Assembly (NCBI GenBank): GCA_013140575.1
Contig: JABFSN010000143.1
Span: forward strand, 1-34,488
Origin: Phycisphaerales bacterium
GTDB taxonomy: Bacteria > Planctomycetota > Phycisphaerae > UBA1845
Direction: 5' to 3'
Length of the DNA: 34,488 nt
This document shows, piece by piece, positions 1 to 34,488 of the stretch. Each line of letters opens with the position of its first letter. Position 1 is the stretch's first letter. Made by a program: the position numbers and the translations under genes. A model generated the notes under the pieces. The model saw only the letters and a program-made list of their open reading frames with translations. It made no database searches and was not told the DNA's origin.

Positions 1-2
1 GG

Positions 3-2279
3 GCGGGACCGGTGAAGGCGGATGTGACGATCAGCCGGGGCGATCGGTCGACGGATCTGCCGCCGTTTCCGGAGTTTTGCGGTGTGAAGGGCGGGATGCC
101 GGCGGTACCAACATCGCCCACGGCGGCGGGCAGCGGGATCCACCGGGGCCGGCGGGTCGCGGAGGTGGCGATCGAGGGCGATCAGGAATTCGTGGCGCTG
201 TTCGCGGACGAGACGGCCGCAGCCGAGTATGTCGTGCAGTTGATTGGGGCGGTCAGCGACATCTACATGCACGACGTGAACGTGACCATGATGTTGTCGC
301 AGGTGCGGTTGTGGCCGGTGGGCGGGGCGCCGTTCGACGCGTCGAACTTGGGCGGGTTCGCCGACTATTGGATCAACAACGAGGACACCACGGGACTGAA
401 TCTGGTGCACCTGTTAAGCGGCCGGAGAGGGCTGGGATACGGCGGAATAGCGTACGTGGGCGGCACGTGCGGCGGCGATGCGACGTACGGAATCAGCGGG
501 TACCTGCTGGGGAGCTTTCCGACGCCGGTGGTTGGTCCGAACCTGGGGAACTGGGACGTGATCGTGACCACGCACGAGATGGGTCACAACATGGGGACGT
601 TTCACACGCACGACGGTTACAGCCCCACGATCGACGATTGCGGAAACGGCGTGCCGGGCCGGGGCACGATCATGAGCTACTGCCACACGCACCCGGGCGG
701 GACGAAGAACATCCAGATGATGCTGCACCGGCGGGTCGAGGAGGTGATCGAGGCGGAGGTGGCGGGCGGGGACTGCATGTGGTTCGACTGCAACGGCAAC
801 GGGATCGACGACGTGGACGACATCGCCGGGCCGACGAGCGCGGACGTGAACGGGAACGGCGTGCCCGATGAATGCGAGGACTGCAACGACAACGCGGTGC
901 TGGACGATCAGGATATTATTCTGGGGGCGGCAGACATCAACGCGAACGGGATTCCGGACGATTGCGAGCCGGATTGCAACGGGAACAACAACCCGGACGA
1001 CCATGACATTTTGTTGGCGCTGGCCGACGACGTGGACGGCAATAACGTGCCGGATACGTGCGATCCGGATTGCGACGGGAACGCGGTGGCGGACTACGTC
1101 GAGATCGTGACGGGCGTGAAGGAGGATTTCGACCGCAATCTCGTTCCGGATATTTGCCAGGACTGCGACGGGAATGGGGTCAGCGACTGGCGGGACGTGG
1201 AACGGGAGTTCAATCTGTTCGTGGCCGATCGGAGCGGACATGTGCGGGAGTATCACAGGAAAAGCGGGTACCCGATTCAGAATCACGGCGTGGCAACGGT
1301 GTCCGATCCACGGGACGCGGTGTTCGGGGCGGACCGGCAGTTGTATGTGGCCAGTTTCAATAACGACCGGGTGATGCGCATCGACGTGGACACGGGCGCG
1401 TTTTCGGCATTCGTGGCGACGGGCAGCGGCGGATTGAGCGGGCCGACGGGTCTGACGTTTGGGACCGGCGGTGACTTGTTCGTGGCCAGCAGCGGGACGT
1501 CAAGCGTCATCCGGTACAACGGATTGACCGGGGCGCTGTTGGGGACGTTTGTAGCGGCGGGCAGCGGCGGGCTGGTTTCGCCGAACGGATTGACGTTCGG
1601 GCCGAACGGCAATCTGTACGTGGGCAGCGCGGACCATCGCGTCATTCAGTACAACGGCGCGACCGGGGCGCTGGTGGGCACGTTTGCGGCTGCGGGCAGC
1701 GGCGGGTTGAATCAGCCGCGCGGAATGGCGTTCAAGCCGGATGGCAATCTGCTGGTGGCAAGTTTCGGATCGAACGCCATTTTGGAATACCTGGGGGCGA
1801 CGGGGGCGTTCGTTGGGGTGTTCAACGACGTACAGTCACTGCTGCAGCCGTGGGGATTGCGCATCGGTCCCAACGGAAACGTGTTCGTGGCGATGACGGG
1901 CGGGCCGGTGTACATCGTCGAGTACGACATAAGCCGGCGAATCTACATGCGGCGCTACGTTCGGGCCGACACCGGTCTGCCGACGCCGTCCGGATTCGCG
2001 TTCCGGCCGCAGTCCGGCGAGGACGTGAACGGCAACGGGATACTGGACGCGTGTGATTGCGCGATTAATCAATACGGGGACGTGAATTCGGACGGGATGG
2101 TGGATATATTCGACATTCTGTGCGTTCTGGACGGTTTCGCGGGCGTTTTCACCACGTGCGCGATGGAAGCCGTCGATTTGACGCCCAATTGCGTGGGCGA
2201 GGGGATCATCGACATTTTCGACATACTGGCGGTTTTGGACGCGTTCGGGGGCGATCAATCGTGCTGTGCGACGGAGTGA
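3..2279 (+). CDS. Secreted reprolysin-like zinc metalloprotease with calcium-loop repeats, NHL-like propeller and dockerin-like C-terminus (5' partial)
   Basis: Probably an extracellular zinc endopeptidase. The frame is open to the window edge, so the signal peptide and most of a propeptide are likely missing; the first possible start inside is a GTG at 12. Numbering from that codon, the metzincin motif HEMGHNMGTFH places zinc ligands at His188, His192 and His198 with catalytic Glu189, and the Met-turn MSY follows at Met221. Residues about 256-400 hold five or more D-C-N-G-N-G-type Asp/Asn loops, probably calcium-binding. Residues about 405-670 hold NHL-like propeller repeats (GxxGNLYVxS, QYNGATGALVGTF). 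Residues 688-750 are the dockerin-like cassette. It lies 31 bp before the next dockerin-bearing gene and may be cotranscribed. The metzincin assignment is strong. The substrate and the partner of the dockerin-like end are unknown. Confidence 0.85.
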   Translation, partial: AGPVKADVTISRGDRSTDLPPFPEFCGVKGGMPAVPTSPTAAGSGIHRGRRVAEVAIEGDQEFVALFADETAAAEYVVQLIGAVSDIYMHDVNVTMMLSQVRLWPVGGAPFDASNLGGFADYWINNEDTTGLNLVHLLSGRRGLGYGGIAYVGGTCGGDATYGISGYLLGSFPTPVVGPNLGNWDVIVTTHEMGHNMGTFHTHDGYSPTIDDCGNGVPGRGTIMSYCHTHPGGTKNIQMMLHRRVEEVIEAEVAGGDCMWFDCNGNGIDDVDDIAGPTSADVNGNGVPDECEDCNDNAVLDDQDIILGAADINANGIPDDCEPDCNGNNNPDDHDILLALADDVDGNNVPDTCDPDCDGNAVADYVEIVTGVKEDFDRNLVPDICQDCDGNGVSDWRDVEREFNLFVADRSGHVREYHRKSGYPIQNHGVATVSDPRDAVFGADRQLYVASFNNDRVMRIDVDTGAFSAFVATGSGGLSGPTGLTFGTGGDLFVASSGTSSVIRYNGLTGALLGTFVAAGSGGLVSPNGLTFGPNGNLYVGSADHRVIQYNGATGALVGTFAAAGSGGLNQPRGMAFKPDGNLLVASFGSNAILEYLGATGAFVGVFNDVQSLLQPWGLRIGPNGNVFVAMTGGPVYIVEYDISRRIYMRRYVRADTGLPTPSGFAFRPQSGEDVNGNGILDACDCAINQYGDVNSDGMVDIFDILCVLDGFAGVFTTCAMEAVDLTPNCVGEGIIDIFDILAVLDAFGGDQSCCATE

Positions 2280-2310
2280 TTATCGAGGTTGTAGCGATGG
2301 GGAGGCGGAA

Positions 2311-4461
2311 ATGAAACGCGAAGTGGTTGGGTTCGCGGGACTGGCGGTTGGAGTAGTTTTGACATCGGTGCGTTTCGCGGCGGCGATTCCGCCGGGCGCG
2401 GATGCGGTGTTGGCCGCGGGCGGTGGGCCGCCGTCGGCGGGGAGTGAAGCGGCGGAGAGCGCGGTGAACGCGTGCTGTCTGCCGGACGGGAGTTGTTTGC
2501 CGGACGTAACCGGTTCGTTGTGCCGGGGGAATGGCGGATGGGACAAGGGGACGGGGACGTCGTGTACACCGAACTTGTGCACCCCGTTTCCGGCGAGCGG
2601 CGTGGAGCTGTTGAGCTGGGTTCCCAAGACCGATTTCCCGGATGCGATCAACCACACGAATGGATCGAATGATCTATGGGGGTACGTTTCGCCGTCAGGG
2701 CGGGAGTATGCGTTTTACGGCTTGTGGAGCGGAACGGGGTTTATTGAGGTCACGAACCCGGCGAATCCGGTCATCATCGATTATATCGACGGGCCGAATT
2801 CGGTGTGGCGGGACGTGGAGGACTACCAGGGTCACGCGTACATCGTCAGCCAGGAGGGGTTGGGGGTTCAGGTGGTGAATCTGAGCCAGATCGACAGCGG
2901 GATGGTGTCGCTGGTGCAGACCGAGACGTTCGACAACCAGTTGTTCGTTTCGCACACCATCACCATCAACAAGGCAAGCGGATACGCGTATCTGGACTTG
3001 ACCGACTATCCGAATGGCGACGGACTGGTGGCGATCAATCTGTCCAATCCCAACAATCTGACCATCGACGGCGTGTGGAACGAGGTGCGGATCCACGAGC
3101 CGACGGTGCTGACGTACGACAGCGGACCGTACGCGGGGCGGGAGATCGCGTTCGGTTGCGCCGAAGGGAACGGGCTGTACGTGGTGGACGTGACGGATAA
3201 GGGGAACATGTTCACGCGTTCGTCGACGAGCTACCCCAACGTTTCGTATTCGCACGAGGGATGGCTGACGGCCGACCGCCGCTATTTCCTGTTGGGCGAT
3301 GAACTGGACGAACTGGAAGACGCGGACGTGCCGACGACCACGACGTACGTGATCGACGTGCAGGACCTGGACAATGTGCAATACGTGACGACGTTCACGA
3401 ACGGGCTGGCGACAATCGACCACAATCTTTACGTGCGGGGAAATTATGCGTTCGAGACGAACTACGAAGGCGGTCTGCGCATTTTCGACGTCAGCGACGT
3501 GTTCAATGTGCAGGAGGTCGGGTTTTACGACACCTATCCGGAGCGAAACGGCCGGGACTTCAGTTTCAACGGCGCCTGGGGCAATTACCCGTTCCTGCCC
3601 AGCCGCATCGTGATGGTGGCGGACCGCAATCACGGGTTGTTTATTTTGGACGCGTCGGCGGCGGTGAACGAGTTCCCGTCGCGGATTGAGTTGGCGCCGG
3701 TCGGGGGCACGGCCAACGCGATTACGGCCGATCCCGGCGATGTCGTGGTGCTCGACGTGATGGTGTCGGACTGGAGCGGGCTGCTGCAAGGGGTTCAGGT
3801 CGAGCTGGAGCCGTCGTCGCTGGCGACGCCATGCGGAGCGGTGCTGACGCTGTTCAATGGCGACGGGGACGACAACGGGGCGTGCGATCCGGGGAGCGCC
3901 GCGTATTGCCCGACCTGCGCCGGAGAGGTCGCGGCCGGACATTTCGACGGCGTTTACATTGACGACTGCCGGGCCGACCATTTTTCGAATGAGCCGCCGA
4001 CCATTCCGCTGGATGCGGCGACCGTGGACCCGGGCAATCTGAAATTGTCGTGGCTGGGGCAATCGGGCGGCGTCGCGGACCCGCTTGCGCCGCGCTACGT
4101 GGGATCGTTCGTGCTGCAGGTGCCGGGCGATGCGTACGGCGATTTCCAGGTGACGCTGAAGCCGTCGCCGTTGACGTCGGCGGTCATTGCGGGTCAGGCC
4201 GGACCGTCACCATCGACACTGGTCGGCGCCACGATCCACTTGACGGCCGCCAATGCGTTCGGCGACGTGAATCACGACGGGATGGTCGACATTTTTGATA
4301 TTTTGTGCGTGCTGGACGGCTTCGCGGGCGTGTTTACCACCTGCCCGCAGATTGACGTGGACATTATGCCGTGCGCACCGGACGGGTTGATCGACATTTT
4401 CGACATACTGGCGGTTCTGGATGCGTTCAGCGGTGATCTGCAATGTTGCGACGCGCCCTGA
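2311..4461 (+). CDS. Exported choice-of-anchor-B-type beta-propeller protein with cohesin-like region and dockerin-like C-terminus
   Basis: The start is the ATG at 2311, preceded by GGAGG at 2301-2305, which gives a 716-residue protein with a cleavable signal peptide (MKREVV start, hydrophobic stretch, RFAAA cleavage region). Residues about 85-460 match what I recall of choice-of-anchor B (LVIVD-like) proteins: LWGYVSPSGREYAFYGLWSG, FIEVTNPANPVIIDYIDG, YIVSQEGLGVQVV and LRIFDVSDV. Residues about 475-640 form a beta-rich region (TADPGDVVVLDVMVSDWSGLLQGVQVELE start pattern) resembling cohesin-type folds; this is inference only. Residues 650-712 are the dockerin-like duplication. A short Cys-rich segment (CCLPDGSC, CRGNGGW) follows the signal peptide. 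It sits directly downstream of the metalloprotease gene. No enzymatic residues were recognised, so the role is probably surface-associated or adhesive. Confidence 0.8.
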   Translation: MKREVVGFAGLAVGVVLTSVRFAAAIPPGADAVLAAGGGPPSAGSEAAESAVNACCLPDGSCLPDVTGSLCRGNGGWDKGTGTSCTPNLCTPFPASGVELLSWVPKTDFPDAINHTNGSNDLWGYVSPSGREYAFYGLWSGTGFIEVTNPANPVIIDYIDGPNSVWRDVEDYQGHAYIVSQEGLGVQVVNLSQIDSGMVSLVQTETFDNQLFVSHTITINKASGYAYLDLTDYPNGDGLVAINLSNPNNLTIDGVWNEVRIHEPTVLTYDSGPYAGREIAFGCAEGNGLYVVDVTDKGNMFTRSSTSYPNVSYSHEGWLTADRRYFLLGDELDELEDADVPTTTTYVIDVQDLDNVQYVTTFTNGLATIDHNLYVRGNYAFETNYEGGLRIFDVSDVFNVQEVGFYDTYPERNGRDFSFNGAWGNYPFLPSRIVMVADRNHGLFILDASAAVNEFPSRIELAPVGGTANAITADPGDVVVLDVMVSDWSGLLQGVQVELEPSSLATPCGAVLTLFNGDGDDNGACDPGSAAYCPTCAGEVAAGHFDGVYIDDCRADHFSNEPPTIPLDAATVDPGNLKLSWLGQSGGVADPLAPRYVGSFVLQVPGDAYGDFQVTLKPSPLTSAVIAGQAGPSPSTLVGATIHLTAANAFGDVNHDGMVDIFDILCVLDGFAGVFTTCPQIDVDIMPCAPDGLIDIFDILAVLDAFSGDLQCCDAP

Positions 4462-4706
4462 CGATCTGGGGCGATCCGTGCGCCGCGGTAACGGCGCGAA
4501 CCATTCGGAATCCTGACCAGCGGAAGCGGCCGGCGTTCGCGGTCGTCGGCGTGATCGGTTAGACTGCCGTCGTTCGTGGCGGGCGTCGGACGGTTGGCGC
4601 GGTCGTGATCCGAAACCCCGATTCCACGCTTCTATCGAAACAACTGGAAAAACGGTTCAACCGGCGGCGGTCCACGCGTCCGCGCCGGAATCGGGGAGGC
4701 GCCATC
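4462..4706. other. Intergenic gap without recognised feature
   Basis: This 245-bp gap separates the dockerin-type gene from the tricorn-type protease. I see no tRNA, strong sigma-70 promoter, or hairpin with a T-run. It probably contains the promoter of the downstream gene. A GTG at 4605 extends the downstream frame, but the extension is Arg-rich and lacks signal-peptide character, so I treat it as untranslated. Confidence 0.4.
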
Positions 4707-7700
4707 GTGATTCGGTGTTTATTCGTTCCGGCGTTCGTGTTGTCGATGGGACTGACGGCGTGCGCTCAATCGCGCGACGGCGGAGGCGAGGGGATTCGTC
4801 AATCGACGGCGGGCGATCCGGTGGATCGGTTCCGACCGCACGCGGGCATGGTGCGTTACGCGGACGTGAGCGGCACGCAGATCGTGTTCGTGTACGCCAA
4901 CGATCTATGGATCGTGCCGCGGACGGGCGGCCTGGCGTCGCCGATGGCCAGTCCGCCAGGGGCGGAATCGTTCCCGCGCTTCAGCGCGAATGGAGACACG
5001 ATCGCGTTCGTGGGGAATTACGACGGCAATCGCGATCTGTATACGATTCCGACGGCCGGCGGCATTGCGACGCGGGTCACGCACCATCCGGCCGATGAAA
5101 CCCTGTGCGACTGGACGGCCGATGGAAGTCTGCTGTTTTTTTCCAACGGGTGGGCGGGATTGGCGCGACAGGTGCAGTTGTTCCGCGTATCCGCGAACGG
5201 CGGATTGCCGCAACAGTTGCCGGTGCCGTACGGCGCCAACGGGGCGATCAGCGCGGACGGGACGTGGCTGGCCTACACGCCGCACACCGCCGACCAACGC
5301 ACCTGGAAGCGCTATCGCGGCGGCATGGCCACGGACGTCTGGCTGTTCAACCTCGTCGATCATTCATCGAACAAGATGACCGATTGGGAGGGCACGGATA
5401 CGCAGCCGATGTGGCATGGGCAGCGCGTATACTACCTGTCCGACGGCGGGCCGGAACATCGGCTGAACATCTGGTCGTACGAGCCGGCCAGCGGGCGGCG
5501 CGAGCAGGTGACGCACATGGAGGCGTACGACGTGAAATGGCCGGCGATCGGGCCGGGGCCGGACGGGCTGGGGGAGATTGTGTTCCAGAACGGACCGGCG
5601 TTGAAACTGCTGGATTTGTCGAGCGGCGAGGTTCGTGAAGTTTCGATCGAGATTCCCGGCGATCGGCCGGCGATACGTGCGAAGCGGGTGGACGCGTCGA
5701 AAGAAGTTCAGGCGTGGGCGGTGTCCAACAGCGGCAAGCGCGGTGTGTTCGAGGCCCGCGGCGACATCTGGACGGTGCCGGTCAAGGACGGGTCGGCCCG
5801 AAACCTGACGCGCACGGTCGGCGTGGCGGAACGGGATCCGGCGTGGAGCCCGGACGGCCAATGGATCGCGCATTTTTCGGATGAGACCGGGGAATACGAG
5901 TTATACGTGATGCAGTCCGACGGCAAAGGCGGGAAGAGACAACTGACCACAGACGGAGCGGCCTACCGCTACGACACGACCTGGTCGCCGGATTCCAAGC
6001 GGATTGCGTTTACGGACAAGAGCGGGGCCATCTTTTTGCATGACGTGGATGCGGGTCAGACGCGGCTGATCGATACGGAGCCGTGGTCCTCGCGCACGCG
6101 GTTGAACTGGTCGAGCGATTCCGACTGGCTGGCGTACGTCAAGGGTGACGTGAACCAGTTGGGCCGAATCTGGCTGTACCACGTCGCGGACCAGCAGACG
6201 CACGCGGTGACGTCGTCGATGTTTGACAGCGGTTGGCCGACGTTCGACCGAAAAGGCGACTATCTGTATTACGTTAGTCGGCGGGATTTCTCGACGCCGA
6301 TTTACGAAGACATCGGGACATCGTTCGTGTACGCGGGCACGTCGGTGCTGCTGGCCGTTCCGCTGCGGGCGGAGTTGGGGTCGCCGTGGGCGCCCAAGAG
6401 CGACGAAGAGAAGTGGGGAGACGAGAAGGAGAAAGACGACGAAGAGAAAGAGGACGCCGGGTCGAAGAGCGAGACGGACGGTAAAGAGAACGGCGACAAG
6501 GACAACAAGGACAAGGCCGACGACGGCGAAAAGAGCGGCGGGGAGGCCGCGGATGGGGACGGCGACGGGGATGACGACAAGAAAAAAGAGCCGCCCAAGC
6601 CGGTCGTGATTGAACTGGAGGGATTCGAGCGCCGGGCGATTGAGGTGCCGGTCGACCGAGGGAATCTCACAAACCTGGCCGTAAACGATAAGGGGCAATT
6701 GCTGTACGTTCGCGCTGCGGCGAATGGGAGCGAGGAGAAATCGTCGGTCAAGCTGCTGGATCCCACGGACGAAGAGAAGAAGGAAAAAACGGTGGTTGAA
6801 GAGGCTGACGGATTCGTCATAACCGCCGACGGCAAGAAGATTCTGGTCAAGAAAGACGACACGTATGCGATTGTGGATGCCGGGGCCGATCAGAAGCTGG
6901 ACAAACCCATGTCCCTGTCGGAGATGAGTGCGCAAGTCGATCCGCGGGAAGAATGGCGGCAGTTGTTTGTCGAGACCTGGCGTATTCAGCGCGATTTCTT
7001 TTACGATCCCAACATGCACGGCGTCGACTGGGCCGCGATCCGGGATCAATACGCGGCCATGCTGGCGGACTGTGCGTCGCGTGAAGACGTAACGTATGTC
7101 ATCGGCGAAATGATTTCAGAGATCAACGTCGGACACGCGTATGCACGCGAGGGCGGCGATCTTGAAGAGGAGCCCAAGGTTTCGGTGGGCATGCTGGGCG
7201 CCGATTTTGAGCTCGACCAGGGCGCCTATCGGATCACCCGTATACACGAAGGGGCGCCGTGGGACGTCGATGCCCGCGGCCCGTTGAGCCAGCCGGGCGT
7301 CAACGTGCAACGCGGCGATTATCTGTTGGCCGTCAACCACGCGCCCGTCGATCCGCAAAAAGACCCGTGGGCCGCGTTCCTGGGTTTGGCCGGGAAGACA
7401 GTGACCATTACGGTCCACGACAAGCCGGCGATGGATGACAGCGCCCGGCACGTGATCATCAAGCTGCTGGACAGCGAGCGCGAGCTGCGCTATCGGGACT
7501 GGGTCGAGCGCAACCGCGCGTATGTCGAGGCGAAGACCGATGGCGCGGTCGGGTATATCTACGTTCCCAACACGGGAACGGACGGGCAGAACGAACTATT
7601 CCGTCAGTTCTATGGGCAGGTCGGACGCAAGGCGCTCATTATTGACGAGCGGTGGAACGGCGGCGGGCAGATTCCGACGCGGTTTATCGAGTTATTGAAC

Positions 7701-8171
7701 CGTCCCGCGACCAATTATTGGGCGCGACGGGACGGGCGCGACTGGACCTGGCCGCCCGACGCGCAACAGGGCCCCAAGTGCATGTTGATCAACGGATTGG
7801 CCGGTTCCGGGGGCGATTGTTTTCCCTACTATTTCCGGCAGGCGGGCATCGGCAAGTTGATCGGCACGCGCACGTGGGGCGGACTGGTGGGCATTTCGGG
7901 CAACCCGACGCTGATCGACGGCGGCCGGGTCACGGCGCCGACGTTTGCGTTTTATGAAACGGACGGCACGTGGGGCGTCGAGGGTCACGGCGTGGCACCG
8001 GACATTGAAGTCATCGACGACCCGGCCAAGATGATGGACGGCGCCGACCCGCAACTGGACGCGGCCATCGAGCATTTGTTGCAGCGTCTGCGCGAGGCTC
8101 GCCATGTTCAACCGCCGCGGCCGTCGTACCCCAATCGCCGGGGCATGGGAATTGCGGAGCAGGACAAGTAG
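4707..8171 (+). CDS. Tricorn-type S41 protease homologue, predicted lipoprotein
   Basis: A 1154-residue homologue of tricorn protease, a large C-terminal serine peptidase that trims oligopeptides. The GTG at 4707 is chosen because GGGGAGG lies at 4693-4699 and the product then begins with a lipoprotein signal (MIRCLFVPAFVLSMGLTAC, lipobox LTAC). Residues about 40-560 are two WD40/TolB-like propellers (WSPDGQWIAHFSDETG, WSPDSKRIAFTD). Residues 565-630 are a strongly acidic Lys/Glu/Asp linker. Residues about 822-908 are a PDZ domain and 925-1130 the S41 peptidase. The nucleophile is probably Ser1034 in LAGSGGDCFPYYF and the general-base His is His810 in NVGHAY. The Ser that precedes this His in archaeal tricorn is Gly here. 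The lipobox suggests membrane anchoring on the periplasmic side. The family is certain; the peptide source is unknown. Confidence 0.92.
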   Translation: MIRCLFVPAFVLSMGLTACAQSRDGGGEGIRQSTAGDPVDRFRPHAGMVRYADVSGTQIVFVYANDLWIVPRTGGLASPMASPPGAESFPRFSANGDTIAFVGNYDGNRDLYTIPTAGGIATRVTHHPADETLCDWTADGSLLFFSNGWAGLARQVQLFRVSANGGLPQQLPVPYGANGAISADGTWLAYTPHTADQRTWKRYRGGMATDVWLFNLVDHSSNKMTDWEGTDTQPMWHGQRVYYLSDGGPEHRLNIWSYEPASGRREQVTHMEAYDVKWPAIGPGPDGLGEIVFQNGPALKLLDLSSGEVREVSIEIPGDRPAIRAKRVDASKEVQAWAVSNSGKRGVFEARGDIWTVPVKDGSARNLTRTVGVAERDPAWSPDGQWIAHFSDETGEYELYVMQSDGKGGKRQLTTDGAAYRYDTTWSPDSKRIAFTDKSGAIFLHDVDAGQTRLIDTEPWSSRTRLNWSSDSDWLAYVKGDVNQLGRIWLYHVADQQTHAVTSSMFDSGWPTFDRKGDYLYYVSRRDFSTPIYEDIGTSFVYAGTSVLLAVPLRAELGSPWAPKSDEEKWGDEKEKDDEEKEDAGSKSETDGKENGDKDNKDKADDGEKSGGEAADGDGDGDDDKKKEPPKPVVIELEGFERRAIEVPVDRGNLTNLAVNDKGQLLYVRAAANGSEEKSSVKLLDPTDEEKKEKTVVEEADGFVITADGKKILVKKDDTYAIVDAGADQKLDKPMSLSEMSAQVDPREEWRQLFVETWRIQRDFFYDPNMHGVDWAAIRDQYAAMLADCASREDVTYVIGEMISEINVGHAYAREGGDLEEEPKVSVGMLGADFELDQGAYRITRIHEGAPWDVDARGPLSQPGVNVQRGDYLLAVNHAPVDPQKDPWAAFLGLAGKTVTITVHDKPAMDDSARHVIIKLLDSERELRYRDWVERNRAYVEAKTDGAVGYIYVPNTGTDGQNELFRQFYGQVGRKALIIDERWNGGGQIPTRFIELLNRPATNYWARRDGRDWTWPPDAQQGPKCMLINGLAGSGGDCFPYYFRQAGIGKLIGTRTWGGLVGISGNPTLIDGGRVTAPTFAFYETDGTWGVEGHGVAPDIEVIDDPAKMMDGADPQLDAAIEHLLQRLREARHVQPPRPSYPNRRGMGIAEQDK

Positions 8172-8227
8172 GATTTCGCTGAGGCGGGGACGTGACGTGC
8201 GGGCGATGAAACAGTGGTCGGATCCCC

Positions 8228-8854
8228 ATGACGGACGCACGACCGGACCGCACGCCGCTGTTCGTGATGCTCGGCGTCTCGGCGGCGGCGCTGATCTGGT
8301 CGGGCAGCCGTCCGGCCGACCGTCAGGTCTGGGTGTTCGAGGTCTCGCTGGGCACCGTGGGCGTCCTGCTGCTGACGGCCACGTGGGGACGTTTCCGCTT
8401 TTCCACGCTCGTCTACGTGCTGGCGACCATTCATTTCGTCATACTGGCGATCGGCGGCAAATACACGTATGCGGACATGCCCCTATTCAACTGGCTGAGG
8501 GACGCGCTGCATTTGTCGCGCAACCATTACGACCGCGTCGGACATTTTGCCCAAGGATTCATTCCAGCGATCATCGTCCGGGAAATTCTGCTGCGTTGCA
8601 CGCCGCTGCAACGCGGGCGCATGTCGGCCGTCCTTGTCGTGGCGATGTGTTTGGCCATGAGCGCGCTCTATGAACTGATCGAATGGTGGATCGTAGTCGT
8701 GTTCTATCCGGACGAGGGCCCGTCGTGGCTGGGTCTGCAGGGCGACGTCTGGGATGCGCATTGGGACATGACCATGGCGCTGTTGGGCGCCTGCCTGTCG
8801 CTGGTTCTGCTGGGTCGTGTGCACGACCGTTCCATGCGCCGCCTCGCGAGATAG
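8228..8854 (+). CDS. YjdF/DUF2238 family integral membrane protein
   Basis: This 208-residue protein has about six predicted membrane segments. It carries the motifs I associate with the DUF2238 (YjdF) family: NHYDRVGHFAQGF near residue 98, an Ala-Leu-Tyr-Glu-Leu-Ile-Glu-Trp-Trp stretch near 147, and LQGDVWDAHWDM near 171. The conserved Asp, His and Glu lie at membrane boundaries, but no biochemical function is established for the family as far as I know. It starts 56 bp after the tricorn-type gene on the same strand and could be cotranscribed. It converges on purN, whose stop codon is about 50 bp away. The start ATG at 8228 has only a weak upstream purine run (GGATCCCC). Confidence 0.85.
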   Translation: MTDARPDRTPLFVMLGVSAAALIWSGSRPADRQVWVFEVSLGTVGVLLLTATWGRFRFSTLVYVLATIHFVILAIGGKYTYADMPLFNWLRDALHLSRNHYDRVGHFAQGFIPAIIVREILLRCTPLQRGRMSAVLVVAMCLAMSALYELIEWWIVVVFYPDEGPSWLGLQGDVWDAHWDMTMALLGACLSLVLLGRVHDRSMRRLAR

Positions 8855-8905
8855 CCGGGTGTCGTTAGTGCGGGCGACGGTTGGCACCGCGGCGCCGTCC
8901 GTGCG

Positions 8906-9568
8906 TCACGCGGATGGGGGTAGGATGGTGACGCGGCCGGCGTCGACGCGTACGCGTCCTTCGGCGATGAGGTTGATGGCGTCGGGGTAGGCGATGCATT
9001 CCTGTTCAAATACGCGGGCGGCCAACGCGTCTGGCGTGTCGTCGGGCATGACCGGGATCCGGCGCTGCACCAGGATGGGTCCGTGGTCGTATTCGTTGTC
9101 GCAGAAATGAACGGTGCAGCCGGATTCGCGGCGGCCGGCGGCGAGGACGGCCCGATGCACGCGGGTGCCGTAGAATCCCGGGCCGCCGAATTCGGGCAGC
9201 AGCGCGGGATGGATGTTCAGCACCCTGCCGGTGAACGCGGGCGGAACGCGCCACAGGCAGTTGAAACCGGCCATGCAAACAAGGTCGATGGACGCGTCGA
9301 TCAGGTTTTGCGCGATCCGTTCATGAAATTCGTCGTCGGGCGCGGTTCGGCGATCGACCACGATCGCGGGCACGCCGACGCGGCGGGCGCGTTCAAGACC
9401 GAACGCATCAGGCCGGGAACCGATGACGCAGGCGATCGTCGCGGACAGCGATCCGGCGGCGGATCGGTCGTGCAGATTCTGAAACGTGCGGCCGCTACCC
9501 GACAGCAGGATTCCGAGGCGGAGTTTTTTCGGCAACGAGATCAATATCGTTCCCCGCGCGACAATCAT
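8906..9568 (-). CDS. purN: Phosphoribosylglycinamide formyltransferase
   Basis: PurN transfers a formyl group from 10-formyl-tetrahydrofolate to glycinamide ribonucleotide in purine synthesis, in the cytoplasm. Family hallmarks are the N-terminal LGILLSGSGRTFQNL phosphate-binding loop, VCMAGFNCLW, the catalytic NIHPALLPEF segment (Asn and His of the NIHP motif), and FCDNEYDHGPILVQR with the catalytic Asp. The region after LLPEF reads GGPGFYGTRVH, whereas enterobacterial enzymes have a PGLHTH-type sequence, but this variant appears complete. The start is uncertain. The ATG at 9568 gives 220 residues; upstream ATGs at 9595 and 9616 give longer N-termini that run toward the hairpin repeats at 9616-9666. 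No convincing Shine-Dalgarno sequence was found. The gene lies downstream of the MATE transporter on the same strand. Confidence 0.93.
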   Translation of the reverse strand: MIVARGTILISLPKKLRLGILLSGSGRTFQNLHDRSAAGSLSATIACVIGSRPDAFGLERARRVGVPAIVVDRRTAPDDEFHERIAQNLIDASIDLVCMAGFNCLWRVPPAFTGRVLNIHPALLPEFGGPGFYGTRVHRAVLAAGRRESGCTVHFCDNEYDHGPILVQRRIPVMPDDTPDALAARVFEQECIAYPDAINLIAEGRVRVDAGRVTILPPSA

Positions 9569-9615
9569 GCCCGTCGCGGATTCGCGGGTTCCCATCGTAC
9601 AGCGCACGATTAGCA

Positions 9616-9666
9616 CGCGGGAAGGGATTCCCGCGGGAAGAAGGTGCGAGAAGGGATTCTCGCACC
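9616..9666. repeat. Two tandem perfect hairpins sharing a GAAGGGATTC core
   Basis: Hairpin one (9616-9635) has stem CGCGGGAA/TTCCCGCG. Hairpin two (9643-9666) has stem GGTGCGAGAA/TTCTCGCACC. Both have a GGGA tetraloop on the plus strand, which fits the GNRA pattern, and are TCCC on the minus strand. They sit between the end of the MATE gene and purN. No long T-run follows on the minus strand, so they are poor intrinsic terminators but could stabilise or process a joint transcript. The shared core with different stems suggests a dispersed palindromic repeat family. Confidence 0.8.
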
Positions 9667-9691
9667 AGCGGCGGGATTCGGTTCATGGGCA

Positions 9692-11164
9692 TCACGACCC
9701 CGTGGGTTCGGCCGCGGCATCGACGTCGAGCGAGGGGAACCCGAATTCGGCGGGCGCGGCCGTGGGTCGGTCGTGCTTAAAGACGTCGATGGCGCGCCAC
9801 GCGCCGCTGTTCCATCGCCACCACTGATAGACGCCCAACCACACGATCAGGACGGAAGCGACCACCCACGGGCCGACGCTGCCGTATTCGGGAAACCACG
9901 TGGCCACGAGATAGCCGCCTCCCACCACCATCAGCCAATGGCTGGCGATGAACACCAGCGAGGGCACGAACGTATCGCCCGCGCCGCGCAGGGCGCTGTT
10001 GTACCCGATGCCCAAGGCGTCGAAAACCTGAAAGACGGCCGCGCAGATTATGACCGCCGAGCCGATGCGGATCACTTCCGCGTCGGTGGAGAACCAGCCG
10101 AGCAACGGGACGCGGGCGACGAAGTACACGACGGACATCGCGCCCATGTAGGCCAGGATGCACAGCGTGCCGATGCGGGTGACGCGGACGGCATGGTCGG
10201 GGTCGCGGGCGCCGATGGACCGGCCCACGAGCGATGAAATGGCCATGCCCACGCCCAAACACGGCAGGAAGCTGATGCGCAGATACTGCCAGGCGGCGTT
10301 GGTGGCCAACTGATGGGTCTTGCCGAAGTAGGATCCGACGAGCACGACGGTGAAAATGGCCCAAACGGCGACGTCGCTGAGCCACTGCAGCCCCGATGGG
10401 CCGCCGACGCGGAGGACGTTTTTCATTTTGCCCCAATCGGGTCGCCACGTGTCGCGGGAGGCGAATTCACGATGGGTCCGTTCGGAACAGAATGCGATCC
10501 ACAACCGGGCCATGCGATAGGCGGAGCCGACGACGGTGCCCCACGCGGCGCCGGCGATGCCCATCGCGGGCATTCCGAGCTTCCCGAATATCAGCACGTA
10601 ACTGACCACGCCGTTCACGACGACGCCCTCGAGGGCGGTGTACATGGTGATATGCGGCCGGTGAATGCCGTTGAAGTAGCTGCTGAGCGCCGTGGCCGCG
10701 ATGGTGGTGCCGACGGTCCAGAAGCAGATTCGGGCGTACTCGTTTTCGAGCGCTTCGATTCGCGGTTCGTGATGGGCAAGGGCGAACAGGGTCGGAAACA
10801 GCGGCCAAACGGCGGCCCCGATGATCCAGAACGCGCCCGACAAATACAATCCCTGCCAGGCGTAAGCGCTGCACGTGGCGCGGTCCCCGCGACCCAGCGA
10901 TTGCGATGCCAGCGTGGTCAGAATGGTCAACGTACCCATTCCGATGACGATGTAGGCCCACACGATCATTTGAGCCGGCAAAATGGCGGCCATGGCGTCG
11001 GTGTCGTTCGTCCGCGAGATCAGGAAGAAATCGGTGACATCCATGACCATGCGGCAACTGTTGGCCACCACGATGGGAATGGACAGCTTGACGACGTCGC
11101 GGATGTCGGACGAGGTGCGACTTCGTCGTTTTTCGAGTTGCGGTTTCAATTCGATGTCGATCAC
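9692..11164 (-). CDS. MATE family efflux transporter
   Basis: A 490-residue polytopic inner-membrane antiporter of the MATE family (NorM/DinF type), which exports cationic drugs or metabolites using a sodium or proton gradient. About twelve hydrophobic segments are visible, in two homologous halves. Recognisable stretches are VVKLSIPIVVANSCRMV at the start, IGMGTLTILTTLASQSLGRGD after helix 2, and FLPCLGVGMAISSLVGRSIGA in the second half, matching the conserved GQxxGA-like loop. The start is a GTG at 11164 with no good Shine-Dalgarno sequence. The next residues are hydrophilic (KPQLEKRRSR), so a later start is possible. The gene is preceded by a leader containing a terminator and a short ORF, which suggests regulated readthrough. 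The substrate is not predictable. Confidence 0.9.
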   Translation of the reverse strand: MIDIELKPQLEKRRSRTSSDIRDVVKLSIPIVVANSCRMVMDVTDFFLISRTNDTDAMAAILPAQMIVWAYIVIGMGTLTILTTLASQSLGRGDRATCSAYAWQGLYLSGAFWIIGAAVWPLFPTLFALAHHEPRIEALENEYARICFWTVGTTIAATALSSYFNGIHRPHITMYTALEGVVVNGVVSYVLIFGKLGMPAMGIAGAAWGTVVGSAYRMARLWIAFCSERTHREFASRDTWRPDWGKMKNVLRVGGPSGLQWLSDVAVWAIFTVVLVGSYFGKTHQLATNAAWQYLRISFLPCLGVGMAISSLVGRSIGARDPDHAVRVTRIGTLCILAYMGAMSVVYFVARVPLLGWFSTDAEVIRIGSAVIICAAVFQVFDALGIGYNSALRGAGDTFVPSLVFIASHWLMVVGGGYLVATWFPEYGSVGPWVVASVLIVWLGVYQWWRWNSGAWRAIDVFKHDRPTAAPAEFGFPSLDVDAAAEPTGS

Positions 11165-11182
11165 GATCTGGATCCGTTCAAC

Positions 11183-11216
11183 AAAAAACCCCGGGAACCG
11201 ATGGCGCCCGGGGTTT
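11183..11216 (-). terminator. Intrinsic terminator in the MATE gene leader
   Basis: On the minus strand, stem AACCCCGGG (11215-11207) and CCCGGGGTT (11195-11187) with an 11-nt loop is followed by six T residues (11188-11183). It ends about 19 nt before the GTG of the MATE gene and about 26 nt after the stop of a 25-codon ORF. Its position inside the leader, rather than after a gene, suggests attenuation. Confidence 0.8.
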
Positions 11217-11241
11217 CGCGATATTCAGAAAAAAGCGATTC

Positions 11242-11319
11242 CTAGGGACCGGCACTCCATAAGCGCACGACGACGGTGCGTCGCGGCGGGGTCAGTTGCT
11301 TGAATGTCGTAACCTTCAT
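11242..11319 (-). CDS. Candidate 25-codon leader peptide or small protein upstream of the MATE gene
   Basis: ATG at 11319, stop TAG at 11244-11242, 25 residues beginning MKVTTFKQL and containing TPPRRTVVV and the end WSAGP. A purine stretch (GCGGAAA) lies 8-14 nt upstream of the ATG as a possible ribosome-binding site. A sigma-70-like promoter lies about 30 nt further upstream and an intrinsic terminator lies 26 nt downstream. The arrangement of promoter, short ORF and terminator ahead of an efflux gene resembles leader-peptide attenuation. The peptide contains Pro-Pro-Arg-Arg, a combination that can slow ribosomes. I do not recognise a protein family, and a chance ORF cannot be excluded. Confidence 0.4.
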   Translation of the reverse strand: MKVTTFKQLTPPRRTVVVRLWSAGP

Positions 11320-11350
11320 CGTGCGAAGTTTCCGCAATGGAATCCGATGG

Positions 11351-11380
11351 TCTATAACAGGTCGACCGCTCGCGCGTCAA
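11351..11380 (-). promoter_or_regulatory. Sigma-70-like promoter for the MATE leader
   Basis: On the minus strand TTGACG (11380-11375) is separated by 18 bp from TATAGA (11356-11351). Transcription would start near 11344, giving a leader of about 180 nt before the MATE start codon. The -35 box matches consensus at 5 of 6 positions and the -10 box at 4 of 6. Confidence 0.45.
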
Positions 11381-11491
11381 GTCTTGAGTCGCTTGAATTC
11401 CGCGAGCGGGTCGTTTAGGGAATGGCACATGGAGGGTAGGGCGATCCACGCCCGTGCACCTGCCGTCGCGCGTCGAACAAGGAGTCCATGC

Positions 11492-14164
11492 ATGTCGGGT
11501 CGGAAACTGTGTTTCGGGTTGTGTTTATTCGCCGGGTGGGCTGCGTGGTCGTCGGTTGCCCAGGCATGCGACCGAGGCATAGGGGCGACCGATTGCGGGC
11601 GGTCCGTTGGCATCGATGGCGATTACCGCGAGTTCGATTCCGCGAAGGGGATGGATCCGCGGGTCTATCCGCGAGATTTGCCGGTGGATTTCAAGCATTT
11701 GAAGCTGGATTTGCTGTTCGAGGATTTGAAAGCCCGGAAGTTCAGCGGGGTGGCGACAATCACGTTTCGTCCGGTTCGGTCGAACTTGAAATCGCTGCGG
11801 TTGGACGCGGCGGATTTGGCCATCGAGAAGGTCGTGGACGGCGGCGGCAACGAAGTGCCGTTTGAACACGACGGACGCCATCTGGCGATGCTGTTCGGCG
11901 GCGAGTTGGCGGTCGATCAGGAGGTCACCGTGTCGATTCATTATCGGTGCGCGGAGCCGGTGACGGGCATGCATTTCGCGCTGCCGGGCGGGGCGTACGC
12001 CGATCGACCGCCGGTGGTGCATACGCAGGGGGAAACGGAATTCGCGCGCTACTGGTACCCGTGTTTCGATTCGCCGGGCCTCCGCTTGACGACGGAGATG
12101 GTGGTGACGGTGCCGCGGCCGTTTTTCGCGTTGTCCAACGGCAAGCTGATCGAGGTGATCGACGACAACCGGACACGCCGAACGACGTATCATTGGCGGC
12201 AATCGGTGCCGCACGTGTTCTACCTGGTGACGCTGGTGATCGGGGAGTTCGACGTGGCCGGCGCGAAATGGCGGGACATCCCGCTGTCGTACCACGTGCC
12301 GATGGGGCGGGCGGAGGACGCGCGGCGGACGTACGTGCGGACGCCGGACATGCTGGAGTTTTTTTCCACCGTCACCGGGGTCGACTATCCGTACGAGAAA
12401 TACGATCAGGTCAACGTGCCGCTGTTCGATTTCGGCGGCATGGAACACACCACGGCGACGACGATGGGCGACCGGTTTCTTCTGGACGAGCGGGCGGCGC
12501 TGGACACGGATTACGACGGATTGATTTCCCACGAACTGGCCCACCAATGGTACGGCGATCTGATCACCTGCCGGTCGTGGCCGCACATATGGCTGAACGA
12601 GGGGTTCGCGACGTTTTTCGATACGCTGTGGCGGGAGAAGCAGTTCGGCCGCGAGGAGTATCTGGACGAGATTCGCCGGAACTACAGGAGCATTGCCGAC
12701 CATGACCGCACGGATACGCCGGGGCCGTTGGTGCTGCGCGACTACACCGATGAGCTGCAACCGTTCTGGCACAAGGATTCGCTGGCCTACACGAAGGGTG
12801 CGTGCGTGCTGCACATGTTACGGCACCAACTCGGCGACGAGACGTTTTTCAAGGTGATTCAGGCGTATACGCGGCGGTTTCGCGAGTCGGAAGTGGAGAC
12901 GGACGATTTCCGTCGAGTCATTGAGGAGGTCAGCGGACGCAATTTCGAGCAGTTTTTCGAGCAGTGGACGTATCGGCCGGGGATACCGCATCTGAACGTG
13001 ACATACACGTGGGATCCGGACGAGAAAACCGTCACCGTGGACGTGGAACAGTTGCAGTCGATCAGCGCCGCGACGCCCGCGTTTCGGTTTCCGCTGGACG
13101 TTCAGTTTCGTACCGGCCAGGAGGTGACCAGCGCTACCATCGACGTGTCGTCGCGCACGGCGTCGTGGACGGGACCGTTTGGGCAGCCGCCGGAAATGTT
13201 CAGCGTCGATCCGCAGGCGGGCGTGCTGGCCCGCGTGCAAACGAACAAGCCCCGCCCGATGTGGCTGCGGGAACTACGCGGCGGGCCGACGAGCTACAGC
13301 CGAATCGTCGCGGCCGAGGCGCTGGCGAACGAAAGCCGGCCGGAAGTGATCGACGCGTTAACGCGATCGGCGTTGGAAGCGGACGAGCATTGGACGGTGC
13401 GCGCGGCGGCGGCGCGGGCGTTAGGGGTGATGCAGTCCGAACGGGCATTGGAATCGCTGGCGGTCATGCTGAAACAGGGGGGGCGTCTGGACGATCACAA
13501 GACGCGGCGTGCGGTCGTGGAAGCGATCGGGCAATACCGCGACCAGCGCGCCGTGGACGCATTGCGACCGCTGGCGGAATCGGATTCGAGCTACAACGTC
13601 GAGGCGGCCGCAACGGAAGCGCTGGGCAAGATGCACGGGTTCGACGTGCTGCCGACGCTGCTGGCCAACGCGGACAAACCGTCGCACGCGGAGGTGATAC
13701 GCACGGCGGCGTTGAAGGCGTTGGGTGAACTGGGCGCGGCGGAAGGCGTCGCGGTTGCGAAGCGTTACGCATCCCGCGGGAATCACGAGCGACTGCGTCC
13801 GGAAGCCGTCAAGGCGCTGGGGCGGTTGGCGCGGCTGGATGAACACGAAGAGGCAATTCAGCAGTTTCTGATCGACCTCCTGAACGACGATCAGCACTGG
13901 ACAGTCGAGGCCGCCGTCGATGCGCTGATCGGTTTGGGCGACGACGAAGGGGTCGCGGCCGTGCGTGCGTTACTGAAACGGGCGAACGATCCCCGGATCC
14001 AGCGTGCGGCGGAGGCGGCGTTGCGGCGTTTCGAAGATGCGGCGATGGAGCGACGGGGCGACGACGTGTTGCGGCGGGAATTGGACGCAGTGCGAACCCG
14101 CGTTCGGGAATTGGAAACGCGGTTGGAGACGCTACAACGAATGCATTCCGGCGACGGGGGTTGA
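11492..14164 (+). CDS. Exported M1 family aminopeptidase with C-terminal HEAT repeats
   Basis: An 890-residue gluzincin aminopeptidase predicted to release N-terminal residues from peptides outside the cytoplasm. The ATG at 11492 is supported by AAGGAG at 11479-11484 and by the signal peptide it creates (MSGRKLCFGLCLFAGWAAW, cleavage near VAQA). The exopeptidase motif GGMEH begins at Gly315. The zinc motif HELAH gives His347, Glu348 and His351, and the third ligand is Glu370 in NEGFA, the expected 19 residues after His351. From about residue 600 onward are at least six HEAT-like helical repeats (WTVRAAAARALGVM, YNVEAAATEALGKM), then a short coiled-coil end. HEAT repeats after M1 domains suggest protein docking. 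The gene is divergent from the MATE leader; the overlapping upstream region could be co-regulated. Confidence 0.93.
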   Translation: MSGRKLCFGLCLFAGWAAWSSVAQACDRGIGATDCGRSVGIDGDYREFDSAKGMDPRVYPRDLPVDFKHLKLDLLFEDLKARKFSGVATITFRPVRSNLKSLRLDAADLAIEKVVDGGGNEVPFEHDGRHLAMLFGGELAVDQEVTVSIHYRCAEPVTGMHFALPGGAYADRPPVVHTQGETEFARYWYPCFDSPGLRLTTEMVVTVPRPFFALSNGKLIEVIDDNRTRRTTYHWRQSVPHVFYLVTLVIGEFDVAGAKWRDIPLSYHVPMGRAEDARRTYVRTPDMLEFFSTVTGVDYPYEKYDQVNVPLFDFGGMEHTTATTMGDRFLLDERAALDTDYDGLISHELAHQWYGDLITCRSWPHIWLNEGFATFFDTLWREKQFGREEYLDEIRRNYRSIADHDRTDTPGPLVLRDYTDELQPFWHKDSLAYTKGACVLHMLRHQLGDETFFKVIQAYTRRFRESEVETDDFRRVIEEVSGRNFEQFFEQWTYRPGIPHLNVTYTWDPDEKTVTVDVEQLQSISAATPAFRFPLDVQFRTGQEVTSATIDVSSRTASWTGPFGQPPEMFSVDPQAGVLARVQTNKPRPMWLRELRGGPTSYSRIVAAEALANESRPEVIDALTRSALEADEHWTVRAAAARALGVMQSERALESLAVMLKQGGRLDDHKTRRAVVEAIGQYRDQRAVDALRPLAESDSSYNVEAAATEALGKMHGFDVLPTLLANADKPSHAEVIRTAALKALGELGAAEGVAVAKRYASRGNHERLRPEAVKALGRLARLDEHEEAIQQFLIDLLNDDQHWTVEAAVDALIGLGDDEGVAAVRALLKRANDPRIQRAAEAALRRFEDAAMERRGDDVLRRELDAVRTRVRELETRLETLQRMHSGDGG

Positions 14165-14488
14165 CGGCCGCGCCGGATCGCGGTGCCGTGGTACAATCGG
14201 CCGTAGAAGCCGGGTCTACACCGGTGCTGTCGCATTTTGGGTCGTCCGCGGCCGCCGGTCAGTGAATTCGCGACGATTCACAGCGCAGGGCATCGCAGGC
14301 GGTGGCAGTTACCGTGTCGTTGCCCACGCGGTTTGCGACGCCGTATTCAAATCGTCCGCCGCCCGATAACATGTCGGCGCGGTGATCGGCTGTAGGCGGG
14401 TCACAATTCTGGCGAAGAATGAACGGCGTGCGCCTGGTGGGGACCGGGCGCGGGTCGCCCAAACGGTTTGATCGATTCGGAGGATGCA
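14165..14488. other. Intergenic region before the glutamine synthetase gene
   Basis: 324 bp with no gene I can support. GGTACAAT at 14190-14197 resembles a -10 box, but no -35 box stands at the right distance. A partial sigma-54 resemblance near 14325-14341 lacks the essential GG. No hairpin with a T-run was found. Confidence 0.4.
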
Positions 14489-16684
14489 ATGGACCTGACC
14501 AAGACGCGCGAACGGGCGGTGGCGGCGGCACAAGCGTGGACCAAGCGACCCAACGGGGCGGCGACCACCCCGCCGCGTGCTGATGCCATTTTCGCATGCG
14601 ACGTGTTCAGCCTGCGGACCATGCGGCAACGTCTGCCGAAGGAAATCTACGCGCAATTGCTGAGCACCATCCGACAGGGGCATTCGCTGGACGTGCGCAT
14701 CGCGGACGTGGTGGCCGCGGCCATGAAGGACTGGGCGATCGAGAATGGCGCATCGCATTACACGCATTGGTTCCAGCCGCTGACCGGTTTGACGGCCGAG
14801 AAGCACGATTCGCTGGTCGTGTCGGATGGCGACGGGGGGATGATTTACGCGTTGAGCGGTGCGGACCTGTGCCAGGGCGAACCGGATGCGTCCAGTTTTC
14901 CATCGGGCGGCGTGCGTGCGACGTTTGAAGCGCGGGGATACACGGCGTGGGACGCGACCAGCCCGGCGTTTTTGGTGCGCGGCGAAAACAACGTCACGCT
15001 GTGCATTCCGACGGCGTTCGTGTCGTGGACGGGGGCGGCGCTGGACAAGAAGACGCCGTTGCTGCGATCCATGGACGCGCTGTCGGCGCAGGCGATGCGG
15101 ATTTTGAAGCTGTTTGGCACGGCGCACGAGGTCAGCCGGGTGCATACGACAGTGGGATGCGAACAGGAGTATTTTCTCGTCGATCGCAATCTGTATTTCG
15201 CCCGGCCCGATCTGGTGACCTGCGACCGGACGCTGTTCGGGGCCAAGCCGCCGAAGGGCCAGCAATTGGAGGACCACTATTTCGGGTCGATTCCGCAGCG
15301 CGTGCTGTCGTTCATGTCCGAGGCCGAGCAGGAGTTGTGCCGGATGGGCGTGCCGGTCAAGACGCGGCACAACGAGGTGGCGCCGGGGCAGTTCGAATTC
15401 GCCCCGATGGCCGAACACGCCAATGTCGCTTGCGACCACCAGATGGTGCTGATGGAGACGCTGAAACGGGTGGGGTCGCGCTACGGGCTGCAGGTGATTC
15501 TGCATGAGAAGCCGTTCGCGGGCATCAACGGGTCGGGCAAGCACAACAACTGGTCGATGGCCACGGACACCGGCGTCAACCTGCTGGACCCGCACGGCGA
15601 AACGCACACCAACATGCAGTTCCTGGTGTTTCTGTGCGCGGTGATGCGGGCGGTCGATCTGCACGCCGATCTGCTGCGGGCGTCGATCGCGTCGGCCGCC
15701 AACGATCACCGGCTGGGAGCGAACGAAGCGCCGCCGGCGATCATTTCGATCTTCCTAGGCGACATGCTGACGGACATCGTCGAGCAGCTTGAAGAGGGCA
15801 CGCCGAAGCGCACGCTGAAGGGCGGCGAGATCGACCTGGGCGCGACGACGTTGCCGCAAATTCCACGGCATTCCGGCGATCGCAACCGCACGTCGCCGTT
15901 CGCGTTCACCGGCAACAAGTTCGAGTTCCGCGCCGTCGGGTCGTCGGCGACGGCCGCCTGGCCGAACACGGTGATCAACACCATCGTGGCCGAGTCGCTG
16001 GACGACCTGGCCACGGAATTGGAGCAGACCGTGGGATCGGACCCGACGCCGGCGAAGCTGCAGTCGGCCGTCCAGAAAGTGTTGAAGAAGCTGATCAAGG
16101 AGCACAAGCGGGTCATTTTCAACGGCGACAATTATACACCGGAATGGCACGCGGAGGCCGAACGGCGCGGTCTGCCGCATTTGAAGGACACCGTTGAGTC
16201 GATTCCCGTATTCCGAACCAAGAAGGCGCTGGCGCTGTTCAAGAAATACAAGGTGCTGGACAAGGTGGAATTGGAAAGCCGCGCCACCGCGTTCATGGAG
16301 AAGTACGTCAAGCAGATTCAGATCGAGTCGGAAACGATGGCGTCGATCGGGCGACAGATGATTCAGCCCGCGGCGCTGGCCCATCAACAGCGGTCGGCAG
16401 AGGCCGTCAACGCCGCGTCCGCGGCGGGCATCGACAGCGACCGGCAGCGGGTTGCGTTGAAATCGTTCGTGGGTCTGGTGGATCGGTTCACGGAGGCGCT
16501 GGACGCGCTGGTCGACACCCACGACCACGCGAGCGACGACGTGTTCCAGCACGCGGCGGAGATGAAGAACAAGATCATTCCGCGCATGACGGCACTGCGG
16601 AAGTTGGGCGACGAACTGGAATTGTTGGTGGCGGCCGACCTGTGGCCGTTGCCGTCCTATCGGGAGTTGCTATTCCTGAAATAG
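14489..16684 (+). CDS. glnN: Type III glutamine synthetase
   Basis: GSIII makes glutamine from glutamate and ammonia with ATP, in the cytoplasm. At 731 residues it fits the long GSIII family rather than GSI (about 470). The ATG at 14489 has GGAGG at 14479-14483. Family hallmarks in order are [18 protein letters not shown] at the N-terminus, [29 protein letters not shown] with the metal-binding Glu residues, [30 protein letters not shown], and [20 protein letters not shown] near the ATP site. The C-terminal helical region (about 590-731) is typical for GSIII. The gene is monocistronic here. No PII or ammonium-transporter gene is adjacent, so nitrogen regulation is not visible. Confidence 0.96.
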
Positions 16685-16833
16685 GCGACGCCACCCATTC
16701 CGCGACACGGCGGGCTGCACCTTGCCGCACGGAACGTCAATGCCCGGGCATTTTCAGAACCCGCCACGCAAGTGCCGGGCCGTGTGCGACGGGCGACGAG
16801 ACGCGAAACCATCTCGACCCGGTCATGAATCGG

Positions 16834-16853
16834 CCCCGGACTTGCGTCCGGGG
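16834..16853. repeat. Palindromic hairpin after glnN
   Basis: CCCCGGAC (16834-16841), loop TTGC, GTCCGGGG (16846-16853), followed by TTCT. It could terminate glnN transcription weakly but lacks a real T-run, and it resembles the CCGGGGG-type palindromes elsewhere in the window. The rest of 16685-16921 shows nothing recognisable. Confidence 0.6.
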
Positions 16854-16921
16854 TTCTGATGTTCGCACCGATGATTTCCACCGCGTGACGATTTCCATGC
16901 CACCTCGTAACATGGACCGCC

Positions 16922-17686
16922 ATGGACGGCGAAGTGCTGCGACGGTTGTTGGCGGACGTACACGCCGGGACGGTGGACGTCGAAGAGGCCGTTCGGCGTT
17001 TGCGGCATCTGCCGTTCGAGAAGATCGCGTCGGCCACCATTGACCATCACCGGGCGATTCGCTGCGGTTTTCCCGAAGTCGTCTACGCCGAAGGCAAGAC
17101 CGCCGAACAGGTGACGGCAATCGTCGGGCGACTGGCGGCCGCGGGCGGAAACGTGCTGGTCACGCGGGCGGCCGCCGGGCAATTCGACGCGGTTCAAGCG
17201 TCCCAGCCGTCGGCCGTCTACCATCGCGCGGCCCGGGCGATCACCATTCGACAAACGCCGATTCAATTGTCGGCGGGAACCATCGCCATTGTGTCGGCCG
17301 GGACCAGCGACGAACCGGTGGCCGAGGAGGCTTGCGTCACCGCGGAAATCATGGACCAGCGCGTCGAGTGCATCTACGACGTGGGCGTGGCCGGCATTCA
17401 CCGGTTGCTGGCCCATCACGAGATGTTGCAGACGGTCAATGTCTGCGTAGTGGTCGCGGGAATGGAGGGGGCGCTGGCCAGCGTGGTCGGAGGGCTGGTG
17501 GCATGCCCGGTGATCGCGGTTCCGACGAGCGTGGGATATGGAGCGAGTTTCGGGGGCGTGGCCGCGTTGCTGGCGATGTTGAACAGTTGCTCGTCGGGCG
17601 TGACCGTGGTGAACATCGACAACGGGTTCGCCGCCGGCTACACCGCGTCGCTGATCAACCGCCTGGCCGAAAGGCGGGACGCGTGA
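16922..17686 (+). CDS. larB: LarB, pyridinium-3,5-biscarboxylic acid mononucleotide synthase
   Basis: LarB carboxylates and hydrolyses nicotinic acid adenine dinucleotide in the first step of nickel-pincer nucleotide cofactor synthesis, used by lactate racemase and related epimerases. The 254-residue protein has the C-terminal AIR-carboxylase-like domain: SAGTSDEPVAEEA at about 122-134, GMEGALASVVGGL at about 180, PTSVGYGASFGG, and LNSCSSGVTVVNIDNGF, in which Cys223 corresponds to the conserved catalytic Cys. The N-terminal FEKIASATIDHHRAIRCGFPEVVY segment is also typical. It overlaps nnrD (GTGA). No larC, larE or lactate racemase gene is in the window, so the cofactor pathway must be completed elsewhere if it is present. 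Confidence 0.93.
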   Translation: MDGEVLRRLLADVHAGTVDVEEAVRRLRHLPFEKIASATIDHHRAIRCGFPEVVYAEGKTAEQVTAIVGRLAAAGGNVLVTRAAAGQFDAVQASQPSAVYHRAARAITIRQTPIQLSAGTIAIVSAGTSDEPVAEEACVTAEIMDQRVECIYDVGVAGIHRLLAHHEMLQTVNVCVVVAGMEGALASVVGGLVACPVIAVPTSVGYGASFGGVAALLAMLNSCSSGVTVVNIDNGFAAGYTASLINRLAERRDA

Positions 17687-18564
17687 CCGTGCCGCGCGAC
17701 ATTCCGCCGTTTCCGCCGCGTGCCGACGACGCGCACAAGGGCGACGTCGGTAGAATCGTGGTCATCGGCGGGCGATTCGACGACGTGGGCATGGTCGGGG
17801 CGCCGGCGCTGGTGGCCAACGCGGCGTTCAGGGCCGGCGCCGGTCTGGTGCAGATCGTGACGCCGCGCGACGCGCAGGTGGCCGTTTCGATTCTGGCGCC
17901 CTGCGCCACGACGCGTACGTTGAAACTGGGCGAATCGAGTCGGCTGGCCGATTACGCGGCGGAATTCGATGCCGACGTGGTGGCCATCGGACCGGGGTTG
18001 TCGCCGGAGATTTCCAGCGCCGACGTGGTGACGTTGTTGCAGCGTTTCGAAGGACCGACGGTGGTGGACGCGGATGCGTTGAACCGATTGGCCGAGGTGG
18101 GGTTGTGGAAGGCGGCCCGACCGGCGCAAGTGGTGGTCACGCCCCATCCGGGCGAGATGCGGCGGTTGCTGACCGGTTTATCGATCAAGGCGGACACGGC
18201 CCGGCGGACGGAGTGTGCCCAGGAGCTGGCCCGCAAGACGCAAACCGTCGTCGTTCACAAGGGTGCGGGAACGGTCGTGACCGACGGAACACGCACCTAC
18301 GTCAACGCGACCGGCCATAGCGGAATGGCCACCGCCGGGTCGGGCGATGTGCTGACCGGCTTGATCGCCGGGTTGCTGGGGCAGAAAATGCAGGCGTACG
18401 AGGCGGCCGTGCTGGGCGTCTATCTGCACGGCCGCGCGGGCGAGTGTGCGACGTCCCGGGTGGGACAGATTCCGACGATGGCCACGGATCTGGTCGACGG
18501 CATCGCCGAGGCCGTCGTGGCCCATCGGCGGCAGACTACGGGCAGAACGCCGAACGGGCGATGA
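17683..18564 (+). CDS. nnrD: ADP-dependent NAD(P)H-hydrate dehydratase
   Basis: NnrD dehydrates S-NAD(P)HX back to NAD(P)H, a metabolite-repair reaction in the cytoplasm. The 293-residue protein starts at a GTG that overlaps the larB stop by four bases (GTGA), with AAGGCGGG just upstream, indicating translational coupling. Ribokinase-like family marks are GDVGRIVVIGG, GAPALVANAAFRAGAGLV, AIGPGLS, TVVDADALNRL, VVVTPHPGEM, VVHKGAGTVVTDG and HSGMATAGSGDVLTGLIAG, where Asp222 is the likely catalytic residue. The N-terminal epimerase domain (NnrE), often fused in bacteria, is absent, so this is the stand-alone dehydratase form. Confidence 0.93.
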   Translation: MTVPRDIPPFPPRADDAHKGDVGRIVVIGGRFDDVGMVGAPALVANAAFRAGAGLVQIVTPRDAQVAVSILAPCATTRTLKLGESSRLADYAAEFDADVVAIGPGLSPEISSADVVTLLQRFEGPTVVDADALNRLAEVGLWKAARPAQVVVTPHPGEMRRLLTGLSIKADTARRTECAQELARKTQTVVVHKGAGTVVTDGTRTYVNATGHSGMATAGSGDVLTGLIAGLLGQKMQAYEAAVLGVYLHGRAGECATSRVGQIPTMATDLVDGIAEAVVAHRRQTTGRTPNGR

Positions 18565-18627
18565 AGATTGTCGGTGTCGTTTCGGGCGTGGGGAAATAAA
18601 AGAGCAGGGCTAATCGGAGTTCGTGAC

Positions 18628-19386
18628 ATGGTAATGAGCTGGATGGTGATGACGTTGGGTTGGCTGGCGATGAGCGCCATCGCGGACGGTGAAAACGAGG
18701 ATGTGTTGAAAGACGTCGAGCAGCGCATCGTCGCGGCCGCCGAAAAGCATTCGTCCATGACCGCGGACGTTTCCATGTCGGCCGCGTGGGACGAGACGGA
18801 CATCAAGGTGCAGGTGACCAAGACCGGCACCTATGAATATCAACGGATCAAGAACATGACCAGATATCGCCAGGAGTTGAAAATCAAGGGGGTCGAGACC
18901 GTCGGCGAGGAAAAAACGCCGTTCGAACAAACCGAGACGGTCGTCTGCGATGGCCGGTTCATTTACACGCAGACGGAAGAGGAGGGGCGCACGTCGGCCG
19001 TCAAGACCGGCGTCGATCGTCGCCGGACGAACCGGGTCGACGCGGCCATGTTCGAACGACTGCACGAGGAATACGATCTGACGCTGATGCCCGCGATCGA
19101 CGTCGACGGTCGGTCGGCCTATGTGATCGACGCCAAGGCTAATAAGAGCGACGAAAGCGGCACCTGGCGGGAACGGTTCTATTTCGACAAGGAGTCCGGG
19201 GTCATGGTCCGGCGCGAATCGCTGGACGACAAGGACAAACTGGTGCAGACCCACGAATACAAGAACGTCAAACTGGACGTCGATATCGACGCGTCGCGCT
19301 TCGAATACAAACCGGCCGACGACGTCACCGTCGAGGACCGTTCAAAACAAACCCGCGGCGCCCGTCAGCAACCGAAAAAGCCGTAG
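18628..19386 (+). CDS. Exported LolA/LolB-like outer-membrane lipoprotein-sorting domain protein
   Basis: A 252-residue predicted exported protein. The ATG at 18628 has GGAG at 18616-18619 and gives a signal peptide (MVMSWMVMTLGWLAMSAIA). The rest is a single beta-rich domain with the pattern of LolA-like proteins: an N-terminal amphipathic helix (VEQRIVAAAEKHSSMTADVS), a long strand series (YEYQRIKNMTRYRQELKIKG, VVCDGRFIYTQTEEEG), YVIDAKANKSDESGTWRERFYFDKESGVMVRRE, and EYKNVKLDVDIDASRFEYKP. Such proteins bind lipids or lipoproteins in the periplasm, though planctomycete members may do other work. It lies 63 bp after nnrD on the same strand and ends 18 bp before the convergent TOPRIM gene. 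Confidence 0.65.
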   Translation: MVMSWMVMTLGWLAMSAIADGENEDVLKDVEQRIVAAAEKHSSMTADVSMSAAWDETDIKVQVTKTGTYEYQRIKNMTRYRQELKIKGVETVGEEKTPFEQTETVVCDGRFIYTQTEEEGRTSAVKTGVDRRRTNRVDAAMFERLHEEYDLTLMPAIDVDGRSAYVIDAKANKSDESGTWRERFYFDKESGVMVRRESLDDKDKLVQTHEYKNVKLDVDIDASRFEYKPADDVTVEDRSKQTRGARQQPKKP

Positions 19387-19404
19387 CTGCGGGCGGGAGC
19401 GAAT

Positions 19405-20088
19405 TCACGTTGTCGCGGGCGGGACGTTTCCCAGCTTTTTGATCCCGAACAGCTTTCCGAGCCAGCGGAGGAACGCCATCGCCTGCGGGGAATCATCATT
19501 GAAGTAGTTGGCCTTGATCGCCGTCCCAAACGGTAGCCCTGGTTCTTCTTGCCACGCCAACCAGCAGTGCATGCTCGCTTTCAGTTGGTGCTGGTCCCTG
19601 AATTTCGCACCGAGCGCGGTTTTCGCGTCACCGGTGCTCGATTCCGCGTGCTGCCACAGGCGATCCTTCGTCGGTACCAAGGATCTCAGGAGGGTTTCGA
19701 GCGTCCCGCCGTCCGTCTTGCAATCCGGCATCAACCAGACGCCGAAATCGCACGGATAATCGGGTACCCGCCCGATAAACCCCTCTGTTGGACACCCATC
19801 TGGCGCAACCGCACCGGTCTTCTTGATCCGCTCCCGCACCTGACCCCATCGCTTCTTCGGCGTCGTGTCGGTATCGAGCACGAACCCAACGGGCCTGTCG
19901 GTGGCCACTAAAATGGCAGCGGGCATCCTCCGGATTAGATTCGATAACGTACCCTGAGGGCTGATATCGATGGGTCGAACCCCGTCGTCCATCCCGACCC
20001 CGTGGCGCTCGAGCAAATGCACGATCGTATGCAGGTCGTCCTGCCCCTCGACATGGAGTTGTGGCGTTGCACCGGCGTTCTCTTTCAC
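19405..20088 (-). CDS. TOPRIM-like DUF3226 protein, partner of an AAA ATPase
   Basis: A 227-residue protein with a TOPRIM-like core: VEGQDD with Glu14 near the N-terminus, and LDTDT with Asp72 and Asp74 forming the DxD metal site. WLMPD followed by GGTLETLL and the C-terminal WLAWQEEPGLPFGTAI stretch match what I recall of DUF3226 proteins. It begins with a GTG overlapping the stop of the ATPase gene by four bases (GTGA), so the two are translationally coupled. ATPase-TOPRIM pairs (OLD, Gabija GajA, PARIS AriA/AriB) act in phage defence, which makes a nuclease or effector role plausible here; that is inference. Codons include more A/T-ending triplets than neighbouring genes. A non-defence role is not excluded. 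Confidence 0.75.
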   Translation of the reverse strand: MKENAGATPQLHVEGQDDLHTIVHLLERHGVGMDDGVRPIDISPQGTLSNLIRRMPAAILVATDRPVGFVLDTDTTPKKRWGQVRERIKKTGAVAPDGCPTEGFIGRVPDYPCDFGVWLMPDCKTDGGTLETLLRSLVPTKDRLWQHAESSTGDAKTALGAKFRDQHQLKASMHCWLAWQEEPGLPFGTAIKANYFNDDSPQAMAFLRWLGKLFGIKKLGNVPPATT

Positions 20089-21197
20089 CGGAGTTCAATC
20101 CGGCCCTCAACGGCGTCCACAATCGCCTCGCCCGTTAGGTTGACGCTGTGATTGATAGCACGGTCGATCTTGTGGATGGACACCTGTTCCACCAGACCGG
20201 GATTCCGCCGACACATCATCGCAAGACCGTTGACGCAATCGAGACTATGAGTCGTGGCGAAGACCTGAATGTTGTTGGCCTTGGCCGTCTCAATGACGAG
20301 CTTCCACATGGCCGACAACACGGAATAGTGCAGCCCCGTGTCAATTTCGTCGACCAGCAGGCAACCACCCTCGGCGTGCGACATCGCCAGGCAGAGCGAC
20401 AGGAAATGGCGGAATCCGTCTCCCATGCTCCCCATCGGCAGCCGCCGCGTGCTCCCCGCCAGACCGACGAGGATGCGAGGTACTGCCAATCGAGAGAGAG
20501 ACCGTGGATCCCCGCTTGGAAACACAATGTCCTCGAGATCGCCCTCGATCACTCGCATGGCCTGACTTACCTGCGCCTCCCGTCGCCCTTCTAACACCCG
20601 GTCCCACATTTCGGGCAGCGATTTCGGCCATACGGAATCTCCCGAAACAAATGCATGCGGCGGACCGTCGTCTCGATCGTTGGGTGCAAAACGAATCGGC
20701 CTGACGTGGGGAATCACATCACCTTCGCCCGTCAGCCAAAGCTGATTGGGATTGGAAGCCATCTGTTTCGGCGTGAATTCACCGTGGACGCTGATGTTCA
20801 ACAGACACCAGGGTGGATTGAATTCGTCCCGGCCGATGAGTTCAGTCGGCACCTGCGCATCCTGGCTCATCGGGCCAACGGAAACTTCAACCGAACAGCC
20901 TCCATTCTCGCCCGCGAGAAAGAATCTGGAACCGATTTGGAGTTCGTGCCCTCTAAATAGGTGGGCGAGATTAACCCGTGTGTGCTCTCGTTCACCATGG
21001 AAAGATACCTCGCCGCGACGATATGCATGACTTCTTAGAACTTCCGAGTCGCCGCCGGACTGTAGGAAATGAACGCCCTCGAGGAGTGTTGTTTTGCCGG
21101 CGCCGTTCCTCCCGACGAGCAGATTCACCCGGACCAGCCCCTCCATTCGGAAGGACTCGAAGCAGCGGTAGCCTTCGATGTTCAGTCCCGTCAACAT
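20085..21197 (-). CDS. AAA15-type (RecF/OLD/SMC-like) ATPase of a two-gene module
   Basis: A 370-residue ABC-type ATPase without a fused nuclease. Walker A is GRNGAGKTT (29-37) after the typical LNIEGYRCFESF start. A signature-like MGSMGDGFRHFLSL occurs at 255-268, Walker B is LLVDEIDTGLH with Asp283 and Glu284, and the H-loop is ATTHSLD with His317. The middle (about 60-230) is divergent and is not the coiled coil of SMC proteins. It precedes and overlaps the TOPRIM gene. AGA, CTA, TTT and GTT codons are common, unlike the strongly GC-ending neighbours, suggesting later acquisition. By analogy with OLD and PARIS ATPases it may sense a phage component and gate the partner. No transposase or integrase is adjacent. 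The function is inferred from organisation. Confidence 0.85.
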   Translation of the reverse strand: MLTGLNIEGYRCFESFRMEGLVRVNLLVGRNGAGKTTLLEGVHFLQSGGDSEVLRSHAYRRGEVSFHGEREHTRVNLAHLFRGHELQIGSRFFLAGENGGCSVEVSVGPMSQDAQVPTELIGRDEFNPPWCLLNISVHGEFTPKQMASNPNQLWLTGEGDVIPHVRPIRFAPNDRDDGPPHAFVSGDSVWPKSLPEMWDRVLEGRREAQVSQAMRVIEGDLEDIVFPSGDPRSLSRLAVPRILVGLAGSTRRLPMGSMGDGFRHFLSLCLAMSHAEGGCLLVDEIDTGLHYSVLSAMWKLVIETAKANNIQVFATTHSLDCVNGLAMMCRRNPGLVEQVSIHKIDRAINHSVNLTGEAIVDAVEGRIELR

Positions 21198-21391
21198 GGG
21201 TCAATCCGACTGCCTGACGACACGCCGTTCATGTTGATCGGCGACGAGGCGTCCGCGAAGTCAGCGATTTACGATGCAACGCCGAATCCTCGATCGCCGA
21301 CGGATCGCCATTGAACCCCTAATCTACCGGCGCGCCAAGCGCTCCGGGGGGCCGGTCGGTTCCGATGGTTCGATTTGCGTGGAGTTTCCAA

Positions 21392-22582
21392 CTACGACGT
21401 CGACGAGTCCATCGTCGCCGTCGTCACCTTGATTTGCCACGGCGTCTTCAACGCCGTAATCGCCTTGGCCAAATGGCTGGCCGCCACCGGGCTGGCGTTT
21501 AGTTGCGCCTCCCGCGCCCCCGCCTGCGAAATGCGGATGACAGCGGCACGCGTATTCGCGTCGATATCCAGCCGCCCCCCGGCGACCACGTCGAACTCCC
21601 GGATCGTCGCGTATTTCTTGAAGATCAATCGCCGATCGGTCAGCACCACGCCGGCCTTGCCCGCCTCGGTCCGCGAAAACTCCGCGTCGGCGAAATAGCC
21701 CACGAATTTCTCGTTGTCCTTGGGTTTGTACCAGCCCGCGATCCGCGTCCGCACCGGGAACGACAGCCGCTGCCACCGATCGTTCCGCTGCCGTTGGGCC
21801 GCCTCCACCAGCCGCTGATATCCGATCGTGGCCTTGCCGCCGTTGTTAAAATAGAACTCGGACGCAATCTCGAGATTCGAAATCGCGATCTGGCAATGCT
21901 CCTCGCCGTCGCGGCGGATCACGCGACACGTCAGCCCACCGGCCGCGCCGCAATGCCGGCATACGAAATACGGAAACGGGTTGCAATACGGCGACGGCAG
22001 GACGGCCATCGGTTCCAGTTGATCGAACCACCGCCGTTGATGGGTACGCAACATCTGATCCAACCGCCCCAACGCTTTGGTTTCCAGGTCCTGTCGGTGG
22101 AACGAGTCCTGTCGCGGCAGCTTGTCCTCCCAGATGATCAAGCGCACTTCCAGCGAATCGGTCCGCACACAGTGGAGACATTTGTACGGAAACGACGCCC
22201 GAACGCCGGCCTGCCGCAATTCGGCGGTTGGAAAATCGAAATACGCGCCCATTTCATCAATGCGGTCGAAACGCACTCGCGGCTTGTCCGGCGGCGTGTT
22301 CGGCGACCAATCGTCCAGGGTCGGGCGGGCCGACTGCGTCGCCCCGCTCACCGCCGATGGCGTGGGCGACACGAATATGCTCGTGCTGCCCATCACGCTC
22401 TGGTCCGGCGATTCCTCGTCCATCACCCAGCCGAGAATCGTCTCGTCGTCGATCGCCTGATGTGTTTGAATGCGGAACTGCTGCCCGCAGTGTTTGCACT
22501 GCGCCCGATGCCCCACGCGGGACTCGTCCACGCGGTACTTCTGGGCACACGTGGGACAGGCCACCACCACCGTGTCGGCCAT
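21392..22582 (-). CDS. MJ0042-type zinc-ribbon protein of unknown function
   Basis: A 396-residue protein starting at the ATG at 22582 with GGAG in two registers upstream. Residues 8-38 are an MJ0042-type zinc finger (ACPTCAQKYRVDESRVG, then CKHCGQQF, two CxxC pairs), common at the start of planctomycete regulatory or envelope proteins. A low-complexity Ser/Thr/Pro linker follows. The remainder contains two further CxxC pairs (YKCLHCVR, FVCRHCGA) and a C-terminal part with YFADAEFSRTEAGKAGVVLTDRRLIFKKY, resembling PH-like domains (the TDRRLIF pattern). No membrane segment is evident. It is divergent from cmk and lies 194 bp upstream of the AAA gene on the same strand. Function is not known to me. 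Confidence 0.6.
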   Translation of the reverse strand: MADTVVVACPTCAQKYRVDESRVGHRAQCKHCGQQFRIQTHQAIDDETILGWVMDEESPDQSVMGSTSIFVSPTPSAVSGATQSARPTLDDWSPNTPPDKPRVRFDRIDEMGAYFDFPTAELRQAGVRASFPYKCLHCVRTDSLEVRLIIWEDKLPRQDSFHRQDLETKALGRLDQMLRTHQRRWFDQLEPMAVLPSPYCNPFPYFVCRHCGAAGGLTCRVIRRDGEEHCQIAISNLEIASEFYFNNGGKATIGYQRLVEAAQRQRNDRWQRLSFPVRTRIAGWYKPKDNEKFVGYFADAEFSRTEAGKAGVVLTDRRLIFKKYATIREFDVVAGGRLDIDANTRAAVIRISQAGAREAQLNASPVAASHLAKAITALKTPWQIKVTTATMDSSTS

Positions 22583-22826
22583 GATCTCCGCTCCGTTCGA
22601 CGGACGTGACGTGCGCGGCCCGAGGCCGCCCATTCAGCCCGGACACACCTTGACACCCTATGCTAGTCCGGCCCCGCCGGCGGGTCAACGATTCGCGTCC
22701 CACGGTGCTCGCCCGCCTCAAACGCAAGTTATGCGACCGCATTAGTTTGCGCGCGATCGACGATGACGCAGGCAGTTACCCCGGGCGGTTTTGCGGCGAT
22801 GCGAACATGGTCCTAGAATCGCAGTC

Positions 22827-23486
22827 ATGATCGTGACCATCGACGGACCCGCCGGCAGCGGCAAGTCCACCGTCGCCCGGCAATTGGCCGTCCGCATGGA
22901 CATCGCGTATCTCGACACCGGCGCGATGTATCGGACCGTCGGACTCGCCGCGATTCAGGAGCGGGTTCCCCTCGACGACGGCCACGCGATTTGCGCCCTG
23001 ATCGGGCGCATGGAAATGGACATCGGCTGCACCCCGTCGGAGACACGCATCCGCCTGCACGGAAAAGACGTCAGCCGCGAAATCCGCACCATGTCCGCGG
23101 GCGGCGCCGCGGGTGCCGTCGCCGTCTTGGCCCCCGTTCGCCTGCTCCTGATCGAACGCCAGCGGGCCATCGCGGCCCGGCTGGGTTCCCTCGTCGCCGA
23201 TGGCCGCGATCAGGGCAGCGTCGTTTTCCCCGACGCCGACGCCAAGTTCCTGATTACCGCGTCGCCCGAATGCCGCGCCCGCCGCCGCTTCGCCGAGCTC
23301 AAGTCCGACGGGCAACTCGTGACGATGGATCAGGTCCTCGCCGACGTACGCCGCCGCGACGCCACCGACCAAATCCAGTGGCAAACACTGCTGCAACCGG
23401 GATCGGCCGTTCAAATCGACACGACCGACCTGTCGCTGGAGCAGGTGGTCGACCGCCTTCTGACCGAAGTTCGCCGGCGAATTTGA
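22827..23486 (+). CDS. cmk: (d)CMP kinase
   Basis: Cmk phosphorylates CMP and dCMP with ATP in pyrimidine nucleotide metabolism. The ATG at 22827 gives 219 residues starting directly with the P-loop MIVTIDGPAGSGKST. Other family marks are YLDTGAMYRTVGLAA, the VSREIRTMSAGGAAGAVAVLAPVR region, the DGRDQGSVVFPDADAKFLITAS segment, and RRRDATDQIQWQTL near the lid. Where enterobacterial enzymes have RDxxDxxR, the last Arg appears to be Gln here, though the alignment was done by eye. The upstream gap to the zinc-ribbon gene (22583-22826) shows no other feature I can support. Confidence 0.93.
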   Translation: MIVTIDGPAGSGKSTVARQLAVRMDIAYLDTGAMYRTVGLAAIQERVPLDDGHAICALIGRMEMDIGCTPSETRIRLHGKDVSREIRTMSAGGAAGAVAVLAPVRLLLIERQRAIAARLGSLVADGRDQGSVVFPDADAKFLITASPECRARRRFAELKSDGQLVTMDQVLADVRRRDATDQIQWQTLLQPGSAVQIDTTDLSLEQVVDRLLTEVRRRI

Positions 23487-23514
23487 CTCGATCGCCCGCA
23501 ACCCCGTTGCGTCG

Positions 23515-23835
23515 GGGTCCGTGACACTTTAGGCGACGATTGCTTCAGCCCCGGCAGGGGCGCCCGTCGCTAGCCCACGGCGGAAGCCGTGGGAATGAAT
23601 GACCGTGCTCCCGTCCCAAGCCCCGGCAGGGGCGGCCGGGTGCAAGCCCGAACGCCCCTGCCGGGGCTACGGATCGATGTGGTTCTCCGTATTCCCATGG
23701 CTTCCGCCGTGGGCTGACCACGAAAGCCCCTACCGGGGCTTCGGATCGATCTCGCTTTCGCCGTACCCACGCCGTGGGCTGGGCCGCGTCTCCCCGCCGG
23801 GGCTGTAGGACACCCGCCGCATGTGTCACGGACCC
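23515..23835. mobile_element. MITE-like element with perfect 13-bp terminal inverted repeats and 9-bp flanking direct repeat
   Basis: GGGTCCGTGACAC at 23515-23527 and its exact reverse complement GTGTCACGGACCC at 23823-23835 bound 321 bp. GTTGCGTCG occurs immediately outside both ends in direct orientation (23506-23514 and 23836-23844), as expected for a target-site duplication. No coding region for a transposase is inside. The interior carries several GCCCCGGCAGGGGC and CCCACGGC/GCCGTGGG palindromes like those near the IS200-type transposase at 31627-32079. It sits between cmk and the rny region. The structure reads as a non-autonomous insertion. Confidence 0.6.
23546..23811. repeat. REP-like palindrome cluster inside the MITE-like element
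   Basis: One complete forward unit begins at 23546 and the next AGCCCC palindrome begins exactly 72 bp later, at 23618. Opposite-orientation copies follow: GCCCCTGCCGGGGC near 23654, a CCCATGGC/GCCGTGGG hairpin near 23694 and GCCCCTACCGGGGC near 23726, then degenerate copies to about 23811. This is the same family as 31243-31628 and 32106-32407. Confidence 0.8.
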
Positions 23836-23842
23836 GTTGCGT

Positions 23843-23861
23843 CGTAGGGGCGAGCCCTACG
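23843..23861. repeat. Palindrome CGTAGGG/CCCTACG beside the MITE-like element
   Basis: CGTAGGG (23843-23849), a 5-nt loop, and CCCTACG (23855-23861). It overlaps the end of the right copy of the 9-bp direct repeat and immediately precedes the TTGACA box at 23863. Confidence 0.6.
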
Positions 23862-23862
23862 G

Positions 23863-23890
23863 TTGACAATTTGGGAGGTTGGCTTATTCT
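23863..23890 (+). promoter_or_regulatory. Sigma-70-like promoter upstream of rny
   Basis: TTGACA (perfect -35, 23863-23868), a 16-bp spacer, and TATTCT (23885-23890). Transcription would start near 23897. It may drive a long 5' leader of rny or a separate non-coding transcript. Confidence 0.45.
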
Positions 23891-23896
23891 CCAGAC

Positions 23897-24218
23897 ACGA
23901 ATAGTCGCGCATGCTGGTTTCGCGCAACTAATAAAGAATTGCTTTACAATCTTGGTCGCACTCGCCGGAGTGCGTGGGCGACCGGTTGTAGGCGAGGTTT
24001 AGGAGTCAGAAGAACGGAGTCTTGCGGTGGGCGTCCGGCGCAGATGAGCTGGCGCTCGCGATTTGTGGTTTTCAGCGTTCGGTTAATCCGGCCGGGTGCA
24101 TCAAACCGTCGTGCGCTCGCGATAAAAGAGCGTCGGCCGGGGCGGACCGAAACGATCGTGCTTGATTAGGACGACGATGTTCGTGGTCGGTGTTGCGGAT
24201 CGACGGGGCGTTTTTTTC
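23897..24218 (+). ncRNA. Candidate non-coding transcript or long rny leader
   Basis: No convincing gene lies between the MITE-like element and rny. A good promoter precedes this stretch. It contains a hairpin with alternative pairings (GGTCGC 23954-23959 with GCGACC 23978-23983, or CGCACTC 23957-23963 with GAGTGCG 23968-23974), and ends at a run of seven T (24212-24218) without a clear strong stem before it. I could not match 6S, SRP, RNase P or tmRNA signatures. The remainder to 24449 shows nothing recognisable. Confidence 0.25.
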
Positions 24219-24449
24219 GATGCGGCGAGGTCTACCATACGCCGTTGACGCGCGGTCCCACTGCGGGCCCTCGATTACTGTGCCCTGATTCGTTGGCCGG
24301 GTTCTGATCAAGTTCATTCCTGACGACTGCGGTCGCATTCTGCCGGATTCCGTCACTGTGAACAGCATTGTCTGTCCGCGCGCCGATTCCCACCGGGATC
24401 GCCGCGCCACGCACCGGGAATGCCGCATTTGGAATCAGGTTCAACCATC

Positions 24450-25994
24450 ATGCTGGCGGTCATCCTTGGCATCGGGCTGGGTGGACTATTCATCCAGATC
24501 GGCTCGATGCTGGTGGGGAAATCGCGCATCGCAGCCGGGCAGCGCGAGGCCGAACGGTTAATCACCAACGCCAAAACCGAATCGGACCAAATCGTCCGCG
24601 CCGCCCAGCTCGACGGGCGGGCGGAGCGCGAACGGCTGATGGAGGAATTCAAAAAGGAGTCCGCCCAGGTTCGCTCCGAACTGAAGGACGTGGAAAAGCG
24701 GCTGACCAAGCGCGAGGACAATCTCGACAGCAAGCTGGACACGCTGACCACCAAGGAACGGCATCTCGAAAAGGCCGAGGGCGATCTTGAGGCGCGCGTG
24801 GTCAAGGTTGGAGCGGCCGAACAAAAAGCGGCGGAACTGGTGGAACGGCGTGGAGCGGAACTGGTTCGTGTATCCGGCATGACGCCGGAGGAAGGCAAGC
24901 GGGAACTGCTGTCCGCGTTGGAGTCCCAGTTGGTCCACGAATCCGGACAACTGGTCGCCAGAATCCTGGGCGAGGCCCGCGAGAACGCCGTGGCCAAGGC
25001 CCGCGAAATTACGCTGACGGCCATTCAACGCTACGCGGCCGACAACACCTGCGAAGCCACCGTCTCCACGGTCGACATCCCCTCCGACGATCTGAAAGGT
25101 CGGGTGATCGGCCGCGAGGGACGCAACATCCGCGCATTTGAAAAAGCGACCGGCGTCGACGTCATCGTCGATGACACGCCCGGGGTCATCGTGGTCAGTT
25201 CGTTCGACCCGGTCCGCCGGGCGGTCGCCTACCAAACACTGGTCAAGCTGATTCAGGATGGACGGATTCACCCCGGGCGAATCGAGGAAGTGGCCGAACA
25301 GACCCGAAAGGAAGTCGAACACGAGGTCGTCGAACGCGGAAAGCGCGCCGCATTGGAAGCCAACGTCGCGGGTCTGGACCGCAAACTGGTCGATCTGCTG
25401 GGCCGGTTGCACTATCGCACCAGTTACGGTCAGAACGTACTGCAGCACAGCATGGAAGTGGCCTACCTGTGCCAGGTCATGGCCGACGAGCTGGGTCTGG
25501 ACGGCCGGCTGGCGCGGCGCTGCGGACTGTTGCACGATATCGGCAAGGCCGTCGATCACGAAATCGAGGGCGGGCACCCGCAGATAGGTGCGGATATCTG
25601 CCGTCGTCTAAAGGAGCGGGAAGAGGTCATCAACGCAGTTGCAGGGCATCACGGCGACGTGGAATCGACGTCGCCGTACACGCCGTTGGTCATGGCCGCC
25701 GACGCCATCAGCGCCGCCCGACCGGGCGGCCGGCGCGATTCGCTGGAACGCTACATCCAGCGATTGGAACAGTTGGAGGGCATTGCCACGGCACACGACG
25801 GGGTCAAGCAGGCCTACGCGATTCAGGCCGGTCGCGAGTTGCGGGTCATCGTCGACGCCAATCGGCTGGACGACAATTCGGCCGCCATGCTGGCCCGTGA
25901 CATCGCCCACCAGGTCGAATCCGAAATGACCTATCCGGGCGAAGTCAAGGTCACAGTCCTCCGCGAAATGCGGGCCGTCGAAATCGCGAAGTAG
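24450..25994 (+). CDS. rny: Ribonuclease Y
   Basis: RNase Y is a membrane-anchored endoribonuclease that starts mRNA decay. The 514-residue form from ATG 24450 begins with its transmembrane anchor ([18 protein letters not shown]). An ATG at 24420 would add ten residues, but its GGGA is too close to serve as a good ribosome-binding site. A long charged coiled coil (about 25-190) is followed by a KH domain with [19 protein letters not shown], then an HD domain with HSMEVAYL and [12 protein letters not shown] carrying the metal-binding His-Asp pair, and a conserved C-terminus with [15 protein letters not shown] YmdB-like gene follows downstream, as in many bacteria, here split from rny by a repeat element. 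Confidence 0.96.
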
Positions 25995-26017
25995 ACGTCT
26001 GGACGCAAGAAAAGACA

Positions 26018-26332
26018 ATCCACAGATTACACAGAGGGGCACAGATTAAGAGTGCGGCCTGATTCTACTACAGCAAGACCGTTCCGGGCGCGACCGGCCA
26101 CGAGCATCAGTCCGCGGTGCCGATGCCCCTTCTTTGCCCCGGAGGGTCTACAGTCAATAGCCGGGGGTTTAGTCCGCGACAGCGGACGTAACCCCCGGAT
26201 ACGATTGCCATCAGGCGAACCAGCCCCAGCGGGGCGAAAGAAGGCTTCACCGGGGACGCGATCACCGCTATTGTAGTATTGAGAGACATGACGTTGGCGA
26301 CCGTTCTGTGCTCCTCTGTGAAATCTGTGGAT
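26018..26332. mobile_element. Nested palindromic element between rny and the YmdB-like gene
   Basis: The outer ends (26018-26045 and 26305-26332) are inverted repeats matching at 26 of 28 positions, with the ATCCACAGAT and CACAGAGG modules. A second inverted pair lies inside (CTTCTTTGCCCCG near 26130 and CGGGGCGAAAGAAG near 26230). The centre is a large hairpin at 26161-26198 (CCGGGGGTT and AACCCCCGG enclosing GTCCGC, loop GACA, GCGGAC). No ORF of note and no clear target-site duplication. It separates two genes that are commonly adjacent. Confidence 0.55.
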
Positions 26333-26369
26333 GAATCCGGATGCGATCGGACGCAAGCTTGGTGATCAA

Positions 26370-27176
26370 GTGCGATTGCTGTGCATTGGCGACATCGTAG
26401 GCGGACCGGGGCGGAGGGTGTTGGCCGGCCAATTGCCGCGGTTGATGCTCGATCGCGCCATCGACTGCAACATCGTCAACGTCGAAAACGCGGCCGCCGG
26501 TTCCGGGCTGACGCCGCCCATGTACGATCAATTCGTGAAATGCGGCGTGCACCTGATGACGCTCGGCGACCACGTCTATCGCCGCCGCGACATCATCCCC
26601 GTTCTCGAAAAATCAGACCGCATCGTCCGACCCGCCAATCTGGCCCCGGGCGCCCCGGGCCGTGAATTCGCCGTCTGGGAAACGTCGAGCGGCGTGCGCG
26701 TCGCGGTGTTGACGCTGCTGGGCCGCATGTACATGCGCATGGCCGCCGACTGCCCGTTTCGCGCCGCCGATCGCGTGCTGGCCGTGCTCCCGCCCGACGT
26801 GAAAACCGTGGTCGTCGATTTCCACGCCGAGACGACGTCTGAAAAAATTGCCATGGGCTGGCACCTCGACGGCCGCGTAACCGCCATGGTCGGCACGCAC
26901 ACCCACATCCCCACGGCCGACGAACGGGTGCTACCCGGTGGCACCGCCTACATCACCGACATGGGCATGACCGGACCCTACGATTCCGTCCTCGGACGCC
27001 GAAAAGACCGCGTTCTGTCGGCCATGGTGACGTCGGTGCCCGCCCCGTTCGACGTGGCCGAGGGCGACGTCCGCCTCTGCGGCGTCATCATCGAAGCCGA
27101 CCCCGCCACCGGCCGGGCCACGTCCATCGAACGCGTTCGCGTGGACGACATCGGATCGGCGACCGGCGTCGGTTGA
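26370..27176 (+). CDS. ymdB: YmdB-like metallophosphoesterase (TIGR00282 family)
   Basis: A dinuclear-metal phosphodiesterase family whose Bacillus member acts on 2',3'-cyclic nucleotides and influences RNase Y-linked behaviour. The GTG at 26370 gives 268 residues starting MRLLCIGDIVGGPG, so metal ligands fall at canonical positions Asp8, Glu39 and Asn40. An ATG at 26331 lies within the inverted end of the repeat element, making it a poor choice. His ligands occur in VVDFHAE (His152) and GTHTHIPTAD (His177, His179). TLGDHVYRRRD has Asp67 where other members have Asn in GNH. The family C-terminus (AYITDMGMTGPYDSVLG) is present. It is probably functionally linked to rny. Confidence 0.88.
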   Translation: MRLLCIGDIVGGPGRRVLAGQLPRLMLDRAIDCNIVNVENAAAGSGLTPPMYDQFVKCGVHLMTLGDHVYRRRDIIPVLEKSDRIVRPANLAPGAPGREFAVWETSSGVRVAVLTLLGRMYMRMAADCPFRAADRVLAVLPPDVKTVVVDFHAETTSEKIAMGWHLDGRVTAMVGTHTHIPTADERVLPGGTAYITDMGMTGPYDSVLGRRKDRVLSAMVTSVPAPFDVAEGDVRLCGVIIEADPATGRATSIERVRVDDIGSATGVG

Positions 27177-27437
27177 AATCACCGGATGCCCGCTGGCGAC
27201 ATTCAGACCCCGGAACGCTGGATGCGACCGAGGCGTGGGCGTCAACGGGAGGGCGAAGCGTTGGAGCGCACAGACTCTCAATCTGCTGTTCCGCCACCCC
27301 ATGCTTTTCCTCCGCGCCTCCGTGGTTGGAATGGCCCGCTTGGTTCGCGAATCCCACGGCCCTGAGCGGTGAAGTGCCACTCGACGACGGGTAAGATTTT
27401 CTTGAGCGTTTCAGGCTGGAATTGTCGCGTCACCGGT
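27177..27437. other. Intergenic region, no gene supported
   Basis: About 260 bp between the YmdB-like gene and the first beta-helix gene promoter block. It contains no convincing coding region or RNA gene. A GCGCCTCCGTGGTTGG string near 27314 resembles the CTCTGTGG-type repeats of this window only loosely. Confidence 0.35.
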
Positions 27438-27462
27438 TGGTACGATTATCGCCATGACCGCG
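27438..27462 (+). promoter_or_regulatory. GG-N10-GC element upstream of beta-helix gene 1
   Basis: TGGTACG, ATTA, TCGCC (27438-27453), followed by CA and TGACCGCG (27455-27462). GG at 27439-27440 and GC at 27451-27452 are separated by exactly 10 bp, as in sigma-54 promoters. The start codon is about 70 nt downstream of the GC. The same block precedes beta-helix gene 2 at 29416. Confidence 0.4.
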
Positions 27463-27520
27463 AACGGGTAGTTCAGCGGCCACGTCTTGCAATGGACACC
27501 TATCTTTCGGAGGCAGACAC

Positions 27521-28762
27521 ATGAAGCCAACGGTTCGTCGAATCGTCCGCGTGATGATTCTGACCGTCGTCGTGGGATCCATCCGCGGGGTGCAGGCCGG
27601 GGATCTGAACCCGCCGCCGGGATCGATCAACCCGACGATGAAAGACCTCAACACCGTCGAACCGCGAATTCCGGTCAACGCGGCGACCACGCCGGGCGAC
27701 GCAGGAGCAACATTCAAGATTATCGCTTCCGGTTCCTATTACCTCACCGGGAATCTGCTCGGTGAAGTCGGCAAGGTGGGAATCGAGATTACCGCGTCGT
27801 CCGTCACGCTGGACCTGATGGGTTTCGAATTGAAAGGGGTCGCTGGGGCGACCGATGGCATCCGCGGCAACCCGGTAGACCAGCACACGCTGGACATTCG
27901 CAACGGCACGTTTCGCGAATGGCCGGGTGCGGGGGTGGACGTCGGCATCGCCCGAACGTCCATCGTCCGCGACATCCGCGCGATTGCCTGCGGGGGATCG
28001 GGCATAAAGATCGCCGGGGCCTCGATCGTCGAACGCTGCGTCAGCGCCGGAACCGTCGCCACAGGCATCGAAGCCGGGCAACATTGCCGGGTGCTCGACT
28101 GCGTGGCCAACAACAACGCGCGGGGGTTCGGCGTGGGCGGCCGCAGCGTCGTGCAGGGATGCGTCGCTCAATCCAACACGGGCAACGGCATCGAAACGGG
28201 GGGCAACGCCACGGTAATGAACTGCACGGCCATCACCAACGGCGCGGGGATCGTGGTGTTGGGGCAGTCCAGCGTGCTCGACTCGGTCGCGAATTCCAGC
28301 ACCATCGGCGACGGAATCAGCGTGGGTTACGCCGCCATCGTCCGCGGCTGCGTTTCGACACTCAACGCCGACGACGGCATCGCGGCCACGAACAACGGCG
28401 TGCGGATCAGCGATTGCTCGGTCTCGATCAACACCGGCGACGGCATCGAGGTGCTGGCCGATTCATTCATCGTGGACAACAAGGTCGATGGCAACGCGAC
28501 GGGCATTCTGGTCACCGGCATCGACAATCGCATCGACGGCAACGCGGTCACCGACAGCCTGGGTTCGGGCGTCCGTGTGACGGGAACCGAGAACTTGATC
28601 GTCCACAACACGGCCAGTGGGAACGCGCCCAACTACGACATCGCCGCGGACAACTTTGGCGTGTACTTAAGCGCGACGATCGCCGGTGCGGCCGTCTTCG
28701 GAGCATCGGGCGGTGCGACGGTGGAGCCGACCAACAGCAACTGGGCGAACCTATCCTATTGA
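27521..28762 (+). CDS. Secreted right-handed parallel beta-helix protein 1
   Basis: A 413-residue exported protein. The ATG at 27521 has GGAGG ending 9 nt upstream and yields a signal peptide (MKPTVRRIVRVMILTVVVG, cleavage near VQAG). The mature N-terminus GDLNPPPGSINPTMKDL, then FKIIASGSYYLTGNLLGE, belongs to a planctomycete-type beta-helix architecture. From about residue 85 onward come some ten repeats of about 22-25 residues with Gly-Ile/Val-Asn/Asp patterns (SIVERCVSAGTVATGIEAGQ, SVLDSVANSSTIGDGISVG), typical of NosD/pectate-lyase-like coils. No catalytic residues are identifiable. It is a paralogue of the gene at 29501-30577, and ends 8 bp before the convergent hicA. Probably a surface or cell-wall structural or carbohydrate-binding protein. 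Confidence 0.85.
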   Translation: MKPTVRRIVRVMILTVVVGSIRGVQAGDLNPPPGSINPTMKDLNTVEPRIPVNAATTPGDAGATFKIIASGSYYLTGNLLGEVGKVGIEITASSVTLDLMGFELKGVAGATDGIRGNPVDQHTLDIRNGTFREWPGAGVDVGIARTSIVRDIRAIACGGSGIKIAGASIVERCVSAGTVATGIEAGQHCRVLDCVANNNARGFGVGGRSVVQGCVAQSNTGNGIETGGNATVMNCTAITNGAGIVVLGQSSVLDSVANSSTIGDGISVGYAAIVRGCVSTLNADDGIAATNNGVRISDCSVSINTGDGIEVLADSFIVDNKVDGNATGILVTGIDNRIDGNAVTDSLGSGVRVTGTENLIVHNTASGNAPNYDIAADNFGVYLSATIAGAAVFGASGGATVEPTNSNWANLSY

Positions 28763-28770
28763 GGAGCGCC

Positions 28771-28998
28771 CTAGAGAAGATCAATGAAATCGTTCATGTT
28801 CATGCCCAAGTCGATGACCACGATTTGTCGAAGCAGCCCCCGTGGCAGGTCGCGCCCGCGATGGACCGGCACGGTTGTCTTGCGTCCATCGGGATGCGCG
28901 AACCGGCGGTGCGATCCGCGAGAACGCAGTTCGATGAAGTCCATCTTGCGCAGCAACTTCATCAGGACGCGCGAGGTGATGATCGGGGTCGGACTCAT
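28771..28998 (-). CDS. hicA: HicA family mRNA interferase toxin
   Basis: A 75-residue HicA-type toxin predicted to cleave mRNA through a dsRBD-like fold. The pattern LMKLLRKMDFIELRSRGSHRRFAHPDGRKTTVPVH carries the conserved active-site His in GSHRRF, and the C-terminal DLPRGLLRQI matches the family. The ATG at 28998 overlaps the hicB stop by four bases (ATGA), so translation is coupled to the antitoxin. The gene runs against beta-helix gene 1. The toxin appears intact. Confidence 0.92.
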   Translation of the reverse strand: MSPTPIITSRVLMKLLRKMDFIELRSRGSHRRFAHPDGRKTTVPVHRGRDLPRGLLRQIVVIDLGMNMNDFIDLL

Positions 28999-29228
28999 CG
29001 AGCGACGATCAGGTCCCGGACGCCGACGAAGGTCGGTTGATCAGGCGGCTGTTCGTCCTCCAGGCATAGCTCGGCGGCCTCCGCAATGTTTTTCATGGCT
29101 TCGTCCAGGGAGTAGCCGTACGTGCGACAGCCGCGGAGTGTGGGAACGGACACGATGAAGACGCCGTCTTCGTCCTGCTCGACGAGGACGGGCAGGTGAT
29201 ATCGGCGGGAGGTGCGCTTGCGGCTCAT
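28995..29228 (-). CDS. hicB: HicB family antitoxin
   Basis: A 77-residue HicB antitoxin with the partial RNase H-like fold: YHLPVLVEQDEDGVFIVSVPTLRGCRTYGYSLDEAMKNIAEAAELCLED. It neutralises HicA by direct binding. It is the short form without a recognisable C-terminal ribbon-helix-helix or HTH, so DNA-binding autoregulation is doubtful. The ATG at 29228 is preferred: an alternative ATG at 29237 falls inside the -10 box TATAAT (29241-29236), from which transcription would begin at about the first base of the 29228 start codon, implying a leaderless message. It overlaps hicA by four bases. Confidence 0.88.
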   Translation of the reverse strand: MSRKRTSRRYHLPVLVEQDEDGVFIVSVPTLRGCRTYGYSLDEAMKNIAEAAELCLEDEQPPDQPTFVGVRDLIVAR

Positions 29229-29235
29229 GTTTGAC

Positions 29236-29263
29236 ATTATAGCGGTGTGGGCTGGGGAGTAAA
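29236..29263 (-). promoter_or_regulatory. hicBA promoter
   Basis: On the minus strand TTTACT (29263-29258), a 16-bp spacer and a perfect TATAAT (29241-29236). The predicted start of transcription coincides with the hicB start codon at 29228. Confidence 0.6.
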
Positions 29264-29415
29264 GCCGTACGGAACATGACCGACTGCGGGCACGCCGCGG
29301 TAGCGGCTCGGATTCGTTGGCCTCGTGAGTAGCACGGGCCCATGCGCGGCCCATGTCGATTCGCAGGCGGAACGATTGTTTTGAGCGGTTCCCGTAGGAA
29401 TCGTCGCGTTACCTG

Positions 29416-29440
29416 TGGCACGCTTTTCGCCATGACCGCG
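29416..29440 (+). promoter_or_regulatory. GG-N10-GC element upstream of beta-helix gene 2
   Basis: TGGCACG, CTTT, TCGCC (29416-29431), followed by CA and TGACCGCG (29433-29440). The -24-type half is a full match to the sigma-54 consensus TGGCACG. The block aligns with the one at 27438 and lies at nearly the same distance from the ATG (85 versus 83 nt from its first base). Confidence 0.45.
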
Positions 29441-29500
29441 GAATCGGCATTCAGCGGCCACCGTTCGATCAATGGGCACCCATCTATTGGAGACCGACAC

Positions 29501-30577
29501 ATGGCATCGAGAAACCGTCAAATCGCATTTGCCGTAGCCGCGGTGGTCAGCTTCACAAGCGCCCCGTGGGTTCACGCCGGCGACCTGAACCCGCCGCCGG
29601 GAGTGATCTTTGCCACCAATCGCATCACGTTGAACGCACAGTCCATCACTCTGCCCTACACCATCTCGGCGTCGGGGTCGTACGTGCTGACCAGCGACCT
29701 GCGCGGCGTGGCCGGGCAGGACGGGATCATTATCACCACGGACAACGTGACACTGGACCTGAACGGGTTCAGCCTGCTGGGCGTCCCGGGTTCGGGCGAC
29801 GGCGTGCAGGCGACCGGTTCCCGCCGGAACCTGACCATTCGCAATGGAGTAATCCGCGACTGGGGGGGCATGGGCGTTCGCGCGGGCCAATTCCCCGACA
29901 TTTTCGCGCATTCCCGGTACGAAGGGCTGACGATTACCGGGAACAGCGGCGGCGGCGCCCAGATCGGGACGGAGAGCATCGTCACCGGCTGCGTCGCCGA
30001 CGCCAACACCGGCTTCGGGTTCAATGTGAACGCCGGCGTGCTAATCGTACATTCAGTGGCGTCGGGCAACAGCGGCAACGGCATAGAGGCCTTGGGCACG
30101 GAAAACGTGAACGTCGTGGATTGCAACGCCCGTAACAACGGCATCGTCGGGATCACTGTTTCCGCGGTGAGTTTGATCGACCGGTGCGACGTCACCCGGA
30201 ATCCGGGCGGAGGCATTCATGCCGGGCAGAACACGGTGGTCCGGGATTGCAGCGTCTCATTCAATCCGGGGGCGAACTACGGCATCCGCGCCGACACCGG
30301 ATGTCTGATCCAGGAGAACAACTGCGGCAACAACGGCGGCGACGGAATCACCGTGGTCGCGGGGGCTCAGCGCGTTCGGATCGACGGCAACAACTGCAAT
30401 CTCAACGCGGGCAACGGCATCGACGTCGGCCCCGGCACCAACATCTTCGTCGCCCGGAACAGTTGCGGCGGAAACGCCGGCGGCGGCGGAGACTACATCG
30501 TCGGGGCCGGCAATTTCGTCGGCACGCTGACCGCCGCCCCGGCCGCCGCCGGTGCGTGGCACAATTTTGATTTTTGA
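29501..30577 (+). CDS. Secreted right-handed parallel beta-helix protein 2
   Basis: A 358-residue exported paralogue of the 27521-28762 product. The ATG at 29501 has TTGGAG at 29487-29492 and gives a signal peptide (MASRNRQIAFAVAAVVSFTSAPW, cleavage near VHAG). The mature start GDLNPPPGVIFATNRITLN, then YTISASGSYVLTSDLRGVAG and TLDLNGFSLLGVPGSGDGV, lines up with protein 1. The remaining coils (SIVTGCVADANTGFGFNVNAG, NSGNGIEALG, VRIDGNNCNLNAGNGIDVG) are Gly/Asn-rich beta-helix turns. The upstream 130 bp is also similar to that of gene 1, so the duplication included the promoter. A third small secreted gene follows 55 bp downstream. Confidence 0.85.
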   Translation: MASRNRQIAFAVAAVVSFTSAPWVHAGDLNPPPGVIFATNRITLNAQSITLPYTISASGSYVLTSDLRGVAGQDGIIITTDNVTLDLNGFSLLGVPGSGDGVQATGSRRNLTIRNGVIRDWGGMGVRAGQFPDIFAHSRYEGLTITGNSGGGAQIGTESIVTGCVADANTGFGFNVNAGVLIVHSVASGNSGNGIEALGTENVNVVDCNARNNGIVGITVSAVSLIDRCDVTRNPGGGIHAGQNTVVRDCSVSFNPGANYGIRADTGCLIQENNCGNNGGDGITVVAGAQRVRIDGNNCNLNAGNGIDVGPGTNIFVARNSCGGNAGGGGDYIVGAGNFVGTLTAAPAAAGAWHNFDF

Positions 30578-30632
30578 TGCATTGAACGCGGGAAACCAAT
30601 GGCCGCTGAACACGGGAAGGGAGATACGAAGC

Positions 30633-31100
30633 ATGAGGGGAGCATTCAAGAAGACCACATTACCGATCGCCGTGGTCCTGATCCTGGCCGCGGCGTGGCT
30701 GACCAGCGCCGGGCCGCTGACGCCGCCGGCGGGGGCGGTGAGTTCCACGATGCACACGCTGGATGAAATCTACAATGCGGTGAATCAAGTCAATCAATGT
30801 GGGTGTTCCTGGGATTCGCAGGTGATTTCGACGGGCGGATCGCCAGTTGTTGCAGTTCCAGGGGGGACAGCGGGAGTGCTGCACGCCGTCGTCTTGCGTA
30901 CTACCGGAAACAGCCTCATTTACTATTTTCAGAACTCGACCGGTACCGCTGAGTTGCTCGAACTACAGGGAACGGACTTCAATAACGGCGGAGACGGGAG
31001 CAAAGTCTTGGTCGTAGACATGCGTTTTGGTGATGGACTCCGAATCAGTTCGGGCGGTGGTACCCCCGCTCCGTTTACGATTCTCTACAAGTTGGACTAG
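30633..31100 (+). CDS. Small secreted protein sharing the Pro-Pro-Gly N-terminal motif
   Basis: A 155-residue predicted exported protein. The ATG at 30633 has AAGGGAG at 30617-30623. After the signal peptide (MRGAFKKTTLPIAVVLILAA, cleavage near LTSAG) the mature sequence starts GPLTPPAGAVSSTMHTLDEIYNAV, which resembles the mature starts of the two upstream beta-helix proteins (GDLNPPPG). The remainder is a compact domain of short strands (ILYKLD end, VVLRTTGNSLIYYF, KVLVVDMRFGDGLRI) that I do not recognise, without beta-helix repeats. Probably cotranscribed with beta-helix gene 2. The shared N-terminus suggests a common sorting route, by inference. Confidence 0.6.
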   Translation: MRGAFKKTTLPIAVVLILAAAWLTSAGPLTPPAGAVSSTMHTLDEIYNAVNQVNQCGCSWDSQVISTGGSPVVAVPGGTAGVLHAVVLRTTGNSLIYYFQNSTGTAELLELQGTDFNNGGDGSKVLVVDMRFGDGLRISSGGGTPAPFTILYKLD

Positions 31101-31242
31101 ACGACTTTGTCGCATGGGAGCCGGGGCACTCGAAATGTCGATCTGTGATGATGATGGGCAAGTCGCGATGCGTGTTTCGCCAGTTGAAGTCTCGCGCACT
31201 GGAGCCACCGATATCCGGTTCCGATGGGTCGGTCGCCTGGGG
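31101..31242. other. Gap between small secreted gene and REP array
   Basis: About 140 bp with no clear promoter, RNA or gene. It is open in more than one frame into the palindromic array, but no ribosome-binding site supports translation. Confidence 0.4.
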
Positions 31243-31628
31243 AAGCCCCGGCAGGGGCGATCGTCGCTAGCCCACGGCGGAAGCCGTGGGACCGAACGGC
31301 CGGCTTCGTTTCCCAAGCCCCGGCAGGGGCGCCCGTCGCTAGCCCACGGCGGAAGCCGTGGGACCAAATGGCCATCTTCATTTCCCAAGCCCCAGCAGGA
31401 GCGCCCGTCGCTAGCCCACGGCGGAAGCCGTGGGACGCCGATTCGCAATGACGCCCCCAAGCCCCGGCAGGGGCGCCCGTCGCTAGCCCACGGCGGGAGC
31501 CGTGGGACCGAATGGCCATCTTCATTTCCCAAGCCCCGGCAGGGGCGGCCGTCGCTAGCCCACGGCGGAAGCCGTGGGACGTCAATTCGCAATGACGCCC
31601 CCAAGCCCCGGCAGGGGCGGCCGGGCTT
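31243..31628 (+). repeat. REP-like array with exact 72-bp period
   Basis: Units begin at 31243, 31315, 31387, 31459, 31531 and 31603, exactly 72 bp apart; the last is partial. Each unit has 49 conserved bp and 23 bp of variable sequence. The conserved part contains GCCCC-GGCA-GGGGC (small hairpin), a 12-bp link ending GCTAG, and CCCACGGC with loop GGAA and GCCGTGGG. The 23-bp parts fall into two types: ATGGCCATCTTCATTT-like after units 1, 2 and 4, and AATTCGCAATGACGCCC-like after units 3 and 5. The array abuts the 3' end of the IS200-type transposase gene. Confidence 0.9.
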
Positions 31629-32079
31629 AATCGAGCACGAACCGCTCATCGTAGGCAATGCCATGCCGTTGAAGAAACGTGACGTATTCCTCATCAAACG
31701 TCCGAATTCGATGATGCTCTTTCTGGTTCAAAATGTAGCGGGTAACGTCTTCGACTGCGGAGAGGCTCACGGTGAACGCTCCGTAGCCGATCTGCCAGCC
31801 GAAGTCACGCATTTCGGGAAAGGTCTCGTGAATCCATTTCGAGGACACGGCCTTGACGACGCGCATCGTTTCGGCGATCGGCGTGGAGGCGTTCAGCTCG
31901 ACGAGCAAATGCACGTGGTCTTCCGTTCCGCCGGCGGAGAGCAGATGGGCGTCATGATTGCGGAGGATGCCGCCGAGGTAGTCAAACAAGCGGGCCCGGA
32001 TATCATCAGGCAGCAGGCGTCGCCGATTTTTGGTGCTGAAAACGCAATGGTAGACCAACTTCGAATGGGTGTGTGCCAT
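31627..32079 (-). mobile_element. tnpA: IS200/IS605-type Y1 transposase gene (tnpA), possibly REP-associated
   Basis: A 150-residue single-domain Y1 transposase (HUH endonuclease) that would cleave and join single-stranded DNA at hairpins. The ATG at 32079 gives MAHTHSKLVYHCVFSTKNRR, a typical start. The HUH pair is His55-Val-His57 in GTEDHVHLLVEL, and the likely catalytic tyrosine is Tyr115 in VTRYILNQKEHH. Length and C-terminus (RRHG-like, then YDERFVLD) fit an intact IS200-type TnpA. Its stop codon lies in the last partial repeat of the array at 31243-31628, and the other side is flanked by opposite-orientation palindromes at 32106-32407. This resembles REP-associated transposase (RAYT) loci. 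No tnpB was found. Confidence 0.88.
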
Positions 32080-32105
32080 GACGCGGCATTCCGCACGGTG
32101 TCGGC

Positions 32106-32407
32106 CGCCCCTGCCGGGGCTTCCGATCGTAGTGACGATCATGGTACCCACGGCTTCCGCCGTGGGCTAGCGACGGACGCCCCTGCCGGGGCTTGGGAAT
32201 TGAACGTGGCCATACGTTCCCACGGCTTCCGCCGTGGGATATCGAATCGTCGTCGCGCCCATAGCCCCGGCAGGGGCGAAAGACCGCGGGACGTTTCGGC
32301 ATCGCGAGACCGAATCTGCCGCTCCTTCCGGGGCTATTCACCGTTGCGTGGACTGTTGACCCACGGCTTCCGCCGTGGGCTAACTACGCGCGCCCCTGTC
32401 GGGGCTT
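32106..32407 (-). repeat. REP-like palindromes in opposite orientation upstream of tnpA
   Basis: GCCCCTGCCGGGGC at about 32107 and 32189, CCCACGGCTTCCGCCGTGGG hairpins near 32147, 32219 and 32360, one reversed AGCCCCGGCAGGGGC near 32263, and a degenerate copy ending near 32407. Most are inverted relative to the array at 31243-31628, so tnpA is enclosed by inverted arrays. Spacing here is irregular, unlike the 72-bp period on the other side. Confidence 0.8.
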
Positions 32408-32419
32408 GTGCGCCGGCGA

Positions 32420-32443
32420 CGCAGCGACGAATGCGTCGCTGCG
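32420..32443. repeat. 10-bp hairpin
   Basis: CGCAGCGACG (32420-32429), loop AATG, CGTCGCTGCG (32434-32443). There is no T-run. It lies between the palindrome cluster and the dockerin-type gene and its role is unknown. Confidence 0.6.
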
Positions 32444-32526
32444 CCATCCGCGGCTTGTCGGCTGGCGATGTGCGTCCCTTCCGGGCCTTTGAACCAGGAT
32501 GGCCGACTGACCACAACCGACCCGTG

Positions 32527-32550
32527 GGCGAATTATGTGCATTGACCGCG
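32527..32550 (+). promoter_or_regulatory. Third GG-N10-GC element, upstream of WGENIGW gene
   Basis: GG (32527-32528), 10 bp, GC (32539-32540), two bases, then TGACCGCG (32543-32550). The spacing to TGACCGCG is identical to the elements at 27438 and 29416, but the -24-type half is weak (GGGCGAA). It is about 100 nt before the GTG start at 32649. Confidence 0.3.
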
Positions 32551-32648
32551 GGAGTGTTTTTCGCGTGGAACGCGTAATCGCTAATCGAACGACGCAACCG
32601 CATTCGTCCGGCGGGGATGCTCCGCAAGACAATGGAAAGGAAATAACC

Positions 32649-33434
32649 GTGAAACGATTGGGATGGTATGTGCTGCTCCTGGCGGTCGCCGTCGACTCCG
32701 CTTCGTTTGCCCAGACCAACATCGACCCGGCCCACAAGTTCTGCTGGGGCGAGAACATCGGCTGGGCCAATTGGGCCGACGCCAACGGCGGGACGGATGG
32801 CGTAATCGTGGATACGACCGGTGGTTTTTTAAGCGGGTATGTCTGGGGTGAAAACGTGGGATGGATCAACGCGGGCGACGGCGCCGGTCCTTACGCCAAT
32901 ACCGACGGGACCAATTTCGGCCTGAACATCCTCGGCGACGACGATCTCGATGGATTCGCCTGGGGCGAGAACATCGGCTGGGTCAACTTCGGCTGGGGCG
33001 CCGCCGGCGATCTGGCCGACCGGGCGCGTTGGGACGGCGCCGCCGAGCGCTTTCGCGGGTACGCCTGGGGCGAAAACGTGGGGTGGATCAACCTCGACGA
33101 CGCGACGCACTACGTCGCCGTTCTTTTTCCGTGCCTCGTGAACGACGACTGCGACGACAGCGACACCTGTACGCAGGACGCATGCACGGCCGGGTCGTGC
33201 GCCAACCTGTCCCGCCTGTTCGGCGACGTGAACAACGACGGCACGGTCGACATCTTCGACATCTTGTGCGTGCTGGACGGCTTCGCCGGCGTGTTCAATC
33301 CGCCGTGCACGTTGACCAATCTCGATCTGTCCGGCTGCCCCGGCGGGGACGGCGTGATCGACATTTTCGACATCCTCGGCGTGCTCGACGGCTTCGCCGG
33401 CGTCAACGTCTGCGGCTGCCCGGCCGGACCGTGA
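32649..33434 (+). CDS. Secreted WGENIGW-repeat protein with dockerin-like C-terminus
   Basis: A 261-residue exported protein starting at GTG 32649 with GGAAAGGAA seven bases upstream. The signal peptide reads VKRLGWYVLLLAVAVDSASF. Four copies of the motif W-G-E-N-I/V-G-W-x-N start at residues 33, 67, 105 and 140, about 35 residues apart, with Gly/Asp-rich links. A Cys/Asp-rich segment (CLVNDDCDDSDTCTQDAC) follows at 162-183. The dockerin-like cassette occupies 192-251 (FGDVNNDGTVDIFDILCVLDG, then a degenerate second loop). The repeats may form small propeller blades or a carbohydrate-binding module. I know no verified function for them. It is the third gene in the window with this C-terminal cassette. 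Confidence 0.8.
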   Translation: MKRLGWYVLLLAVAVDSASFAQTNIDPAHKFCWGENIGWANWADANGGTDGVIVDTTGGFLSGYVWGENVGWINAGDGAGPYANTDGTNFGLNILGDDDLDGFAWGENIGWVNFGWGAAGDLADRARWDGAAERFRGYAWGENVGWINLDDATHYVAVLFPCLVNDDCDDSDTCTQDACTAGSCANLSRLFGDVNNDGTVDIFDILCVLDGFAGVFNPPCTLTNLDLSGCPGGDGVIDIFDILGVLDGFAGVNVCGCPAGP

Positions 33435-33496
33435 TGGTGGGGGCGAGGAGGGAGCGATCACCCCTTCGGAGTGGAAACCGTTCGGGCGGTCTGATT

Positions 33497-33525
33497 CCGG
33501 GGGTCGCGCTGCGCTTGACCCCCGG
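33497..33525. repeat. CCGGGGGTC palindrome
   Basis: CCGGGGGTC (33497-33505), an 11-nt GC-rich loop, and GACCCCCGG (33517-33525). It is similar to the central hairpin at 26161-26198, so both belong to one dispersed palindrome type. It lies 60 bp after the dockerin-type gene. Confidence 0.75.
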
Positions 33526-33639
33526 CTACGAACGTGGTGGCCTTCGGCCTCGAGCGCACGATTGCGGGTACGGTCGCGGTGACGCGATCGCGATTGCCGT
33601 GGTTGCACAGGTGCCCCATCGCGCTCTGTTCACCGTTCC

Positions 33640-34030
33640 CACCCTTCTCACGCTTCACACCCTTCCCCCTCTTCTCTTCTCCCCTCTTCTCTTCTCCTCT
33701 CTTCTCTTCTCTTCTCTTCTCTTCTCCCAATCTGCGTCAATCTGTGCAATCTGCGGTTCTCCTTCCTTTCCCCTCCCCACTCGGTGCCACTCTGTGTCCT
33801 CTGTGGACTCTCCTCCCCCGTTTCGCCTTTCGCCGTTTCGCCTTTCCCTCCCCACTCTGTGCCCCTCTGTGTCCTCTGTGGCTTCTCTTCCCCTCTTTCG
33901 CCTTTCGCCTTTCGCCTTTCGCCGTTTCGCCTTTCCCTCCCCACTCTGTGCCCCTCTGTGCCCCTCTGTGTCCTCTGTGGCTACTTTTCTACTCTTTCGC
34001 CTTTCGACGTTTCGCCTTTCGCCTTTCCCC
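33640..34030. repeat. Pyrimidine-rich low-complexity tandem repeats
   Basis: The plus strand is CTTCT/CCTCTT-rich up to 33730, then carries about three degenerate tandem copies of a roughly 100-bp unit with CACTCTGTG, CCTCTGTGTCC, TCTGTGG and many GCCTTTC boxes. The CTCTGTG/CTGTGG words also form the inverted ends of the element at 26018-26332. Several frames are open across it without sense. Probably slippage-derived noncoding DNA. Confidence 0.85.
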
Positions 34031-34032
34031 CG

Positions 34033-34488
34033 TCACCCCGGTTTCAACGCCGACCAGTCGATCGGACCGGATTCGAATCGCCGTTGCAGCTTCTCCAGCA
34101 CCGTCGGCCAGGCCTTCTCGAAATAGTCGGCCACCTTGTTCCATTCTTCGCTCGATCCGAAACCGGCGTGAACCAGACGCACGTGCGTGCGGTTCGGACC
34201 CGCATCGCTCAACTGCACCACCACGAAGCTGCGCTGCTTGCGCAGCTCCGGAAACACCGGCGGCGCGCTCCACGTGAACGAGACCATCTCATTCGTCAGA
34301 AAGCTCAGCACCTTGCAGTCCTGCGCCCCCCGCACAGCGGCCTTCGGATCGGGATTGAAGAAAATCTCGTACGGACCCTCCAGCCGCAGGTCGATGTTCG
34401 AGTCCGGAGCGAAAAACGTCCGCACCCCCTCATTCGTCGTCCATGCGTGCCACACGTCGGCACGACCCGCCGCCACCTCCCTCTCCAC
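34033..34488 (-). CDS. SRPBCC/AHSA1-like domain protein (5' partial)
   Basis: The minus-strand frame runs off the window edge. The 151 visible residues show a START/Bet v 1-like fold of the AHSA1 type: VWHAWTTNEGVRTFFAPDSNIDLRLEGPYEIFFNPDP near the N-terminus and FTWSAPPVFPELRKQRSFVVVQL, then THVRLVHAGFGSSEEWNKVADYFEKAWPTVLEKLQRRF. The C-terminal helix is complete. The N-terminal strand, with MxxIxxEVxVxAPxxxVW in relatives, is mostly missing, so the start lies beyond 34488. Members bind hydrophobic ligands or act as stress-related co-factors; no specific role is visible. Confidence 0.85.
   Translation of the reverse strand: MEREVAAGRADVWHAWTTNEGVRTFFAPDSNIDLRLEGPYEIFFNPDPKAAVRGAQDCKVLSFLTNEMVSFTWSAPPVFPELRKQRSFVVVQLSDAGPNRTHVRLVHAGFGSSEEWNKVADYFEKAWPTVLEKLQRRFESGPIDWSALKPG

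Follow-up and report, generated by a model that had tools for sequence, protein, structure and literature searches.

A small HUH transposase set between two groups of palindromes raises the question of what the palindromes are and of whether the enzyme between them is the agent that moves them. The locus lies at positions 31243-32407 of the window, by which we mean the whole 34,488-nucleotide stretch analysed here (contig JABFSN010000143.1 of the Phycisphaerales assembly GCA_013140575.1). A sequence-only reading had suggested that it may be a planctomycete REP-RAYT system, that is, a REP-associated tyrosine transposase (RAYT) enclosed by inverted REP hairpins, in which one transposase mobilises or maintains the repeats.

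The transposase and its class

The protein described in that reading, a compact IS200-type TnpA with His55, His57 and Tyr115, is borne out (Table 1). Its motifs are D54-H55-V56-H57, W95-Q, Y115-ILNQKEHH (YILNQKEHH at 115-123) and the C-terminal ...YDERFVLD. It matches the Pfam Y1_Tnp family at 3e-27 and scores 72 bits against the NCBIfam IS200/IS605 model (cut-off 55), and its relatives of solved structure, as judged by sequence match, include IS608 TnpA. The window genome (G000) holds six tnpA genes, the window copy and five paralogues that are 37-53% identical to it; near-identical recent copies are absent from this genome and there is no tnpB among the ORFs adjoining the window gene. The signature Y---Q--HH is present in the window TnpA and all five paralogues and is retained in nearly all of 115 loci.

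Subclass 1.2 of TnpA has been characterized by Y---Q--HH, a specific C-terminal tail and low copy number, with an entry of 'no' for REP structures in the survey table and without IS behaviour (Quentin et al., 2018; PMC6006769). By the sequence features tested, the window protein belongs with this subclass and not with the RAYTs. Membership of the latter family is ruled out by the NCBIfam model for REP-associated transposases (NF047646), against which the protein fails with 22 bits for a cut-off of 80, and by Y---Q--HH in the place of the Y---NP of RAYTs. The proposal of a planctomycete REP-RAYT system is right in kind: the locus is REPtron-like, with a low-copy HUH transposase between inverted hairpins, many dispersed dimers and a conserved 5' NTAG foot, but the enzyme is not a RAYT.

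The hairpin arrays

The palindromes on either side of tnpA had been described as inverted relative to each other, and indeed they form a 144-nt inverted repeat that is 81% complementary. Rather than a single kind of palindrome, two hairpin types recur in a fixed unit, made up of a short hairpin A (GCCCC-4-GGGGC; GGGGCGNN in the window), a 12-nt spacer ending in CTAG and a long hairpin B (CCCACGGC-4-GCCGTGGG). To the left of tnpA, which is 3' of the gene, there are five 72-nt A+B units (31243-31578) and a lone A hairpin; to the right, 5' of the gene, lies a partly decayed inverted set that includes one A hairpin in the opposite orientation. When the A+B strand is folded as single-stranded DNA both hairpins form (z = -3.7). 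Genome-wide, the exact B pattern has 42 copies against 0 for its reversed control, which places the arrays beyond chance. The stop codon, previously thought to overlap the last repeat, does not do so; it occupies 31627-31629 and only abuts the last A hairpin, the stem of which ends at 31618.

Table 1. Positions in the window of the tnpA locus features and of one dispersed copy. A and B are the short and long hairpins; a prime marks the inverted orientation.
Feature	Position	Strand	Detail or evidence
Left 9-bp target-site duplication GTTGCGTCG of the 23515-23835 element	23506-23514		
Dispersed copy, 321-nt TIR element (GGGTCCGTGACAC ends), between ORFs 22791-23486 (+) and 24420-25994 (+)	23515-23835		A 23548, B 23574, A 23620 / A' 23654, B' 23694, A' 23726
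Right 9-bp target-site duplication GTTGCGTCG of the 23515-23835 element	23836-23844		
A+B unit 1, outermost left	31243-31292	+	A 31245-31258, 12-nt spacer ending CTAG, B 31271-31290; RF01687 31244-31290 minus, E 7e-6; ssDNA fold z -3.7
A+B unit 2	31315-31364	+	A 31317-31330, B 31343-31362; hairpin pattern; RF01687 model
A+B unit 3	31387-31436	+	A 31389-31402, B 31415-31434; hairpin pattern; RF01687 model
A+B unit 4	31459-31508	+	A 31461-31474, B 31487-31506; hairpin pattern; RF01687 model
A+B unit 5	31531-31580	+	A 31533-31546, B 31559-31578; hairpin pattern; RF01687 model
Innermost left A hairpin, 8 nt from tnpA stop codon	31605-31618	+	
tnpA, 150-aa Y1 HUH transposase, subclass-1.2 type	31627-32079	-	Pfam PF01797, 3e-27; NCBIfam IS200, 72 bits; alignment with five paralogues
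Innermost right A' hairpin, 27 nt 5' of tnpA start codon	32107-32120	-	
Right unit, inverted relative to left array	32147-32192	-	B' 32147-32166, A' 32179-32192; RF01687 32147-32193 plus, E 6e-6; inverted repeat
B' hairpin of partly degenerate right unit	32219-32238	-	
A hairpin of opposite orientation inside right array	32264-32277	+	
Degenerate A' hairpin	32321-32334	-	One mismatch
Outermost right unit	32360-32406	-	B' 32360-32379, A' 32392-32405; RF01687 38.1 bits, gathering score 37

Long open frames cross the palindromic arrays (31027-32577 on the plus strand, 30963-31697 and 31097-31585 on the minus strand), with translations such as SHGFRRGLATAAPAGAW, and open frames of this kind are likely sources of spurious annotated proteins. 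Two of the paralogues in the window genome, L006 (G000:C128) and L005 (G000:C80), have more than two hairpin types in tandem. Elsewhere in the window, at 33590-34010, pyrimidine-rich imperfect tandem repeats (TTTCGCCTTTCGCC..., CTCTGTGCCCCTCTGTG...) lie downstream of a dockerin-like ORF.

Conservation of the hairpin unit

With the protein as the sole criterion, eighty loci were collected from Planctomycetota, Verrucomicrobiota, Acidobacteriota, Bacteroidota and others, and relatives within the order were added. A similar inverted flanking unit is present at most of the 80 independently fetched subclass-1.2 loci, in several phyla. At 100 tnpA loci the inverted-repeat score of one flank against the other has a mean of 26.4, compared with 10.4 for mismatched-locus pairs, and 58% exceed the 99th percentile of the control. 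Hairpins with a TAGCC foot are found within 200 nt and in the correct orientation on 124 of the 218 gene sides (57%), in the opposite orientation on 14 of the 218 (6%) and in 3 of 775 far windows (600-1400 nt; 0.4%). The inverted hairpins are a property of the TnpA class, not of the window locus alone.

The foot is asymmetric, as in REPs, with T65/A77/G75% on the 5' side and little information in the 3' flank. The GCTAG on the 5' side of the large hairpin had been put forward as a possible recognition tetranucleotide. A foot of NTAG abutting CC is indeed conserved and may well act in recognition, but it is not the GTAG of REPs, GTAGCC being present on only 29 of the 218 gene sides (13%) as against 124 for TAGCC.

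Hairpins A and B are separated by 12 nt in 76 of 140 cases, and 12 nt is also the median. The B stems vary widely in sequence and yet pair: an alignment of 24 sequences picked from strong cases has 62 double changes, versus 0/500 shuffles, and 100% of the cells of its B helix are paired. Stem sequence similarity follows TnpA similarity (rho 0.21; 0/1000), which shows that gene and hairpins stay together; alone this is no demonstration of recognition, and the correlation may reflect co-inheritance only. In the genome G025 the B stems can differ between the two sides of one gene, which makes strict recognition of the stem unlikely.

Dispersed dimers

The dispersed copies are inverted dimers, A-B-A/A'-B'-A', with a spacing that is nearly constant within a genome, which is the layout of REPINs. 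The starts of B and B' are 120 nt apart in the window genome, 122 nt in G103 and 132 nt in G013.

In one relative, G111, the unit that carries the gene has itself been mobile. Its four tnpA units are 90-94% identical and stand in three unrelated left-hand contexts, two of the four sharing further left flank. The outer A and A' hairpins mark the approximate limits of the homology, the outer A hairpins vary among copies and no target duplication was seen at any of the four units. Placement in unrelated contexts without a target-site duplication (TSD) is as HUH transposition predicts, and this mobility differs from the published lack of IS behaviour in subclass 1.2. Next to two of the four copies (L263-L266) is sequence similar to what lies on the left of another tnpA family of G111 (L268, L270). 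G025 has bare dimers whose surroundings are unrelated right up to the A hairpins, with no visible TSD.

Many copies in the window genome have the form of a different kind of element. The TIR GGGTCCGTGACAC is carried by 14 of its 23 dispersed clusters, on both sides in nine cases and on one side in five. When TSDs are counted by anchoring on TIR matches, 9-bp duplications, exact or with one mismatch, are present at six of the nine complete TIR elements. In G103 a different TIR (GGTTCTTCACGG) is found on 21 of 25 clusters, with 8-bp TSDs at 10 of 20, and G025 has a third kind of shared outer flank. Hairpin dimers lie inside TIR elements at 23506-23844 of the window, at L015, L016, L020, L024 and L026, and at the G103 loci L145, L154, L157 and L163. 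The combination of TIR and TSD is a DDE-type signature, and the spread of the many copies in G000 and G103 that have it needs no TnpA. The suggestion that one transposase mobilises the palindromes is therefore too simple: on these sequence signatures, part of the dispersal, and in the window genome the larger part, is attributable to a DDE-type enzyme.

The same counts could be taken further, to an explanation in which the hairpins are chiefly internal parts of DDE-type MITEs and are moved by a DDE transposase alone, with tnpA a bystander that inserted between the hairpins or inherited them. The TSD frequencies in G000 and G103 agree with this, as does the fact that every exact TIR match examined in these two genomes lies on a hairpin-containing element. 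Nevertheless, the TIRs differ by genome (GGGTSCGTGACAC, GGTTCTTCACGG and, in G025, outer flanks of a third kind) around a constant hairpin core; bare dimers without TIR or TSD exist; the tnpA loci have no matching inverted pair of TIRs around them; and the core flanks tnpA in several phyla. We regard this explanation as unlikely. Searches for a DDE transposase matching these TIR types, and for a TIR element without the hairpin core that would represent an empty site, found neither, the TIRs occurring only with the core.

Identity with the Rfam family RF01687

All seven well-formed units of the window match RF01687 (Acido-Lenti-1), a two-hairpin family of 46 nt, over its full length, with E values of 1e-6 to 2e-4; the gathering score of 37 is passed by the outermost right unit, the other six falling below it at 29.7-35.9 bits. 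Around the 80 fetched loci, 81 matches lie within 200 nt of tnpA (32 kb), 75 of them in the expected inverted orientation and 6 otherwise, and at more than 500 nt there are just 4 in 214 kb. RF01687 is found in 74 of 114 genomes of the order and is associated with subclass-1.2 TnpA (61/9/13/31; odds ratio 16, Fisher p 7e-10). The 14 control genomes have 0 matches, and in seven of eight further genomes, reached via the fetched loci, 10-111 units are found as against few TnpA genes.

The pairs in the B stems of 91 distinct units are Watson-Crick in 710 of 720 cases and G-T in 5. Conserved RNA helices normally tolerate G-U, and the near absence of G-T therefore fits selection on DNA rather than RNA. 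This bears on the family's standing annotation. A role in the control of protease genes has been raised as a possibility for it (PMC13298647). Rfam gives its type as Gene; sRNA, and the motif table of Weinberg (2010) lists it as 'probably RNA' and not cis-regulatory. With this type and score, RF01687 could be a real trans-acting small RNA, its place beside tnpA reflecting regulation of that gene, for example by an antisense or terminator RNA, and the hairpins near the tnpA start codon and beside its stop make some control of tnpA expression plausible. The scarcity of G-U pairs (5/720), the inverted units at both gene ends and the presence of the unit in tandem arrays, dimers and MITEs, with high copy only in some genomes, all speak against a small RNA, which we consider distinctly improbable. 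Our results suggest instead that Acido-Lenti-1 is the mobile DNA hairpin of a little-studied transposase class found in many bacterial phyla. In the open-access papers searched, RF01687 occurs in the 2010 motif table, as an annotation of little-known function and in lists, and we found no link to a transposase there, although an earlier report elsewhere is possible.

The association of TnpA with the hairpins is not absolute. Two genomes, G040 and G062, each hold about 40 RF01687 units among the matches listed, of which at most 48 were counted per genome, with no subclass-1.2 TnpA detectable, profile search included. In G059 and G013 no exact B hairpin lies beside the tnpA genes, though B is dispersed in both genomes, and G117 has a TnpA and no RF01687 match. 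Several of the exception genomes are incomplete, and orphan REPs are known in other systems. The sequence-only reading had held that palindromes abundant in the absence of tnpA would refute it, and here the outcome is mixed, with G040 and G062 as such cases and G082 not. The last genome lacks TnpA and has 42 copies of the stem CCCACGGCN4GCCGTGGG, but all 42 are without the AG foot and were rejected as an orphan population of the B hairpin; they are apparently an unrelated palindromic repeat with the same stem sequence.

A conventional IS200/IS605 insertion sequence whose ends are exceptionally elaborate would have the Y1_Tnp domain, the Y---Q motif and the TSD-less mobility seen in G111, but the low identity of the window-genome paralogues (just 37-53% to the window copy), the lack of an adjacent tnpB, the presence of at least two double hairpins per end and solo dimers many times commoner than the gene make this the least probable account.

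Proposed model

We consider it probable that this is a REPtron-like locus in which a subclass-1.2 TnpA acts on its own two-hairpin DNA unit, RF01687, with dimers also captured in TIR elements. A low-copy Y1 HUH TnpA would recognise its own A-B unit (hairpin A, 12-nt spacer ending in NTAG, hairpin B) in single-stranded form, the lagging-strand template being the probable site. By analogy, the NTAG at the foot of B would be the counterpart of the GTAG of REPs or of the guide tetranucleotide of IS200/IS605, and the cuts made by TnpA would fall close to the outermost A hairpins. Experiments on RAYTs have established what GTAG does and that cleavage takes place at CT (PMC8266576). What then moves, without target duplication, would be the complete A..tnpA..A' unit or a REPIN-like A-B-A/A'-B'-A' dimer that lacks tnpA. 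In the window genome, dimers have also been captured in TIR elements and spread by a DDE transposase. The hairpins near both gene ends may, in addition, insulate or regulate tnpA.

A broader reading, which we advance tentatively and hold to be possible rather than probable, is that this is a widespread mobile system with two engines. RF01687 dimers would be processed as single-stranded DNA by subclass-1.2 TnpA and would repeatedly and independently have been packaged in unrelated DDE-type TIR elements, an Rfam 'sRNA' family being in reality mobile DNA. If true, two different transposases act on a single repeat.

Four points appear to be new: that the hairpins go with subclass 1.2, that they do so across a wide range of bacteria, that they are Acido-Lenti-1, and that TIR elements have packaged them repeatedly. 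They matter in several respects. Firstly, a context is provided for two orphans, TnpA subclass 1.2, which was described without hairpins or IS behaviour, and Acido-Lenti-1 itself. Secondly, the REP-transposase systems would gain a second branch of the Y1 enzymes, one that is IS200-like, in phyla where REPs are poorly described. Thirdly, the A-B unit offers a simple and testable single-stranded DNA substrate. Finally, it is a caution that further 'structured RNA' orphans poor in G-U pairs could be hairpins of DNA.

Comparison with known systems

With IS200/IS605 elements (subclass 1.1) the locus shares the Y1_Tnp domain with HuH and Y---Q. The recent near-identical copies of those elements, often with tnpB, were not found in the window genome, although G111 does have its four units of 90-94% identity. 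TnpA class 3 resembles the present system in its occurrence in Planctomycetes and Acidobacteria, its atypical high-copy hairpins and its position intermediate between IS and REPtron (Quentin et al., 2018). That class, however, has Y----Q, a length of about 178 aa and a CnGA foot, whereas the window has Y---Q--HH and NTAG, and the assignment is ruled out. The TIRYT enzymes and their TIRtrons (Di Nocera et al., 2013; PMC3733652) likewise have a Y1 transposase with inverted repeats on either side, which in some cases are self-complementary and occur more than once. Most belong to subclass 2.1 and have HTH tails and the motif GGGGWSAS; that motif was not found in the repeats flanking the window gene, where the A hairpins are GGGGCGNN, and a TIRYT is also ruled out.

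Many dispersed copies in the window genome and G103 have the form of DDE-type MITEs, with TIRs and 8- or 9-bp TSDs, but the interior is an HUH hairpin dimer and the type of TIR varies by genome. The likeness to REPINs, two inverted palindromes at a short constant spacing in many copies, is one of form only, as many of the copies sit in TIR elements. REP/RAYT systems (TnpAREP class 2, REPtrons, REPINs) have in common with the locus a low-copy HUH gene between inverted hairpins, a 5' TAG-type foot and dispersed inverted dimers at fixed spacing. They differ in the Y---NP of the protein; here the unit is a double hairpin, A+B with a 12-nt spacer, and the foot is NTAG as against GTAG.

The closest agreement is with subclass 1.2, in Y---Q--HH, a length of about 148 aa, the WQ motif, the conserved C-terminal tail, low copy number and divergent paralogues (PMC6006769). 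The survey recorded 'no' REP structures and drew the subclass mostly from Cyanobacteria and Bacteroidetes, whereas here flanking double hairpins are found in Planctomycetota, Verrucomicrobiota, Acidobacteriota and others. We read the inverted double hairpins at most subclass-1.2 loci as a correction to the published description of a class with no REP structures.
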